From: Rhodoferax ferrireducens T118
Lineage (GTDB): Bacteria; Pseudomonadota; Gammaproteobacteria; Burkholderiales; Burkholderiaceae_C
Assembly (NCBI RefSeq): GCF_000013605.1
Contig: NC_007908.1
Coordinates: 4,588,001 to 4,652,000, forward strand
Length of the DNA: 64,000 nucleotides
Direction of reading: 5' to 3'
Positions 1-64,000 of the stretch are shown piece after piece (the stretch's first letter is position 1; each line of letters begins with the position of its first letter). The notes below the pieces were generated by a model. The model worked only from the letters and a program-made list of their open reading frames with translations, did not search any database and was not told where the DNA came from. Both the position numbers and the translations under genes were made by a program.

Positions 1-2757
<2,757 letters not shown>

Positions 2758-2874
2758 GGGTGGCAACTCCGGGAGTGTGTGGGGGTGAGGGGAAACCATG
2801 GATTTTACCGGGCTGAAAAACACGCCCGGCCTGGGCTATGCTTTGGGCTACCCATCAACTCTTGAGTGAGCACC

Positions 2875-3996
2875 ATGAGCCTGCTGTTTTCTCCCCTGCA
2901 TCTGCCCTCGCCGCGCGGTGGCCTGACCTTATCCAACCGCATCGTGGTCGCGCCCATGTGCCAGTACTCGGCCCGCAACGGTGAGGCCAGCGACTGGCAC
3001 CTGATGCACTGGGGCAACCTGCTCAACAGTGGCGCGGCGATGTTCACCATCGAGGCCACGGCCGTGCTGCCCGAAGGCCGCATCACCCCCAGCTGCCTGG
3101 GACTGTGGGATGCGCGCACTGAAGCCGCGCTGGCCGACAAGTTGCAGCGGGCGCGCCAGCTCGCGCCGCCCTTGCCCGTGTGTATTCAACTGGCGCACGC
3201 CGGGCGCAAGGCGTCCAGCGCGGTGCCGTGGCAAGGTGGCCAACTGCTGCCCGCCGCGCAGGGCGGCTGGGAGACGTTTGGCCCTTCGGCCTTGCCGCAA
3301 CTTCCCAACGAACCCCCGCCCACCGAACTGACGCTGGCGCAGATGGCGCAGATCCGTGACGCGTTTGTGGCCGCTGCCCAGCGTGCCGCGCGCATCGGGC
3401 TGGAGGCCGTGGAGATTCACGGCGCCCACGGTTATTTGCTGCATGAGTTCTTGTCGCCGCTGGCGAACCAGCGCAGCGATGCCTATGGCGGCAGTTTCGA
3501 GAACCGCATCCGCTTTCCGCTGGAAGTATTTGCCGCCGTGCGCGCCGCCTTTGACGGCGTGCTGGGCCTGCGCGTCTCGGCCTCGGACTGGGTCGAGGGC
3601 GGCTGGGACGTGGCACAGAGTGCGGAGTTCGCGAAACGGCTGAAGACGCTCGGCTGTGACTTCATCCACGTCTCTTCCGGCGGTGTGTCGCCCCAGCAAA
3701 AGATCGCTTTGGGGGCGGGCTATCAGGTGGCCATGGCGCGGGCCGTTCGTGCCGCCAGCGGCCTGGTCACCACCGCCGTTGGTTTGATCACCGAGGCGCA
3801 ACAGGCCGAGGCGATTTTGCAGGCCGGTGACGCCGACCTGATCGCACTGGCGCGGGCCTTTTTGTATGAGCCGCGTTGGGGCTGGCACGCCGCTGCCGCC
3901 CTGGGCGGTCAAGTGGTGGCCAACCCGGTCTACTGGCGCTGCCTGCCGCGCGAGGCGCAGACGGTGTTTGGCAAGGTGTCGATTGGCGGGCGTTAG
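2875..3996 (+). CDS. NADH:flavin oxidoreductase, YqjM-like old yellow enzyme
   Basis: FMN-dependent ene-reductase of the old yellow enzyme family, reducing activated C=C bonds with NAD(P)H; the natural substrate is unknown. The 373-residue TIM barrel shows MCQYSA near the N-terminus (the redox-tuning Cys and Tyr of the YqjM branch), QLAHAGRKAS, EIHGAHGYLLHEFLSP, NQRSDAYGGS and ALARAFLYEP. The start was placed at ATG 2875 because GAGTGAG precedes it; a GTG at 2866 in the same frame would add three residues. It is divergent from tkt and convergent with the thioesterase, so probably monocistronic. Family certain, substrate not assignable. Confidence 0.9.
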   Translation: MSLLFSPLHLPSPRGGLTLSNRIVVAPMCQYSARNGEASDWHLMHWGNLLNSGAAMFTIEATAVLPEGRITPSCLGLWDARTEAALADKLQRARQLAPPLPVCIQLAHAGRKASSAVPWQGGQLLPAAQGGWETFGPSALPQLPNEPPPTELTLAQMAQIRDAFVAAAQRAARIGLEAVEIHGAHGYLLHEFLSPLANQRSDAYGGSFENRIRFPLEVFAAVRAAFDGVLGLRVSASDWVEGGWDVAQSAEFAKRLKTLGCDFIHVSSGGVSPQQKIALGAGYQVAMARAVRAASGLVTTAVGLITEAQQAEAILQAGDADLIALARAFLYEPRWGWHAAAALGGQVVANPVYWRCLPREAQTVFGKVSIGGR

Positions 3997-4017
3997 CCGG
4001 GTTTACATGGATTTTCG

Positions 4018-4077
4018 GTCGCCAGCCCTTACCAAATCTGCATAGTAAGCTATCTTTTTAGGAGCTTGCTGGGCGAC
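4018..4077. repeat. Dispersed intergenic element between convergent genes, with imperfect hairpin
   Basis: GTCGCCAGC at 4018-4026 pairs with GCTGGGCGAC at 4068-4077 with one bulge, so the region can fold and may end both converging transcripts. The inner part, AAGCTATCTTTTTAGGAGC, is nearly the same as a stretch at 40172-40208 inside hutD. This marks it as a copy of a repeated element. The thioesterase stop codon (4058-4060) lies inside the element. Confidence 0.55.
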
Positions 4078-4543
4078 CGGCCAGCACCATGAGCGTCGAG
4101 CTGCCATGCGCGAGCACGCGTCCGTCTTGCGACAGGACTTTCGCTTCGACTGAAATAATCTGCCGCCCCTGCGCGACCACTTGGGCGTGTGCGCGCACGC
4201 GCCCCGCGTCAGGGGCAATGGGACGCGAGAAGTTGCCTTTGGTTTCCACGGTCGTATAGCCGACGCCCGCAGGCAGCAAGCTCAGTCCCGCGCAGCCCGC
4301 AGCGCTGTCGATCAAGGTCAGCGCCCAGCCGCCGTGCACCGTGCCCATGGGATTGAGCAGTTGCTTGCCGGGCTCGCCCTCAAAGGCCGCAAAACCGTCG
4401 CCGACTTCGACGAGCCAGAAGGACATCGTTTGTGAAATCGGTGCCTGCGGTAGCCGGCCCTCGATGATGGCCTGCAGCAAGGCCTTCCCGCTCAAGGTCG
4501 CGGCTTCCTGGGAGTCGGCCAGACCATAGTGATACTTTGTCAT
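4058..4543 (-). CDS. PaaI-type hotdog acyl-CoA thioesterase
   Basis: Predicted to hydrolyse an acyl-CoA thioester (hotdog fold, PaaI/4HBT group). The 161-residue protein has the core pattern NPMGTVHGGWALTLIDSAAG, with the conserved HGG, and a later VETKGNFSRPI strand. The start at 4543 is preceded by GAAAGG; the longer open frame upstream overlaps marR and is rejected. It is divergent from a MarR regulator, with a perfect palindrome between them, so it is probably the regulator's target. The substrate is unknown; an aromatic or fatty acyl-CoA is plausible. Confidence 0.85.
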   Translation of the reverse strand: MTKYHYGLADSQEAATLSGKALLQAIIEGRLPQAPISQTMSFWLVEVGDGFAAFEGEPGKQLLNPMGTVHGGWALTLIDSAAGCAGLSLLPAGVGYTTVETKGNFSRPIAPDAGRVRAHAQVVAQGRQIISVEAKVLSQDGRVLAHGSSTLMVLAGRPASS

Positions 4544-4567
4544 CGATGCGCCTTTCGTTTTAAATGT

Positions 4568-4586
4568 AGCTGCATTGAATGCAGCT
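4568..4586. promoter_or_regulatory. Perfect palindrome, candidate MarR operator
   Basis: AGCTGCATT-G-AATGCAGCT is a perfect 19-base inverted repeat in the 58-base gap between the divergent thioesterase and marR genes. It ends four bases before a TATAAT box. Position and symmetry fit a MarR dimer site controlling both genes. Binding itself is inferred. Confidence 0.7.
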
Positions 4587-4589
4587 GCA

Positions 4590-4595
4590 TATAAT
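4590..4595 (+). promoter_or_regulatory. -10 box of marR, possible leaderless transcript
   Basis: TATAAT lies exactly six bases before the ATG at 4602. Transcription would therefore start at or next to the A of the start codon. No ribosome-binding site is visible. A -35 element is weak and would overlap the palindrome. Confidence 0.5.
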
Positions 4596-4601
4596 AAACA
4601 C

Positions 4602-5072
4602 ATGACTCTTCCAACGCAACCCAATCGTTCATTGCGGGGCGACGCGGCCAGCGCCCTGAATGAGGATTTGGCCTGGAATGCCCGACTCGCAGCGAGGCTG
4701 CTGACGGCGGCCCTGGACCAAGGCCTGAAGGCCTCGGGCCTCACCAGCACCCAGTTCGGACTGATGTGCCTGATTGCATCGTCGCCCGACGACACCGTGG
4801 GCGGATTGGCGGCCCGCGGCGGACTCAATCAGTCGACCATGTCGCGCAATATCGATGCGCTGTCACGCGCCGGGCTGGTCGAGGTGGCGACCGTCAACCA
4901 AGACCGCAGACGCCGCGCCATGTGGCTCACGGAGGCGGGATTGATGCGATTGAACGACGCGATGCCCTTGTGGCGCAGCGCGCAGCAGGCGCTTGCGGCG
5001 CGACTGGAGCCGCAACTCGCGCAACATTTGTCCGGCGTCAAGCAGGTGCTGGCGCCCGGTCCTGCAGGTTGA
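4602..5072 (+). CDS. MarR-family transcriptional regulator
   Basis: Winged-helix repressor of 156 residues, probably controlling itself and the divergent thioesterase. It shows the MarR pattern: a helical start, TSTQFGLMCLIASS, a recognition region GGLNQSTMSRNIDALSRAGL, and the wing NQDRRRRAMWLTEAG. An earlier in-frame ATG at 4575 lies inside the operator palindrome and is unlikely to be used. The ligand is unknown; an aromatic acid or acyl-CoA would suit the partner gene. Confidence 0.88.
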   Translation: MTLPTQPNRSLRGDAASALNEDLAWNARLAARLLTAALDQGLKASGLTSTQFGLMCLIASSPDDTVGGLAARGGLNQSTMSRNIDALSRAGLVEVATVNQDRRRRAMWLTEAGLMRLNDAMPLWRSAQQALAARLEPQLAQHLSGVKQVLAPGPAG

Positions 5073-5089
5073 TCAAGCAAGGAGTGGCC

Positions 5090-5479
5090 ATGGGAATACG
5101 AATTGTCCGATTGGGGAGCGAGCGAGCGCCGGCTGAAGGCATCAGGATAGGAACCGTGCGGCGTCCGCCGCGAGGCGTACCCAAAACCGAGTTTGCACGG
5201 CAGAACTGGTACGACATCTGGTACCCCAACCTCGCGCCCAGCATCGAGACCATGAAGCTCGGACAAGCAGCCGATGACGACGCCAAGTGGAACGCGTTTG
5301 CGAAGCGCTACCGCGCGGAAATGAAGCAGCCCGATGCGACGCGCACGATTGAACTGCTGGCCAAGCTGTCGCATGGCGCCGATTTCTCCATGGGCTGCTA
5401 TTGCCAGGACGAGTCTCATTGCCATCGCTCGATTCTCCGGGCGCTGTTGCATGAACACGGGGCTTTGCTGAGCGCATGA
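5090..5479 (+). CDS. DUF488 family protein (first of two)
   Basis: A 129-residue protein of the DUF488 group, whose biochemical role is not established. The motif MGCYCQDESHCHRSIL near the C-terminus holds the conserved Cys and His residues typical of the family, and NWYDIWYPNLAP lies in the centre. AAGGAG sits eight bases before the ATG at 5090. It begins 17 bases after marR, so it may be in the same transcript. A second DUF488 gene lies at 17920-18309. Confidence 0.8.
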   Translation: MGIRIVRLGSERAPAEGIRIGTVRRPPRGVPKTEFARQNWYDIWYPNLAPSIETMKLGQAADDDAKWNAFAKRYRAEMKQPDATRTIELLAKLSHGADFSMGCYCQDESHCHRSILRALLHEHGALLSA

Positions 5480-5585
5480 CCGCCGGCTGCGGCCCGGCGT
5501 GTGGCCCCGCGTGCCGATGTCTAGAGCCTTTCAGGCCGCCAGCCCAGTAGCTGCGGCTTTATGCGCTACTAATAACATAGCAATC

Positions 5586-6554
5586 TCAAACTTGACCGGG
5601 CGCCGTCGCTACATAGCGGCAACCCTGCCAGCTTGAGCGCCGCGCCAGCTCGGCCGTCAGGCGCGGCGCGAGTTCGGACAGGCGCAGGTTCCAGTCCGGC
5701 GCGAGTTTGAGTGACGGTGGCACTTCGCTGCCGACGCGCTGCAGCAGGACCCGAGGCGACAGGCGCTCGATGAAATCGACCAGCAGACTGATGCAGGCCT
5801 GCTCATCGAGCAGCGGCACGGCCTCGGGATTGCGCTGCCATTCGCGCGCCAGCGCGGTGCCGCGCACTAGTTGCAGCTGATGCAGTTTCAGCGCATGGAT
5901 CGGCAGCGCCGAGAGCTGGCGCGCGCCGTCCAGCATGCTGGCGTGGGATTCGCCCGGCAGCCCGAGCATGACATGGGCGGTGACTTCCAGTCCGCGCGCC
6001 GCCGCCCGCTCGATGGCGTCGACGCTGGCGGCAAAATCGTGGCCGCGATTGACCCGCGCCAGCGCCGCGTCGTTGCAGGACTCGACACCGATTTCAAGTT
6101 CGATGATGGCGTGGCCCGACAGCTCGGCAAGGTAGTCCAGCACCCCGTCGGGCAGGCAGTCGGGGCGGGTGCCGATGGCCAGCCCGCTGATCTGCGGATG
6201 GGCCAGCGCCTCGGCGTAGCAGGCGCGCAGCCGCTCGGATTCGCCGTAGGTGTTGCTGTAGCTCTGAAAATAGGCGATGTAGCGCTGCGTGCCGGGGTAG
6301 CGCCGATGCAAGAATTCCAGCCCGGCGTCGATCTGTTCGGTGATGCCCTGGCGCCGGTGCAGGTAGCCCGGCGTAAAGCTGGCGTTGTTGCAAAACGTGC
6401 AACCCCCGGTGCCGACCAGGCCGTCGCGGTTCGGGCAGGTGAAGCCCGCCAATACCGAGACTTTCTGCACCCGCCCGCCATGACGCGCCTTCACATGGTC
6501 GTTCCAGGCGTGGTAGCGACGTTCGCCAAAAGGCGAGCTGGCGGCTGGATTCAT
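5586..6554 (-). CDS. Radical SAM protein, YhcC/TIGR01212 type
   Basis: Radical S-adenosylmethionine enzyme of the YhcC group; the reaction is unknown. It has 322 residues, and the 4Fe-4S cysteines appear as CPNRDG...GGCTFC near residue 40. AYFQSYSNTYG and ELEIGVESCNDA follow, as in this family. The start at 6554 (MNPAASSPFGERRYH) fits; an upstream open extension of 140 codons is low-complexity and lacks family features. It is convergent with DUF488 and divergent from hupK. Family certain, function open. Confidence 0.87.
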   Translation of the reverse strand: MNPAASSPFGERRYHAWNDHVKARHGGRVQKVSVLAGFTCPNRDGLVGTGGCTFCNNASFTPGYLHRRQGITEQIDAGLEFLHRRYPGTQRYIAYFQSYSNTYGESERLRACYAEALAHPQISGLAIGTRPDCLPDGVLDYLAELSGHAIIELEIGVESCNDAALARVNRGHDFAASVDAIERAAARGLEVTAHVMLGLPGESHASMLDGARQLSALPIHALKLHQLQLVRGTALAREWQRNPEAVPLLDEQACISLLVDFIERLSPRVLLQRVGSEVPPSLKLAPDWNLRLSELAPRLTAELARRSSWQGCRYVATAPGQV

Positions 6555-6783
6555 CCGGTGCGCCGTGACCGCGCGGCGCCAGGAAGACACGGCGAAAGAC
6601 GGGGAGTAAAGGGCGCCATGACGTTGTGGAAGTAGAAAATGAAGCGTTGAGCGGGCCATTGTAAGTAGCGACTCTGCGTTCAGCGCGCTGGCCTGCACCT
6701 GGCCTTGGCGCCAGCTAAACTGCCTCAATCCATGCCGCACGGCCTGGACCGAGTTCGCCCAAGCGACAGAAAGGAAGACGACA

Positions 6784-7959
6784 GTGACAGCGCCTGCACC
6801 CGCAACCGCGACTGCGGCCCCTTGGGATACGCTCAACGGGCAGTACCAACTGTGCCCGGGCACGCCGCGCAGCATCGTCGGCCAGCGCCCGGTGCTGGGC
6901 GCCGGGCGACTCGGGCGTTTGCTGCGCGGCCAGCGCGGCGAGCAGGTCGGCCGCACGTTGAGCAGTGTGTTCACGCTGTGCGCCCATGCTCATCGCGGCA
7001 CCGCCGAGCTGGCCTTGGCGGTCGCACAGGGCGAGGCAGGGGCCGCGCCGCCCAGTCCGCCACCGCTGTTGCTGTGGGTCGAGACCGCGCGGGATCACTT
7101 GCGCAGCATCGCACTCGACTGGCCGCAGCGACTGCCCAGCTTGTCGGCCGACCGCCCGGCGCTGGAATGGCTGCGGGACTGTCCCTTGCCGCTGGCCACC
7201 GCCACGCGGCTGGATGCGGCGGCGGCGGGCGCGGCGCTGGACGCTTTGCGCCTGTGGCTGGAGCAACGCGTCTTCCAGCAATCGGCATCAAGCTGGCTGA
7301 GCGCCCACCGGGACCCCGACGCATTGGCGCACTGGTGCCACGCGCAGGCCGCTCGCCTGCCGCCGGCCCATTGCCTGGCCAGTTGGCAGCCGATGGCGCA
7401 CGCCTTGCGGCCAGAGATGCGCGGCCTGAATGTGCTCGATGAGGATGCGGCGCTGCAGCGTGCCCAGTTGCGCCAGTTGGCGCAAACCCTGGTCGATCAG
7501 CCCGACTTTGCGCAACAGCCAACGTGGCTGGGCCAGTGCTTTGAGAATGGTCCCTGGACGCGCCTGCGCCACCGGCAAACTCAAACGGCTACGCCGCACA
7601 GCGCCTGGACGCGCTTGAGCACGCGCTGGCTGGAACTGATCGAAATTGCGGCTGCTTCTGCGCCAACCCAAAGTCTGGGCCGGGTCGCGCTGTTGGCCAC
7701 CGGGGCCATGAAGCTGGGCCCTGGCCAGGCCCTGGCCTGGTGCGAAATGGCGCGCGGCCTGCTGCTGCACTGGGTGCAACTCGATGCCCAAGGCGCGGTG
7801 CAGGACTACCAGGTGGTGGCGCCCACGGAGTGGAATTTCCATCCCGACGGGGCACTGGCGCGCGCCGTGGCGGCCTTGCCAGCCGGCGATACGCTAGGCG
7901 CCAGCACACTGGCGGCGGCCTTTGACCCTTGTGTGCTCTGCACGATCAAACAGGTATGA
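6784..7959 (+). CDS. hupK: HupK-like NiFe-hydrogenase accessory protein
   Basis: A 391-residue relative of NiFe-hydrogenase large subunits that acts in hydrogenase maturation, probably as a scaffold for metal-centre assembly. It ends in FDPCVLCTIKQV, the DPCxxC metal-binding motif. Near residue 65 it has only a degenerate first motif (LCAHAHR), which distinguishes HupK from a real catalytic subunit. The GTG start at 6784 has AAGGAAG upstream. It precedes the regulatory hydrogenase genes on the same strand, with a reverse-strand ferredoxin in between; its last 14 bases overlap that gene's end. The name is by resemblance and synteny. Confidence 0.8.
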   Translation: MTAPAPATATAAPWDTLNGQYQLCPGTPRSIVGQRPVLGAGRLGRLLRGQRGEQVGRTLSSVFTLCAHAHRGTAELALAVAQGEAGAAPPSPPPLLLWVETARDHLRSIALDWPQRLPSLSADRPALEWLRDCPLPLATATRLDAAAAGAALDALRLWLEQRVFQQSASSWLSAHRDPDALAHWCHAQAARLPPAHCLASWQPMAHALRPEMRGLNVLDEDAALQRAQLRQLAQTLVDQPDFAQQPTWLGQCFENGPWTRLRHRQTQTATPHSAWTRLSTRWLELIEIAAASAPTQSLGRVALLATGAMKLGPGQALAWCEMARGLLLHWVQLDAQGAVQDYQVVAPTEWNFHPDGALARAVAALPAGDTLGASTLAAAFDPCVLCTIKQV

Positions 7960-8215
7960 ACCGCCCAGCAGGGGGGCTTGCGGGCTCAACGGGTAGCGGG
8001 TTTGCGCTGACGGGCTTCTGACCCATGGTAATCGCGTCGATAGCGCAATTCGCAGCGCATTTTCCGCAACCGCTACAGCGCTCGCTGTCGTGCAGCACGG
8101 AAGTTTTTTTCCACTCGTGTGTTTCGAAGGCAAACAGCCGGAGATGACAGGCGGCAATACACCTTCCACATCCTGAACAACGTGCAGCATCAATCGTCGG
8201 AATTCGGATTGCCAT
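7946..8215 (-). CDS. Two-cluster 4Fe-4S ferredoxin
   Basis: Small iron-sulfur electron carrier of 89 residues. It has two cluster motifs, CSGCGRCIAACH and CSGCGKCAANC, so it should bind two 4Fe-4S clusters. The first ends in ...CH rather than ...CP, a minor departure from the usual pattern. ATG at 8215 is preferred, with AAGG 11 bases before it; a TTG at 8245 would add ten residues. It lies antisense between hupK and hupU, and its 3' end overlaps hupK. A role as redox partner of the hydrogenase module is suggested only by position. Confidence 0.75.
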   Translation of the reverse strand: MAIRIPTIDAARCSGCGRCIAACHLRLFAFETHEWKKTSVLHDSERCSGCGKCAANCAIDAITMGQKPVSANPLPVEPASPPAGRFIPV

Positions 8216-8359
8216 GGCGAAGAATACCTTGGATTGCTTATTCAAGCATCAGTGGATTCTTTTAGACGACATGGTGAGTTATCGAAAGTTTCACGGCCGG
8301 CCGGCCCGGTATAGACTCTTGGCAGCGGGGGACTAACGATGCTTGAAACTGGAGATCAC

Positions 8360-9361
8360 ATGGCACTGAACGTGTTGTGGTTGCAATCCGGCGGTTGCGG
8401 GGGCTGCAGTATGTCGCTGCTGTGCGCCGATACGACCGACTTCCCGGCCCTCTTGCGCAGCAACGGCATCAGGCTGCTGTGGCATCCCGCGCTGTCGCTG
8501 GCGGGCGAGCAGGACTTGATCCAGCTGCTGGAACGCTGCCTGGCAGGCCAGTTGCAACTGGACGCACTGTGTATTGAAGGGGCGCTGCTACGCGGCCCGC
8601 AGGGTACGGGGCGTTTCCACAGGCTGGCTGGCACCGGCGTCGCGATGACCGATTGGGTGCGCCGGCTCGCCGGCGTGGCCGCGCATGTGGTGGCGGTCGG
8701 CAGTTGCGCGGCCTGGGGCGGCATCACGACCGCGGGCCGCAACCCGACCGATGCCTGCGGGTTGCAGTATGAAGATGATCAGCCAGGCGGCCTGCTGGGT
8801 ACCGACTTTCGGGCTGGAGCTGGGCTGCCGGTGATCAACATCGCGGGTTGCCCGACCCACCCCGGCTGGGTACTCGACACGCTGATGATGCTGGCCGCCC
8901 ATCAACTGACCGAAGAGGACCTTGACCCCTTGGGGCGGCCGCGTTTTTATGCCGACCAACTGGTGCACCACGCCTGCACCCGCAACGAGTATTACGAATA
9001 CAAGGCCAGTGCGGCCAAGCCCACCGACCTGGGTTGCCTGATGGAAAACATGGGTTGCAAGGGCACGCAGGCGCACGCCGACTGCAACACCCGGCTCTGG
9101 AACGGTGATGGTTCCTGCCTGCGCGGCGGCTTTGCCTGCATCAACTGCACCGCGCCGGGTTTTCAAAGCCCCGGTCATCCGTTTCACATCACCCCGAAGC
9201 TGGCGGGCATCCCGATCGGCCTGCCCGTGGACATGCCCAAGGCCTGGTTTGTGGCGCTGGCTTCCTTGTCCAAGAGCGCCACGCCCCGGCGCGTCAAGGT
9301 CAATTCGCACAGCGACCACGTGGTGCTGCCGCCAGTGGCTCGCAAGACGCGGCTGCGCTAA
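8360..9361 (+). CDS. hupU: Regulatory (H2-sensing) hydrogenase small subunit
   Basis: Iron-sulfur subunit of the soluble H2 sensor (HupU, also called HoxB), 333 residues. The N-terminal motif WLQSGGCGGCSMSLL and later AVGSCAAWGG, NIAGCPTHPG and NCTAPGF provide the cluster cysteines. There is no twin-arginine signal, unlike uptake hydrogenases, as expected for a cytoplasmic sensor. ATG 8360 has GGAG nine bases upstream and is preferred to ATG 8339. It is followed after 14 bases by the large subunit and then the kinase, the classic sensor order. Confidence 0.92.
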   Translation: MALNVLWLQSGGCGGCSMSLLCADTTDFPALLRSNGIRLLWHPALSLAGEQDLIQLLERCLAGQLQLDALCIEGALLRGPQGTGRFHRLAGTGVAMTDWVRRLAGVAAHVVAVGSCAAWGGITTAGRNPTDACGLQYEDDQPGGLLGTDFRAGAGLPVINIAGCPTHPGWVLDTLMMLAAHQLTEEDLDPLGRPRFYADQLVHHACTRNEYYEYKASAAKPTDLGCLMENMGCKGTQAHADCNTRLWNGDGSCLRGGFACINCTAPGFQSPGHPFHITPKLAGIPIGLPVDMPKAWFVALASLSKSATPRRVKVNSHSDHVVLPPVARKTRLR

Positions 9362-9375
9362 GCGCAGACCTGCCC

Positions 9376-10866
9376 ATGAGCCGCCTGATTCTTGGCCCTT
9401 TTAACCGCGTCGAGGGTGACCTCGAAGTCCAGCTGGAAGTCACCGATGGCCGGGTCACTGAGGCCCGCGTCAACGCCCCGATGTTCCGCGGTTTCGAGCT
9501 TATCCTGAATGGCCGTGACCCGATGGATGCTTTGAGCATCGCGCCGCGTATTTGCGGCATTTGCTCGGTCTCTCAGTCGGTGGCGGCAGCCAAGGCGCTG
9601 GCCGATGCGTCAGGCGTGGTGGTGCCGCCCAACGGCATGCATGCCATCAACCTGATGCTCGCGTGCGAGAACTTTGCCGACCATCTGACGCATTTTTATC
9701 TGTTTTTCATGCCCGACTTCACGCGCGCGGTGTATGCCGCCCGGCCCTGGTTTCGGGAAGCCGAGCGGCGCTTTGCAGCACTGGCTGGCAGCACCTCCAA
9801 CGGCGGCCTGCGCAGCCGCGCAGCACTGGCGGCGCGCGCGCGCTGGTTTGAGCTGATCGGCACGCTGGGCGGCAAATGGCCGCACACCGGCGCCGTGCTG
9901 CCGGGGGGCACGTCACGCGCGATCGAGACCACCGAGCGCATTCGCCTGCTGGCGCGGGTGCGCGAGATGCGCGCCTTTCTGGAGCAAACGCTGTTTGGCA
10001 CAGCGCTGGAAGAAGTGGCAACGCTTGACAGCCTGGCCGCCTTGCAGCGCTGGCGCGCGCGTGCTGCGGGCAGCGACATGGCGCTGTTTCTTGACCTGGC
10101 CGAGGCGACCCAGTTGACGAATTTGGGGCCGGGACCGGGCCGCTACCTCAGCTACGGCGCCTACGCCCGGTTTGAAGGTGGTCACGCCTTGGCGCGCGGG
10201 GTTTGGGACGCCGCCCTGCAGCAAGGCCTGCCGCTCGACCCGACGCAGATCAGCGAAGACGCGCGCCACGCCTGGTACGCTGAAAGCACCAGCGCGCAAG
10301 CCCTGCACCCGATGGCCGGCCTGACCCAACCCGAGCCGGACAAGCCGGGCGCCTACAGCTGGAACAAGGCGCCGCGCTTAGGGAGCCAGGTGGTTGAGAC
10401 CGGCGCCATTGCGCGGCAACTGGTGGACGGCCAGCCCCTGATCCGCGCCGCCGTGTTGGCGCATGGCGGCACGGTTTATACCCGGGTGCTGGCGCGCTTG
10501 CTGGAGATGGCCCGCATCCTGCCGCTGATGGAGCAGTGGCTGCTGGCGCTGCAGCCACACGCGCCGTTTCATGCGGTGCAGGCGCAGCCCGAGCAGGCGC
10601 AAGGCATCGGGCTGACCGAGGCGGCACGCGGTGCGCTCGGGCACTGGCTGCGCATCGAGAACGGTCGTATTGCGCATTACCAGATCGTGGCACCCACCAG
10701 TTGGAACTTTTCGCCGCGCGATGCGGCGGGCACGCCCGGCGCGCTGGAAGCCGCGCTGGTGGGCGCACGGCTTGACAACGCCATTGAGGGCGCCGGTGGC
10801 CAGAGTGTGGCGGTGCAGCACATCGTGCGTTCGTTTGATCCGTGCATGGTCTGCACGGTGCATTGA
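9376..10866 (+). CDS. hupV: Regulatory hydrogenase large subunit
   Basis: NiFe-centre subunit of the H2 sensor (HupV/HoxC), 496 residues. RICGIC near residue 60 and DPCMVCTVH at the extreme C-terminus supply the four metal-binding cysteines. The protein stops right after this motif, so there is no cleavable C-terminal peptide. This is a hallmark of regulatory hydrogenases, which do not need the maturation protease. It lies five bases before the histidine kinase gene, consistent with one operon and a physical sensor-kinase complex. The structural uptake hydrogenase and the response regulator are not in the window. Confidence 0.92.
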   Translation: MSRLILGPFNRVEGDLEVQLEVTDGRVTEARVNAPMFRGFELILNGRDPMDALSIAPRICGICSVSQSVAAAKALADASGVVVPPNGMHAINLMLACENFADHLTHFYLFFMPDFTRAVYAARPWFREAERRFAALAGSTSNGGLRSRAALAARARWFELIGTLGGKWPHTGAVLPGGTSRAIETTERIRLLARVREMRAFLEQTLFGTALEEVATLDSLAALQRWRARAAGSDMALFLDLAEATQLTNLGPGPGRYLSYGAYARFEGGHALARGVWDAALQQGLPLDPTQISEDARHAWYAESTSAQALHPMAGLTQPEPDKPGAYSWNKAPRLGSQVVETGAIARQLVDGQPLIRAAVLAHGGTVYTRVLARLLEMARILPLMEQWLLALQPHAPFHAVQAQPEQAQGIGLTEAARGALGHWLRIENGRIAHYQIVAPTSWNFSPRDAAGTPGALEAALVGARLDNAIEGAGGQSVAVQHIVRSFDPCMVCTVH

Positions 10867-10871
10867 AACCC

Positions 10872-12221
10872 ATGCCTGTGCCACAACCGTCACCGCTGCA
10901 CCATTTGCCCGTCGGAGCCCTCGAAGGCATGGACGAGGCGACCTGGCTGGACGTCATTCACAAGATGGACGAGGTCTATTCCAAGCTGGTGACCGATGAG
11001 ATCGAGCTGGAGGAAAAGAACGCGCAGCTTGAACAGTCGCAGCAATTCATCTTCAGCCTGCTGTCGGCCATGAGCGATGTGCTGATCGCCTGCAATCAGA
11101 ACGGCATGATCGAAGAAACCAACGCGGCTTTGTGCGAACTGGTGGGTCTGAGCGAGCAGGCGCTGCGCGGCACGCCGGTGCTCGGCTTGCTGGCCGACGA
11201 ACAAAGTGTGCAGCGCTGGCAGTTGGCGATGTACCAATCGGCCTCGCATGACGCTGCGGTGGTGGAGATCAATCTGCGCAGCGCCAGTGGTGAAGTGGTC
11301 GCGGTGGACTTCAATTGCACCCCCCGGCACAACAGCGCCGGTCGCCAGGTCGGCCGGGTGCTGGTGGGACGCCCCCTGGGCGAGCTCAAACGCGCCTACC
11401 AGCAGTTGCGCCAGGCGCACGAGGCCTTGAAAAATGCGCAGGCGCAACTGCTGCATTCGGAAAAGATGGCCTCGCTGGGGCGGCTGGTGGCTGGCGTGGC
11501 GCACGAGCTCAACAACCCGATCAGTTTTGTGCTGGGCAATGTGCATGTGCTGCAACGCTACGGCGCACGCCTGAGCCGCTACCTGCAGGCGCTGCACCAG
11601 CTTGACCTGCCCGCGCCGGTGCAGGCGCTGCGCGCTGAGCTGCGTATCGACCACTTGGTGGGCGACCTGCCTTCGCTGATGGCGGGCACGTTAGAGGGCG
11701 CCCAGCGCACCACCGACATCGTCAACGGCCTCAAGCGCTTTGCCACCGCGGCGCACGAGGACGTGACGCAGGTGGAACTCAACGCGGTGGTGGAGCGCGC
11801 CATGCTGTGGGTCAAAAAAGGCACGTCGCCCCGGTTCGAGATGGTCTGGACGCGTGGCCCCGATTGTTTTGTCACCGGCAACGCCGGGCAGTTGCTGCAG
11901 GTGGTGATGAACCTGATCCAGAACGCTTCGGACGCCGCCAGCACAGACGACGCCACTGCGCCGCAATTGCGCATCAGCCTGCAGCAAGATGGCGGGCAAG
12001 TGCGTCTGCGCTTTGCCGACAACGGCCCAGGCATTGCACCTGAACATTTGTCGCGCGTCTTTGATCCGTTTTTTACCACCAAGAGCGTGGGCAAAGGCAC
12101 CGGTCTGGGTCTGTCGATCAGCTACGGCCTGGTTGAGCAACACGGCGGGCAGCTCAGCGCCGCCAACCTGCCGCAAGGAGGCGCGGTGTTTACGCTGACA
12201 TTGCCGATGCCAAAGGCATAA
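10872..12221 (+). CDS. hupT: PAS-domain histidine kinase of the H2 sensor
   Basis: Cytoplasmic two-component kinase (HupT/HoxJ type) of 449 residues that receives the signal from HupUV. Order: a short N-terminal segment with [15 protein letters not shown] coiled coil, a PAS domain around residues 50-165, the phosphoacceptor helix [12 protein letters not shown], and an ATPase domain with [19 protein letters not shown] and [11 protein letters not shown]. No membrane segments are seen, as for HoxJ. Its partner regulator (HupR/HoxA) is not in the window. A longer frame from 10842 overlaps hupV; ATG 10872 is preferred. Confidence 0.9.
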
Positions 12222-12252
12222 CGTTTAGCGGCCCCATGCCAACGCATCCATG

Positions 12253-12885
12253 TCAACCATATGTCGTGCTCGGGCCTTCTTCAGAGGGTGTTGGTAGCGC
12301 GGTCGCCGCCTCTCGGCGCATCATCGCACGCACCAGGATGGCCAACCACGCCAACCCGGTGACGGCCGCGATCCAGAGCAGGCTTTGCCCCAGCCTTTCC
12401 TGATCGTCGAGGAGGTAGGCGTTACACAGGCGCACCGGCGAACTTTCAAACAGATAACCCACAACGACCATCATGGGCAGCACGTTGCCCAGAAAGAAGC
12501 CTTGCACCAGCAAGCCAGCAGGCTGCCATGACAGGCGCACGGCTGCGCCGCACACAAGCAGGGCCAGCCATTTGACCAGTTCAATACGGCCGTCAACCAA
12601 GGCCAGGTCCAGGACGCGGGGGATCATCAATAGTGCGAGCAACAGGGCGCTGGCGAACAAACCGCTGATGCCGTAGCCGTTCCATGAATTCAGGCGCCGC
12701 ATCCAGTTGCGCGGCAACGCCCCTGCGAACCAAAAACCGATGAGGGCAAGCAGGGGAAACTGAACCAGCATGTGGCGGGTCATGTTGGCTTCAAGAAACA
12801 GTCGTGCGCCGGGCAGGGCCAGCAGGCACAGCGCCAAGCCTGCAATGGCCAAATGCCACTTGAGCCAAAACTGCGCCAGTTTCAT
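12253..12885 (-). CDS. Multi-pass membrane protein at the end of the oxidase operon
   Basis: A 210-residue hydrophobic protein with about five or six membrane spans. One begins near residue 8 (LWHLAIAGLALCLLALPG region) and others follow LVQFPLLALIGFWF and LFASALLLALLMIP. I do not recognise the family with confidence. Its start overlaps the stop of the SCO gene by four bases (ATGA), so it is the last gene of the cbb3-type operon. A role in oxidase assembly, as for the unrelated CtaG-type membrane factors, is a guess from context. The C-terminus is polar. Confidence 0.7.
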   Translation of the reverse strand: MKLAQFWLKWHLAIAGLALCLLALPGARLFLEANMTRHMLVQFPLLALIGFWFAGALPRNWMRRLNSWNGYGISGLFASALLLALLMIPRVLDLALVDGRIELVKWLALLVCGAAVRLSWQPAGLLVQGFFLGNVLPMMVVVGYLFESSPVRLCNAYLLDDQERLGQSLLWIAAVTGLAWLAILVRAMMRREAATALPTPSEEGPSTTYG

Positions 12886-13526
12886 CGTGGTGAAGCGGCG
12901 TTCGCCAGGTCGCGGGCGTAGTCGAGGGCCAGTTGCTGCTCCGCATAATCAAAGATGCGCACCAGTTGTCCGTGCTGGTTGACCACCAGCAGCGCCGCGT
13001 TGTGCTCGAAAGCGCCTCGACCGTCAGGGACGACGATGACCTGAAAATCCGCCAGCAGGCGCTGTGTTTCTTTCGGATCCGGCACGCGAACAAAACGCCA
13101 CAGCAGCTGATCGGCGCCCAGACGCGCGGCGTAAGCCTCCAGAATCCGTGGGTTGTCGTGCTGCCCGTCGAAGCTGATCGACAGCAGTCTTACCTGGCGC
13201 GCAGCGGCGTCGGTTTTTCTGGCCGCTTGCAGCGTGGTCTGCATTTGCTGATAAACGCTGCCCAGCGCCAGACACACGGTCTGGCAGCGGGTGTAAACGA
13301 AATCAACCAGGGTGACGGATTGGCCGTCGGACAAGAGTTGCGACAAAGCCTGTGCGGTCACACCGGGGCCGTCAATTTGCACGGAAGGCGCAGCAATGGG
13401 CTGCAGGGCCACTTCCAGGCGCCGCGCACCTTCGGCCGTCCAGACCTGAAAGTCGTGGGTCAGCCAAGCTGAGCAGGCATAGCCGGCCACGGCCAGGCTG
13501 GCGCTCAGCAACGCAGTCTTGAGCAT
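12882..13526 (-). CDS. SCO1/SenC copper chaperone
   Basis: Thioredoxin-fold copper protein of 214 residues that helps assemble the copper centre of cytochrome oxidases on the outer face of the membrane. VDFVYTRCQTVC holds the CxxxC copper/redox pair, and FEHNAALLVVNQHG holds the conserved histidine. An N-terminal hydrophobic stretch (LLSASLAVAGYACSAWL) is a membrane anchor or signal. It lies between cytochrome c and a membrane protein in the oxidase operon, matching a CuB-loading role. Confidence 0.9.
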   Translation of the reverse strand: MLKTALLSASLAVAGYACSAWLTHDFQVWTAEGARRLEVALQPIAAPSVQIDGPGVTAQALSQLLSDGQSVTLVDFVYTRCQTVCLALGSVYQQMQTTLQAARKTDAAARQVRLLSISFDGQHDNPRILEAYAARLGADQLLWRFVRVPDPKETQRLLADFQVIVVPDGRGAFEHNAALLVVNQHGQLVRIFDYAEQQLALDYARDLANAASPR

Positions 13527-13572
13527 CGGGCAGGACGCTTGCGGATCGGCCGCATACCGCCTCCAGAGTAGA

Positions 13573-14181
13573 TCACGGCACCTTGTCCATCAAGGCCTTC
13601 AGCTCGGCTTCGCCGTTAAACGGCGCCGTGCGGGTACTGCTCTTGCGTTCGCTGGCAAACAGCTCGGCCTTGATGGCGCCGGCCTTGTTTGACCATCCGG
13701 AGCGGACATAGCTGGCGACTGCCGCCAACTCTGCGTCACTGAGTTGCTGGAATGAAGGCATCGCGCCCTTGTAAGTGTTGCCCATCACCGTCAGCTCCCC
13801 ACTCACACCGTGCAGCAGGATATTGACAACGGTACGCTCATCACCGCCCACCCACTCCGAGCCGTCCAGGGGCGGAAACACGCCAGGCAAACCTTTGCCG
13901 GTCGCCTGGTGACAGGGGACGCAGTTGGCGGTAAATACCTGTTTGCCATCGACCGCTGCGCCCGCCGCCCCGGCTGCAGGCGCTCTCAGATCAGCCACGG
14001 TGCGCCGGTCGCCAAGATCGGCCCGGCCGAAGGGTTCCGAAAGCAGGATGTAGGTAACACCGAAAATCACCACGACCAGCGTGATGAGTGCCACCGTCAG
14101 CGGAATCGGCCGATTCCGCTCGGACGGATCCTCCTGTTCGCGCGCTTGAGCACGGCGGCCCGATTCTGATTCTTTTGGCAT
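13573..14181 (-). CDS. Membrane-anchored mono-haem cytochrome c, CcoP-like position
   Basis: A 202-residue cytochrome with one membrane helix near residues 26-48 (PLTVALITLVVVIFGVTYIL) and a single haem site, NCVPCHQATG, around residue 90. A later Met in KGAMPSFQ may be the axial ligand. It sits downstream of ccoN and ccoO, where normal cbb3 operons place the di-haem CcoP, but it has only one haem motif. It probably serves as a reduced third subunit. Gap to ccoO is 20 bases. Confidence 0.85.
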   Translation of the reverse strand: MPKESESGRRAQAREQEDPSERNRPIPLTVALITLVVVIFGVTYILLSEPFGRADLGDRRTVADLRAPAAGAAGAAVDGKQVFTANCVPCHQATGKGLPGVFPPLDGSEWVGGDERTVVNILLHGVSGELTVMGNTYKGAMPSFQQLSDAELAAVASYVRSGWSNKAGAIKAELFASERKSSTRTAPFNGEAELKALMDKVP

Positions 14182-14201
14182 CGATGGACCTCGTGTTCGG
14201 C

Positions 14202-14804
14202 TTAGGGTTTGGGGGCGGGCGGCAACACCGGATAGGTATGGTTCAAGGCCAGAAGGTACTTGACCAGGTCCAGCGCCTCGGGCGTCGGCACCACCACCTG
14301 GCCGACGTTCGGGCCATAAGCGGGCGGCAATGACACAGGCTGTTCACCTTCTTTCTCGGCCTCCTTCGCGTCCTTGACGGTAAACAGGAAAGGGTAGGAC
14401 GGCATGATCGAACCCGGCACATAGGCGCGCGGCTGGTAAAGGTGACCCAGGTGCCAGTCCTTGCTGGGCTGGCGCGAAGCGATGTTGAACAAATCCGGTC
14501 CGGTGCGCATGCTGCCCAGCAGGTGCGGCTTGTCGTAGATGTAGTCGCCCGGCACCGAAGCGCGCCCCCAGCCGCGCTCGAAATCGGGGCCGAAGTTGCG
14601 GTCGCGCGGCTGCTGGCTGTGGCAATAGACGCAGCCGTTGGCAATGTAAACCCCGCGCCCGCGCAGTTCGGCGCTGGTATAGGGCTTGAGGCCGGGCGGC
14701 GGCTGAATGTCGCGCACTTCCATGTAGGGCATGACCACCAGTGCGGCGGTGGCAACCGCCAAGGCCACCATGGCGCCCGAAACCAGCTTGACTTCATTGT
14801 CCAT
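14202..14804 (-). CDS. ccoO: cbb3-type oxidase mono-haem subunit CcoO
   Basis: Membrane-bound cytochrome c subunit of a cbb3-type terminal oxidase, 200 residues, passing electrons to CcoN. An N-terminal helix (SGAMVALAVATAALVVMPYM) anchors it. The haem motif is CVYCHSQQPRD, typical of CcoO/FixO, followed by SMRTGPDLFNIASRQPS. The start at 14804 has GGGAGC upstream and overlaps the end of ccoN by 11 bases; a longer frame to 14903 is rejected. Second oxidase gene in the operon. Confidence 0.92.
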   Translation of the reverse strand: MDNEVKLVSGAMVALAVATAALVVMPYMEVRDIQPPPGLKPYTSAELRGRGVYIANGCVYCHSQQPRDRNFGPDFERGWGRASVPGDYIYDKPHLLGSMRTGPDLFNIASRQPSKDWHLGHLYQPRAYVPGSIMPSYPFLFTVKDAKEAEKEGEQPVSLPPAYGPNVGQVVVPTPEALDLVKYLLALNHTYPVLPPAPKP

Positions 14805-16446
14805 GCGCAAGCTCCCGTTTGTTGTTTTGCCAGAATAGGGCGGCGCCGGTGCGCGTCGGACCAAAGCGCAGCGCCATTGCCAGGAAATGGCCGACAAAGA
14901 CAATGTGTCCCAGCACCATCAGGCTGCCGCCCGCCGTGCGCCATTTCAGGTAAGGCAGGGTCAGCGTGACCGAGTCCATGAACGGCCGGGCCGCGTCCAG
15001 CATGGCCACGCCCTGCAGCCAGCCGCCAATCGTCAGGCCGATAAAGTAGATGGCAATGCCGATCGCTGACAGCCAGAAGTGCAGCGTAATCAATTTCGGG
15101 TACGGCCACTCCCAGTTCAGGACGCGCGGCATCATGAAATAGATGGCGCCGAACAGGACCATGGTGACGAAAGCGTAAGCGCCCAGGTGGGCGTGCGCCA
15201 CCGTGAAGTGCGTGAAGTGGGCCACCTGGTTGACGCTTCGCAGCGCTTCAAGCGAACCCTGCAGCGACGAGGCAAAGTACATGAGTCCGCCAAACATCAT
15301 GAAGCGCAGCGTCGGCGAGTAGCGGGCCAGATGCATTCGCCCCTTGAGGGTGCCGCCCATGTTGATACTGAAGGCGACGACCGGAATGACCATCATCACG
15401 CTTTGCACAATTGACAACGTCGTCAGCCAGCCCGGCACCGGTCCGCCAATCAAATGATGCCCGCCGACCTGACCGTAAAAGAACGCCAACGTCCAGAAAC
15501 CCAGTATTGACAGGTTGTAGGAGCGAACCGGCCGGCCGATGATCTTCGGCAAGAAGTAATAAATGGCACCTACGCTGACGGGTGTGAACCACAGGCCCAG
15601 CACGTTGTGCCCGTACCACCAGTTGGTGGTGGCCTGTTGCACGCCGGTATGCACACCAGGCAGTTTGGCGACCAGAAACAGCAGGGAAATCCATAACAAC
15701 GCCGCCACCATGTACCAGACGCTGACGTATAGATGTTCGACCTTGCGGTTTACCAGCGTATACAACACCGACAAGATCACCAGCACAAAACCGGCGAAGA
15801 TGAGGATGGCGATTTGCCACGGAATTTCCAGGTATTCCATGCCGTCGGTCCAGCCGGACGAAATGGCACCGATGGCAGCGGCGATGCCCATGTTGATGAG
15901 GGCACCGCCGAGCATGGCCCAGATCGCCCCGTGCAAATGCGTACGCAGCAGGCGCGGCAGCAGCCACAGCATCATGCCCAGCGCCGCATTGCTGATCCAA
16001 CCGTACAACACGGCGGTCAGGTGCACCGTGCGAATGCGGCCAAAGGTCAGCCAGGCCTGGTCGGTCAGCCAGTCGGGCTGGTGCAGCTTGATCGAGGAGG
16101 TCAAGCCCGCCAGCGAGCCGAGCAGCAGCCAGAAGCAGGCGAAGGCGATAAACATGAAGACCGGAAAAGCACTCGACTGGTCGGACGCGATGCGGTCCTG
16201 CAGTTCGGTCGCGTCAGCAACGTGCAACGGGTGGCCTGGCTCCAGCGCCGCTGCCTGCATGGAATCCTGTGCTGCGTCCGCAAGGGCCGGATCGTCAACC
16301 CGCCCGATCTCGCCACGCGCGAAGATTACCGAAGCGGCCTTCGGGTTCTCCACCAGCAGGCCTTTGCGCGAAGACCAGATGAACACGAACAGGCCGATGA
16401 TCGACAGCAAAAAAGCGCCCAGCAGACTCAGAATGGCGCTGTCCAT
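14794..16446 (-). CDS. ccoN: cbb3-type oxidase catalytic subunit with N-terminal CcoS-like extension
   Basis: Haem-copper oxygen reductase subunit I, 550 residues, about 12 membrane helices. Ligand regions are visible: RIRTVHLTAVLYGW (haem b His), WWYGHNVLGLW and VGGHHLIGG (CuB/active site), and HFTVAHAHLGAY. The first about 70 residues form one helix (AILSLLGAFLLSIIGLFVFIW) followed by a charged tail with VIFARGEIG. This resembles the small CcoS assembly protein fused to the front. ATG 16446 overlaps the stop of the upstream globin fragment in TGATG, implying translational coupling. High-affinity respiration is the expected role. Confidence 0.9.
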   Translation of the reverse strand: MDSAILSLLGAFLLSIIGLFVFIWSSRKGLLVENPKAASVIFARGEIGRVDDPALADAAQDSMQAAALEPGHPLHVADATELQDRIASDQSSAFPVFMFIAFACFWLLLGSLAGLTSSIKLHQPDWLTDQAWLTFGRIRTVHLTAVLYGWISNAALGMMLWLLPRLLRTHLHGAIWAMLGGALINMGIAAAIGAISSGWTDGMEYLEIPWQIAILIFAGFVLVILSVLYTLVNRKVEHLYVSVWYMVAALLWISLLFLVAKLPGVHTGVQQATTNWWYGHNVLGLWFTPVSVGAIYYFLPKIIGRPVRSYNLSILGFWTLAFFYGQVGGHHLIGGPVPGWLTTLSIVQSVMMVIPVVAFSINMGGTLKGRMHLARYSPTLRFMMFGGLMYFASSLQGSLEALRSVNQVAHFTHFTVAHAHLGAYAFVTMVLFGAIYFMMPRVLNWEWPYPKLITLHFWLSAIGIAIYFIGLTIGGWLQGVAMLDAARPFMDSVTLTLPYLKWRTAGGSLMVLGHIVFVGHFLAMALRFGPTRTGAALFWQNNKRELAHGQ

Positions 16447-16706
16447 CACGCGACTCCCGCCAGCTTGTCCGCATTCCGGCTCGGCAGTGCAGTGTGCTCG
16501 GGCATGGGCATGGGCGCGCCGCGAAATCGGGCGCTGCCACGCAATGGGGATGACCAAAAGTCCCCCATGGTGGACAGATGTGTATCCCGGTCTTTCACAT
16601 GCGGGTTGACTATTGGACCCGGCACCTCGTGCTTGCGAACGCCTGCGTAGAACCGGTTCACCAATTGAATAATTTCCTCTTCGGTACACAAGTCGGCGGA
16701 TGGCAT
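16446..16706 (-). pseudogene. Truncated group III globin, N-terminal part only
   Basis: The 86-residue frame begins like a group III truncated haemoglobin: LVNRFYAGVRKH, GPIVNPHVKDRDTHL and MGDFWSSPLRGSARFRG. Family members are roughly 130-150 residues; here homology stops after GAPMPMPEH and the last 15 residues look random. The proximal-histidine helix is missing, so haem binding is doubtful. It may be a decayed gene kept as a translated leader, since its stop overlaps the ccoN start. An NsrR-like site 56 bases upstream fits the nitric-oxide link of such globins. Confidence 0.7.
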
Positions 16707-16761
16707 ATCAAATTCCTTGCAGTTAAAGCGCCGGCAGACCGGTGATGCACATCTTCATAAT

Positions 16762-16784
16762 AAAATAGATATAAGATGCATCTT
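16762..16784. promoter_or_regulatory. NsrR-like site upstream of globin-ccoN operon
   Basis: AAAATAGATAT-A-AGATGCATCTT has the 11-1-11 layout of NsrR operators. The right half matches AAATGCATCTT at 10 of 11 positions and the left half matches at about 7 of 11. It lies upstream of the globin-ccoNO operon. The consensus is from memory of the gamma/beta-proteobacterial regulon. Confidence 0.5.
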
Positions 16785-16915
16785 TATTTGTTCACCAGCA
16801 ACCGCGACTTCAACGTGGGTATTCAGAATAACCAAGCCTGATCAAGTCGAGGTCTCTGGCTGGACCGACGAAGCGCTCAACGCAAAGTCCGCACAACGGC
16901 AACGCGCCCCGGCCG

Positions 16916-17521
16916 TCAGCGGGCGATCATGGCGTTGATGCGTGCCTGCAACGCGGGTACCACGTCCTCCTCAAACCAGGCGTGCTGCTTGAACCAGGGT
17001 TGGTTGCGCGGCGAAGGGTGCGGCAGCGGGATGAATCGCGGCGCGTACTCCCGCCAGGCCATCGTTGTTTCGGTCAGTGACGGTTTGCGGCGGCTACCCA
17101 GAAAATGGTGCTGCGCATACTGACCGACCAGCAGAGTCAATTCAATCCGCGGCATCCGGGACAGCAACTGGTCAAGCCAAAGCGCCGCACATTCACGACG
17201 CGGCGGTAAATCACCACCCCTTGCGCGCCCCGGATAACAATAACCCATGGGAATGATGGCGATGCGCGATTCGTCATAGAAGAGCGCTTTGTCCACACCC
17301 ATCCATGCGCGCAGACGCTCCCCGCTCGGGTCGTCCCATGGGATACCGGTCGTGTGCACGCGCACACCGGGCGCCTGCCCCACGATGAGGATACGCGCCG
17401 CCTCACCCGCTCGCAGCACCGGACGAGGACCAAGCGGCAGATGCGACTCACACGCACGGCAATTGCGCACCGCCGTCAGCAATGCGTCAAGGTTGGGATA
17501 GGCGGCCTCGGGTTCAGCCAT
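16916..17521 (-). CDS. Uracil-DNA glycosylase family protein
   Basis: DNA-repair glycosylase-fold protein of 201 residues. VGQAPGVRVHTTGIPWDDPSG is the first active-site motif and PLPHPSPRN carries the second, histidine-containing motif. CRACE near the N-terminus may be part of a cluster-binding set, as in family 4/5 enzymes, but the other cysteines are few, so a non-cluster subgroup is possible. The start at 17521 has GGGAG and GAGGG before it; the frame is open to 17605. It is convergent with nothing obvious, and an NsrR-like sequence lies 135 bases upstream. Confidence 0.82.
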   Translation of the reverse strand: MAEPEAAYPNLDALLTAVRNCRACESHLPLGPRPVLRAGEAARILIVGQAPGVRVHTTGIPWDDPSGERLRAWMGVDKALFYDESRIAIIPMGYCYPGRARGGDLPPRRECAALWLDQLLSRMPRIELTLLVGQYAQHHFLGSRRKPSLTETTMAWREYAPRFIPLPHPSPRNQPWFKQHAWFEEDVVPALQARINAMIAR

Positions 17522-17655
17522 TTCCCTCGCTCCCCCAAGCTTGGAACGGGTAGCCTTGAGGACGGAGCGCGCAAAGATAATCTTGGGCTTGTTCGGTTCC
17601 ATCATGCGGTTTCAGTGTGCTGGCTGTTGCTCCCAGTCTGACAAGCGTCCATCAT

Positions 17656-17678
17656 AAGATGCATGTTAAATGCCCCTA
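17656..17678. promoter_or_regulatory. NsrR-like site, weaker
   Basis: AAGATGCATGT-T-AAATGCCCCTA: the left half matches AAGATGCATTT at 10 of 11 positions, the right half at about 7 of 11. It lies between the divergently placed glycosylase (left) and DUF488 gene (right). Which gene it would control is unclear. Confidence 0.4.
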
Positions 17679-17919
17679 CTAGGCAATCGTGTCGCGCACG
17701 ACGCGTATGCTTGGCTGTCTGGCAATTGCAGATTCAAATATGGCGAACGTGCCATCGTCTGGCTTCTGTCACGTTCATCGGGAGCTAAACCTTGAAATTT
17801 CCGAGCAGGATCATCTCGACACACCTTGCAGTTTGCGAGGAGCCCCGGTCGAGCGCGTTGCGCTGGCCGCACCTGCCCGCCGGCGAGCGCCAGAGCCAGA
17901 CTGCTGCAAGGGCATCTTC

Positions 17920-18309
17920 ATGAGCACGAAAATTCCAGCCAGCCATATCCGGATCAAGCGCGCCTACGATCCTCCATCCCACGACGACGGTGCGCGTGTA
18001 TTGATTGACCGCCTGTGGCCGCGAGGCATCAAGAAGGAGAGTCTGGCCGTGGATCAATGGGCCAAGGAGCTGGCGCCCAGCACCGCGTTGCGCCAATGGT
18101 TCGGTCATGACCCCGCGCGCTGGCAGGAGTTTCGCCAGCGCTATGCGGCCGAATTGCGCCCACACGCGGAGTTGCTCGATACCTTGCGCACACTGGCGCG
18201 CAAGGGCCCCGTCACGCTCGTGTATGGCGCGCATGACGAAACACACAACAACGCGGTCGCCCTGCGGGAATTTCTTCTTGCACCCGAGGCTATCGACGCC
18301 AACCGGTGA
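17920..18309 (+). CDS. DUF488 family protein (second)
   Basis: A 129-residue protein of the DUF488 group whose function is not known. IRIKRAYDPPSHDDGARVLIDRLWPRG at the N-terminus and LVYGAHDETHNNA near the C-terminus are typical of the YeaO-like branch. It differs from the copy at 5090, which keeps a Cys/His motif (CYCQDESHCH) where this one has GAHDETHNN. ATG 17920 is chosen because similarity starts there; the open frame upstream (from 17689) has no family features. It is followed after 40 bases by the AhpD-like gene. Confidence 0.82.
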   Translation: MSTKIPASHIRIKRAYDPPSHDDGARVLIDRLWPRGIKKESLAVDQWAKELAPSTALRQWFGHDPARWQEFRQRYAAELRPHAELLDTLRTLARKGPVTLVYGAHDETHNNAVALREFLLAPEAIDANR

Positions 18310-18349
18310 CGCAAGCCGAACCACACCCATCAATCCCAAAGGAGATGTT

Positions 18350-18697
18350 ATGGACAGTTCCATTTACCCCCATGCAGGTGCCGAAGTCGCGCGCAAACGC
18401 CGTGAACTCGCGCCCAACCCGCTGGACGCCTTCAAGGCCTTCAGCGCCAGCGTCTTTGCCGACGGCGCCTTGCCCAGCAAGACCAAGCAGCTGATCGCGG
18501 TGGCCGTGGCACACGTGACCCAATGTCCGTATTGCATTCGCGGCCATACGCAAACGGCACTGAAGGCGGGCGCCACCGAGCAGGAGCTCATGGAGGCCAT
18601 CTGGGTTGCGGCCGAGATGCGCGCTGGTGCGGCCTACGCGCACTCGGCGCTGGCCATCGACACCATGCTGCACGCGCACGACGCCAAGCCAAGCTGA
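18350..18697 (+). CDS. AhpD-like alkylhydroperoxidase / carboxymuconolactone decarboxylase family
   Basis: A 115-residue all-helical protein with CPYCIRGHTQTALKAGAT, the CxxC..H redox motif of AhpD-type peroxidases. ALPSKTKQLIAVAVAHVTQ precedes it, as expected for the family. AAAGGAGA sits before the ATG. Probably removes peroxides or acts as a thiol reductase; the exact substrate cannot be deduced. It is likely co-transcribed with the DUF488 gene upstream. Confidence 0.88.
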   Translation: MDSSIYPHAGAEVARKRRELAPNPLDAFKAFSASVFADGALPSKTKQLIAVAVAHVTQCPYCIRGHTQTALKAGATEQELMEAIWVAAEMRAGAAYAHSALAIDTMLHAHDAKPS

Positions 18698-18921
18698 CCT
18701 GAACAAGTCTTTAGTCTTTGGGTCGCTGACATTCAGAGCTTTTGTCCTGCGTTGCCCACCTTGAGCCAGCGAGGGCGGAAGAGACGGGCCGCAAGTGCGC
18801 AGCGGTGTCGGCCTCGCCGCCGATGATCAGGCAACAGCCGCGATCAAGGCCGGCTACGCCACCACTGGTGCGCACATCCAGATAGCGAATGCCGCCGGCC
18901 TTCAATTCGGCATCTTGTTGA
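18698..18921. other. Non-coding stretch after ahpD-like gene
   Basis: No convincing gene, promoter or repeat was found. Short open frames here lack recognisable motifs. It borders the Yip1-like fragment and is probably eroded sequence. Confidence 0.5.
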
Positions 18922-19176
18922 AGAATTCCAACCTGGACGGCAGCCGACTACCACGCATGTTTTACCCTGGCAGCGATTGCACCAGTTCCCATGTGGCTCT
19001 CTTCGCTGACGCTGTTCGTACCGAATCTGTCTGTCGGAGTTGTCGTTGGGGGGCTCGGCCTGCTATGTTCAGTTGGACTGATCTATCGCGGCGTGTATGC
19101 ATTGTTCTCCATGCGCGAAGATATCAAGGCGCTGCAAATGGCAACAGTGATTGCAGGCGCTGGACTGTTCATGTAG
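18922..19176 (+). pseudogene. C-terminal fragment of a Yip1-like membrane protein
   Basis: The frame opens after a stop at 18919-18921 and reads FTLAAIAPVPMWLSSL, then VGGLGLLCSVGLIYRGVYAL and MATVIAGAGLF before stopping. This resembles the last two or three membrane spans of Yip1/DUF1282 proteins, where a LYLLYLGLP-type helix is followed by a terminal helix. The first half is missing and there is no start signal, so it is a remnant. Family assignment is moderate at best. Confidence 0.4.
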
Positions 19177-19302
19177 CTGATACTGATGCAAATCGTCCTG
19201 AGCCACTGACGACCTGGCACCGTGAAGCACGGTGCGCAACAGGCCTGCTGCGACGCCTCGATTGGGAGGGGATGAGAAAATGCCAGCTCACACCGATTTA
19301 GG

Positions 19303-19743
19303 ATGGATATGGCCGTACCGAAGCTCAAAGCGCTACCCCTCAATAAACATGATTTTGAAATACTGTCCGATTTTCGTTACCAGATTCGGAAGTTTGAACG
19401 CTTTAGCGAAGAGGTTACGCGCCAGCATGGCCTGACGCCTTTGCAGTATCTGCTGTTGCTGCATGTCAAAGGTTATCCTGATCGTGATTGGGCAACCGTC
19501 GGGGAGCTGGCGGAACGCTTGCAGGCGCAACAGCATGGCGTAGTCGCACTGATTTCACGCTGCGAGAAGCTGGGCTTGGTCGAACGCCGTCGTTCCTCTG
19601 ACGACCGGCGACGGATTGAAATTCATCTTCTGAAAGACGGTGAAAAAGTGATCAATAAGCTCGCACGTTTGCACCGGACTGAGTTGCTATCCTTGCGTGG
19701 CCGTTTCGTTGTACCCGACGTAAGGGCTTTTGACCACGAATAG
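19303..19743 (+). CDS. MarR-family transcriptional regulator
   Basis: A 146-residue winged-helix regulator with HGLTPLQYLLLLHVKGYPDR, GELAERLQAQQHGVVALISR and the wing RRRSSDDRRRIEIHLL. The target is not obvious: no divergent partner is adjacent, and flanking sequence on both sides is eroded. It might regulate the downstream haem protein gene 315 bases away, but that gene has its own ECF-like promoter. Family assignment is firm. Confidence 0.87.
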   Translation: MDMAVPKLKALPLNKHDFEILSDFRYQIRKFERFSEEVTRQHGLTPLQYLLLLHVKGYPDRDWATVGELAERLQAQQHGVVALISRCEKLGLVERRRSSDDRRRIEIHLLKDGEKVINKLARLHRTELLSLRGRFVVPDVRAFDHE

Positions 19744-20058
19744 AGAGCGCGCCTAAGCGGCCAAACAGCCCGCACATGGTTGCCTCATCGGCTTGTTCAA
19801 TCCAACCTGGTTATTTCAGAAGTCGTGACAGGCTTGTCGACGTCAAAGTCGCCGACGTGCAGATTCCCAACACAGCCATTGGTGCAATGCTGGAGGCCAT
19901 CACCAAGCCGCCGCACGGTGAACGTGGGTGTTGTGCCGTCTGGAAATGACGTCTGCGGCTTCAGCGTTCGGCTGAAAGATCCGGAACGCCGCGGACCGCC
20001 TGATCATCTAACACACAGGAGCCACACTGAATATTTCAAAACAAGCGTAAAGGAATGA
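19744..20058. other. Intergenic stretch with ECF-type promoter
   Basis: About 315 bases without a recognisable gene. A frame reading KVADVQIPNTAIGAMLEA looks protein-like but has no identifiable family. The last 80 bases hold the ECF-type promoter listed separately. Confidence 0.5.
19983..20011 (+). promoter_or_regulatory. ECF-sigma promoter, GGAAC-N17-CATCTAA, upstream of di-haem lipoprotein
   Basis: GGAAC at 19983-19987 and CATCTAA at 20005-20011 are separated by 17 bases. The same pair with the same spacing occurs at 21814-21842 before the sigma gene, and spacer bases GCCG and CCGCC are also shared. GGAAC with TCTAA is the known sigma-E-type pattern. Confidence 0.65.
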
Positions 20059-21336
20059 ATGATGAAAGCAGACACTTCCGCCATGCCACGGCCCGACACC
20101 CGCCGCCATTCGGCACAGTACAAGCGCGGGGCTACGGGTTCACGAGCAGTTCCAATCTGTACCGCGGTCGCGGGCGCTGTCGCGCTGCTCGCCGCGTGCG
20201 GTGGTTCATCCGAAGACTTGGCCACCGAGCAAGCCGCCCTGGTGGCACAGGGCCAGCAGATCTTTCGTTTCGATGCCTTTGGCGACGAAGCGCAGTGGAC
20301 AGACACGCTGCGCATTCATGAGGTTATCCGCACGGCAGTCGATCCGGTGACCGCGCTTTCAGTCGGACTCAAGGTTGACGCCGAGGCCTTGCCCGCGGCA
20401 GTGGTCCAGGGCATCCAGAACGGCAGCGTCGATCTGAAGAGCCCAGCCACCACCGTGACGTTGCTGAAGCTGAACGCGGTTGTCGGTCTCAAGGGCACGG
20501 TCGAGACGGTCAATGGTGTGGAAACGCTGACCCGTGTCGGCATCACCTGCGCACTGTGCCATTCGACGGTTGACAACTCGTTTGCGCCCGGCATTGGCAA
20601 GCGGCTCGATGGCTGGCCCAACCGTGACCTCAATCCCGGCGCCATCATTGCCCTGTCACCTGCCCTGGATGCTGCGACGAAGGTGGCCCTCAATTCCTGG
20701 GGTGCCGGCAAGTTCGATCCTCGCCACAACGTTGACGGCCTGAGCAAGCCGGTGGTCATCCCGCCCGCCTACGGCCTGGACGGCATCCATCGCATCACAT
20801 TCACCGGTGATGGTGAGGACCTTGCGTACTGGAATCGGTACGTTGCCGTGGCTGAAATGGGCGGGCAAGGGTCAGTTTCCGAGCCGCGCCTGAATCTGAC
20901 CATCAAGAATGGCACGCAGGATCTGGTGAGCGCCAAGCTGCCCGCCTTGCAGGCCTATCAACTCACCTTGAAGGCCCCGACGCCGCCGGCCGGCAGTTTC
21001 GACGCGGTCGCTTCCGCGCGAGGAAAGCAGATATTCGAGGGTGCAGGCAAGTGCGTGACATGCCACAGCGGGTCCGCATTCACGGATGCCAACACCAGAC
21101 TGCACCCGGTTGCCGACTCCATGGCCGAACCGGAGTCTCCGAGTTACGCTTCCCGGTCGGCGACCAAACAGTACCGCACCTCTCCCCTCAAGGGTGTCTG
21201 GCAGCATGCGCCGTACTTTCACGACGGGTCGGCGGCCACGCTGCAAGACGTGGTGCAAACCTACAACACCAGGCAGTCGCTCGGTCTGAGCGCCCCGGAT
21301 ATGGCCGATCTGGTTCAGTACCTGAAGTCTTTGTGA
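20059..21336 (+). CDS. Di-haem c-type cytochrome lipoprotein, peroxidase/MauG-like
   Basis: A 425-residue exported protein. VAGAVALLAAC is a lipobox, with Cys47 as the lipidation site, so it should be anchored in the outer periplasm or outer membrane. Two haem motifs are seen: CALCH (residues 164-168) and CVTCH (332-336). The C-terminal third has FTDANTRLHP, TSPLKGVWQHAPYFHDGSA and LVQYLKSL, typical of the di-haem peroxidase/MauG superfamily. The reaction is unknown. Start 20059 or the next codon 20062, both behind AAGGAA. An ECF-type promoter lies 48 bases upstream. Confidence 0.85.
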   Translation: MMKADTSAMPRPDTRRHSAQYKRGATGSRAVPICTAVAGAVALLAACGGSSEDLATEQAALVAQGQQIFRFDAFGDEAQWTDTLRIHEVIRTAVDPVTALSVGLKVDAEALPAAVVQGIQNGSVDLKSPATTVTLLKLNAVVGLKGTVETVNGVETLTRVGITCALCHSTVDNSFAPGIGKRLDGWPNRDLNPGAIIALSPALDAATKVALNSWGAGKFDPRHNVDGLSKPVVIPPAYGLDGIHRITFTGDGEDLAYWNRYVAVAEMGGQGSVSEPRLNLTIKNGTQDLVSAKLPALQAYQLTLKAPTPPAGSFDAVASARGKQIFEGAGKCVTCHSGSAFTDANTRLHPVADSMAEPESPSYASRSATKQYRTSPLKGVWQHAPYFHDGSAATLQDVVQTYNTRQSLGLSAPDMADLVQYLKSL

Positions 21337-21349
21337 CCCCGGCCGCGGC

Positions 21350-21586
21350 GATCAGCGCTCACACATCAGCATCGAAGCAGAACTCCTGGGAGAAATGGCC
21401 ATCAAGGAATTGATTACCATGGCCGAACGCAGTGCCTCCTGCAATGTGTACGGCCTGCTCAAGCGCGTGGATGAGAAGTATGTGACGGAGCGCGCTCATG
21501 ACAATCCCAAGTTTGTCGAAGACCTGGTGCGTGACGCGGCTCTGTTGCTGAATCAGGAAGCGCGATCAACCAAGGACTCACTATGA
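21350..21586 (+). pseudogene. Internal fragment of FolE2 (GTP cyclohydrolase I type 2)
   Basis: The frame reads SHISIEAELLGE, IKELITMAERSASCNVYG, LLKRVDEKYVTERA and NPKFVEDLVRDAALLLN, closely like the C-terminal half of FolE2. The N-terminal two thirds and the final segment (ESIHNHSA region) are absent. It starts right after the stop of the di-haem gene without its own start signal. A remnant, probably inactive. Confidence 0.6.
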
Positions 21587-21861
21587 GCACATTCGAGGCG
21601 AGCCTTCAACGGCGCGAAGAAGTCGCGCAGGGCACGCTGGCGTTTCATTTTGAGAAACCCGCAGGCTTCAGATTCAAACCCGGCCAGGGGACCGACGTTG
21701 TTGGCCTGACGCGCCCACCCTCGACACCGGCAGTGAAGAGTTTTATGGTTACTGATGGGGCGGGGCCGCTTGATACGTCGCGACCCGGCTTTTCATGCGG
21801 TCTGAAAAAAACCGGAACGCCGGCAGCCCGCCGACCATCTAATGGACAGGATCAACCATGA
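21583..21861 (+). pseudogene. N-terminal fragment of a ferredoxin-reductase-type flavoprotein
   Basis: MSTFEASLQRREEVAQGTLA followed by FHFEKPAGFRFKPGQ resembles the first FAD-binding strands of ferredoxin-NADP reductase-like proteins. After about residue 45 the sequence loses family character and runs into the sigma-gene promoter. The rest of the enzyme is missing. It overlaps the FolE2 remnant by four bases. Confidence 0.5.
21814..21842 (+). promoter_or_regulatory. ECF-sigma promoter, GGAAC-N17-CATCTAA, upstream of the sigma gene
   Basis: GGAAC at 21814-21818 and CATCTAA at 21836-21842, spacing 17, repeat the sequence found at 19983-20011. Transcription would start a few bases before the sigma ATG at 21858, giving a very short leader. 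Its place before the sigma gene suggests autoregulation. Confidence 0.65.
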
Positions 21862-22577
21862 ATACCCAAAAGACAATGCTTCCCGCGCCCCTTGATGTCA
21901 GCTCCGACGCGGAGCTGGTCGATCTGGCTATTGCCGGCCATGATGCGGCGTTTTCGCAGATCATGCGGCGCCACAACCGTTTGTTGTTTCGCACAGCGCG
22001 CGGCATCCTCAAGAACGACGACGACACGCAGGATGCCTTGCAGGAAGCCTATCTGCGCGCCTGGCGCGCGCTGGCCAGCTTTCGCTCTGACGCCCGGCTT
22101 TCCACCTGGTTGGTGCGCATCGTGGTCAATGAAGCGCTGGGGCGGCTGCGGCGCTCTGGCGTCCAGCCCGCCCAGGTCTTGCCGCTCAATGCGGCGATCG
22201 ACCCAGATGGCGAAACCCCGGAGATGCAGATGCAGGCCAATCCCGATGACCAGCCCGAGCCCACCGCCGTGCGGGCACAGATACGCCAGCAGATCGAGGC
22301 CCGGATTGACTCCTTGCCCGATTCGTTTCGCAGCGTTTTCATGCTTCGGGGGGTCGAGGAATTGAGCGTGGAGGAAACCGCCCTGGCGCTGGATATTCCC
22401 GAGGCCACCGTACGCTCCCGGTTTTTTCGTGCCCGCGGCATTTTGCGCGAAGGCCTTTCACGCGACATCGACATGGCCATCGGTGACGCATTTTCATTTG
22501 CCGGCCCGCGCTGCGACAGGATTGTCGAGGGTGTGCTGGCCAGGATTGCCCACGAACGTGAATCTTCCCGCTCGTGA
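21858..22577 (+). CDS. ECF RNA polymerase sigma factor (first)
   Basis: Sigma-70 family, ECF group, 239 residues. Region 2 shows DALQEAYLRAWRALASFRSDARLSTWL, with NEALGRLRR after it. Region 4 shows LPDSFRSVFMLRGVEELSVEETALALDIPEATVRSR. A C-terminal tail of about 35 residues follows. No anti-sigma gene is adjacent, unlike the second ECF system at 29914. It precedes a ferritin-like protein and a cytochrome gene, probably in one operon. Likely regulon: itself and the di-haem lipoprotein. The inducing signal is unknown. Confidence 0.9.
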   Translation: MNTQKTMLPAPLDVSSDAELVDLAIAGHDAAFSQIMRRHNRLLFRTARGILKNDDDTQDALQEAYLRAWRALASFRSDARLSTWLVRIVVNEALGRLRRSGVQPAQVLPLNAAIDPDGETPEMQMQANPDDQPEPTAVRAQIRQQIEARIDSLPDSFRSVFMLRGVEELSVEETALALDIPEATVRSRFFRARGILREGLSRDIDMAIGDAFSFAGPRCDRIVEGVLARIAHERESSRS

Positions 22578-22612
22578 TATGTGAAGTGAGTTTTTCCCTA
22601 CTGGAGATTGCC

Positions 22613-23185
22613 ATGTCGTTTTTCCAAATGTCCACCCCCGCCGCCGCACGGCGACTGTTTCTTGGCCGCTCAGGCGGCCTGGTGTTGTCAGGGGCGGCAG
22701 TTGCGCTGCTCGCCGGCAACGATGCGCTGGCTGCCAAGGCGGGCGGCGGCAAGGCCGCCGACATCCAGATCCTGAACACCGCCATCGGCGCCGAACTGGA
22801 GGCTATTGCCGCCTATCAACTGGGCGCCGAAAGCAAATTGCTCAGCAAGCCGGTGCTGGACCTGGCGCTGACGTTTCAGGGCCACCACAAAGAGCATGTG
22901 GCGCTGCTTTCCGGCACGGTGGCCAAACTGGGCGGAAAAGCTGCCGTGGCCAAGGCCAAGTACAACTTTCCCGTGGACCAGTTGAAAGCGGAGCTCGACG
23001 TACTCAAGTTTGCCGCCTCGCTGGAGCAGGGCGCCGTGAGCGCTTACCTGGGAGCCGTGCCGCTGTTTGGCAACCACGACCTGGCCAAGGCGGCCGCGAG
23101 TATTTTGGGCGACGAAGCCATGCATTGGGCCATCCTGCGCCAGGCCATTGGCGAAGTCCCCGTGCCCTCCGCTTTCATGTCGTGA
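22613..23185 (+). CDS. Exported ferritin-like protein (Tat signal)
   Basis: A 190-residue protein whose N-terminus has RRLFLGRSGGLVLSGAAVAL, a twin-arginine-type signal, so it is exported folded. The mature part is helical: IGAELEAIAAYQLGAES, FQGHHKEHVALL, LKFAASLEQGAVSAYL and GDEAMHWAILRQ. Glu and His spacing fits a ferritin-like (DUF4439/Ferritin_2) four-helix bundle with a possible di-metal site. It follows the ECF sigma gene by 35 bases and overlaps the next cytochrome gene in TGATG. Function unknown; oxidative or metal stress is plausible. Confidence 0.8.
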   Translation: MSFFQMSTPAAARRLFLGRSGGLVLSGAAVALLAGNDALAAKAGGGKAADIQILNTAIGAELEAIAAYQLGAESKLLSKPVLDLALTFQGHHKEHVALLSGTVAKLGGKAAVAKAKYNFPVDQLKAELDVLKFAASLEQGAVSAYLGAVPLFGNHDLAKAAASILGDEAMHWAILRQAIGEVPVPSAFMS

Positions 23186-23586
23186 TGCCGCGCCGCCATC
23201 TTGTTCCCGTCGCGCTATTCGCGCTAACGACTATCAGCCCGGGCATGGCGGCCCCTGCAGCGCCAGACGCCGCGCGCGGCCAACAGTTGTATGCACGCTG
23301 TGCCGCGTGCCACGCGCTGACTTTCGATCGCGTCGGGCCCAGGCATTGCGGCTTGCTGGGCCGCCGCGCGGGCAGCGTGCCTGGCTTTGACTATTCGTCG
23401 GCCATGAAGAAATCGAGCATTGTGTGGAATGAAAAGACGCTCGATCAGTTTCTGACCAATCCGCTGGTCATGGTGCCTGGCAGCAGCATGACCTATGCTG
23501 GCGTCCCCGGGGCCAGCGATCGTGCCGACCTGATTGCTTACCTCAAATCGGCCAACAGCGGAGCGGTCTGTCGTGTTACGCCATAA
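23185..23586 (+). CDS. Small periplasmic cytochrome c
   Basis: A 133-residue class I cytochrome c with a signal peptide (VPVALFALTTISPGMAAPA) and one haem motif, RCAACHALTF. GPRHCGLLGRRAGSVPGF and a Met in MTYAGVPG (axial ligand) are typical of the cytochrome c550/c2 group. The start ATG overlaps the ferritin-like gene's stop, so they are translationally coupled. It could feed electrons to the exported ferritin-like protein or the di-haem lipoprotein. Confidence 0.87.
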   Translation: MPRRHLVPVALFALTTISPGMAAPAAPDAARGQQLYARCAACHALTFDRVGPRHCGLLGRRAGSVPGFDYSSAMKKSSIVWNEKTLDQFLTNPLVMVPGSSMTYAGVPGASDRADLIAYLKSANSGAVCRVTP

Positions 23587-23687
23587 CGGCCTCGTTGCAG
23601 CGAAAGACCCGGGATCATGAGCAGTCATAAGCTAAAGCCCTTGTCATCAGCAGACCATGGCCAGGCCTAGCCGGCCGCCATCCGCGT

Positions 23688-24860
23688 TTAAACAGCATGT
23701 CTTAACGCATGTTCAAGGTCAGCCATCAGGTCGTCCGGATGCTCTATGCCCACGCTGAGCCGGATCAGCCCTTCGGTAACTCCATTTTGGGCTCGCACCG
23801 CAGCCGTGACAAAGCTGTGCGTGGTGCTCGCCGGATGACAGGCCAGGCTGTCCACGTCACCCAATGAGACCGCCTGGGTGAATAGCTGGAGCCGGTTCAA
23901 TACGGCCGCAGCGGCAGAGCGCTCGTTGCGCACCAGCTCGAAAGCCACCATGCCGCCAAAGCCGCCCTGCAACAGGCGCCGCGCCAGCGCATGCTGCGGG
24001 TGACTGGCAAGACCCGGGTAATGCACCACCCGCACCGCAGGGTGGCCCGCCAGGAAATGGGCCACCGCAGCCGCGCCCTCGCAGTGTGCCGCCATGCGCA
24101 GTGGCAGCGTCTTGATGCCACGCAGAAATAGAAACGCTTCCTGCGGCGACAGGTTACCCCCCACATGGCCCAGGCCGGTCTTGCGCACCGGCGCGATCAA
24201 TGCGACCGAGCCTGCCACGATGCCGCCCGTGGCGTCACCATGCCCACCCAGGTACTTGGTCATGGAATGCATCGCCAGGTCAATGCCGTACGCCAGTGGC
24301 CGCACCAGGCACGGCGTGCAGAAAGTGTTGTCGGCCACCGTGAGCACGCCGCGCGCTTTGGCAATGGCGGCCACTTCAGCCAGATCATGCAGGCGCAGGC
24401 TGGGATTGGTCAGCGTCTCCACCCACACCATGCGTGTAGCCGGTGTGAGGCTGGCAGCCAGGCCCTGCTGCGTGGCGTCCACAACCCGGATGCCAAAGCG
24501 CTCACCCACCGCGCGAAAAAGCCCTTCGGTGCCGCCGTACAGCGGTCCGAGGAACGCGATTTCGTCCCCCGGATTCAATAGCCCCAGCAGCACCGAAGAC
24601 GTGGCCGCCGTGCCGCTGGAAAAAGCCACTGCTGCCTGCGCGCCTTCAAGGTCGGCCATCTTGGCCTCCAGCGCCGCCACGGTGGGGTTGGCAAAGCGGC
24701 TGTAACGGTAGCCCGGCGCCTCGCCTGCAAAGATAGCAGCACCGTGCTCCAGCGTGCCATAGCCAAAGGCGGTCGTCTGGCTGATGGGCGTGGCAATGGC
24801 GCCGGTGCCCGGGTCAGGGTGCTGCCCGGCATGGACAGCCCGGGTGCGAAGGTGGGTCAT
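23688..24860 (-). CDS. PLP-dependent Cys/Met lyase, probably methionine gamma-lyase
   Basis: A 390-residue member of the Cys/Met metabolism PLP family. Motifs: TPISQTTAFGYGTLEHG, GYRYSRFANPTVAALE, AVAFSSGTAATSSVLLG, ADNTFCTPCLVRPL, and the PLP lysine in MHSMTKYLGGHGDATGG. Overall pattern is closest to methionine gamma-lyase, which gives methanethiol, 2-oxobutyrate and ammonia. Cystathionine gamma-lyase or gamma-synthase are alternatives. The start at 24860 has GGAG eight bases upstream. Last gene of a three-gene unit with a TDT transporter and a P450. Confidence 0.85.
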   Translation of the reverse strand: MTHLRTRAVHAGQHPDPGTGAIATPISQTTAFGYGTLEHGAAIFAGEAPGYRYSRFANPTVAALEAKMADLEGAQAAVAFSSGTAATSSVLLGLLNPGDEIAFLGPLYGGTEGLFRAVGERFGIRVVDATQQGLAASLTPATRMVWVETLTNPSLRLHDLAEVAAIAKARGVLTVADNTFCTPCLVRPLAYGIDLAMHSMTKYLGGHGDATGGIVAGSVALIAPVRKTGLGHVGGNLSPQEAFLFLRGIKTLPLRMAAHCEGAAAVAHFLAGHPAVRVVHYPGLASHPQHALARRLLQGGFGGMVAFELVRNERSAAAAVLNRLQLFTQAVSLGDVDSLACHPASTTHSFVTAAVRAQNGVTEGLIRLSVGIEHPDDLMADLEHALRHAV

Positions 24861-24876
24861 CAGAGAGCTCCTGGAT

Positions 24877-26001
24877 TCATGAATGTTCTTCGGCAACAGG
24901 GCTAGGCGAACACAGCAAGTCAAAACGCCGCAGCAGATCGAGCAGCAGGCCCACAAATGCAAGGCTCCAGGTCACCAGCGCCACGATCAAAAAAAGTGGG
25001 GGCAAAAATTCCAGAAGTTCAAATTCCATCGCGTGCAACATTTGGTGGGTGCAAGTTGCGTACATGCCGAGTGGGAACACCGCGCCCCAGTACAGCGGGT
25101 CGTAGCGCATCGGAAAACGCTTGTAAACGTGGCGCCAGATGCTCAGCAATACCAGCATCGGAATCCACCAGGTGCCGGTGGCCCAATAAAACACGGTAAA
25201 ACCTTTGAGAAAGGGCAGCAAGGACAACAGGAACGGCGCATCGGGCGCATTGATGATCAGCAGCGACCCGGCCAGCGTCGAGATCGCCATGGCACCCATG
25301 TTGATCCAGTAGGGCGGCGACAGGTCCCCTGGCGCGAACCGGAAGAAAGTGTAGCGGTAGAAAATCAGCGACATCATCCAGATGTACAACATGCCGCCCC
25401 ACAGCCACATCGACAGCGCCAGAAAGTTCATCTCCAGCCGGTAGGGCTGGGCCACATGCGCCGCCAGCATCGCAGCCAGCACGGCGACCGATTGCGTCGC
25501 CACCACCGCCAGCAGCCAGGCGCCGCTGATGCCTTTGTCCAGTGCAGGCTTGTGTTCCTTGACGGTGAAGGCCGTAAAGATCGCATAGGTCAGCCCAAGC
25601 CACAACACCAGCGCCACAATCCACAGCAGCAGCCCGATGCGGTAGTCGGCAAGCAACAACACATACTGTGCCCCGAGCACGCCGGTTCCTGCCACCATGG
25701 TAAAAAATCCGGGGCCGCGCAAATGATCGATCAAGTCACTGAAAAAGCGCCGGGGAAACCACAGCAGGCGTCCCACCGTCAACAGCCACAAGACCGCATA
25801 CATCATGTTGTTCAGGTAGAACAGCGTGCGCGCAAGCTGCGGCCAGCCCTGCAGGTGAGCGGCAATGGAGACGATGCCGGTGGCCATCACCAGCCCGAAA
25901 TACGCCGGTGCCAGACCGGCCAAATCAGTGCGCAGGCGCGTCCACAGTGCGGGCTTGACCGGGAGTTCGTCCGTTGCGCTATCGGTGCTTGGCGAAGTCA
26001 T
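24877..26001 (-). CDS. TDT/SLAC1-family anion transporter
   Basis: A 374-residue membrane protein of the tellurite-resistance/dicarboxylate transporter group, which includes TehA, SLAC1 and the sulfite exporter Ssu1. About ten helices are seen; PAYFGLVMATGIVSIAAHLQG is the characteristic first span. A sulfite or anion exporter role is possible next to a methionine lyase, but the substrate cannot be read from sequence. The start overlaps the P450 stop by four bases (ATGA). Confidence 0.85.
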   Translation of the reverse strand: MTSPSTDSATDELPVKPALWTRLRTDLAGLAPAYFGLVMATGIVSIAAHLQGWPQLARTLFYLNNMMYAVLWLLTVGRLLWFPRRFFSDLIDHLRGPGFFTMVAGTGVLGAQYVLLLADYRIGLLLWIVALVLWLGLTYAIFTAFTVKEHKPALDKGISGAWLLAVVATQSVAVLAAMLAAHVAQPYRLEMNFLALSMWLWGGMLYIWMMSLIFYRYTFFRFAPGDLSPPYWINMGAMAISTLAGSLLIINAPDAPFLLSLLPFLKGFTVFYWATGTWWIPMLVLLSIWRHVYKRFPMRYDPLYWGAVFPLGMYATCTHQMLHAMEFELLEFLPPLFLIVALVTWSLAFVGLLLDLLRRFDLLCSPSPVAEEHS

Positions 26002-27182
26002 CGCTGGTGGGTGCTGGGTTGCGATGGAAACGTAAGGTGCAGGGGTAAAGTGGCAAAGCCGGACGCCGGATAAACCGCGCTGGTTGGCGGGCGCTGTGCA
26101 ATCGGGTCGATACTGGTGGTTCCGTCAAGCAGTGCCCGCACCGCTACCCGCAACTCCATGCGCGCCAGTGGCGCCCCGGGACAGACATGGATACCCGCGC
26201 CGTACAGCAGATTGGCGCTTGCGTCGCGGTCCAGCCGGAATGACTGCGGATCGGTGAAGACAAGGCCATCCCGATTGGCCGCAACCCAGTTCAGAGAAAT
26301 CCGCTCGCCGGCATTGATGGTGCGCCCGCCGATCTCGACGGTGCGCGTGGTCACGCGCCGGTTCGCCAGCAGCGGACCGTACATCCGCAAAATCTCTTCA
26401 ATGGCGTCGGGCAGCAAGGTTGGCTGCGTGCGCAGTTGTTGCTGCAACTCGGTGTGTTCCGCCAGATACTGGGCCACAACGCCGACCGCCGCCGCGATCG
26501 TGCTGATCTCGCCAACCGTCCAGTTGCGCAGGATGCTGATGATCTCTTCGTCGTTTAACGGTCGGCCCTTGATCTGTTGGCTGGTCAAACTGCTTATGAC
26601 ATCCTGATGGCCCTGGATACCAGCGTCGCGGCGCGGCTGCAGCAACCCCAAGACATAACCCGAAAATTCGTGGGCGATGTCGGCCATGGCCGGCCGATCC
26701 TGGGCCAAGGTGGCAACGTGGTTTTTTTGCGCCCACAATCGCAGCGGCTCGTGCATGCTGGCTGGCCAACCGAGAAACGCGCATTGCACCCGAACCGCAA
26801 ATGGATGGGCAAAATCACCCATCAGTTCCAGCGCCACGCGACCGCGCAGGGAGCGTACCAGGTCGGCTGCGATGCTGCTGCATTGTGGCTCGAACGCCTG
26901 CATGGTTTGCGGCGCGAAATAGCGCTCGATGATGCGGCGGTATTGGCCGTGTTCGGGGGGATCCATGCCGTTCGGAACCGAGAGATTTCGGGAGACCACG
27001 TTGCTGAACGTGTCGGGGTCATTGAGGACGCGAACAACGTCCTCGTGCCGAAAGAGCGACCAGCCCAGCAAATCACTGTAAGCGACCGGGCAACGCTCAC
27101 GCATCTCATCACAGGCGGCGCGCTGATCGCGCAGCACCGCAGCGGACTTCGGATCCCAGTCTGGGGAACGCATATTGCTCAT
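25998..27182 (-). CDS. Cytochrome P450
   Basis: A 394-residue soluble P450. The haem-thiolate loop is YGAGIHVCPGAPLARMEL near residue 335; the ExxR helix is AIEEILRMYG. The I-helix reads NWTVGEISTIAAAVG instead of the usual A/G-G-x-D/E-T, so the proton-delivery acid/alcohol pair is atypical. First gene of the operon with the TDT transporter and Cys/Met lyase; the ferredoxin partner is not adjacent. Substrate unknown. Confidence 0.92.
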   Translation of the reverse strand: MSNMRSPDWDPKSAAVLRDQRAACDEMRERCPVAYSDLLGWSLFRHEDVVRVLNDPDTFSNVVSRNLSVPNGMDPPEHGQYRRIIERYFAPQTMQAFEPQCSSIAADLVRSLRGRVALELMGDFAHPFAVRVQCAFLGWPASMHEPLRLWAQKNHVATLAQDRPAMADIAHEFSGYVLGLLQPRRDAGIQGHQDVISSLTSQQIKGRPLNDEEIISILRNWTVGEISTIAAAVGVVAQYLAEHTELQQQLRTQPTLLPDAIEEILRMYGPLLANRRVTTRTVEIGGRTINAGERISLNWVAANRDGLVFTDPQSFRLDRDASANLLYGAGIHVCPGAPLARMELRVAVRALLDGTTSIDPIAQRPPTSAVYPASGFATLPLHLTFPSQPSTHQR

Positions 27183-27249
27183 GGCTATTGCCCTTCAAAA
27201 AATAAACCGCCGGGCAGCCAGTTTGCCGGCCACAGAGTCTTTGCCCGCC

Positions 27250-28017
27250 TCAAAGCCCGATTTGAACCACGAAATTGCTGTCAAACAAGGGGTTTTCATT
27301 CACCCCGTCTTTCGCATAGCCACGCGGGTTGCACACCACCCGCGTACCGTTGAGCAGATAGTCAAAACTGTCATGGGTGTGACCGTGCACCCACAACGGG
27401 GTACGTTGACCGTCGGCCAGATGCTGCAGATCGGACACAAAGCAGCCATTGAGCGGAGAGCTGGCAAACCGCGAATGAATGCTCTGGCGCGAAGGGGCAT
27501 GGTGCGTGATGACGACTGTCGGCCCCGCATGGGGCTCGGCCAGTCGGCTTTCAAGCCAGTGGACGTCAGCGCGACACAGGGCGGCGGCGTCATCGGGCGT
27601 GAACAGTCTTGGCACGGGCTCGTCCACATGGATTACGCTGAAATCACGCATGAAACGTTGCGCTTCCAGCTTTGCCAGCGTACGTTGCGCGCCGTCAGGC
27701 CAAAGCATGAAATCAGTCCACAGCGTGGTCCCCAGAAAACGCACGCCTTCGATGATGGCTTGATCATTGTCGAGTACGTGAATATTCGTTCCGGCACACA
27801 GTCTTCTGAGCTCATCTGAGGCCCCCACAATGCTGCCGCCGTAGAACTCGTGGTTCCCGGGAACGTAAAGCACTGGCTTGGCAAGCCCCAAGGCCCATGA
27901 AACCGCCTCCTTCGGGCGGGCGATGTCACCTGCCAGAATTACGATATCGGCGTCATTACGGGGCATCTCCAATGCGCCGCAGCTGAGATGCAGGTCAGAC
28001 AGAATATTGAGTTTCAT
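27250..28017 (-). CDS. Calcineurin-like metallophosphoesterase
   Basis: A 255-residue phosphoesterase with the full metal-ligand set: LSDLHLS, LAGDIARP, VPGNHEFYGG, VITHHAP and WVHGHTHDSF. It binds two metal ions and hydrolyses phosphoesters; the natural substrate is unknown. ATG 28017 (MKLNIL) is preferred; an in-frame start at 28026 adds three residues. Monocistronic: divergent from nothing within 200 bases and separated from the P450 promoter by about 70 bases. Confidence 0.88.
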   Translation of the reverse strand: MKLNILSDLHLSCGALEMPRNDADIVILAGDIARPKEAVSWALGLAKPVLYVPGNHEFYGGSIVGASDELRRLCAGTNIHVLDNDQAIIEGVRFLGTTLWTDFMLWPDGAQRTLAKLEAQRFMRDFSVIHVDEPVPRLFTPDDAAALCRADVHWLESRLAEPHAGPTVVITHHAPSRQSIHSRFASSPLNGCFVSDLQHLADGQRTPLWVHGHTHDSFDYLLNGTRVVCNPRGYAKDGVNENPLFDSNFVVQIGL

Positions 28018-28238
28018 AAGGGACATCAGTCAGCCGGATAACAGACTTGGCTGAATGTCGCCGAGTTTACCCATCTATATCATGACGTGATGTATTCGCC
28101 ATGAAAAAAAGGTGATTGAAACTTGCCGGGACTTGTCCTGCCAATCGACATTGGCGTGCGTCGTCATGAACGGAACGCGACGCCCGCCACACACGACAGT
28201 TTTGGATAGATGTTGTTGCAGCGATAGCTTACGGTGCA

Positions 28239-28562
28239 TCAACGCTTGAGCTCAGCCCGTTTGGCCGCCACGGACGCCCATTTGTCAGCGTCAGGAAGAG
28301 CCGCCTTGGTTCGGGTGATGGTTTTCCACTTCGGTGCGAGTTCTGCATTCAATGCGATGAAGTCCTGCTGGTCGGCGGGTACATCCTCTTCGGCAAAGAT
28401 GGCGTTGACCGGGCACTCTGGCACACAGACCGCGCAGTCAATGCACTCGTCCGGATCAATGGCCAGGAAGTTGGGGCCCTCACGAAAGGCATCCACCGGG
28501 CAGACATCGACACAGTCGGTATATTTGCAGCTGATGCAGGACTCGGTGACAACGAACGTCAT
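28239..28562 (-). CDS. fdxA: Seven-iron ferredoxin FdxA
   Basis: A 107-residue ferredoxin with one 3Fe-4S and one 4Fe-4S cluster. [18 protein letters not shown] lacks one cysteine of a full 4Fe set (3Fe site), and [16 protein letters not shown] is the 4Fe site. The tail is the typical charged Azotobacter-type extension. AAGGAG lies eight bases before the ATG. General low-potential electron carrier; a possible P450 partner, but not in that operon. Confidence 0.93.
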
Positions 28563-28751
28563 GATTTTTCTCCTTCATTCCGGCAGCATGCTCCGGCGGA
28601 GCATGCGTTGCGGGTCAAGATGGCGCGATGCCGAACCTGTTCTTGCCACCTGGTGGGAGCTCGCTCAGCGCGTGCATGGTGCGTTGTTGCGTGGCTCCAA
28701 TCGTGGTGGTGACGCTCGCGCTGTCTGGCAGATGCGGCCCCGCTGTCGTAC

Positions 28752-29360
28752 TCAGGCAGCCTTGAGCTCAAATACGGTATCGTCCCACGCATGGTCGAGC
28801 AGGATGCGCTGCACGCGTTGCTGCCACAAGCGTCCAAATTCAATGAGTTGCTCGTCTGTGGCCTGAGCTGAGAGGCAAAGCTGCATCAGGCGCATGGTTT
28901 GCGGGTCCCCCGGTACGCGGTGCGGATAGGCTTGGGCTAGCACGACCTGGCCGGTGTCGGTTCGCGTGAAACGAAGCTCGGCCTCGATATCCACGTTGAA
29001 CTGCAGCAAACCGCGCCGCACAAACTGGCCACCGATGCCGGCAAAGCCGCCGTCGCTGGCGGCCCCGGTGAGCAAGCCCAGCACATTGGCGACCACACCG
29101 GCGGTGCCGGTCTCAAGTCGGTCGCGCAAGCTCACCTGGATAGCCCCGCGTGTGGGCATGTCGTCGCCGTACAAGGTCTTGATGGCGCGCACGCCGAGCC
29201 AGTAGGCCGAGGCAACCGTCGGGCAAGAATGGCCGGCTAGCCGCACCGCATCTGCGTAGCCATAGCTCATTAGCCCGCCAGTGACCGATCCGAGTAAATC
29301 AGCGAGCGGATCGCGCAGTGTGATGCGCGGCACCTGATCGAAAAAATCAGGGAAATTCAT
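28752..29360 (-). CDS. FmdE-like protein
   Basis: A 202-residue protein related to formylmethanofuran dehydrogenase subunit E. The family core GYADAVRLAGHSCPTVASAYW holds the conserved His-Ser-Cys-Pro, a probable metal site, and IKTLYGDDMPTRGAI follows. The organism is not a methanogen, so the role differs from the name; such genes often accompany DUF2249 proteins. It begins about eight bases after the DUF2249 stop and shares its NsrR-like control. Start ATG 29360 preferred over a TTG at 29372. Confidence 0.75.
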   Translation of the reverse strand: MNFPDFFDQVPRITLRDPLADLLGSVTGGLMSYGYADAVRLAGHSCPTVASAYWLGVRAIKTLYGDDMPTRGAIQVSLRDRLETGTAGVVANVLGLLTGAASDGGFAGIGGQFVRRGLLQFNVDIEAELRFTRTDTGQVVLAQAYPHRVPGDPQTMRLMQLCLSAQATDEQLIEFGRLWQQRVQRILLDHAWDDTVFELKAA

Positions 29361-29368
29361 GGGGCTCG

Positions 29369-29629
29369 TCAAAGACAGGCGAAGTCGATCACGATGGCGC
29401 CTGACTCCCGTTGCACGTACTCAATAGAAACGGCATCGCCGTACCGGGCGACGAGTTGGTTCAATAGGGGAATCGGATCGTGGTCATTGCAAAAGCGCAT
29501 GGTCTCACCGGGTTGCAGTGAATCAAGCGCACCAAAAATGGCGGCATGACGGAAACGCTTGGCAACGCCGCGCGCATCAAACGGATAGATAGCTTCGGGG
29601 GTGACGTGGTTGGTAGCGCAGGAACTCAT
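29369..29629 (-). CDS. DUF2249 domain protein
   Basis: An 86-residue protein with the DUF2249 pattern: DARGVAKRFRHAAIFGALDSL, GETMRFCNDHDPIPLLNQLVARYG and IEYVQRESGAIVIDF. The conserved NDHDP motif is present. Function unknown; in many proteobacteria such genes belong to the nitric-oxide/denitrification regulon. GAGG lies seven bases before the ATG. An NsrR-like operator lies 164 bases upstream, and FmdE-like gene follows. Confidence 0.82.
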   Translation of the reverse strand: MSSCATNHVTPEAIYPFDARGVAKRFRHAAIFGALDSLQPGETMRFCNDHDPIPLLNQLVARYGDAVSIEYVQRESGAIVIDFACL

Positions 29630-29792
29630 GGTGAAACCTCTTGTGGTTGGAAAAAAGTAATGGACCTGCTGTTCTTGGCGCAGCAGGACTTGTTGCGGGA
29701 GAAATCGCTCGCGATTGCCGGGCTGACTGCGCGATGCGCGCGCGAATGGAACGGACAATCGGGAAACATGCTCATATACTTGCATTGCTTTA

Positions 29793-29815
29793 AAGATGTA
29801 TTGTAAATACTTCTT
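29793..29815. promoter_or_regulatory. NsrR-like operator upstream of DUF2249-fmdE
   Basis: AAGATGTATTG-T-AAATACTTCTT is an 11-1-11 inverted repeat, 9 of 11 positions symmetrical, and the best NsrR match in the window. It precedes the leftward DUF2249 gene. It also lies 63 bases before the ECF promoter on the other side. Confidence 0.6.
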
Positions 29816-29877
29816 ACGACGAAGGTCAATCCCTTAACCCCTGCCGCATTGATGGGATAAACGCTCAGTCATCTCAA

Positions 29878-29905
29878 GGAACTTTTTCTGACGCCATTCG
29901 TTTAT
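29878..29905 (+). promoter_or_regulatory. ECF-sigma promoter, GGAAC-N16-CGTTTAT, upstream of the second sigma gene
   Basis: GGAAC at 29878-29882 and CGTTTAT at 29899-29905, spacing 16. The same pair and spacing recur at 31485-31512 before the DUF6448 genes and nowhere else that I found. The -10 ends eight bases before the sigma ATG, leaving almost no leader. Confidence 0.7.
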
Positions 29906-29913
29906 GGAATTGA

Positions 29914-30477
29914 ATGATTGATATGCTGACCTCCGATGGTTCCGAAGATGACTGGGTAAGCCGTGCGCGAGCGGGCGACCGGAAAGCATTTTCCGAACTG
30001 GTGCGGCGTCATCAAAAGCCGGTTCACCGCTATCTGTTGCGCATGCTGGGGTCGCACGACGATGCGATGGAGTTGACGCAGGAAGCGTTTATCAAGGCTT
30101 GGCAGGCGCTGCCGCAGTGGCGGCCCGAGGCTCAATTCCGCACCTGGCTGTTCCGGATCGCGAACAACACGGCGCTCGATGCCCTGCGGCACCGCAAGTT
30201 GATCGAATTCGTGCCGCTGGAGGACTCGTTTGACGCGCCCGGTTCGGAGCCCGATCCAGCGCATCAGGCGCAGGTCACGCAGGAGGTGAGGCAACTGGAC
30301 ACGAGCTTGAAGAAGCTGATGCCGGAGCACCGGCAAATACTACTGTTGCGAGAGGTGGAAGAAATGTCTTACGAAGAAATTGGAAGTGTGCTGTCGCTGA
30401 ACGAGGGGACGGTGAAGTCGCGGCTGGCGCGCGCACGAGCCGCCCTGATTGAGATTCGTGCAAGGAGTCGGTCATGA
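29914..30477 (+). CDS. ECF RNA polymerase sigma factor (second)
   Basis: Sigma-70 ECF protein of 187 residues. Region 2: DDAMELTQEAFIKAWQALPQW then FRTWLFRIANNTALDALR. Region 4: LMPEHRQILLLREVEEMSYEEIGSVLSLNEGTVKSRLARAR. The stop overlaps the anti-sigma start (ATGA). Order sigma / zinc-finger anti-sigma / CnrX-like sensor recalls metal-responsive cnr systems, in reverse order. It probably transcribes itself and the downstream DUF6448 pair. No RBS is visible before ATG 29914, so the message may be leaderless; ATG 29923 is an alternative. Confidence 0.92.
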   Translation: MIDMLTSDGSEDDWVSRARAGDRKAFSELVRRHQKPVHRYLLRMLGSHDDAMELTQEAFIKAWQALPQWRPEAQFRTWLFRIANNTALDALRHRKLIEFVPLEDSFDAPGSEPDPAHQAQVTQEVRQLDTSLKKLMPEHRQILLLREVEEMSYEEIGSVLSLNEGTVKSRLARARAALIEIRARSRS

Positions 30478-30932
30478 GCTTTGCCGAAAAATGCCCACGA
30501 ACCGAGGCGATATCGGCCCTGGTCGACGATGAGCTGGCCGAGCCCGCTCGCGCTGCGCTCAATGCGCATGTCGAGGGCTGCGCGATCTGTGCGCCAGTGC
30601 TGGCCGAGTTCAGGCAGTTGCGGACTACCTTTGCCGCATTGCCCGACGTGACGCCCAACGTCGATTTCGCCTTTCTGGTGGATCGCCGCATCTCCGCCGC
30701 AGGCGTTCCTAGGCCCAAACCAAAGCCGCGGCGCTGGCGTTGGTGGCAACTCGCACCGGCGACGCTCGGCGGCGCCATCTCGCTTTCGCTCGGCGTCTAT
30801 TTGGGCGGCACACTGATGCTGGGGTCGCAGATCACGGCGCAACCTGCGGCGCTGCAGATGGCCGCCTTTACCGCAATTCCTCCGGGCGCCCTGTGCCCGG
30901 CCCTGCAAGCCTGCAATTCAATGGGTCGCTGA
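30474..30932 (+). CDS. Anti-sigma factor with HxxxCxxC zinc finger
   Basis: A 152-residue membrane-anchored protein. The cytoplasmic N-terminus has ALNAHVEGCAICAPVLAEF, the HxxxCxxC zinc-binding anti-sigma motif. One membrane span (GGAISLSLGVYLGGTLML region) lies near residues 100-118, with a short periplasmic tail. It should bind and hold back the adjacent sigma factor until a periplasmic signal arrives. Overlaps the sigma gene by four bases and is followed one base later by the sensor gene. Confidence 0.88.
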   Translation: MSFAEKCPRTEAISALVDDELAEPARAALNAHVEGCAICAPVLAEFRQLRTTFAALPDVTPNVDFAFLVDRRISAAGVPRPKPKPRRWRWWQLAPATLGGAISLSLGVYLGGTLMLGSQITAQPAALQMAAFTAIPPGALCPALQACNSMGR

Positions 30933-30933
30933 C

Positions 30934-31410
30934 ATGAAACGCTACTGGATCTATCTGCTACTCGCCGTCTCGCTGTTGGTCAACGTGGGCGTACTCGCCG
31001 GCGCGTGGTTTCAGGCTTGGCGTGCGCAAGGTGCGACTGAACTGGCCTTCTTCGGGATGGGTCACGAACGCGTTCCGGACTATTTAAAGCTCGATGGCAC
31101 GCAAATCGAGCGCTGGCATGCGATGGAGAAGGACTTCGTGAAGGTCCTCAATGATGTCGACGGCAAAATCCAGATTCACCGCGAGCATCTGGTGCGCGAG
31201 ATCTTCTCCGCTCAACCCGACACGTCAGTCATCGAGCGCGAGCGCGCTGCAATCTTCACGCTGCAGGAGGCGCAGCAGCGCAGCGTCATTGAGCAACTGC
31301 TCAAAGAGCGCGAGATGTTGAACGCGAGACAGCGGCTCGCCCTGGCTGACCTGCTTCTCAAGCAGGACCCGCGCAGTACCGCCGGCGCGCAGCAACTGCA
31401 CGCACGCTGA
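30934..31410 (+). CDS. CnrX/ZraP-like periplasmic sensor protein
   Basis: A 158-residue protein with an N-terminal membrane anchor (YLLLAVSLLVNVGVLAGAWF) and a helical periplasmic domain. The pattern LDGTQIERWHAMEKDFVK, then EREMLNARQRLALADLL, fits the Metal_resist family of CnrX, ZraP and CpxP. Metal-binding His/Glu positions are sparse (His in ERWHAM and KIQIHREH), so whether it senses metal or something else is open. Third gene of the ECF signalling operon. Confidence 0.8.
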   Translation: MKRYWIYLLLAVSLLVNVGVLAGAWFQAWRAQGATELAFFGMGHERVPDYLKLDGTQIERWHAMEKDFVKVLNDVDGKIQIHREHLVREIFSAQPDTSVIERERAAIFTLQEAQQRSVIEQLLKEREMLNARQRLALADLLLKQDPRSTAGAQQLHAR

Positions 31411-31484
31411 TCCGCATCAGCGTCCATTGCCCGGCCCAGACTGGCCTGATCGGACGCGCTGGCACTGCGGGTCGAAATGAATCT

Positions 31485-31512
31485 GGAACAAATCTCCAAC
31501 TACTTCGTTTAT
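31485..31512 (+). promoter_or_regulatory. ECF-sigma promoter, GGAAC-N16-CGTTTAT, upstream of the DUF6448 pair
   Basis: GGAAC at 31485-31489 and CGTTTAT at 31506-31512, spacing 16, match the promoter before the second sigma gene exactly in both boxes. It lies 79 bases before the first DUF6448 start codon. Confidence 0.7.
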
Positions 31513-31518
31513 CCAAGT

Positions 31519-31547
31519 AAGGCCCGGTCGAATCAAGACCGGGCCTT
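31519..31547 (+). promoter_or_regulatory. Perfect 11-bp hairpin at the predicted transcript start
   Basis: AAGGCCCGGTC (31519-31529), loop GAATCAA, GACCGGGCCTT (31537-31547): a perfect stem starting about seven bases after the -10 box. No T-run follows, so it is not a standard terminator. It would cap the 5' end of the DUF6448 message and could stabilise it. Confidence 0.6.
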
Positions 31548-31590
31548 GATGAGAACGAAGTCCGTAACTACCACTGGAGAATTACCTATC

Positions 31591-32217
31591 ATGAAATTCA
31601 ATCAAATCACAGTCAAAGCTTCTGTCCTGGCGACCCTCTCGGCGGCACTGCTGCTCGCGGCGGCGCCTGCCTCCGCGCATTGCGATGGCGTGGACGGCCC
31701 GGTCATTAAAGCAGCGCAACAAGCGCTCGACACCGGCAACGTCAATCGCGTGCTGATCTGGGTGCAAGCTTCTGACCAAGCGCAGATCAAGGAGGCGTTT
31801 CGCAAGACACTCGACGTCAGGCAGTTGAACCCTGCTGCCAAGAAACTGGCTGACTATTCCTTCTTCGAGACCCTGGTACGCGTGCATCGAGCCGGAGAAG
31901 GGGCACCTTACACCGGGATCCAGCCGGCTGGCCGCGACCTTGGCCCAGCCGTGGTGGCAGGCGACAAGGCGCTTGAAACGGGCTCCGTCGAACCCCTGGC
32001 GAACTTGCTCACGAAGGCCGTGCACAAAAGCGTCGGGGGGCAGTTCAAGGACGTCATCGCCAAGAAGAATTTCAAGGTTGACGACGTTGCCGCCGGACAA
32101 GAATATGTCAAGGCGTACGTCGGCTATATCCATTCGGTCGAACGGATTTACGAAGCCACTGAAGGTCCCGCGCACGGCGACGCCAAGGAAAGCCCTGCAG
32201 CGGCCCATCAGCATTAA
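31591..32217 (+). CDS. DUF6448 family periplasmic protein (first paralogue)
   Basis: A 208-residue exported protein of unknown function. The signal peptide ends ...AAAPASAHCDGVDG, so the mature N-terminus begins with HCD, a likely metal-binding start. Family-like blocks: LDTGNVNRVLIWVQASDQ, SFFETLVRVHRAGEGAPYTG and AGRDLGPAVVAGDKALETG; the tail ends with a His-rich AAAHQH. Driven by the ECF-type promoter at 31485. About half identical by eye to the next gene. Confidence 0.8.
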   Translation: MKFNQITVKASVLATLSAALLLAAAPASAHCDGVDGPVIKAAQQALDTGNVNRVLIWVQASDQAQIKEAFRKTLDVRQLNPAAKKLADYSFFETLVRVHRAGEGAPYTGIQPAGRDLGPAVVAGDKALETGSVEPLANLLTKAVHKSVGGQFKDVIAKKNFKVDDVAAGQEYVKAYVGYIHSVERIYEATEGPAHGDAKESPAAAHQH

Positions 32218-32238
32218 AGCGATCTAAAGGTGAACACC

Positions 32239-32949
32239 ATGAACCTGCAAAACCTGCTGAAATCACGCATCGCGCTGGCGCTCTTTGCCGGCCTCTTTTA
32301 CCTGACCTGGAAATCATTGGCTCAGTATTTCGGGCTGGATGAATCGATCGGCGGCGTCGGCACGGACGCCATTGGGCTGGGCAATGGTGGTCTCGCGCTG
32401 GCTTGGGCGCTTGGGCATTGCGATGGGCTGGATGGACCCGTGGTGACGGTGGCACGCAGGTCGCTCGAAACCGGCAATGTCAATCTGGCCCTGCCCTGGG
32501 TTCGGGCCGAGGACGAAGGCGAGATTCGAAAGGTGTTCGACCAAGCGAGGTTGGTGCGCAAACTCGGCGCAGAGGCGCGCGAACTCGCCGACACGCACTT
32601 CTTTGAAACGCTGGTACGTATCCATCGGGCTGGGGAAGGCGCGCCCTTTGGTGGCTTGCAACCGGCCGGTCGCGATCTCGGTCCGGCGGTTCCAGCTGCC
32701 GACAAGGCGCTCGAAAATGGCTCGATCGAACAGGTGGAGAAACTGCTCACCGACGCGATACGCGGCGGCGTGCACAAGTATTTTGACGTCGCCTTTGGGC
32801 GCCGCAAGTTCGATCCCAACGACGTCGAGGCGGGTCGTGCGTACGTCGAGGCCTATGTGCCCTATATCCACTATGTGGAGCGGTTATGGCAAGCCGCACA
32901 GGGCGCGGGACATGCACATGCAAATGACCGGCATCACGCCGGGCACTGA
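32239..32949 (+). CDS. DUF6448 family membrane-anchored protein (second paralogue)
   Basis: A 236-residue paralogue of the preceding gene. It has an N-terminal hydrophobic segment (IALALFAGLFYLTWKSL) and then a linker before ALGHCDGLDGPVVTVA, which repeats the HCD...DGPV motif. HFFETLVRIHRAGEGAPFGG and AGRDLGPAVPAADKALENGS match its neighbour, and the end is His-rich (GHAHANDRHHAGH). It is probably membrane-tethered where the first is soluble. AAGG lies eight bases before ATG 32239; GTG 32230 is an alternative. Gap from the first paralogue is 21 bases. Confidence 0.8.
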   Translation: MNLQNLLKSRIALALFAGLFYLTWKSLAQYFGLDESIGGVGTDAIGLGNGGLALAWALGHCDGLDGPVVTVARRSLETGNVNLALPWVRAEDEGEIRKVFDQARLVRKLGAEARELADTHFFETLVRIHRAGEGAPFGGLQPAGRDLGPAVPAADKALENGSIEQVEKLLTDAIRGGVHKYFDVAFGRRKFDPNDVEAGRAYVEAYVPYIHYVERLWQAAQGAGHAHANDRHHAGH

Positions 32950-33516
32950 CATTGGCTAATGGATCGGTTTGCCGAGAATACTTGACTCCGTCGCGCCGCG
33001 TTTTGCACCTGTGGCTGACTGGTAATGATGAGCCGATCGATTTGAAGCCGGCGTCGTCCAGGCAGGCCACCAAGAGAGCCTTTTGCGCGGTACTCCGACT
33101 GGTCCTGGTGTAAGTAAGTCAGTAAGGGCGGGCTCACCCCTTTTTATGCCGTCGAAGCCCAGCGCTTCGACGGCTTCGCTTTGGAGCCGAACCTATCCTT
33201 CATCAAAGACCGGGATTCCCCAGAGTGTGACGCTCCTGGCCAGCGGGTCTGTTTACCCGCTTGTTCATTTAGGTCACTGAGAAAGAGAAATCTTCTTTCC
33301 AATTCGAATTTGGGCACTGGCGGGATAATCGCGACGAAATCCGCCGTGCGCATGGTAGATCCATCCAAAGCATGAAACCGCATGACCGCGACGGCCGGCA
33401 GCTTGAACGTATCCAATTTCAGCTGGCTTCAAAATAGACAGGAGATGTGAGGTCCCTATGACGATCGACGCAAGCATTTTGAGGAATGGCTCCGCATCGA
33501 TGGGAAAGGAAAAACA
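32950..33516. other. Intergenic region with two hairpins
   Basis: No gene is recognised. AAGGG and CCCTT around 33124-33143 form a weak stem followed by T residues, a candidate terminator for the DUF6448 operon. GCCGTCGAAG (33148-33157) pairs perfectly with CTTCGACGGC (33165-33174). The remaining sequence up to nnrS holds no feature I can support. Confidence 0.45.
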
Positions 33517-34827
33517 TTGAAACCGATCCCCATCAAGCCGACGACCCTAAACAACACTTCACGTGCAGTGACGGGCAACCACGTGACACCACCCTGGAGG
33601 CCGATCTGGCTACTGGCTGCACCCCACCGCCTGGCTTTTTTTATGGCTGCACTCATGCTGGTGATGAGTTCGATCTGGTGGGGAATCTTATTGGTGACGC
33701 GGGCTCTCGGCTTAGCGCTGTACTGGGCCGTGCCGGTTTCGGCGGCTCATGGGCTGCTGATGAGCATGGGGTTCATGCCACTGTTTTTTGCTGGGTTTCT
33801 TTTCACAGCCGGACCCAAGTGGTTGCGTCTGCGGGAAGTCACGGCGCGCAGTTTGTTGCCGGGCTTGATGTTCATGCTGGCTGGCTGGGTCAGCGTCCTG
33901 ATCGGCTTTCATACCTACGCCCTGGTGTCCTGCGCAGGCGTGATATTGGTCGCTGCCGGCTGGACAGTTCTGAGCGTGAAATTCTCCATGATGGTGCGAC
34001 GAAGCGACGTGCCCGACCGTATCCACGCTCGCCTGGTGGCTTTCGCATGTGGCATTGGCGCCATCGCGTTGTGGACGGCGGCGGTGTCGCTGGCTATCAG
34101 TTCGGAGTTAATGCTGCGGACCGCCACGCAGATGGGGTTATGGGGATTCGTTGCGACCATATTCGCAGTGGTATCTCACCGCATGATTCCATTCTTCGGT
34201 GCCAGCGCAGTTCCGTTTCTCGATGCATGGCGACCGATGTGGTTGCTGTGGGCAATGGTCACTGTGCTGTGGCTGGAGGCCGTGTTTAGCGCAGCGGAGT
34301 TGTGGTACCGGCCTTTTTCGGCCGCCATGCGATGGGGTCAGGTCGCGGTCGAATTACCAGCGTCCCTTCTGTTGCTCTACTTAGCGATACGCTGGGGTCT
34401 GGTGCAGAGCCTGAAAATCCGGCTTATCGCTATGCTTCACGGCGGCTTCACGTGGTTGGGGATTTCCTTCGCGCTGAGTGCCCTGTCCCACACGCTGATG
34501 GCGCTGACAGATGGAGCACACTCTCTGGGACTTGCGCCTCTGCATGCCATGACCATGGGTTATCTAGGCGCCACCATGTTTGCGATGACCACGCGGGTGA
34601 GCAGTGGGCACGGCGGCCGACCTGTCGCCGCGGATGACGTAGCCTGGACTTTGTACTGGATACTGCAGTCAGCCGTGCTGCTGCGCGTCATCGCGGCCAT
34701 TTGGCCCGCAGCTAGCACACCTTTCACGCTGCTGGCGATTGCCGCATGGACAGCGGCCACGCTAGGTTGGGCGCTCCGGTATGGCCGCTGGTTTGGTCGC
34801 TCCCGCCTGGATGGTCGACCAGGTTAG
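33517..34827 (+). CDS. nnrS: NnrS family haem-copper membrane protein
   Basis: A 436-residue protein with about twelve membrane helices. The NnrS pattern is visible: PHRLAFFMAALMLVMSSIWW near the start, HGLLMSMGFMPLFFAGFLFTAGPKWL, VVSHRMIPFFGASAVPF and HAMTMGYLGATMFAMTTRVS. NnrS helps cells survive nitric oxide. The TTG start at 33517 is supported by AAAGGA seven bases before it. No clear NsrR site was seen next to it. Stands alone on the plus strand. Confidence 0.92.
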   Translation: MKPIPIKPTTLNNTSRAVTGNHVTPPWRPIWLLAAPHRLAFFMAALMLVMSSIWWGILLVTRALGLALYWAVPVSAAHGLLMSMGFMPLFFAGFLFTAGPKWLRLREVTARSLLPGLMFMLAGWVSVLIGFHTYALVSCAGVILVAAGWTVLSVKFSMMVRRSDVPDRIHARLVAFACGIGAIALWTAAVSLAISSELMLRTATQMGLWGFVATIFAVVSHRMIPFFGASAVPFLDAWRPMWLLWAMVTVLWLEAVFSAAELWYRPFSAAMRWGQVAVELPASLLLLYLAIRWGLVQSLKIRLIAMLHGGFTWLGISFALSALSHTLMALTDGAHSLGLAPLHAMTMGYLGATMFAMTTRVSSGHGGRPVAADDVAWTLYWILQSAVLLRVIAAIWPAASTPFTLLAIAAWTAATLGWALRYGRWFGRSRLDGRPG

Positions 34828-35112
34828 GCTAGATTTTTCAAATGATTGCAAATCTATCTGGCATGTGGGTTTGGTGCTTTTTGTAAGGGTTACAAATCAA
34901 ATTTGACACAATTGAGGCCTCTTGGCCACGATGGAGTTGGCGTTCTTTGACCTTGCACTTAGCGTTGATTTCTTTGTACACATGGAGGGTCTGTTGAAGA
35001 AAAAACTGACCGGCGTGACGAGAGACTGATCCGGTCGCACTTTGGTGCCTGAGATGGTTGGTCCTCACAGGCTGCCATCGAGGTTTTGTTTGGCGGGGGA
35101 TTATGTTGTGAA
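34828..35112. other. Intergenic stretch after nnrS
   Basis: About 285 bases, AT-richer than the surroundings, with no recognisable gene or signal. It ends at the stop codon of the enoyl-CoA hydratase remnant. Confidence 0.5.
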
Positions 35113-35270
35113 TCAGCGATGTACAAACTGAGGAGTGCGTTTCTCCACAAAGGCGCGCATGCCTTCCTTTTGGTCTTGCAGCGCGAAACTGGCGTGCAAC
35201 ATGCGGCGCTCAAACCAGATGCCTTCACTGAGCGGACTCTCAAAAGCCCGGTTGCTGTTGACGACGGCCC
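35113..35270 (-). pseudogene. C-terminal fragment of an enoyl-CoA hydratase
   Basis: On the reverse strand the frame reads VNRAFE-like [16 protein letters not shown], then [19 protein letters not shown] and [15 protein letters not shown] before a stop at 35113-35115. This is the standard C-terminus of crotonase-family enoyl-CoA hydratases. Everything upstream is replaced by integrase sequence, in another frame, so only about 50 codons survive. It marks a recombination junction. Confidence 0.7.
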
Positions 35271-36689
35271 GGCATGCCCGCCCTGGGCAGCCACTTGTTG
35301 AAAAGCCGCCACGTCGGTTCCCACCGTGCCGCCCAAAAGAACGGGTTCAGCGCGACGGGAAAACGCAGTGTGGCGCAGGTCATAAAAGCTGGCGGTCGTA
35401 TCGCCCGTGGCCCAACGCAATGCAGCATTTATCAGCTGCGTCGTGACCAATTCTTCATGCCTTGCTCCAGGTTTTCCGGGTTCGCCAAGCAGCACGTCAT
35501 CATCGTCCGCGTCGTCTTGACGACGGAGTCTCACCATATCGATCAACAGCACCTTCAGTTGAATATCCAGCACGGCCTCTTGCCTGCGCACTGAGGGCGT
35601 CTTGCCGACCCCATCGCGACGCCGGGGGTAAATCGTCAAGTACACCTGATCCATTAGATGAACGTCGCCGACACGTATGCACCACAGCTCGACGCTGCGC
35701 AGAGGAACCCAGAAAGCGAGTGCCAGACCGACTCTGGCCTGCAGCCGAACACGGCTGGAAGGTGCGCTCGCTTCGATGAACGCGATGGCCCGTTCCAGTT
35801 CATGAGGCCACACCACGGCCGCGGCAGGTGGCAGCGCAACACCATTTCCGGACAAACTGCGCGGTAATGGATCGAACCCGGAGATGACCAGGAACCGATG
35901 AAATACCTCAAGAAACGCAGCAAATTTCGGGCGCTGCGATTCTCTGATTCCTTTCAAAATCTGTTTATAGACATCCTGCCATGCCCACCCATTTAGGTCG
36001 TCTATGTCCATTTCAAGAACTGCAACGACGAGCTCCTTCACTCCTTGGCGTAGGTATTCATGAATGGTGACTGGCGCCCATTTGTCCCCGCGCACCCCGC
36101 CCATTTCAATCGCGTGACGGATAGCGCCCAGCACAATGACCTGCACCCTCCCCTCACGCGCAGCAAGCGGAAGCAGCATCTTGATACGCTCAACGATGCG
36201 TTCGCGCCCATGGTCCTTGGACCGCTTGTCACGGGCGACCTGGCCTGCAAACAGGATCAGGCCATCAAAAGTCGAAGTGACCGTGGAGTAAGCTCGAACT
36301 GTTTGAAGCAGCTCCAACTCATCGGCCAGGCTGCTGACTGGCGACGCACCGAATAACTGTGGCTTTCCCGTCGCACGGCGTGCGAGCGCCGCACGGTTGA
36401 GAAGTTGAAAGGGACGAAGTCCGATGGCATGACCGAAAATCGGGCCTGTCACTCGACTAAACCACCAAGCTTGAGCATCGCCAATGAAGCCGGGCCAAGC
36501 TTCATGTGATGGACACTCAGAATGAAGCTCGCGTAGGATTCCGACGGCCCATTTCCAGTCGACATCCTTCACTGCGCAGCCACCGATGACTTCAAAGCCT
36601 GCATCGTTCGCAGCAGCTGCCTCTGTCAAATTGAGTCCGACAGACACTATGCTAGTGCCAACTTCGGTTTCTTTAGGATCCATATTCAA
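35270..36689 (-). pseudogene. Tyrosine recombinase (phage-type integrase), C-terminally truncated
   Basis: About 470 residues from MNMDPKETEVG resemble a large site-specific tyrosine recombinase. VPLRSVELWCIRVGDV carries the first catalytic Arg, FYDLRHTAF the second Arg/His region (with Tyr where the usual His of HxLRH stands), and QGGHAGPS the GH box. The final segment with the nucleophilic tyrosine is missing: the frame runs out of frame into an enoyl-CoA hydratase fragment at about 35270. The open frame continues to 34959 but that part is not integrase. Likely inactive. Confidence 0.7.
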
Positions 36690-36807
36690 ACTCCAAAAGT
36701 TCTCCCAAACGTTTGTCTGCTTGTGAACACCATCGGGGGAGTGGAATGTTGGTTTGCTTGCAATGACTCAAAACTCAGGATTTGCTAATCCCTATGAAAC
36801 ATGCGCC

Positions 36808-36844
36808 CGCCATGGTGATCAAAGCCATTTTGACCACCATGGCG
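36808..36844. repeat. 16-bp inverted repeat with one mismatch
   Basis: CGCCATGGTGATCAAA (36808-36823) and TTTGACCACCATGGCG (36829-36844) form a stem around a five-base loop, with one A/C mismatch. It lies just upstream of the integrase remnant. Confidence 0.7.
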
Positions 36845-36850
36845 TCAAAA

Positions 36851-36892
36851 CTGGCCGAGTAAGTGCCTGTTTTAGAGTACTTACTCGGCCAG
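36851..36892. repeat. Perfect 14-bp inverted repeat
   Basis: CTGGCCGAGTAAGT (36851-36864) and ACTTACTCGGCCAG (36879-36892) are exact complements around a 14-base loop, six bases after the previous inverted repeat. Two such structures in tandem next to a recombinase suggest a recombination or element-end site; not a normal terminator since no T-run follows. Confidence 0.7.
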
Positions 36893-37722
36893 CAAGTCAA
36901 ATTTCTTGTTGCAGCCGACGCCAATTTGACCCCCCTGTCGATTTCCACCGACCAGGGTCAATCGGCCTATAACTGTCACCCTCGACAATTGAAAAAGCCA
37001 CTGACTCCAATGGACACGTGAAGTTCGCCCCGAACAGTTTGTGATTGGCAATGGATTTGGCAACCCGTTTGCTGACTGTCGTGACCGTCGGCAATGTGTC
37101 TGATGGAGCCAGTCATCTCTCTCGAAAGCTGACCTTGAAAACTGAAAGTCAGGTGTCGAGCGCGGCATGCTTCGATTGTGCAGCGATAGAGGTCATAGAC
37201 CACAGGTGGCCTTCTAGATGTGCGACTTTGAAAGTGCGAAGCCAGTCAGCAGTCATTCGTGGCGGCCTAGCGACGTTTTGTTCAACTCCACAATCACTTC
37301 TTATTGGTTCGCGTGAGTCCCATACGGTCTGTGTCGCAGGTCAAGCCGTTGCTAAATCGAGTCAACCCGTCGCCATTGGCTGTCGCAGTCGTCCCATCGC
37401 CAAAAACGCGGCCATCGCCGACACGGCCGCGATGCAGCGTAGGCGACGCACCTGATTGCAGGTGGCCTGCTCCGACGAACAACAGCTATGCAGCATGGCC
37501 ATCGGGCATAGGGCGTTTAGCAATGCAGCGATGTGCGCGTAGTCTTGGGGATTGCAATAGAGACCCGAGCCTTGTTTCCAACCGACGACGCGGCATTCAA
37601 ATTGTCCTATCTGACACTGAACATGGGACGGCAAGCTCAGTTTCTATTGCGCTTCAAAGAATGCCATTTACAGCCATTAGCGGCAATATAAGCCAATGGA
37701 GCGCGAACTTGGTCACGAGACA
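36893..37722. other. Gene-poor stretch between integrase and hutF
   Basis: About 830 bases. A 90-codon frame on the minus strand (37362-37634; includes IGQFECRVVGWKQGSGLYC) could be a small protein but belongs to no family I know. TTTGACC / GGTCAAT near 36927-36962 may be a mobile-element end. Nothing else can be supported. Confidence 0.4.
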
Positions 37723-39147
37723 TTACGTCCACAACGTCTTCATCGTCCGCACAAATTCCTGTACAAGCTCAGGCCAAAGCGCAGGCCCCGATTCACGCCC
37801 CCACCCCCGCCCCCCATCAACACGCTGCTGGCCAGCAACGAAAACTTCTTTAAACCTGGCACCGGGGCTGGAAAACACCAGGGCATCCAGTACGTGCTCG
37901 GCCGGCACCCCCAGCAGCACCGACGACTGCTCATTCAAAACCAGGAAGTCGGCGCGGTGCCCCAATTCAATCGCCCCCAGGGGCCTGGCTGTGGCCGACT
38001 GACCACCCGCCAATGCGGCCTCGAACAATGCCGCAGCGGAGCTGTCAAACCCGCCAGCCTGGGCTGCCACATTGCGCCTGCGTTGCGTCAAGCGCTGTGA
38101 GTACTCCAGCAGACGAAGCTCTTCGATCCAACTGCGGTTAACGTTGCTGTCCGAGCCAATCGACCAACGGCCACCGATGCCAGAATAGCCCGAAAAATCG
38201 AATACGCCGTCGCCCAGATTGGCCTCGGTGCTCGGGCAAATGACGATCGCGGCGCCACTCGCGCCCACCGTCTGCAACTCCACAGGTGTAGCGTGCGTGG
38301 CATGGACCAGGTTCCAATGGGCATTCAACGGCAGGTGTTCCAGCAGCCACTCAATGGGACGCTGCCCGGTGTGATTGAGGCAGTCCTGCACCTCCTGCGT
38401 TTGCTCCGCGACATGAATGTGGATGGGCAGACCATTGTTGGCCGCAAATGCCGCCACCTCTTTGATGGCCGCCGCGTCGGCCGCCCGCAACGAGTGCACG
38501 GCGACCCCCACGTTGACATGGGCCAGTGCACCTGCTTGCGCCTGCACGCCCTCCACCAGGCGCAACACGCTGTCAGGTGTCGACGCAAACCGGCGCTGGT
38601 CCTCCCGCAGCCCCGTGGCACCAAAACCCGATCGCATGTACAGCGTAGGCAGGAGTGTCAGGCCCATGCCCACACGCTGCGCCGCCCGCACCAGGGCCAG
38701 CGACATCTCCAGCGGGTCGGCATAAGGTCTGCCATCCAGCGCGTTGTGAAGGTAGTGAAACTCACACACCTGCGTATAGCCGCCGGCCAGCAGTTCGGCA
38801 TAAAGCAAGGCTGCGATGGTCTCCAACTGCTCTGGCGTGATGCGCCGGGCCACCGAGTACATGCGGTCGCGCCAGCTCCAGAAATCGTCACTAATGGCAG
38901 CACCTGCCCCCGCCTTGCGCTCGGTCAGTCCGGCAATGGCACGTTGAAACGCGTGGCTGTGGGCGTTGACAAGACCCGGCAGCACCGGGCCATTGAGAAC
39001 GGTCACATCTTGATTGGCTGTCACCGGCGCGTTGGCTTGAATGCCACTCCACGCGCCGCTGGCGTCGACGGTCAGCAACACATCACGGGCCCAGGCCCCT
39101 CGGACCCAAGCGTGGGTCGCGAAGAAAGGCTTCATGTCATTTTTCAT
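37723..39147 (-). CDS. hutF: Formimidoylglutamate deiminase
   Basis: Zinc amidohydrolase of 474 residues converting N-formimidoyl-L-glutamate to N-formylglutamate and ammonia in the five-step histidine pathway. VNAHSHAFQRAIAG holds the metal HxH, HIHVAEQ the third His, HATHAT the fourth, and SDSNV the catalytic Asp. Its start overlaps the end of hutG by 11 bases. Last gene of the hut operon; hutH, hutU and hutI are not in the window, and decayed DNA begins right after it. Confidence 0.93.
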   Translation of the reverse strand: MKNDMKPFFATHAWVRGAWARDVLLTVDASGAWSGIQANAPVTANQDVTVLNGPVLPGLVNAHSHAFQRAIAGLTERKAGAGAAISDDFWSWRDRMYSVARRITPEQLETIAALLYAELLAGGYTQVCEFHYLHNALDGRPYADPLEMSLALVRAAQRVGMGLTLLPTLYMRSGFGATGLREDQRRFASTPDSVLRLVEGVQAQAGALAHVNVGVAVHSLRAADAAAIKEVAAFAANNGLPIHIHVAEQTQEVQDCLNHTGQRPIEWLLEHLPLNAHWNLVHATHATPVELQTVGASGAAIVICPSTEANLGDGVFDFSGYSGIGGRWSIGSDSNVNRSWIEELRLLEYSQRLTQRRRNVAAQAGGFDSSAAALFEAALAGGQSATARPLGAIELGHRADFLVLNEQSSVLLGVPAEHVLDALVFSSPGARFKEVFVAGQQRVDGGRGWGRESGPALWPELVQEFVRTMKTLWT

Positions 39148-39937
39148 GGCGACCCCGGCAGGCTGCTAGCGCTTGGCTCAGCATGGTCTTGAGCAAAGGC
39201 TGGACGGCTCTGGCCTTCTTCTCGTCATAGTCAAACGGCAGGGCCTCGCGCATGTAGAGGTACTGGCACATCTCCAGCTGCACGGCGTGCACCCGCTCCT
39301 GTGGCGCGCCGTAGTGCCGGGTGATGTAGCCGCCCTTGAACCGGCCATTGAGCACATGGGTCACATCACTGGCCAACGCGCAGGCCTGCTCCACCGCTGA
39401 AGCCACCGACGGGTCCGCACTGGCGCCATTGGCAGTACCGACATTCAGTCCCGGCAGGGCTCCCTCAAACAGCCACGGAATGTGCGAGCGAATACTGTGC
39501 GCGTCCCATAGCAGGGCATAGCCATGAATAGCCTTGATGCGCTGCAACTCTGCGGCCAAGGCGGTGTGATAAGGCCGCCAATAGGCCTCGCGCCGTCTCG
39601 CCCGCTCAACCGGCTCTGGTTCGCAGCCGGGTTGGTAGAGCGCGTCGCCCGTGAAGAAGCGCGTGGGACACAGCTCGGTATTGGACGCACCGGGGTACAT
39701 GGGTGCGTCATCCGGCGGGCGATTCAGGTCGATCACGTAGCGCGAGTAACGAGGCATCAACACGCTGGCGCCCAGCTCGGGCAAAAAGCTATAAAGTCGC
39801 TCGAGATGCCAGTCCGTATCTTCGACGGCCAGGGCGCGCGGCACATAGGCGTCCTGCAACTCAGGCGGAATGTCGGTCCCAATATGGGGCATGCTCACCA
39901 ACAGGGCAGACGTGCCGCCATGCAATGTAAAAGTCAT
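39137..39937 (-). CDS. hutG: N-formylglutamate deformylase
   Basis: Releases formate and glutamate from N-formylglutamate, the last step of the HutF route. The product has 266 residues, with SMPHIGTDIPPEL at the N-terminus, SRYVIDLNRPPDD and LLWDAHSIRSHIP, typical of the FGase family. It follows hutD after about 100 bases; a perfect TTGCATGCAA palindrome lies at 39961-39970 in that gap. Cytoplasmic. Confidence 0.92.
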   Translation of the reverse strand: MTFTLHGGTSALLVSMPHIGTDIPPELQDAYVPRALAVEDTDWHLERLYSFLPELGASVLMPRYSRYVIDLNRPPDDAPMYPGASNTELCPTRFFTGDALYQPGCEPEPVERARRREAYWRPYHTALAAELQRIKAIHGYALLWDAHSIRSHIPWLFEGALPGLNVGTANGASADPSVASAVEQACALASDVTHVLNGRFKGGYITRHYGAPQERVHAVQLEMCQYLYMREALPFDYDEKKARAVQPLLKTMLSQALAACRGRHEK

Positions 39938-40040
39938 CGTTGTTCACCGTTAAAGAAAGTTTGCATGCAAGGGTTTGCATTCATGAACGGTGGCCAACCC
40001 AATGTGGTTACCACCGTGCAGTTGGCCCAGAATGGCAGGC

Positions 40041-40601
40041 TCACAGCTCAATATCCATCCACAACGCGTCTGCCGCACTGACCTGCAGCGCGGCCCCGGC
40101 TGGCAGGGCTTGCCAAACTAGGCTGTGCGCCGGTACTGCCATAATATTTTGATCAAATTTCACACTGGCCCCCGAATCTATTGCGTATAAAGCTATCGTT
40201 TTAGGAGCATTGAGAACGATACAGAGGCTTCCTGAGATCCGCCTCATCTGTGCCGCAGCTTGGTCGCGGCGCACCATCAGGTTGAAATCCTGTGTCGCGC
40301 CATCCAGCAACTGGCAGTAGGCGGGCACGGCGCCGTCAAAGCACAGGGGCACGCTGTTGCCAGTCAACTCATGTGCCTGGTCGCCCATCGACAATCGCAC
40401 CCCGCCCCCGCCCAGCACCGCAAACCATCGCTGCACGCCCTCAAAGCGCGAAAAAGGTCCGCTGCGCGCCACCTCAGCGACGGACATGCGCCAAACCCAG
40501 TCCCCGGTGCCAGGCCAGGATGCGAGTTCACGGGTTACGCCGCCGCCATTGCGCCAGGGGCTTGGGGGCACATCGTCCAGTTGGACCAGTCGCCAGCTCA
40601 C
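40041..40601 (-). CDS. hutD: HutD cupin-like protein
   Basis: A 186-residue HutD protein of the histidine-utilisation set, thought to tune pathway flux. SPWRNGGGVTRELASWPG and WRMSVAEVARSGPFSRFEG are signature blocks. A stretch near residue 135, LNAPKTIALYAIDSGAS, is encoded by a copy of the dispersed element seen at 4018-4077 and may be an in-frame insertion. The start overlaps the hutC stop by four bases. Confidence 0.88.
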   Translation of the reverse strand: MSWRLVQLDDVPPSPWRNGGGVTRELASWPGTGDWVWRMSVAEVARSGPFSRFEGVQRWFAVLGGGGVRLSMGDQAHELTGNSVPLCFDGAVPAYCQLLDGATQDFNLMVRRDQAAAQMRRISGSLCIVLNAPKTIALYAIDSGASVKFDQNIMAVPAHSLVWQALPAGAALQVSAADALWMDIEL

Positions 40602-41308
40602 AGCTGAAATTTTCCGCCAAAACTGTAGCGCATGCCGGGGTAAACGAGGCGCATCAGACTGGCCACATGCAGGCCACTGACGATGCGCCGGGTCATCACC
40701 AGACAGGGCTCACTGCTTTTGATTCGCAGACACCTGGCCTCCCGAGGGCTGGGCAAGCAGGCTTCGATCGAATAGCTGGTTTCGGTGAGTGGTGCATGCT
40801 CCAGCAGGTACTGGGTCGACGTCGTGGTCTCGAAATCGTTGTCCAGGTAGTGTGGCGCCGATTGCGGATTAACATGGCAATCTTCGAACTGAATCGGCAC
40901 CGCGTCCTCGTAGTGCACGAGCACCGAGTGAAACACTTTCGCCCCGGTTGGCAGTTTCAGGATCTGCCCCAGCGCCGCATTGGCGCAAATTGATTCAAGC
41001 ACTATGACTTGGGTGGCATGAGCGTGCTCACGCTCAAGAACCTCCTCCTCTATGTCTCGAAATGCCAACGTGCTCAGGATGCGATGCAACTGCGCCACAA
41101 CCGTGCCCGAGCCCCGCACCCGGGTCACCACGCCTTCCACCACCAACTCGCGCAGCGCCCGACTCACGGTCATGCGACTGACGCCAAACTGCTGCTGCAA
41201 AGCCGATTCGCTGGGAACAGGGTCGCCCGCACGCCAGGCCCCCAAGTTGATCTTGCTCTTGACAAAGGCCTTGACGTGTTCGTACGCTGGCAGCTTGCTC
41301 GCAGACAT
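40598..41308 (-). CDS. hutC: GntR/HutC-family histidine utilisation repressor
   Basis: A 236-residue repressor: winged-helix N-terminus (SALQQQFGVSRMTVSRALREL) and a UTRA ligand domain (CHVNPQSAPHYLDNDF, TSYSIEACLPSPREARCL). HutC proteins are released from DNA by urocanate. A matching operator, TTGTATAGACAA, lies at 44477-44494 upstream of the eight-gene operon. It sits between the ABC ATPase and hutD. Confidence 0.92.
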   Translation of the reverse strand: MSASKLPAYEHVKAFVKSKINLGAWRAGDPVPSESALQQQFGVSRMTVSRALRELVVEGVVTRVRGSGTVVAQLHRILSTLAFRDIEEEVLEREHAHATQVIVLESICANAALGQILKLPTGAKVFHSVLVHYEDAVPIQFEDCHVNPQSAPHYLDNDFETTTSTQYLLEHAPLTETSYSIEACLPSPREARCLRIKSSEPCLVMTRRIVSGLHVASLMRLVYPGMRYSFGGKFQL

Positions 41309-41309
41309 A

Positions 41310-42074
41310 TCAGACGCGGGTCAGGATGGCCCGCAAGAAGTCCCGCGTTCGCGCCTGCTTGGGGTTGGTGAAAATGATGTCGGGCGGCCCCGCTTCGATC
41401 AAAGCGCCGCCATCCATCACCACCACGACGTCAGCGACCTCGCGCGCAAAATCCATTTCGTGGGTCACGACCATCATCGTCATGCCCTCGCTCGCCAACA
41501 GTTTCATCACCTGCAGCACCTCACCCACCAGCTCGGGGTCAAGCGCGGAAGTGGGCTCATCAAACAGCATGACTTGCGGCTGCATGGCCAGCGCACGGGC
41601 GATCGCCACGCGCTGCTTCTGACCGCCCGACAGACTGGCCGGCATGGCATGGGCCTTTTGCACCAGGCCCACCTTGTCGAGCAAAACCATGGCTTCCGCT
41701 TCGGCTTGCGGTCCCGACACTCCCCGCACCTTGCGCGGCCCGACCGTGATGTTGTCGATCACCGACAGGTGCGGAAACAGATTGAACGACTGGAACACCA
41801 TGCCTACCTGCTCGCGCAAATGATTCAGTGCCTGATCCGCCAGCATCTGACCACCGTCGGACAAGGTGTGCCCACAGATCTCGACCCGTCCACTGTCGGG
41901 TTGCTCCAGCCCATTGCAGCAGCGCAAAAAAGTGCTTTTGCCGGAACCGCTGGGCCCAATGATCACCACCACCTGCGAGGGCTGAACATCAAAATCGATG
42001 CCATGCAGGACCACGTGGTCGCCAAAAGACTTGCGCAAGCCCCGGATGTGAACGATGGGTTTTTGCATTTTCAT
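41310..42074 (-). CDS. Polar amino-acid ABC transporter ATPase
   Basis: A 254-residue ATPase of the HisP/GlnQ group. Walker [10 protein letters not shown], signature [15 protein letters not shown], Walker [13 protein letters not shown] and the H-loop VTHEMDFA are all present. It powers uptake through the adjacent permease and binding protein; context in a hut operon points to histidine or a related amino acid. Start overlaps the permease stop by four bases. Confidence 0.93.
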
Positions 42075-42739
42075 TGCACCATGCCTCCCGCACGAAGTCG
42101 CTGCTCGATGCGGCGCAACGCCAGCGTCGTCAAGCCGGTCAAAACAAAATAGATGGCGGCAATGGCCAGATAGACTTCCAGCGAGCGGTAGGTCACGCTG
42201 ATGATTTTCTGTCCCTCATGCATCACGTCGTGAATGGTGAGCAGTGACACCAGCGCGGAATTCTTGATCAAGGCAATGAACTCGTTGCCCAGTGGTGGAA
42301 TCATGCGCACCAGCGCCTGCGGCAGGATGATGGTCCGCATGGCCGTGCCATAGGACATGCCCACCGAGCGTGCCGCCTCCATCTGGCCCCGGTCAATCGA
42401 CTGGATGGAGCCGCGCACGATTTCCGACACGTAGGCGCCAGAGTAAATGCCCAGCCCGATGACGCCACAGACAAACGCCGGCAACAGGATATCGAACTGC
42501 GGCAAGCCAAAAAACAGAAGAAACAATTGCACCAGCAGCGGCGTGCCGCGAATGACCGCCACATAGCTGGTGCACAGCGCATAGATGACGCGCCGCTCCG
42601 GCTTGAGGCGCCCGATTCCCACCAGCAAGCCCATGACGCAGCCAAGCACCAGCGCCATCGCCGTAATTTCAACCGTGACCGATGCCCCTTGAATCAGGTT
42701 GCGCCAGCCAGAAAAAACGGGGGAGAAATCGAGTTCCAT
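42071..42739 (-). CDS. Polar amino-acid ABC transporter permease
   Basis: A 222-residue inner-membrane protein with about five helices. The EAA loop is visible as [29 protein letters not shown], and [17 protein letters not shown] is typical of HisM/GlnP permeases. Only one permease gene is present, so the transporter would use a homodimer. It lies between the binding protein and ATPase genes. Confidence 0.92.
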
Positions 42740-42756
42740 CTGGATTGCCTTGCGCC

Positions 42757-43500
42757 TTACTTAGCTGTGTTGGTAAACCATTTTTTGACGATCTGGGCAT
42801 AGCTGCCGTCGGCCTTGAGTTTGGCCAGGGCGGCGTTGACGGCCCGGGTCAGGTCCGGGGTATCTTTGCGCAGCGCCATGCCGTACTCCTCGGTGGTGAG
42901 CTGCTGCTCCAGCACGTGCAGGCCGCCTCGGGTGCGTACATACTGGAACGCAGCGGGCTTGCCGGTCACAGCCGCATCGGCACGGCCGATGTCAACCAGG
43001 TTGAACATCTCTTGATTCTTCTCGACTTCAACCAGTTGCACCTGGGGGTAATTCGTGCCAAGGTAGCCGACGGACTTCGTCCCCACCTGCACGGCCACTT
43101 TTTTGCCATTCAGGTCTTTCAGGGTCTTGATGCCGGTGTTGCCATCCTTGACCATGGCCACCAGCCCGCCAGCGTAGTAAGAGTCCGTGAAATCCACCAC
43201 TTTTTTGCGCTCATCCGTGATGTAGATGGCCGACACGGACATGTCAAATCGTTTGGAGACGAGGCCTGGAATGAGGCCCTTGAAGTCGATATCGACCCAC
43301 TCGATACGCTTGTTCATGGCTTTGCCCATCGCCTCGACCAGGTCAATATCAAAACCGGTGCGTTTGTCGTTTTCGACAAATTCCATCGGAGGAAATGTGG
43401 CATCGGTGCCAACGCGCAGAACATCTTGCGCGTTCGAATGCGCGGCGCCCAGGCTAGCAACGGCGAAGCAGGAAAGTAGAAATGTGCGACGAAAGTTCAT
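42757..43500 (-). CDS. Periplasmic amino-acid-binding protein
   Basis: A 247-residue solute-binding protein (family 3). An N-terminal signal peptide (FLLSCFAVASLGAAHSNA) is followed by LRVGTDATFPPMEFVEN, GFDIDLVEAMGKAMNKRIEWV and KVAVQVGTKSVGYL. Probably binds histidine, urocanate or a similar compound given the hut genes, but residues around the ligand cannot settle this. First transporter gene, 30 bases after iclR. Confidence 0.9.
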   Translation of the reverse strand: MNFRRTFLLSCFAVASLGAAHSNAQDVLRVGTDATFPPMEFVENDKRTGFDIDLVEAMGKAMNKRIEWVDIDFKGLIPGLVSKRFDMSVSAIYITDERKKVVDFTDSYYAGGLVAMVKDGNTGIKTLKDLNGKKVAVQVGTKSVGYLGTNYPQVQLVEVEKNQEMFNLVDIGRADAAVTGKPAAFQYVRTRGGLHVLEQQLTTEEYGMALRKDTPDLTRAVNAALAKLKADGSYAQIVKKWFTNTAK

Positions 43501-43530
43501 GGGGTCTTCTCCAGGGGGTTAAATCAATTA

Positions 43531-44274
43531 CTACTGCGTACTCAAACTTCGGGAAATACGGGCGGCCGTCACCACCGTCATCTGAATCAGAGGTGAATGC
43601 TTGCCGTGGACACGCACACTGGGCGCCATCAGGGTCAACACACCGAGGGCGCGTTTGCCCATGCCGAACAGGGGCGCGCTGACACCCCAGACACCGGGGT
43701 CAACTTCCCCGTCGCTGACAACAAAGCCCACTTTCCGAATTGCGCTCAGCTCAGCCAAAACGTCCGCCAGGGGCTGACCCGGCTGATCCGCGGTGGTCTC
43801 AAGGGAGGCGCTTATGGCGCCTGCGGGCAGATGCGCCAGCAGGCATTTCGCAGAGGCACCTTTTTGCAGCGGTACGCTGCGCCCCTTCTCGAATGAGCAG
43901 CGCAAGGCTTGCCGGCTTTCGATCATGTCAATGCAAATGGCCTGGCCGTTTACCGCCACCACTAAGCCGACGCTTTCTTGCGATTGCTGCGCCAACACGA
44001 TCATGTCCGCACGCGCGTGCTGCACCAGGTGCGAAGCCATGTCAAAGCCCAGCGCTAATTGAAGACTCAGCGGGCCTGGGGCGTAGCAGCCTTCCATCTC
44101 GAGCACAAACCCCCAGCGCTTGAGGGATGCCAGTTGCCGGTATAGCGTGCTTTGACTCAGCTGCGTCTTGTCCATTAACTCCACTGCAGTCATGGCACGT
44201 CCTTGTTGCGCCAGCGTGGCCAGGACCACCAAGGCGCGATCGACCGCAGAAATAGGATGAGAGTCAGACGGCAT
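43531..44274 (-). CDS. IclR-family transcriptional regulator
   Basis: A 247-residue regulator: helix-turn-helix MTAVELMDKTQLSQSTLYRQLASLKRWGF, then an effector domain with AVNGQAICIDMIESRQALRCSFEKGRSVPLQKGASAKCLLAHLP. It heads the leftward operon, upstream of the transporter and hut genes, which also contain HutC; two regulators in one operon is unusual. The effector is unknown. Confidence 0.9.
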   Translation of the reverse strand: MPSDSHPISAVDRALVVLATLAQQGRAMTAVELMDKTQLSQSTLYRQLASLKRWGFVLEMEGCYAPGPLSLQLALGFDMASHLVQHARADMIVLAQQSQESVGLVVAVNGQAICIDMIESRQALRCSFEKGRSVPLQKGASAKCLLAHLPAGAISASLETTADQPGQPLADVLAELSAIRKVGFVVSDGEVDPGVWGVSAPLFGMGKRALGVLTLMAPSVRVHGKHSPLIQMTVVTAARISRSLSTQ

Positions 44275-44885
44275 GGGCTCAGTATCGGGCGCTTGCGTTC
44301 ACTCGTAAACCGGAAATTATCACTGAGTGGGAACAGACCTCTCTTTTTTGGGTGGACACTGCATGCCGCCCATGCAGACCGACGCGCCGTCACTTCTCCT
44401 CTGAAACTAGTGCAAAGAAAGCCATCTCACAGACGGCGGGATGGCCTTTGAGATCAGGGTTTTCCCTAATCAGACTAAGTTGTATAGACAACTTTACTGA
44501 AGTCGAAAATCGCTAACCAACACCCAAATTCAGACCGAAGGAGCAAGCACCAGTGCGCCTTTCGAGCGAACCGACGGGTCCTGAGCCAGAATGGTTAGGC
44601 ACTGGGTATTTGCACTCATGTTGTCTCCCCTCCTCGACCGGGTTCGCGACGCGAGATCTCGAGTTACTGTATTGAACCTCGAAGCCGCACTGCCGCCAAT
44701 ACTACGCTTGAGTGGACCAAAGAAGCGATACCCCAGTCCACAGAATGGAAGGCGTCAATGACTTCGTGTCGTCCGCCTGCTTTAACAATGGAAAGCAAAC
44801 TACCTTGATCGAATTGTCTTTCGTTGTGCACTGAGCTGATCCTGAGACTGACCCCAAAAGTGGTTTGCAGGCGAGCGCGTCAACT
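44275..44885. other. Upstream region of the hut operon
   Basis: About 610 bases without a convincing gene. It holds the HutC-like operator at 44477-44494. No further features were recognised. Confidence 0.5.
44477..44494. promoter_or_regulatory. HutC-type operator
   Basis: AAGTTGTATAGACAACTT: AAGTTGT and ACAACTT are exact complements around ATAG. The core TTGTATAGACAA fits GntR/HutC operators as I recall them. It lies 203 bases before the iclR start, upstream of the operon that contains hutC. Confidence 0.6.
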
Positions 44886-45311
44886 TTACATTCCTACTGA
44901 GGTCTCAACCAGAACTTTGATCTTTTTGGTCGCCCCTTCCGAATCGCCTGCCAGACTGTGGCCTTCACTTACTGGGACGGAAGAACCGTGCCGATGCTTT
45001 TCTGCAGGGGTAGTGTCAGAGTCTGCCTTCAAAGACTGAATGTTGGCCTGGAAGGCAATGCTGTCAATCACGCTGATGATGTCGCCAATTTTTTGTTTCG
45101 AATCCGAGATCAGCGCTATCGTGGATGCCATATTGGCAACGGCATCACCTAACTTGGCTGCAATCTCAGTGGCGGCATACGCCAGCTGGTAGTAAGTGGC
45201 TGTTTGCCGCTCCATTTCAAACACCGTCTTTTGCAGATACTCAAAAGCTTGATCGGCTTGACTTGGGAAGTCCAAGTCGGCAGCAGAAGTGGACCGATTC
45301 AACATGGCCAA
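44886..45311 (-). pseudogene. Fragment of a methyl-accepting chemotaxis protein
   Basis: The 141-codon frame contains IGDIISVIDSIAFQANIQSL, the signalling-tip motif of chemoreceptors (usually ...GIAFQTNILAL). After that the frame seems shifted, and GHSLAGDSEGATKKIKVLVE resembles the following EVRSLAxRSAxAAKEIKxLI segment. Sensor, membrane and HAMP parts are absent. A decayed remnant. Confidence 0.6.
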
Positions 45312-47003
45312 CTACATCCCCGCGTAGTTCGGCCCACCGCCCCCTTCGGGCGTGACCCAGACGATGTTCTGCGTCGGGTCCTTGATGTCGCAGGTCTTGC
45401 AGTGCACGCAGTTGGAAGCGTTGATCTGCAGTCGGTCGGTGCCGTCATCGTTCTTGACAAACTCATAAACCCCGGCCGGGCAGTAGCGCGCCTCGGGGCC
45501 GGCAAACTTGGCCAGGTTGATGGCAACCGGCACCGACGCGTCTTTGAGTGTCAAGTGCGCGGGCTGATTTTCTTCATGGTTGACGTTGCCGATGAAGACG
45601 CTGCTCAAGCGGTCAAAGGTGAGCTTGCCGTCGGGCTTGGGGTAAACAATGGGTTGGCACTCGGCGGCTGGTTTCAGGTAGGCATGGTCGGGCTTGTCAC
45701 GGTGAATGGTCCAGGGCATGTTGCCCCCCAGTCCGAACTGCTCGAAACCGTTCATCAGGGTGCTGATGCGCAAGCCGTACTTGAACCAGGCCTTGAAGTT
45801 GCGCGATTTATTGAGTTCGGTATAGACCCAGCTCTTCTCAAACGCCTCGGGGTAGGCGCTCAGTTCGTCATGCTGGCGTCCGGCCGTGACGGCCTCAAAC
45901 GCCGCCTCGGCTGCCAGCATGCCGGTCTTGATGGCCGTGTGGCTGCCCTTGATGCGGCTCACGTTCAGGAAGCCCGCTTCGCAACCCACCAGGGCGCCGC
46001 CCGGGAACACGGTCTTGGGCAGCGCCAGCAAACCGCCGGCGGTGATGGTGCGCGCACCATAGGCCAGCCGCTTGGCGGTGACTTCGCCCTTGTCGTTCTC
46101 AAAATACCAGCGCACATTGGGATGGGTTTTCCAGCGCTGGAACTCCTCGAACGGGCTTAAGAATGGGTTCTGGTAGTTCAGCCCGGTGATGAAGCCCAGC
46201 GCGATCTTGTTGTCCCCCATGTGGTACATGAAGGAGCCGCCGTAGGTGCTGTTGTCCAGCGGCCAGCCTGCGGTGTGCATGGCAAAGCCAGGCTGGTGGC
46301 GCGAGGGGTCCACCTCCCAAACCTCCTTGATGCCCAAACCATAACTTTGCGGATCACAGCCCTCGTCAAGCTTGTACTTGGCAATCAGCTGGCGCCCCAG
46401 ATGACCGCGTGAGCCTTCGGCAAAAATGGTGTATTTGGCCAACAGCTCCATGCCGATCTGGAAATTCTCGCCCGGTTCGCCTTCCTTGTTCACACCCATA
46501 TTGCCGGTGGCGACCCCTCTGACGGCGCCTTGCTCGCTGTAAAGCACTTCAGCGGCGGCAAAGCCGGGGAATATTTCCACGCCCATGTTTTCGGCCTGGG
46601 TCGCCAGCCAGCGCGTCAGCTCGCCCAGGCTGATGATGTAGTTGCCGTGGTTATGGCTGCATTTGGGCAGCAGAAAATTGGGCGTGCGATAGCCCGAGGT
46701 TTCACTCAGGAACATCATGGCGTCATCGGTCACCGGCTGGTTCAGGGGCGCGCCCATGGCCTTCCAGTCGGGGAACAGTTCATTCATGGCAACGGGATCC
46801 ATGATGGCGCCCGAGAGGATGTGGGCGCCGGGCTCGGCGCCTTTTTCCAGCACCACCACCGACAGCTCCTGGCCTTTTTCAGTGGCCAGTTGCTTGAGGC
46901 GGATGGCGGTGGACAGGCCGGCAACGCCGCCTCCAACAACAACGACGTCGTATTCCATCGCTTCGCGGGGGCCAAACTGGGCCAAGATTTCCTGGTTTGT
47001 CAT
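45312..47003 (-). CDS. Electron-transfer flavoprotein:ubiquinone oxidoreductase
   Basis: Inner-membrane flavoprotein of 563 residues that passes electrons from reduced ETF to ubiquinone. FAD site DVVVVGGGVAGLSTAIRLKQL near residue 20, C-terminal 4Fe-4S set CVHCKTCDIKDPTQNIVW near residue 540. A start at 47015 (four residues longer) is possible. Placed on the same strand as etfA, etfB and the acyl-CoA genes but separated from them by a panD remnant. Receives electrons from the acyl-CoA dehydrogenases encoded nearby. Confidence 0.93.
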   Translation of the reverse strand: MTNQEILAQFGPREAMEYDVVVVGGGVAGLSTAIRLKQLATEKGQELSVVVLEKGAEPGAHILSGAIMDPVAMNELFPDWKAMGAPLNQPVTDDAMMFLSETSGYRTPNFLLPKCSHNHGNYIISLGELTRWLATQAENMGVEIFPGFAAAEVLYSEQGAVRGVATGNMGVNKEGEPGENFQIGMELLAKYTIFAEGSRGHLGRQLIAKYKLDEGCDPQSYGLGIKEVWEVDPSRHQPGFAMHTAGWPLDNSTYGGSFMYHMGDNKIALGFITGLNYQNPFLSPFEEFQRWKTHPNVRWYFENDKGEVTAKRLAYGARTITAGGLLALPKTVFPGGALVGCEAGFLNVSRIKGSHTAIKTGMLAAEAAFEAVTAGRQHDELSAYPEAFEKSWVYTELNKSRNFKAWFKYGLRISTLMNGFEQFGLGGNMPWTIHRDKPDHAYLKPAAECQPIVYPKPDGKLTFDRLSSVFIGNVNHEENQPAHLTLKDASVPVAINLAKFAGPEARYCPAGVYEFVKNDDGTDRLQINASNCVHCKTCDIKDPTQNIVWVTPEGGGGPNYAGM

Positions 47004-47100
47004 GGTTGAACTCATCTGATAATGGGGCATGGTCCGGGAATGGACCGCGACACAGGTGACGACGTTGGGATGTCCGGTGTCATTGAGGAATCCGGGGCCA

Positions 47101-47373
47101 TCAGTACTCGCGAGGTGCAAGGACGGCACAAAGGGGGATGCGCGTAGCAACCGAGCAGATGTCCAAAATCATGCCGGATCCGCGTTCGCCATGGGTCGCG
47201 TAGGTGATGAAGCACACGGCATTGGTGATATTCCAGATATAGATCTTCTCATTCTCAACAATATTCAGCGCGCCCAGCAGGACTTTATCGATCGCGCAGG
47301 ATCCATCGTGGTGCAACTCGCAGTGGGTTACTGCACCGCGGTGGCTCTTGGATCTGAGTAATGTGCGGAACAT
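47101..47373 (-). pseudogene. Remnant of aspartate 1-decarboxylase (panD)
   Basis: The 90-codon frame reads [46 protein letters not shown] and [11 protein letters not shown], clearly PanD. The Gly-Ser self-cleavage site (DGSC) is kept. Normal PanD is about 117-126 residues; here homology stops after residue 70 and the tail ([12 protein letters not shown]) looks frame-shifted. Substitutions such as NAVCFIT for NGxRFST also suggest decay. Confidence 0.75.
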
Positions 47374-47576
47374 GATGTGTCGGTCTGGCTAGTCAAGGCT
47401 TCAGACAACCAAGCAGACGACTGGTCGACGAGGGAAGTTAGCGCGTCCCGCCCCCGTGTTCGGTCGGGGCATTCCTCAACGAAGGTGTCAGGGTCGCCTC
47501 GCTTGGTTCTGACTTCCTGCAGGCATCGAAGAAGCAGTGCCATAGACTTCTTACTCCTAAACCCAATTCTGGAGAA

Positions 47577-48509
47577 CTACAGCGCGGCCACCAGTTCGGG
47601 CACCGCCACGAACAGGTCCGCTTCCAGGCCATAGTCGGCCACCGAGAAGATCGGCGCCTCGGGGTCTTTGTTGATGGCCACGATCACCTTGGAATCCTTC
47701 ATGCCGGCCAGATGCTGGATCGCGCCGCTGATACCGACTGCGATGTACAGCTGCGGCGCCACGATCTTGCCGGTCTGGCCCACTTGCCAGTCATTGGGCG
47801 AGTAACCGGCGTCCACCGCGGCGCGCGAGGCACCAATGGCAGCACCGAGCTTGTCGGCCAGTGGCATCAGGATTTCCATGAACTTCTCGCTGGAGCCCAG
47901 CGCCCGGCCCCCGGCCACGATGATCTTGGCTGCGGTCAGCTCAGGGCGATCATTTTTGGCGATTTCACTGCCCATGTAAGTTGACTTGTCACTGGCCGCG
48001 ACCGCCGCTACGGCCTCAATGGCGGCCGTGCCACCGCTGGCAGCTGCCGGGTCAAATCCGGTGGTGCGCACCGTGATGACCTTGATGGGGTCTGTGCTTT
48101 GCACAATCGCAATGGCGTTGCCGGCGTAGATCGGGCGCTCGAAGGTGTCGGGGCTGTCGACTTTGGTGACGTCAGAGATCTGTCCCACGTCGAGCTTGGC
48201 GGCCAGGCGCGGGGCGATGTTCTTGCCGGACGCCGTGGCGGCAAACAGGATATGGCTGTAGTTCGAGGCGAGGGCCAGAATCTGCGCGCTCATGTTCTCA
48301 GCCAGGCCGTGGGCCAGGGCGTCGCTGTCAGCGTGCAGCACCTTGGACACGCCGGCAATTTGCGCCGCTGCAGCGGCTGCGGCGCCGGCGTTGGCACCGG
48401 CTACCAGCACGTGCACCTCACCGCCACATTGGACGGCAGCGGTGACGGTGTTGAGGGTTGCGCCCTTGAGGGTCGCGTTGTCATGTTCGGCAATTACTAA
48501 AGATGTCAT
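47577..48509 (-). CDS. etfA: Electron transfer flavoprotein alpha subunit
   Basis: FAD-binding subunit of ETF, 310 residues. The C-terminal FAD domain shows [45 protein letters not shown] and [16 protein letters not shown]. Cytoplasmic; accepts electrons from acyl-CoA dehydrogenases. ATG 48509 (MTSLVIAE) fits the family start. It follows etfB with an intergenic hairpin repeat between. Confidence 0.95.
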
Positions 48510-48530
48510 CATTTTTCCCAAAAAGTTTTA

Positions 48531-48583
48531 ATCAGTTGAGGACAGAGCTTGCCCACTGCGTGTGGCTGCGGTCTGTCCCGCAA
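48531..48583. repeat. Intergenic hairpin repeat, copy 1
   Basis: TTGAGGACAGAG pairs with TCTGTCC further on. The whole stretch resembles 53079-53133 and its inverted copy at 63072-63126 (shared ends TTGAGGA and GCGGTCTGTCCCGCAA / GCGGTCTATCCCGCAA). Confidence 0.55.
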
Positions 48584-48587
48584 TGTC

Positions 48588-49337
48588 TTAGATTACTTTG
48601 GCTTCATTTTTGAGTTTGGCCACCAGCGTCGCCACATCGGGCACTTTGATGCCAGCGCTGCGCTTGGGCGGCTCACTGACTTTGAGGGTCTTGATGCGCG
48701 GTGTGACGTCGACACCGAGGTCTTCGGGCTTGAAGATGTCGAGTTGCTTCTTCTTGGCCTTCATGATGTTGGGCAGCGTCACGTAGCGCGGCTCGTTCAG
48801 GCGCAAGTCGGCGGTGATGACCGCCGGCAAGGTGATGGACAGCGTTTCTGAGCCGCCGTCGACTTCACGCGTGACCGAGGCTTTGCCTTCAAGCACTTCA
48901 ATTTTGCTGGCAAAAGTGGCTTGCGGCAGGTCGGCCAGCGCAGCGAGCATTTGGCCGGTCTGGTTGCAGTCATCGTCAATGGCCTGCTTGCCCAGGATGA
49001 TGAGGCCGGGTTGCTCTTTGTCCACCAGCGCCTTGAGCAGTTTCGCCACGGCCAGGGGCTGCAGCTCGACCGTGGTCTCGACCAGAATGGCGCGGTCCGC
49101 GCCAATGGCCATGGCGGTGCGCAGGGTTTCCTGGCACTGGGTCACGCCGCAGGAGACGGCGATGACCTCGGAAACCACGCCTTTTTCTTTCAGGCGCACG
49201 GCTTCTTCGATGGCGATCTCATCAAAAGGGTTCATGCTCATCTTGACGTTGGCGACATCAACACCCGTGTTGTCCGATTTGACGCGGACCTTCACGTTGT
49301 AATCGACCACGCGTTTCACTGCGACCAGGACTTTCAT
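48588..49337 (-). CDS. etfB: Electron transfer flavoprotein beta subunit
   Basis: ETF beta, 249 residues. [41 protein letters not shown] and [20 protein letters not shown] are diagnostic. ATG 49337 is the family start; the open frame upstream is rejected. First gene of the etf pair and downstream of a CaiB-type transferase by about 175 bases. Confidence 0.95.
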
Positions 49338-49512
49338 TGCTTCGACTCCAGATAGTTGTAAAGAATATGTTTCCGTTGCTACTCTTGTTATTCGCACTCA
49401 ACAATCATTGCACTACCCGACTCAGAGGCACAAAGTCCAGAGCTGGGAGCGGTCGTTGGTCGCACACAGCATGGCAAGCCGCCCTAACGGGAGCCTACGT
49501 TCCCTTGCTCCC

Positions 49513-50676
49513 TCAAGCCCCGATAGCGCCGGCCCGCGCGAGGGCGTCAAGTTCGGCACCGGTGTATCCAACAGCCTTGAGCGCCGAACGCGTATGTTCA
49601 CCAAGTGCAGGTGCCACTGGCAGCACCTGCGCCGGCTCGTTGCTGTACTTGATCGGATTGCCAAGATGTATTTGTCCGTCCGGGAATTCGAGCCGCATGC
49701 CGCGCGCCCTAATGTGCTCGCCGTCCAAGGCCTCTTTCAGACCTTTCACGGGCGCCCAGCACAGGTCGAGCTTCGAGAGAAAGGCCTCCCAATAGGCCAG
49801 TGGCTGCTGGGCGAAGGCGTCAGTGAGGAACAACTTGACCGGATCCTGACCACTACCCGGCGGCAACTTGCACAAGGAGATGAGATCCGGACGACCAAGC
49901 GCGCTCAGAAGGTTTTCAACGAATTTGATCTCGCTGCCGCCCAGCGTGAGGTTGCGTCCGTCGGCACAGCGGTAGATACGATAGAACGCATTGCCGCCGA
50001 GCGACCGCTCCTCCGCTGGATTGAGGTCACGCTTTTCCGCGAATACAGGACTGATCACATTGACCAACCAGGAGACCAACCCATCCTGCATGGAAATATC
50101 TACATAGTCGCCGCGACCGGTCTTCTCACGGCGCAGCAGCGCCATCAACACGCCCGCCAACCCCATCATGCCGCCACAGACATCGGCAGTCGGCACGCAA
50201 GGCATCATCGGATTTCCCTGCGCATCGACATTAAGGCTGAGAACCCCCGTGTCCGCTTCGATACTCACATCGTGCGCCACGCGCTTGGCATTGGGTCCGG
50301 TCTGGCCGAAGGCCGAGATCGAACAGTACACAATACGCGGATTAATCGCAGCAACCTTGCTGTACCCGATGCCTAGCCGCTCCACCACGCCAGGACGGAA
50401 GGCTTCGACGATTACGTCCGCCTGCGCGGCCAGACGCAGGAAGGCTTCGACCGCCTCGGGCTTCTTGAGATCAAGCACGACACTCTGCTTGGCGCGGTGG
50501 GTATTGCGGAACCAGACGGTCATGTCGTCGTGAAAACAGCCTATCGCACGTGTCGGCTCCCCCGTCGGTGGCTCGATTCGGATCACCTCAGCGCCGTGGT
50601 CGGCCATCATCATCGTCAGATGTGGACCTGGCAGGTACTGCGACAGATCGAGAACTTTAATGCCTTCTAGTTTCAC
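49513..50676 (-). CDS. Type III (CaiB/BaiF) CoA-transferase, A
   Basis: A 387-residue family III CoA-transferase moving CoA between carboxylic acids. GIKVLDLSQYLPGPHLTMMM at the start, ADHGAEVIRIEPPTGEPTR, and TADVCGGMMGLAG with the catalytic Asp. Substrate probably a C4/C5 dicarboxylate such as itaconate, mesaconate or succinate, judged from neighbours only. Ends next to etfB; the second CaiB gene lies 21 bases upstream. Confidence 0.9.
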   Translation of the reverse strand: MKLEGIKVLDLSQYLPGPHLTMMMADHGAEVIRIEPPTGEPTRAIGCFHDDMTVWFRNTHRAKQSVVLDLKKPEAVEAFLRLAAQADVIVEAFRPGVVERLGIGYSKVAAINPRIVYCSISAFGQTGPNAKRVAHDVSIEADTGVLSLNVDAQGNPMMPCVPTADVCGGMMGLAGVLMALLRREKTGRGDYVDISMQDGLVSWLVNVISPVFAEKRDLNPAEERSLGGNAFYRIYRCADGRNLTLGGSEIKFVENLLSALGRPDLISLCKLPPGSGQDPVKLFLTDAFAQQPLAYWEAFLSKLDLCWAPVKGLKEALDGEHIRARGMRLEFPDGQIHLGNPIKYSNEPAQVLPVAPALGEHTRSALKAVGYTGAELDALARAGAIGA

Positions 50677-50697
50677 GGTGTCCTCATCTTTCTTGTT

Positions 50698-51900
50698 TCA
50701 AACGACGCCTGCGGCTCGCAGGGACGCGATCGCGCTGTCGCTATAACCGACCTCGTGCAAGAGCGCATCAGTTGCGGTGCCGAGTGGCTCACACGCTTTG
50801 GTTGGCAAGCGCTCTCCATCGAGCTTCACTGGATTTGCGAGGACACGAAGCGCACCCTCGGGTGCATGGGGATGCGGCATCGACTGGACCATGCCAACCT
50901 CGCCGACGAAAGGATTCGTCAGCGCCTGTTCGATGTCCATGACCGGCGCTACCGGCAGCTTGCCCGCAAACCGCTGCATCCATTTACGGGTTGTCGCTCC
51001 CGAGAAGACCTCGTCAAGCAATGCACTGAGCACATCCCGATGGTCGCGTCGCGTCGCGGGCGTTGCGAAACGGGGATCGTCCAGCCACTCGGGTCGGCCG
51101 ATACCCTCGACCAGGGCCTGCCAGAACTTGGGCGTCATGCACATCACGAACATCCAGCCGTCGCTCGCGCGCACCAACTGGCACGGCACGGCCGATGGGT
51201 GCGCCGAACGCGCCATGCGCTTTGTGACATGCCCGTCGTTCATGAACCACGTCGCCGGATAAGTCAGTTGCGCCAAGGCGACGTCAAACAGGCTAACGTC
51301 CACATCGCGGCCCTGCCCCGATCGCTGCGCGCCCATCAGTGCCGCCAACAAGGAGAGCGCCGTGGTGATCCCCGTCATGTAATCGACAATGGACAGGCCC
51401 ATGCGGGCGGGCGGTCCGTCTGGCTCACCGGTCAGATACAGATAACCCGCCTCGGCCTGCATGAGATAGTCGTAACCGGGCCAATGGGCGCGATCGTTGT
51501 CGCGGCCGTAGGCCGACAGGTGCACGCAGACGATCGACGGCCGCACCGCCTTCAGCGCTTCGTAAGTGAGGCCTAGTTTGGCAGGCTGGTCGCCGCGGAG
51601 GTTGTTCATGACCGCATCCGAACTTTTAGCAAGGCGGCGAAACACCTCCTGCCCGTCCGGGGACTTCAAATCCAAGGTCAGACTTTTCTTGTTGCGGTTG
51701 AAGGACTGGAAGAAATGGCTGTCCTTATCGCCGAGAAAGTACGGACCTGTCGTCCGCGAGATATCGCCGCCGTCGCGCGGATTTTCGATCTTGATGACTT
51801 CGGCGCCAAGGTCGGCCAGCATCATCGATCCAAACGGACCGGCACCGTACTGTTCGGCACTGAGGATGCGCACACCCGCCAGGGGTAAAGGCTTCTTCAT
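50698..51900 (-). CDS. Type III (CaiB/BaiF) CoA-transferase, B
   Basis: A 400-residue family III CoA-transferase. VRILSAEQYGAGPFGSMML, ADLGAEVIKIENPRDGGDIS, and MGLSIVDYMTGITTALSLL with the catalytic Asp. Start at 51900 has GGGGT before it; an in-frame ATG at 51915 overlaps the dehydrogenase stop. Not identical to CaiB A. Two adjacent type III enzymes may form a heteromer or act on different acids. Confidence 0.9.
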   Translation of the reverse strand: MKKPLPLAGVRILSAEQYGAGPFGSMMLADLGAEVIKIENPRDGGDISRTTGPYFLGDKDSHFFQSFNRNKKSLTLDLKSPDGQEVFRRLAKSSDAVMNNLRGDQPAKLGLTYEALKAVRPSIVCVHLSAYGRDNDRAHWPGYDYLMQAEAGYLYLTGEPDGPPARMGLSIVDYMTGITTALSLLAALMGAQRSGQGRDVDVSLFDVALAQLTYPATWFMNDGHVTKRMARSAHPSAVPCQLVRASDGWMFVMCMTPKFWQALVEGIGRPEWLDDPRFATPATRRDHRDVLSALLDEVFSGATTRKWMQRFAGKLPVAPVMDIEQALTNPFVGEVGMVQSMPHPHAPEGALRVLANPVKLDGERLPTKACEPLGTATDALLHEVGYSDSAIASLRAAGVV

Positions 51901-51911
51901 TTTTACCCCAT

Positions 51912-53063
51912 TCATATTTTGTAGCGTTCAATCAGTTGCTTGGCAATGACCTGGCGCAGGATTTCGTTGGTTCCTTCGCCAATGACCATGAGCATCGAAT
52001 CGCGGTAGAAGCGTTCAATCTCGTACTCCACCGATAGGCTGTAGCCGCCGAAGATGCGCATCGCTTCTTGCGAACAGTGCACACCAGCCTCGGAGCCCGC
52101 AAGCTTGGCCATTGCAGCTTCCAAATCGCAGCGCTCGCCACTGTCGTACTTGCGCGCGGCGTTTTCGATCAGGCGCTTGGCGCCTTCCACCTGCGTCACC
52201 ATGTCGGCCAGCTTGAGTTGGATGGCCTGATGCTGCCAGATCGGCTTGCCGAACGCGCTTCGTTCCTGTGCATAGCGCAGCGCCATTTTCAGCGAGCCTT
52301 CGGCGATACCGGCGCCGCGTGAGGCCACATTGATGCGTCCCAGTTCCAGCCCGCCTGCGGTCTGGATGAAGCCGCGGCCTTCGACGCCGCCGAGCAGGTT
52401 TTCTTTCGGCACGCGGTAGTCATCAAAACTGAGCTGGCAGGTGTCGATGGCGCGGTAGCCCATTTTCTTGAGCTTGCCGTCAACGTTATAGCCCGGGCCC
52501 TTCTCGGCAATAAGCATACTCATGCCCTTGTGGCGGGGCTGCGCCTCGGGGTCGGTCTTGACCAGCAGCAGCGTCATGTGGCCGTGCAGACTGTTGGTAA
52601 TCCAGGTCTTGCTGCCGTTCACCACATAGTGGTCGCCGTCGAGCTTGGCCACGGTACGAATCGCCTGCAGGTCCGAGCCGGCGTTGGGCTCGGTCAGGCC
52701 CAGGCTGCCGCGCATTTCACCCGTGGCCATCTTCGGCAGGTACTTGCGCTTTTGTTCTTCCGTGCCGTTGCGCTCGATCGCCGAAGCAGCGATCAGGTGC
52801 GAGTTGAAAATGCCCGAAGGTGCCATCCAGACCGAAGCCACCTTGATGACGATCTGCGCATAGGTCCAAGCCGACAGGCCCAGGCCGCCGTACTCCTCGC
52901 CAATCGTGGCGCCGAACAGACCCAACTCCTTCATCTGCTCGACGATGGCGTGCGGGTATTCGTCGGCCAGGTCGTATTGACGTGCGACAGGACGCAGTTC
53001 TTTTTCGACCCAGACCTCGACGGCGTCGACGAATTCCTGCTGGTCGTTGCTTGCTTCAGCCAT
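51912..53063 (-). CDS. Acyl-CoA dehydrogenase, left copy
   Basis: Flavoenzyme of 383 residues oxidising an acyl-CoA and reducing ETF. GSLGLTEPNAGSDLQAIRT is the FAD-binding motif; VIGEGTNEILRQVIAKQ near the C-terminus has the typical Glu position. From residue 1 to 286 the sequence is the same as the inverted copy at 63142. In a set with MaoC and CitE genes, the substrate may be a branched dicarboxylyl-CoA (for example methylsuccinyl-CoA); this is inference. Confidence 0.92.
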   Translation of the reverse strand: MAEASNDQQEFVDAVEVWVEKELRPVARQYDLADEYPHAIVEQMKELGLFGATIGEEYGGLGLSAWTYAQIVIKVASVWMAPSGIFNSHLIAASAIERNGTEEQKRKYLPKMATGEMRGSLGLTEPNAGSDLQAIRTVAKLDGDHYVVNGSKTWITNSLHGHMTLLLVKTDPEAQPRHKGMSMLIAEKGPGYNVDGKLKKMGYRAIDTCQLSFDDYRVPKENLLGGVEGRGFIQTAGGLELGRINVASRGAGIAEGSLKMALRYAQERSAFGKPIWQHQAIQLKLADMVTQVEGAKRLIENAARKYDSGERCDLEAAMAKLAGSEAGVHCSQEAMRIFGGYSLSVEYEIERFYRDSMLMVIGEGTNEILRQVIAKQLIERYKI

Positions 53064-53078
53064 AATTTTTTCCTTTTT

Positions 53079-53133
53079 TGATCGGTTGAGGAGCGAGTTT
53101 TTCGCGCTCGCGTGACAGCGGTCTATCCCGCAA
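53079..53133. repeat. Intergenic hairpin repeat, copy 2
   Basis: Runs from TTGATCGGTTGAGGA to GTCTATCCCGCAA between the MaoC and dehydrogenase genes. GCGAG and CTCGC inside it can pair. Similar to the etfA-etfB spacer. Confidence 0.55.
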
Positions 53134-53137
53134 AGAA

Positions 53138-53656
53138 TCAGTAATTGACTTTGTCTTCGATGCTGTGGCCGATCTTGGCGATCAGCATGGTGCGGCTAAA
53201 GGTGCCAATGACCTTGCCATCCTGGTTCAGGCCGGTGGTCTTCACGGTCACCAGGCCAGCGCCGGGGCGCGATTTTGACTCGCGCTTGTCCGTCACCTCC
53301 GACTCGGCATACAGCGTGTCGCCGGCGAACAGCGGATGCGTGAGCTTGATGTCGGTCCAGCCCAGATTCGCGATGGCCTTCTGGCTCACGTCGGTGACGC
53401 TCATGCCCACCATCAACGCCACCGTGAACGGACTACAGATGATGCAGCGCTTGAACTCGCTAGCCTTGGCGTACTCGGCGTCGAAGTGCATCGGGTGCGT
53501 GTTCATCGTGAGCAAGGTGAACCAGGTGTTGTCGGTCTCGGTGACGGTGCGGCCCGGGCGGTGCTCGTAGATGTCGCCGATGTTGAACTCTTCGAAATGG
53601 CGGCCAAAGGACTCGCGAAAGCGATGCTCACCGACTTGCTTGACGACCTGAACCAT
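53138..53656 (-). CDS. MaoC-type enoyl-CoA hydratase (itaconyl-/mesaconyl-CoA hydratase-like), left copy
   Basis: A 172-residue hotdog hydratase. FNIGDIYEHRPGRTVTETDN begins the fold; NTHPMHFDAEYAKAS carries the catalytic Asp/His region; DTLYAESEVTDKRESKSRP follows. Length and pattern fit the RipB/itaconyl-CoA hydratase or mesaconyl-CoA hydratase group. With the CitE-like lyase next to it, it would make citramalyl-CoA. Identical to the gene at 62549. The exact acyl-CoA is inferred. Confidence 0.87.
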   Translation of the reverse strand: MVQVVKQVGEHRFRESFGRHFEEFNIGDIYEHRPGRTVTETDNTWFTLLTMNTHPMHFDAEYAKASEFKRCIICSPFTVALMVGMSVTDVSQKAIANLGWTDIKLTHPLFAGDTLYAESEVTDKRESKSRPGAGLVTVKTTGLNQDGKVIGTFSRTMLIAKIGHSIEDKVNY

Positions 53657-53695
53657 GATGTATCTCCAGTAAAAATGTTGTGTGAAATGAGAGGA

Positions 53696-54538
53696 CTACT
53701 GCAAACGTGACAGCTCGACGATGCGTCGAGCCTTGCGCACCAGCGGTGCGTCAACCATGCGCCCCTGGTACAGGAACGCGCCGCTAAACTCGCCGTCGGG
53801 AACGGCCTGAACCAGCAACTTCGCCCAATCCAGATCGGCCGGCGTCGGCGCGAAGGCCGCATGAATGATCTGGATTTGCTGTGGATGAATGGCAGTCTTG
53901 CAATCAAAGCCGAGCGCGAGCACCTTGCGGGTCTCTTCGCTCAAGCCTGAGAGGTTGCCAATGTCGACATGCGGCACGTCCCAGGCCTGCACGCCAGCAG
54001 CGCGCGCCGCATTCACAAGGCGGCCACGGGCCGAAAACAGCCCTTCCCAGTCAAATTGCGCCCCCAGCTCGGCCGACAAGTCAGCGCCGCCCAACATCAA
54101 GGCACCGAGCTTGCCGCCAGCGCGCCCAATGGAGCGTGCGTTCTCGATGCCAAGTGGGGTTTCGATCAGTGCCGCGATGGCGCCGATCTGCGCCCCGGCC
54201 CAGCCAGCTATGCACTGGATGTCGGCCTTGTCTTCAACCTTGGGCAACAGCAACCAGTCAAGCTGCACGCCCGAATCGACCAGCGCCACCACGTCACGCA
54301 GGCCCTCTGCCGTGCGCAAACCGTTAAGGCGGAGCGCGACACGCGGGCCAGTATCCGTTCGGGGCTGCAGTTTGAGCCAACCCAGCACGTTGTTGCGTGC
54401 TTCGAGCTTGCGCTGCGGATGAACCGCGTCTTCGAGGTCGATGCACACCAGGTCGGCGCCAGCTGCCATCGCTTTGGCAAACCGCTCGACCTTTTCACCT
54501 GAGACAAACAGCATGGAACGGGGGGGATTGGATTGCAC
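53696..54538 (-). CDS. CitE-like acyl-CoA lyase (citramalyl-/methylmalyl-CoA lyase), left copy
   Basis: A 280-residue TIM-barrel lyase of the HpcH/CitE family. PRSMLFVSGEKVERFAKAM at the start, DLVCIDLEDAVHPQRK with metal-binding acidic residues, ALIETPLGIENARSIGRAG, and ALGFDCKTAIHPQQIQIIHAAF. Citramalyl-CoA to acetyl-CoA plus pyruvate is the likely reaction with the MaoC partner. The GTG at 54538 is chosen: family similarity starts there, and GAGAG precedes it. The frame is open further upstream across the promoter. Confidence 0.87.
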   Translation of the reverse strand: MQSNPPRSMLFVSGEKVERFAKAMAAGADLVCIDLEDAVHPQRKLEARNNVLGWLKLQPRTDTGPRVALRLNGLRTAEGLRDVVALVDSGVQLDWLLLPKVEDKADIQCIAGWAGAQIGAIAALIETPLGIENARSIGRAGGKLGALMLGGADLSAELGAQFDWEGLFSARGRLVNAARAAGVQAWDVPHVDIGNLSGLSEETRKVLALGFDCKTAIHPQQIQIIHAAFAPTPADLDWAKLLVQAVPDGEFSGAFLYQGRMVDAPLVRKARRIVELSRLQ

Positions 54539-54561
54539 AGGCTTGCTCTCAATGTTTAATG

Positions 54562-54597
54562 TACGGACATTATCATTCGGACTGCGGTGCCTGTCAA
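54562..54597 (-). promoter_or_regulatory. Promoter and operator of the left lyase operon
   Basis: On the minus strand: TTGACA (54597-54592), 17 bases, GATAAT (54574-54569), with TGTCCGTA (54569-54562) starting at the last base of the -10. The operator motif recurs before the right lyase and the Cat1-type transferase. Confidence 0.65.
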
Positions 54598-54692
54598 GAA
54601 AGAAGGCTGGCAAGAGGAGCCTTTTCGCGTTGACAGTCAATCGGCCCGCTCGTTTATGCCGAGCGCTGTGACTGAAAGGGCTTGAAGAAGGA

Positions 54693-54923
54693 GTGCTGGC
54701 TACCAAAGACATGCGTTTCCCGGTCGACATCATTTGGGCGTGCATTTGTCCGTAGCCGCTTACGATACTCAGCTTCAAGTCATTTCAATCAGCGAAGTGC
54801 GTCCTGGCAGGCATTGAATTGATGCACGTGATTCGCAAAGGTCAGTTCATGATGTAGAGCTGCGCCGAGATGTCGTTTGCCAACCAGTTTTATGCTTTGG
54901 TAGCGCAAATCCGTCCGGTCTGA
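54693..54923 (+). mobile_element. IS6-family transposase relic with internal deletion
   Basis: Frame reads VLATKDMRFPVDIIW at the start (IS6 N-terminus), then a stop, and LSFKSFQSAKCVLAGIELMH, VIRKGQ and MSFANQFYALVAQIRPV, the IS6 C-terminus. The central catalytic part of roughly 160 residues is deleted and two stops interrupt it. GGCACTG just after the end resembles an IS6 terminal repeat. Opposite in direction to the relic at 59488. Confidence 0.75.
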
Positions 54924-55110
54924 GGCACTGGCTTCGTTGCAACCAGAAGCATGTTCGTCGGCCGACGACGCGACAAAACCGGAATATCAGCTTGAGTATG
55001 GGTAAACCCTGATGCGTACCAGCTAAATACGTTGTATTGTCCATACAAATAAATATCTTGATTCTATTCATTGGACTGAGTCAAGCCAGTACATCTCGGG
55101 AGACGGACTC

Positions 55111-55314
55111 ATGTCATCGATCATTCGCGACGCTCGCCCCAGTTCTGAATTCGTCAGGGCAGCCGCAGTCACGGCCTTTCCGATCCTTAAGGCGGACGGT
55201 TTGGTCCTGCTGCCCCTCGATGTTTCCTGCGCGATCTTCGGTCACACCTCGCGCGCAGTGAAGCGCATGTTCGATGTAAAGAACCGCACCCCGACTAAGC
55301 CCAACGGAGGTGGT
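55111..55314 (+). pseudogene. N-terminal remnant of a Sua5/YrdC-like protein
   Basis: About 65 codons: FPILKADGLVLLPLDVSCAI, GHTSRAVKRMFDVKNRTPTK. This fits the N-terminal part of Sua5/YciO/YrdC-family proteins that accompany some catabolic clusters. It breaks off where an IS4-type transposase tail begins. Moderate confidence. Confidence 0.45.
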
Positions 55315-55345
55315 CAAAAACGACGCGGGATAGCGTCTGGTGTTT

Positions 55346-55624
55346 TTGACCAACAACTCTGTCTTGAAGCCCGAGTTGATTGCCGATCTGTATCGCGAAC
55401 GCAGATAGCTGGAGTAGTTCTTGAAGTGGATCAAACAGCGTTTGCGCATCAAGGTGTTCTTTGGCCTCAGCGAGAGCGCAGTGAAGACAGAAATCGTGAC
55501 TGCTATTTCCACCCATGTGTTGATTGCCATCAAAGAGAGATTTATGCATCTTAAACATCACGGTCTATATGAAATCCCACTGGTTTTGAGCCTGTCCATA
55601 TTCGAAACTACCTTTATGGATTAA
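55346..55624 (+). mobile_element. IS4-family transposase C-terminal relic
   Basis: LTNNSVLKPELIADLYRER, then FLKWIKQRLRIKVFFGLSES, AVKTEIVTAISTHVLIAI and a normal C-terminus. Two in-frame TAG codons interrupt the first part, where intact proteins have R-W-x-V-E-L-F-F. The N-terminal catalytic part is gone. Confidence 0.75.
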
Positions 55625-55744
55625 CTGCTTAAACCACCATCAACGGATTCAGACCAGGACTTAGAGCCCAACCGACTCGCTCTCCTGTAAAGAATATTTG
55701 GAAGCTACTGGTCTTTTACGAAGGACAAATATGAGACACAAACC

Positions 55745-56419
55745 ATGAAATTTCTTGATCACCTGGAAGAGTGGCTGGTCACCTTCCTGATGGGCGCTGC
55801 GACGCTGATCATCTTTGTGGCGGTGGTGCACCGCTACGCCGCTGGCCTGCCGATACCCGGCGTGCAAGACTGGCTCTTGTCCCTCTCCTTGAGCTGGGCG
55901 CAGGAGCTGACCATCATCATGTTTGTCTGGATGGCCAAGTTTGGCGCCGCGTATGGCGTGCGCACCGGCATCCACGTCGGGGTGGACGTGCTGATCAACC
56001 GCATGCAAGACAAGATGAAGAGCAAATTCATTGTCTTCGGACTGTGTGCGGGCGCCCTGTTCACCGGCATTGTGGCCACCCTGGGTGCCACTTTTGTCTG
56101 GGACAACGGCGCGCACCATGCCTGGTTCAACCTGTTGGGTTTGTCCGTAGAAGGCATACCCGAAGGTCCCACTACGCCGGACCTCGAAATGCCAACCTGG
56201 ATGGTTTACAGCGCCGTGCCGCTGGGCACCAGCCTGATGTGTTTCCGGTTTTTGCAAGTCATGGTCAATTTTCTTAAAACCGGTGAACTGCCGCACCACG
56301 ACCACGGCCATGTCGAGGGTCTGGAAGCCGAAACACCCCCGGTCGACTTCAACCCGCTTGCCATGGATGACAACCTGCACCCTTCTGATTTGCAGAACAA
56401 AGAAGGGGATTCGAAATGA
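55745..56419 (+). CDS. TRAP transporter small permease (DctQ)
   Basis: A 224-residue membrane protein with four helices: LVTFLMGAATLIIFVAVVHRY, LSLSWAQELTIIMFVWMAKFG, AGALFTGIVATLGATF and a last near GTSLMCFRFLQVMV. Small integral subunit of a tripartite carboxylate transporter. Its stop overlaps dctM (ATGA). No substrate-binding DctP gene is present in the window. Confidence 0.9.
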   Translation: MKFLDHLEEWLVTFLMGAATLIIFVAVVHRYAAGLPIPGVQDWLLSLSLSWAQELTIIMFVWMAKFGAAYGVRTGIHVGVDVLINRMQDKMKSKFIVFGLCAGALFTGIVATLGATFVWDNGAHHAWFNLLGLSVEGIPEGPTTPDLEMPTWMVYSAVPLGTSLMCFRFLQVMVNFLKTGELPHHDHGHVEGLEAETPPVDFNPLAMDDNLHPSDLQNKEGDSK

Positions 56420-57699
56420 ATGCCGCCATTATTTTTGTCCTCTTGCTGGTGCTCATGCTCACCGGCATGCCAATCTCGATTTCACTCGGCTTGACCGTTC
56501 TGACCTTTTTGTTTGGCTTTACCCATGTGCCGCTGGAGTCGGTGGCGCTCAAGCTCTTTACCGGCATTGAAAAGTTCGAGATCATGGCGATCCCGTTCTT
56601 CATCCTGGCGGGTAACTTTTTGACCCACGGCGGCGTGGCCAAGCGCATGATCAACTTTGCCTCCAGCATGGTCGGCCACTGGTATGGAGGCCTGGGCCTG
56701 GCCGGTGTGATGGCTTGTGCGCTGTTTGCGGCGGTGTCGGGTTCCTCGCCCGCCACGGTGGTGGCGATCGGCTCGATCTTGCTGCCGGCCATGACCAAAG
56801 CGGGTTTTCCCAATAGCTTTGGCGCGGGCGTGATCACCACCTCGGGCGCCTTGGGCATTCTGATTCCGCCTTCGATCGTGATGGTGATGTATTCGGTGGC
56901 GACCAACACCTCGGTCGGCGCCTTGTTCATGGCCGGCGTGGTACCGGGCATCGCACTGGCCTGCGTGTTGGGCGGTGTCACCTGGTATCGGGCCAAGAAG
57001 TTCAACTACCCGCGTCTGCCCAAGGCGACCTGGGCCGAGCGCTTCAAGGCTTTCAAGACCTCGGCCTGGGGCTTGCTGCTGATCGTGATCGTGATGGGCG
57101 GCATTTACACCGGCATGTTCACGCCGACTGAAGCGGCGGCCATGAGCGCGGTCTATGCGTTTGTGGTGGCCGTTTTTGTCTACAAGGACATGAAGCTCAA
57201 GGACGTGCCCAAAGTGTTGCTCAACTCGGCCAACATGTCGGCGATGCTGCTCTACATCATCACCAACGCCGTGCTGTTCTCCTTCATCATGACCAATGAG
57301 AACATTCCGCAGGCGCTGGCCGACTGGATGCTGGGCAACGGCCTGGGCATGGTCAGCTTCTTGCTGGCCGTGAACGTGATGCTGCTGCTGGCGGGCAACT
57401 TCATGGAGCCCTCCAGCATTGTGCTGATCTTCGCGCCGATCTTGTTCCCGGTGGCCATGAAGCTGGGCATTGACCCGGTGCACTTTGGCATCATCATGGT
57501 GGTCAACATGGAAGTGGGCATGTGCCACCCGCCGGTGGGCCTGAACCTGTATGTGGCCTCCGGCATTACCAAGATGGGGATTACCGAGCTGACGGTGGCG
57601 GTCTGGCCGTGGCTGCTGGCGATGCTGGGCTTCCTGGTGCTGGTGACCTACTGGCCGCCCTTGTCAACCTGGTTCCCCCGCATGCTGGGGATGATGTAG
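56416..57699 (+). CDS. TRAP transporter large permease (DctM)
   Basis: A 427-residue channel subunit with about 12 helices: VLLLVLMLTGMPISISLGLT, FFILAGNFLTHGGVAKRMI, AAVSGSSPATVVAIGSILLP, SGALGILIPPSIVMVMY and CHPPVGLNLYVASG. Sodium-driven uptake of a dicarboxylate or similar acid is expected. Lies between IS relics, upstream of an MFS transporter gene. Confidence 0.93.
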   Translation: MNAAIIFVLLLVLMLTGMPISISLGLTVLTFLFGFTHVPLESVALKLFTGIEKFEIMAIPFFILAGNFLTHGGVAKRMINFASSMVGHWYGGLGLAGVMACALFAAVSGSSPATVVAIGSILLPAMTKAGFPNSFGAGVITTSGALGILIPPSIVMVMYSVATNTSVGALFMAGVVPGIALACVLGGVTWYRAKKFNYPRLPKATWAERFKAFKTSAWGLLLIVIVMGGIYTGMFTPTEAAAMSAVYAFVVAVFVYKDMKLKDVPKVLLNSANMSAMLLYIITNAVLFSFIMTNENIPQALADWMLGNGLGMVSFLLAVNVMLLLAGNFMEPSSIVLIFAPILFPVAMKLGIDPVHFGIIMVVNMEVGMCHPPVGLNLYVASGITKMGITELTVAVWPWLLAMLGFLVLVTYWPPLSTWFPRMLGMM

Positions 57700-57994
57700 C
57701 GCGGCAACTGGCCTCATTCATCTCTAAGATGAAGCACTCCTTTGGCCTTTCGTGGGCGGGTGAAGGGTGGTGATCGACCAGTTCAGATTGTTGTGAACAA
57801 ACTATTCGCAAGAGTCTGAAGGAGTCGGTGACGGGCACGTACCGGACTTTTTGCCTGGGTGCGAGGACTGCAACGTTGTCGGTCCGTCGGCTCGGTTGCA
57901 TGGCTGGGCCTGCATGATATGGTTGGCAACGAGCCTGTTGGCCCACGATATTGCCTGCGGGAGGATAGTCTCCCCTTTTTTTGAAAGACTGATC
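57700..57994. other. Region between dctM and MFS transporter
   Basis: About 295 bases, no gene recognised. The frame leading into the MFS gene is open here but has no membrane-protein character. Confidence 0.5.
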
Positions 57995-59191
57995 TTGAAG
58001 AATAACTGGTTGATGCTGGCCGTTACGTTGGCCATCCAGGCCATGGTATCGATGGCTTTGCTGACTTTGCCTGTGATGGCGCCAGTGGTAGCGGGTGCGC
58101 TGGGGGTCTCTTCGGTATACGTGGGTGTGTATGTTGCCATTGTTTATGTTGGCGCTATTCTGGCTAGCCTGGCTGCTGGCACGGTGGTGGCGCGCTATGG
58201 CGCGATTCGTGTCAGCCAGGCGGGTTTGCTGACCTGTGCACTTGGTCTGGCGCTGTGCACGGTCAACTCGGTGCCGGTGATTGCGCTGGGCGCGTTGTTG
58301 ATCGGGATCGGCTACGGCCCAGTGACACCGGCCAGTTCCCACTTGCTGGCACGCACCACACCGGCGCGCAGCCTATCGCTAGTGTTTTCCCTCAAGCAAA
58401 CGGGTGTGCCCTTGGGCGGTGTCTTGGCAGGGCTTATCGTGCCGAGCCTGCTGTTGGTGACAGGATGGCAGGGCGCTTTGCTGCTGGTTTCTCTGCTGTG
58501 CCTGGTCTGCGCCGTTATCGCTCAGCCGATGCGTCAGGAAATGGATTTGGATCGCAATCCGAAATGCCCCTTGTCGCTGAGCAATCTGGCGCAGCCACTG
58601 CGGCTGGTGCTGTCGCATCGGGCGCTCGCGATGCTCGCGACATGTTCCTTTTTCTTTTCGGCCACGCAACTGTCACTGGTGACATATCTGGTGACCTTTC
58701 TACACGACTCGTTGGGCCAGGGGCTGGTGGCCGCCGGGATGGCGTTGTCGGTTTCGCAGCTCGCAGGTGTCGGGGGGCGGGTATTCTGGGGTTATGTGTC
58801 TGACCGTTTCCTGGGCGCGCGCCGAATGCTGGCGGTGCTAGCGGCTCTGATGGCCTTGAGCAGCGTGGCCACTGCGTCGTTGAGCACCAGCATGCCAACC
58901 GTTCTGCTGCTGGGCATCCTGGCGGTGTTTGGTGCCTCCGCCATTGGATGGAATGGGGTGTACCTGGCCGAAGTGGCCCGTCAGGCGCCCAAGGGGCAGG
59001 CCAGCTTAGCAACCGGCGGCACATTGGCCGTCACTTTCTTGGGCGTGGTGCTCGGGCCCCCGCTTTTTGGGGCCATGTCTGGCTTGTTTGGCGGCTACCG
59101 GGCCGGTTATGCTGCACTTGCGTTGCCCACGCTGGCGTGCTGTGTGTTGCTGGTACGCCAGAAAAAAACGCTACTGGCCGCAAAAGGGTGA
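57995..59191 (+). CDS. MFS transporter, CynX/NimT-like
   Basis: A major facilitator protein of about 398 residues with 12 helices, for example WLMLAVTLAIQAMVSMALL, GVYVAIVYVGAILASLAAG, ALLIGIGYGPVTPASSHLLA and VFSLKQTGVPLGGVLAGL. The start is uncertain: a TTG at 57995 (LKNNWLML) fits the first helix, while ATG 57851 would add 48 unusual residues. Substrate unknown; a carboxylic acid suits the context. Confidence 0.85.
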   Translation: MKNNWLMLAVTLAIQAMVSMALLTLPVMAPVVAGALGVSSVYVGVYVAIVYVGAILASLAAGTVVARYGAIRVSQAGLLTCALGLALCTVNSVPVIALGALLIGIGYGPVTPASSHLLARTTPARSLSLVFSLKQTGVPLGGVLAGLIVPSLLLVTGWQGALLLVSLLCLVCAVIAQPMRQEMDLDRNPKCPLSLSNLAQPLRLVLSHRALAMLATCSFFFSATQLSLVTYLVTFLHDSLGQGLVAAGMALSVSQLAGVGGRVFWGYVSDRFLGARRMLAVLAALMALSSVATASLSTSMPTVLLLGILAVFGASAIGWNGVYLAEVARQAPKGQASLATGGTLAVTFLGVVLGPPLFGAMSGLFGGYRAGYAALALPTLACCVLLVRQKKTLLAAKG

Positions 59192-59487
59192 TTGTCACGA
59201 TACCTCTATTTCAGAGGTGTTATCGAAGGTTAACCTTATCTGATGAGGTGTAAGCCTGAGCAGCAGATTTGGACCGATTATTTCCCAACTCTTTGGGTTC
59301 CTGGCGGGCGCCGTAGAAGTTACGCTTTTGCGTGCCGGTCAATGATGGTAAGAGATATGCCCACATAGTTCGTGTGGCCCAGCGCTTTGGCTACGCCAAG
59401 CTGAACAGGGGCCTGACAAGGCATGGTGCTGGGTTGTCGCGTTAGCCGCGGACGAGCGAACTTCGGGTTGGGACGAATGCCGGACGC
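59192..59487. other. Region between MFS gene and IS6 relic
   Basis: About 300 bases. No gene or clear signal seen. Confidence 0.45.
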
Positions 59488-60127
59488 TCAGACAGGACGC
59501 ATTTGTCTTGCCAACGCGTAAAACTGGTCGGCGAACGACATCTCGTCGCTGCCCTTCAGTATGAACCGCCCTTTTCGAATCACGTGCATCAACTCGATGC
59601 CGCCAGCACACATTTGCTAGCTTGAAATGACTTGAGGTTGAGCATAGGTTTGGTGACTCGTTTCACTGCTCGATGGTCTTGTTCCACGATGTTATTCAGG
59701 TATTTGACTTGGCGGACAATAATTTGCTTGTCGATGCTGACCTTCTCAGGTGCACCGTTGACCTGCATGGCTTTGCCAAAAAAGCGTATGGTTGCGGCCT
59801 TGTCGCGCCCGGCCGTCAGCAGGAAGTCGATCGTCTTGCCCTGCTTGTCTACCGCGCGGTAGAGATATTTCCAGATGCCTTTGACCTTGATATAGGTCTA
59901 GTTCATGCGCCAGTTCCCGCCCACCGGACGCTTGTACCTGCGAAATACCTTCTCAAGCAAGGGGCAAAGCCGGATCGCCGGCGATTAATCGATGAACGAT
60001 CGATAGACACGCCGCGCGCCTGCATCGTCTCTTCCAACTGGCGGTAGCTCAACAGATAAGCCGCGTATCAACGGATGCACACCAGAATGACGACGATTGG
60101 GAATCGCATCCCTTTGGTAGCCAGCAT
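59488..60127 (-). mobile_element. IS6-family transposase relic, frameshifted
   Basis: Reverse strand reads MLATKGMRFPIVVILVCIR, SYRQLEETMQARGVSIDRS, then in shifted frames YIKVKGIWKYLYRAVDKQG, TIDFLLTAGRDKAATIRFF, EQDHRAVKRVTKPMLNLKSF and MSFADQFYALARQMRPV. This is nearly the whole IS6 transposase, broken by several frameshifts and stops. It faces the shorter relic at 54693. Confidence 0.8.
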
Positions 60128-60215
60128 CGCGTTTCAAACCTTTTCTGTCATAGCACTCAGCATAGACAAGCGGGCGGCTTGACCATCAACGCGACAGAAC
60201 CTAAATGCGTGACGA

Positions 60216-60250
60216 TTGCGAGAGACGCTAGAATTATTTATACGGACAAT
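60216..60250 (+). promoter_or_regulatory. Promoter and operator before the Cat1-type CoA-transferase
   Basis: TTGCGA (60216-60221), 17 bases, TATACG (60239-60244), overlapped by TACGGACAAT (60241-60250), the complement of ATTGTCCGTA found before the right lyase gene. Confidence 0.55.
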
Positions 60251-60294
60251 AATGATGTCGTCCACCAGCTTATCACCTCTCAGGCCGCGCCCCT

Positions 60295-61572
60295 ATGCAC
60301 CACTACCCGTCCGCTTCCGATCTGCCTTGGCGCGAAATCTTGCATCCAGGAGCGAAGCTGGCTTGCTCGCAAATGACGTCCGAGCCGATGGCCTTGATAG
60401 CATCACTCGCCAACGCCTTGGCGCAAACCCCGCCTCCCCATATGCCTGCTTCGCTGTTGATCGGCACCCCATTCTCAACCGCGACACAGGCGTTGCCACA
60501 GGATATGGCAATCGCGACTTTCGGTGGCATGGGCGCCGCCGCCACCATGGCGCGTAGCCGTAGGCTTACCGTATTTCCGATCCATTACTCCGTAAGCGAG
60601 CATTGGTGTACCAAGTATGCTGCGGACGTAGCACTACTCGGACTTGCTCGAGACGCGGCCACAGGGCGGCTGTATCTCGGTGCCAGCCACGGTTATGCGA
60701 TCAAGGCGGCGCGTACCGCCAAGATCGTCGTGGCAGAGGTCAATGCGATGGCGCCATGCGTGCATGGAGGCGAGTTGCCCGAGGATCTTTCGCTGACGCA
60801 TATCGTCGAGTCGTCGTACCCGCTGGTTGAGAGTCTGACGGCAACCGCCGGTGCCACCGAGCGTGCGATTGCGACCCATGTCGCGACACAGGTCCAGGAC
60901 GGGGCGACGATCCAGATTGGTATTGGATCACTAGCCAACGCGGTCGCTGAGGGCCTCGCCGGACACCGCAGGCTCTCGATTCACACAGGCCTAATGACTG
61001 AGCCGCTGTGGGCGCTCGTCATGTCGGGTGCGGCAGACAACTCATACCGGCGTGACTATCCCGGGGTGAGTGTGATCTCTGCCATTTACGGCAATGCGGC
61101 GCTTTATCGCGTTGTGGAACTCAATCAGGCCGTGCGCATGGCGCCGCCTGCCGTTACGCACGGGATTACATCGCTTGCCGCGTTGCCCCGCTTCACCGCA
61201 ATCAACAGCGGGCTTGAGGTAGATTTGTACGGGCAGGTAAATTCGGAGTTAGCTGGCGGTCGCTATGTCGGCGGGATCGGCGGACTCAACGATTTTGTTC
61301 GTGGCGCTGCAGCCTCGCTAAATGGGCTTTCGATCATTGCCTTGCCGGCGCGCCGACGTGGTCGCAATGGTGACATTTCGGGAATCGTTTCACGCTTGTC
61401 TGGTCCGGCAACCATCAGTGCATCAGATGCCGATATGGTTATTACAGAATTCGGCGTTGCGTCGTTGCGTGGCGCGTCGCGCGCACAGCGCGCGACGCGC
61501 CTAATCGCTATCGCCCACCCGGATGACCGCGAACAGCTTGAAGGCGCACTAGCGTCGCTCGATATCAGTTGA
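60295..61572 (+). CDS. Acetyl-CoA hydrolase/transferase-family CoA-transferase (RipA/itaconate CoA-transferase-like)
   Basis: A 425-residue family I CoA-transferase like 4-hydroxybutyrate or itaconate CoA-transferase. INSGLEVDLYGQVNSELAGG holds the catalytic Glu, and IGIGSLANAVAEGLAGH and GGIGGLNDFVRGA are typical. Followed in order by a lyase and a MaoC hydratase, as in the Rip (itaconate) locus, so itaconate is the best substrate guess. ATG 60295 lacks a strong ribosome site. It is unlike the CaiB-type enzymes beside the left copy. Confidence 0.85.
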   Translation: MHHYPSASDLPWREILHPGAKLACSQMTSEPMALIASLANALAQTPPPHMPASLLIGTPFSTATQALPQDMAIATFGGMGAAATMARSRRLTVFPIHYSVSEHWCTKYAADVALLGLARDAATGRLYLGASHGYAIKAARTAKIVVAEVNAMAPCVHGGELPEDLSLTHIVESSYPLVESLTATAGATERAIATHVATQVQDGATIQIGIGSLANAVAEGLAGHRRLSIHTGLMTEPLWALVMSGAADNSYRRDYPGVSVISAIYGNAALYRVVELNQAVRMAPPAVTHGITSLAALPRFTAINSGLEVDLYGQVNSELAGGRYVGGIGGLNDFVRGAAASLNGLSIIALPARRRGRNGDISGIVSRLSGPATISASDADMVITEFGVASLRGASRAQRATRLIAIAHPDDREQLEGALASLDIS

Positions 61573-61607
61573 TGGCATTTCTACGGAAATCGCCTATTGG
61601 ATGAATC

Positions 61608-61643
61608 TTGACATAACTTGCATTCCCACTACAATTGTCCGTA
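61608..61643 (+). promoter_or_regulatory. Promoter and operator of the right lyase operon
   Basis: TTGACA (61608-61613), 16 bases, TACAAT (61630-61635), then TGTCCGTA (61636-61643). From the first base of TTGACA to the motif is 28 bases, the same as in the left copy. Confidence 0.65.
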
Positions 61644-61666
61644 CATTAAATATTGAGAGCAAGCCT

Positions 61667-62509
61667 GTGCAATCCAATCCCCCCCGTTCCATGCTGTTTG
61701 TCTCAGGTGAAAAGGTCGAGCGGTTTGCCAAAGCGATGGCAGCTGGCGCCGACCTGGTGTGCATCGACCTCGAAGACGCGGTTCATCCGCAGCGCAAGCT
61801 CGAAGCACGCAACAACGTGCTGGGTTGGCTCAAACTGCAGCCCCGAACGGATACTGGCCCGCGTGTCGCGCTCCGCCTTAACGGTTTGCGCACGGCAGAG
61901 GGCCTGCGTGACGTGGTGGCGCTGGTCGATTCGGGCGTGCAGCTTGACTGGTTGCTGTTGCCCAAGGTTGAAGACAAGGCCGACATCCAGTGCATAGCTG
62001 GCTGGGCCGGGGCGCAGATCGGCGCCATCGCGGCACTGATCGAAACCCCACTTGGCATCGAGAACGCACGCTCCATTGGGCGCGCTGGCGGCAAGCTCGG
62101 TGCCTTGATGTTGGGCGGCGCTGACTTGTCGGCCGAGCTGGGGGCGCAATTTGACTGGGAAGGGCTGTTTTCGGCCCGTGGCCGCCTTGTGAATGCGGCG
62201 CGCGCTGCTGGCGTGCAGGCCTGGGACGTGCCGCATGTCGACATTGGCAACCTCTCAGGCTTGAGCGAAGAGACCCGCAAGGTGCTCGCGCTCGGCTTTG
62301 ATTGCAAGACTGCCATTCATCCACAGCAAATCCAGATCATTCATGCGGCCTTCGCGCCGACGCCGGCCGATCTGGATTGGGCGAAGTTGCTGGTTCAGGC
62401 CGTTCCCGACGGCGAGTTTAGCGGCGCGTTCCTGTACCAGGGGCGCATGGTTGACGCACCGCTGGTGCGCAAGGCTCGACGCATCGTCGAGCTGTCACGT
62501 TTGCAGTAG
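61667..62509 (+). CDS. CitE-like acyl-CoA lyase, right copy
   Basis: Same 280-residue protein as the left copy at 53696-54538: PRSMLFVSGEKVERFAKAM, CIDLEDAVHPQRK, IETPLGIENARS. Here it follows the Cat1-type CoA-transferase by 94 bases, giving the order transferase-lyase-hydratase known from itaconate degradation loci. The GTG at 61667 with GAGAG nine bases upstream is preferred; the frame is open to 61601, through the promoter. Confidence 0.87.
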   Translation: MQSNPPRSMLFVSGEKVERFAKAMAAGADLVCIDLEDAVHPQRKLEARNNVLGWLKLQPRTDTGPRVALRLNGLRTAEGLRDVVALVDSGVQLDWLLLPKVEDKADIQCIAGWAGAQIGAIAALIETPLGIENARSIGRAGGKLGALMLGGADLSAELGAQFDWEGLFSARGRLVNAARAAGVQAWDVPHVDIGNLSGLSEETRKVLALGFDCKTAIHPQQIQIIHAAFAPTPADLDWAKLLVQAVPDGEFSGAFLYQGRMVDAPLVRKARRIVELSRLQ

Positions 62510-62548
62510 TCCTCTCATTTCACACAACATTTTTACTGGAGATACATC

Positions 62549-63067
62549 ATGGTTCAGGTCGTCAAGCAAGTCGGTGAGCATCGCTTTCGCGAGTCCTTTG
62601 GCCGCCATTTCGAAGAGTTCAACATCGGCGACATCTACGAGCACCGCCCGGGCCGCACCGTCACCGAGACCGACAACACCTGGTTCACCTTGCTCACGAT
62701 GAACACGCACCCGATGCACTTCGACGCCGAGTACGCCAAGGCTAGCGAGTTCAAGCGCTGCATCATCTGTAGTCCGTTCACGGTGGCGTTGATGGTGGGC
62801 ATGAGCGTCACCGACGTGAGCCAGAAGGCCATCGCGAATCTGGGCTGGACCGACATCAAGCTCACGCATCCGCTGTTCGCCGGCGACACGCTGTATGCCG
62901 AGTCGGAGGTGACGGACAAGCGCGAGTCAAAATCGCGCCCCGGCGCTGGCCTGGTGACCGTGAAGACCACCGGCCTGAACCAGGATGGCAAGGTCATTGG
63001 CACCTTTAGCCGCACCATGCTGATCGCCAAGATCGGCCACAGCATCGAAGACAAAGTCAATTACTGA
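62549..63067 (+). CDS. MaoC-type enoyl-CoA hydratase, right copy
   Basis: The 172-residue hydratase identical to that at 53138-53656, with NTHPMHFDAEYAKAS at the active site. GGAGA lies before the ATG. It lies 39 bases after the lyase gene and 74 before the dehydrogenase. Expected to hydrate itaconyl-CoA or mesaconyl-CoA to citramalyl-CoA. Confidence 0.87.
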   Translation: MVQVVKQVGEHRFRESFGRHFEEFNIGDIYEHRPGRTVTETDNTWFTLLTMNTHPMHFDAEYAKASEFKRCIICSPFTVALMVGMSVTDVSQKAIANLGWTDIKLTHPLFAGDTLYAESEVTDKRESKSRPGAGLVTVKTTGLNQDGKVIGTFSRTMLIAKIGHSIEDKVNY

Positions 63068-63071
63068 TTCT

Positions 63072-63126
63072 TTGCGGGATAGACCGCTGTCACGCGAGCG
63101 CGAAAAACTCGCTCCTCAACCGATCA
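63072..63126. repeat. Intergenic hairpin repeat, copy 3 (mirror of copy 2)
   Basis: Mirror of 53079-53133 as part of the inverted repeat, between hydratase and dehydrogenase. Confidence 0.55.
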
Positions 63127-63141
63127 AAAAAGGAAAAAATT

Positions 63142-64000
63142 ATGGCTGAAGCAAGCAACGACCAGCAGGAATTCGTCGACGCCGTCGAGGTCTGGGTCGA
63201 AAAAGAACTGCGTCCTGTCGCACGTCAATACGACCTGGCCGACGAATACCCGCACGCCATCGTCGAGCAGATGAAGGAGTTGGGTCTGTTCGGCGCCACG
63301 ATTGGCGAGGAGTACGGCGGCCTGGGCCTGTCGGCTTGGACCTATGCGCAGATCGTCATCAAGGTGGCTTCGGTCTGGATGGCACCTTCGGGCATTTTCA
63401 ACTCGCACCTGATCGCTGCTTCGGCGATCGAGCGCAACGGCACGGAAGAACAAAAGCGCAAGTACCTGCCGAAGATGGCCACGGGTGAAATGCGCGGCAG
63501 CCTGGGCCTGACCGAGCCCAACGCCGGCTCGGACCTGCAGGCGATTCGTACCGTGGCCAAGCTCGACGGCGACCACTATGTGGTGAACGGCAGCAAGACC
63601 TGGATTACCAACAGTCTGCACGGCCACATGACGCTGCTGCTGGTCAAGACCGACCCCGAGGCGCAGCCCCGCCACAAGGGCATGAGTATGCTTATTGCCG
63701 AGAAGGGCCCGGGCTATAACGTTGACGGCAAGCTCAAGAAAATGGGCTACCGCGCCATCGACACCTGCCAGCTCAGTTTTGATGACTACCGCGTGCCGAA
63801 AGAAAACCTGCTCGGCGGCGTCGAAGGCCGCGGCTTCATCCAGACCGCAGGCGGGCTGGAACTGGGACGCATCAATGTGGCCTCACGCGGCGCCGGTATC
63901 GCCGAAGGCTCGCTGAAAATGGCGCTGCGCTATGCACAGGAACGAAGCGCGTTCGGCAAGCCGATCTGGCAGCATCAGGCCATCCAACTCAAGCTGGCCG
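63142..64000 (+). CDS. Acyl-CoA dehydrogenase, right copy, 3' end outside window
   Basis: First 286 residues of a dehydrogenase identical to the left copy over the visible part (GSLGLTEPNAGSDLQAIRT and following). AAGG lies before the ATG. If the repeat continues, the stop would fall at about 64293. Whether CaiB genes follow on this side too cannot be seen. Confidence 0.9.
   Translation, partial: MAEASNDQQEFVDAVEVWVEKELRPVARQYDLADEYPHAIVEQMKELGLFGATIGEEYGGLGLSAWTYAQIVIKVASVWMAPSGIFNSHLIAASAIERNGTEEQKRKYLPKMATGEMRGSLGLTEPNAGSDLQAIRTVAKLDGDHYVVNGSKTWITNSLHGHMTLLLVKTDPEAQPRHKGMSMLIAEKGPGYNVDGKLKKMGYRAIDTCQLSFDDYRVPKENLLGGVEGRGFIQTAGGLELGRINVASRGAGIAEGSLKMALRYAQERSAFGKPIWQHQAIQLKLA

Follow-up and report, generated by a model that had tools for sequence, protein, structure and literature searches.

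Conserved promoters and gene neighbourhood suggest that a CnrX-type sigma factor system deploys exported DUF6448 proteins in nitrosative or metal stress

The window (the whole stretch of 64,000 nucleotides of Rhodoferax ferrireducens T118 that was analysed) contains genes for an ECF sigma factor, a zinc-finger anti-sigma factor and a CnrX-like periplasmic sensor, followed by two paralogous DUF6448 genes (Table 1). With a probability of roughly 0.55, this arrangement is read as an autoregulated system of envelope nitrosative or metal stress, in which the sigma factor deploys exported metalloproteins carrying an N-terminal metal-binding hook. The DUF6448 family was named in no paper within the literature searched, and within that scope the statement of the earlier note that no function is described for it stands.

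Table 1. Positions of the features in the window and the basis of each assignment.
Feature	Position	Strand	Basis
Divergent DUF2249 gene	29369..29785	-	Pfam, 8.5e-26
Predicted NsrR-type operator, GATGTATTGTAAATACTTC	29795..29813		One mismatch to published consensus
ECF-type promoter GGAAC-N16-CGTTTAT before sigma gene	29878..29905	+	Pattern search
ECF sigma factor, 187 aa	29914..30477	+	Pfam Sigma70_r2 6e-22, Sigma70_r4_2 1e-15
zf-HC2 anti-sigma factor	30474..30932	+	Pfam, 28.4 bits vs cut-off 22.2
CnrX-like periplasmic sensor	30934..31410	+	Metal_resist PF13801, 6.9e-26
ECF-type promoter, second copy, before DUF6448 pair	31485..31512	+	Pattern search
DUF6448 #1, predicted exported	31591..32217	+	PF20046, 8.2e-59
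DUF6448 #2, N-terminal hydrophobic segment, His-rich tail	32230..32949	+	PF20046, 4.6e-58
NnrS	33517..34827	+	Pfam NnrS 5e-54; about 570 bp downstream of the pair, same strand

The earlier note had described a tight operon of sigma factor, zinc-finger anti-sigma factor and CnrX-like sensor, and all three genes and families were confirmed with Pfam. The sigma protein comprises Sigma70 regions 2 and 4_2 without region 3, which is the ECF type, and shares 31% identity with CnrH across 170 aligned positions. The anti-sigma and sigma genes overlap by 4 bp. The zinc finger of the anti-sigma factor reads H32-x3-C36-x2-C39, and a C-terminal cysteine pair (C141/C147) was invariant in 9/9 aligned orthologues. 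A structure model of the sensor (pLDDT 67) was searched with Foldseek, and the first 12 matches were all CnrX chains, which are many entries of one protein (probability 1.00, TMt 0.71-0.77, E 0.06-0.21). In this model the sensor has the CnrX four-helix hairpin fold.

The pattern GGAAC-N15..17-CGTTTAT was matched twice within the window (29878 and 31485), where 0.01 matches were expected. Genome-wide, three matches were found; the reversed control pattern also gave two, so rarity in the genome is by itself weak evidence. The third match (L001) had no evident target gene. The shorter pattern GGAAC-N16-CGTT was present before the sigma gene in 8 of 9 sensor-bearing loci compared. It preceded the first DUF6448 gene in 15/15 ECF-type loci (a set including L012 and L016, with no sigma gene in view, and L009 and L135, seemingly one species) and in 0/100 other DUF6448 genes (91 distinct sequences, four with less than 300 bp upstream). 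The sigma factor would be expected to act on both GGAAC promoters of the window. An earlier claim that the same promoter stands before the sigma gene and before both DUF6448 genes holds for the sigma gene and for the two-gene unit, but not for each paralogue; 12 bp separate the two genes, and no separate site precedes the second.

Linkage of DUF6448 to such systems in other genomes, for which the earlier note had proposed a search, was found to recur. A collection of genomes was scanned with DUF6448 patterns containing HCD, and the best 80 of 170 matches, representing 79 loci, were used. Sigma factor, anti-sigma factor, sensor and DUF6448 occurred together in 8/79 loci. One more locus (L021) had sigma factor, sensor and DUF6448, with no anti-sigma factor detected, and the remaining 70 had no CnrX-like sensor in view. 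In an unselected survey of 399 genomes of the family, six carried DUF6448, five of them with the sensor just upstream (G1045 being the one without). The sensor was also present in 12 further genomes lacking DUF6448, and a different exported protein was encoded after it in 8 of 9 such loci read. Its signal need therefore not depend on the chemistry of DUF6448.

Both DUF6448 proteins of the window are full members of PF20046 (198.2 and 195.8 bits, cut-off 27). Translation of the first most likely starts at ATG 31591, since the longer reading frame (31477) would overlap the promoter. Signal-peptide cleavage was assessed by eye. The mature first protein is predicted to start at the histidine of codon 31678, as HCDGVDGPV. 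In the second, HCD (codon 32416) is preceded by AWALG, which also resembles a signal-peptidase site. An HCD motif had been placed at, or close to, the point where the exported domain starts; the motif is there, and the position can be refined in the first protein to the predicted mature N-terminus itself. The second protein had been described as membrane-anchored. It does have an N-terminal hydrophobic segment, but anchoring is uncertain because here too the hydrophobic run ahead of HCD is short and has a small residue at its end. The His-rich tail that had also been pointed out is common among homologues but variable.

PF20046 starts only at residue 6 of the mature protein, so that the invariant HCD lies outside the Pfam model. 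Because the collection scan used patterns containing HCD, conservation of the motif is claimed from HCD-blind and plasmid searches only. With a model starting after HCD, the motif was the predicted mature N-terminus in 33/33 homologues with complete N-termini, five of which (L093, L105, L106, L108 and L120) came from genomes already reached by the HCD-containing scan. These 33 were found among 38 loci and had HCD directly behind a signal-like sequence ending in Ala or Ser (-1), with a variable residue at -3; in the other five the match misses the start of the model, two of them lying at a contig edge and one beginning at model position 9. Among plasmid matches, many of them near-identical, 46/47 started exactly at His1. 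H70, R71 and E74 (mature numbering) were invariant in the 79-row alignment drawn from the best 80 of 170 matches, and also in a 49-row alignment whose rows were chosen for HCD and a His/EG pattern. In an AlphaFold model (pLDDT 90) the only strand or bridge residues were 4 and 82, which may form one bridge bringing the N-terminus near the H70/E74 turn. Metal binding through this mature N-terminus is the best guess for the DUF6448 protein itself.

The genes around DUF6448 point mainly to nitric oxide. In the window, NnrS, a haem-copper membrane protein of NO stress, is encoded downstream of the pair; an inverted repeat at 33148-33174 lies between them and suggests that NnrS belongs to a separate transcript. 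The divergent DUF2249 gene on the other side presumably corresponds to COG4309. The consulted part of PMC1274295 ties COG4309 to norB and NsrR, and the regulon members that it gives do not include DUF6448. The predicted NsrR-type operator overlaps the sigma-70-like -10 element of the DUF2249 gene. At one mismatch or fewer, 0.02 such sites were expected in the window; at three or fewer there was no excess within the window (6 vs 6.73 expected). A site at the same place was found in L008 and was absent from the other eight loci tested.

Enrichment of neighbours was measured in 50 of the 79 loci, picked by hand after the NnrS positions were known; the choice took in every locus with an NnrS match below 1e-30 and left out some RIC and NorB loci. 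Inside these DUF6448 loci lay 13 of the 42 genome-wide matches to NnrS (two of the 13 being pieces of one gene), 8 of 45 to RIC and 8 of 35 to NorB, against expectations of 0.17, 0.15 and 0.12. NnrS, nitric oxide reductase and Fe-S repair genes were accordingly 50-80 times commoner than chance in the 50 hand-picked loci. PDB matches of the NorB query (3o0r, 7e-97) identify it as a nitric oxide reductase. Cluster names (36 clusters) rest on one representative each, and part of the clusters was annotated. NO reduction, NnrS and Fe-S repair are the dominant measured association of DUF6448.

Individual loci show the same neighbours. On a Pelobacter plasmid, 8.5 kb of a single strand holds nrfA, hcp, ric and a flavorubredoxin gene and, after them, DUF6448; a few other genes are interspersed, and a ferredoxin gene comes next. 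In Sinorhizobium a hemerythrin gene stands just before DUF6448, with a Crp/Fnr gene nearby, and in Tetragenococcus ric is close by. Among ECF-type loci, NnrS follows the DUF6448 pair in the window and in L012 and is also present in L014; L011 has a nitric oxide reductase, and L014 and L052 have nitrate reductase genes. Clear NO or nitrate genes were near only 4 of 10 sensor-bearing loci (the window, L011, L014 and L052), several contigs being short. DUF6448 resembles members of the NsrR, DNR, NnrR and HcpR regulons (NorB, NnrS, RIC/DnrN, Hcp, COG4309) in lying among these genes in several phyla, with Crp/Fnr regulators and an NsrR-type site near it. In the lineage of the window, unlike those regulons, it adjoins an ECF sigma factor and its promoter. 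From these gene associations DUF6448 probably belongs with the nitric oxide kit, an association across phyla that appears to be new.

The mechanism proposed is as follows. The CnrX-like protein and the zinc-finger anti-sigma factor would keep the sigma factor inactive and let it go in response to a signal in the periplasm, the likeliest being nitrosative stress, or metal that NO has freed or misplaced. The freed sigma factor would then recognise the GGAAC-N16-CGTTTAT promoters of its own operon and of the DUF6448 pair. After export of the DUF6448 proteins, signal peptidase would cut them immediately ahead of His1 and leave a mature chain starting His1-Cys2-Asp3. A metal centre may be formed by the free amino terminus, His1, Cys2 and perhaps Asp3 together with His70 and Glu74. 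This periplasmic centre, next to NO reductase, NnrS and the Fe-S repair proteins, would bind or turn over NO-derived species, or else protect or supply metals.

A wider proposal is put forward tentatively, at clearly less than even odds. DUF6448 may be a new, phylum-spanning class of exported metalloproteins in which signal peptidase itself creates the active site (the His1-Cys2-Asp3 hook with His70/Glu74) against NO or its products, with a peptidase of its own in some lineages. In the lineage of the window a CnrX-type sigma system may have taken it over, the sensor of that system having shifted from Ni/Co to an NO-related signal. The family gains a defined candidate active site and a testable place in the bacterial NO response. 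If the free His-Cys N-terminus binds metal, the N-terminal-hook principle of nickel superoxide dismutase (NiSOD) would be found at work a second time, in an unrelated protein, and, if the proposal is true, a CnrX-type sensor would have been put to a new signal.

Metal resistance of the CnrYXH kind is a rather unlikely explanation that was nevertheless kept. Here the sensor would bind surplus Cu, Ag, Ni, Co or Zn, DUF6448 would sequester or carry metal, and the NO genes would be neighbours through shared metal needs. CnrYXH/NccYXH of Cupriavidus metallidurans likewise encode an ECF sigma factor, an anti-sigma factor and a CnrX-type periplasmic sensor together, and the fold and Metal_resist family of the sensor, the His-rich DUF6448 tails, silE beside DUF6448 in Citrobacter, and genes for metal ATPase and HMA proteins in the loci of Aerococcus (where the stretch with DUF6448 includes a metal P-type ATPase) and Tetragenococcus agree with this. 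The order here is sigma, anti-sigma, sensor, whereas there it is Y-X-H; the anti-sigma factor differs in its zf-HC2 domain and C-terminal cysteine pair, and DUF6448 genes come next instead of an RND efflux pump. The Ni/Co ligands of CnrX were taken to be H42, H46, E63, H119 and M123. In an alignment at 23-25% identity, E63 was kept in 10/10 sensors and H42 in 8/10, while H46, H119 and M123 were absent from all ten. The measured enrichment was also of NO genes, in a test that covered NnrS, RIC and NorB. The earlier reading of a metal response is therefore weakened, though not dropped, because only one ligand of five is common to all ten sensors and because most DUF6448 loci have no sensor in view; of the metal or haem binding then suggested, metal is retained for the protein. 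It is very improbable that the system serves protein folding in the envelope generally, with the sensor acting like Spy, CpxP or ZraP and DUF6448 as a structural or chaperone protein: CpxP, Spy and the ZraP-type 3lay were among the structure matches of the sensor, but behind the 12 CnrX chains, and DUF6448 travels with NO genes.

For DUF6448 itself, a redox enzyme with a NiSOD-like N-terminal hook, removing periplasmic superoxide or peroxynitrite, is improbable. As in SodN, the mature chain is predicted to start His-Cys-Asp after proteolysis, and as SodX serves SodN, an S26 signal peptidase I gene directly follows DUF6448 in five loci (L137, L138 and L139 of one genus, Aerococcus and Tetragenococcus halophilus); none adjoins the pair of the window. 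These peptidases fall below the SodX cut-off, however, and DUF6448 is exported by a signal peptide. Cys6 of SodN is also missing: position 6 was D, N, E, K or Q and never Cys in 49/49 rows, which were chosen for HCD and a His/EG pattern, so that residues 1-3, and to some extent 70-75, give no independent evidence in this set. No homology was detected with hhalign (probability 1.2%, one NiSOD sequence), and NiSOD, a four-helix fold, was not among the matches listed by Foldseek/VIA. Even less probable is that DUF6448 binds or handles haem in denitrification, the iron being held by His70 and/or Cys2. Haem proteins do occur among its neighbours (NorB, NnrS and cytochrome c), His70 is invariant and His152 is frequent, but His152 is replaced in 10/49 of the same rows and CxxCH is absent from both window proteins. 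No solved haem protein was prominent among the fold matches listed for DUF6448. A metal-binding N-terminal hook acting in nitrosative or metal stress remains the preferred reading.

Against the preferred reading, some DUF6448 loci have neighbours of other kinds, among them the silE and metal P-type ATPase genes named above. Plasmids of Salmonella and Marinobacter carry two-component/AraC and ferric-reductase genes near it, and an AraC-like regulator was recognised by eye in L006 and L007.

The five genes encoding a sigma factor, a zf-HC2 anti-sigma factor, a CnrX-like sensor (Metal_resist) and two DUF6448 proteins were found where the earlier note had placed them, each in the family named there. 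There is a 4-bp overlap between the sigma and anti-sigma genes, the sensor gene follows 1 bp later and the DUF6448 genes are 12 bp apart. A pattern search of the window for GGAAC-N16-CGTTTAT returned two sites only, against 0.01 expected. The shared promoter, claimed for the sigma gene and for each paralogue, stands before the sigma gene and before the DUF6448 unit, not before each paralogue. Genome-wide there were 3 matches and a reversed control pattern gave 2, so the evidence for this promoter is position and conservation, not genome-wide rarity. A whole-genome search found no DUF6448 gene besides the pair. A second ECF-like sigma factor is encoded about 8 kb upstream.

Coordinates of features in the window and in comparison loci (L numbers; examples only for the exported protein of about 160 aa)
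Feature	Locus	Position	Strand
Second ECF-like sigma factor	window	21858-22577	+
206-aa protein	window	28752-29372	-
GGAAC-N16-CGTTTAT	window	29878	
GGAAC-N16-CGTTTAT	window	31485	
Anti-sigma C141/C147	window	30894-30914	
Exact TTGAT-N4-ATCAA	window	55520	
Signal peptidase I after DUF6448	L137	2035-2499	
Signal peptidase I after DUF6448	L138	937-1425	-
Signal peptidase I after DUF6448	L139	1904-2374	
Signal peptidase I after DUF6448	L125	8665-9195	
Signal peptidase I after DUF6448	L131	8918-9475	
Exported protein, about 160 aa	L137	2721-3203	
Exported protein, about 160 aa	L143	898-1374	-
Exported protein, about 160 aa	L145	2099-2569	

Occurrence of DUF6448 beside sigma, anti-sigma and CnrX-like genes in other genomes, the check proposed earlier, was confirmed. 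A scan of named genomes (best 80 of 170 matches) yielded 79 DUF6448 loci, and all four components were together in 8 of these (L008, L009, L010, L011, L013, L014, L015 and L052). At L021 the sigma gene, split over two overlapping frames, the sensor and DUF6448 were present and an anti-sigma gene was not detected. Both promoters were present in 8 of these nine loci; L009 had a fitting site only before DUF6448. In a neighbour-blind survey of 399 genomes of the window organism's family, DUF6448 was found in 6 and the sensor in 17. A sensor match ended at most 300 bp upstream of DUF6448, on the same strand, in five of the six (genomes G000, G798, G809, G928 and G1077), G1045 being the exception. 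Across the phylum DUF6448 was rare (3/398 genomes). GGAAC-N16-CGTT was located upstream of the first DUF6448 gene at 15/15 ECF-type loci (L009 and L135 look like one species; L012 and L016 have no sigma gene in view) vs 0/100 other DUF6448 genes (91 distinct sequences, 4 having less than 300 bp upstream). In the window's lineage the sensor system is the probable regulator of DUF6448.

The sensor model (pLDDT 67, core helices better) was searched with Foldseek, and the first 12 rows were all CnrX (E 0.06 to 0.21, probability 1.00). Sensors were aligned to CnrX of plasmid pMOL28. The ligand position E63 was kept in 10/10, H42 in 8/10, and H46, H119 and M123 in none, which makes a CnrX-type Ni/Co site unlikely. 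The anti-sigma factor carries a Cys pair, invariant in 9/9 aligned sequences, at its C-terminal end, which is presumably periplasmic; the pair is possibly a redox or NO-sensitive switch. Sigma/anti-sigma/CnrX systems are a known kind, from which the window system differs in gene order, in anti-sigma type, in its altered sensor ligands and in an uncharacterized target family. This target family could make it more than a variant. The claim that no function is described for DUF6448 paired with such a system held within the literature searched, where no paper named the family.

Neighbours within 8 kb at the 79 loci and the window were clustered, and one representative per cluster was annotated. 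Clusters comprised NO-reductase-like COX1 proteins (15 loci), Rrf2 regulators (12), RIC Fe-S repair proteins (9), hemerythrins (9), NnrS (8, and a second cluster of 8 including the window) and NorC-like cytochromes (5). The NorB representative matched a solved nitric oxide reductase. Crp/Fnr regulators were near DUF6448 at 15 loci, in 10 of them less than 200 bp upstream. Whole-genome searches were made for 50 loci (49 genomes), picked by hand from the 79 when the positions of NnrS were already known; all loci with an NnrS match under 1e-30 were among them, and some with RIC or NorB were left out. The hits inside DUF6448 loci were 13/42 for NnrS (two being pieces of one gene) vs 0.17 expected, 8/45 for RIC vs 0.15 and 8/35 for NorB vs 0.12. 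On the annotated plasmid pPRO1 of Pelobacter propionicus, nrfA, hcp and ric share a strand with a gene for flavorubredoxin, an anaerobic NO reductase, and with DUF6448; on a Sinorhizobium plasmid a hemerythrin gene immediately precedes DUF6448, with a Crp/Fnr gene close by. Among ECF-type loci, NnrS comes after the DUF6448 pair both in the window and in L012 and is also present in L014, a nitric oxide reductase follows the pair in L011, and nitrate reductase genes precede the sigma gene in L014 and L052. DUF6448 also occurs beside silE, beside metal ATPases and in two-component/AraC clusters, which speaks against explaining it through NO alone. We take DUF6448 to be a putative exported metalloprotein of the NO response. 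At L071, nnrS near DUF6448 is in two overlapping pieces; on a Tetragenococcus osmophilus plasmid (L134), repeated HMA-domain and ric genes follow DUF6448.

The gene divergent to sigma in the window encodes a DUF2249 protein, a family we assume to be COG4309. An NsrR-type site with one mismatch was located at the start of this gene (0.02 expected); weaker NsrR-type sites showed no excess in the window. Such a site was also found in L008, the only one among nine other loci tested. COG4309 is tied to norB and NsrR in an excerpt of PMC1274295. No paper in the literature searched had NnrS together with DUF2249. After DUF2249 on the minus strand is a 206-aa protein with GHSCPTVASAYWLG, which had no Pfam match at 0.01, looks FmdE-like by eye and has relatives in L008, L011 and L013. 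TTGAT-N4-ATCAA-like sites (up to 2 mismatches) were commoner in the window than in shuffles (39 vs 15.15 expected), and the exact site precedes a gene that by eye looks like a TRAP-type transporter.

DUF6448 residues were numbered from the predicted mature start, HCD. Because the first position of the Pfam model corresponds to mature residue 6, HCD can play no part in its matches. In a search with this model, HCD came right after a signal-like stretch with Ala/Ser at -1 in 33/33 homologues with a complete N-terminus; 5 further homologues were without that part. Plasmid matches started at His1 in 46/47 cases. Besides HCD, G7, P8, V67, H70, R71, E74 and G80 were each invariant in 49/49 rows. Across these rows, chosen for HCD and for a His/EG pattern, position 6 was variable and His152 was sometimes replaced. 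The AlphaFold model (pLDDT 90) has a strand/bridge state at residues 4 and 82 only, so the N-terminus is probably near the end of the helix bearing H70. In DUF6448 #2, HCD is likewise preceded by a short hydrophobic segment whose last residue is small, and this protein may therefore also be trimmed before HCD. A signal peptidase I gene directly follows DUF6448 in at least two distant lineages, namely L137, L138 and L139 (one genus) and plasmids of Aerococcus and Tetragenococcus halophilus; none does so in the window or in T. osmophilus. The model of the NiSOD maturation protease hits these peptidases too, with scores under its cut-off.

The nearest known chemistry is, we assume, the nickel hook of NiSOD. 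As described in excerpts of PMC5722923 and PMC3919588, a dedicated peptidase exposes the end of the chain, where His1, Cys2 and Cys6 supply ligands. His1 and Cys2 are present in DUF6448, and some loci have a peptidase gene alongside, but Cys6 is missing and homology was not detected; for these reasons DUF6448 was not classed as NiSOD, although by analogy it may work on a principle like the hook. Structure searches found no solved fold clearly similar to DUF6448, which proves neither novelty nor function.

In 12 further genomes of the family survey (399) the sensor occurred without DUF6448. Nine of these loci were read (L143-L150, L152), and in eight, all except L150, another small exported, His-bearing protein follows the sensor; at least the eight loci listed in a site search have a second GGAAC site in between. 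Where DUF6448 is absent, an exported-protein family of about 160 aa (LNxGxKW ... NCKL) follows the same sigma/anti-sigma/CnrX-like system; it had no match in Pfam (3 examples searched) or NCBIfam (2 examples searched). L137, L138 and L139 hold DUF6448, signal peptidase I and an exported protein of this type with its own GGAAC site in one cluster. Judging by such clusters and the DUF6448-free loci, the sigma/sensor system appears to control exported proteins in small modules.
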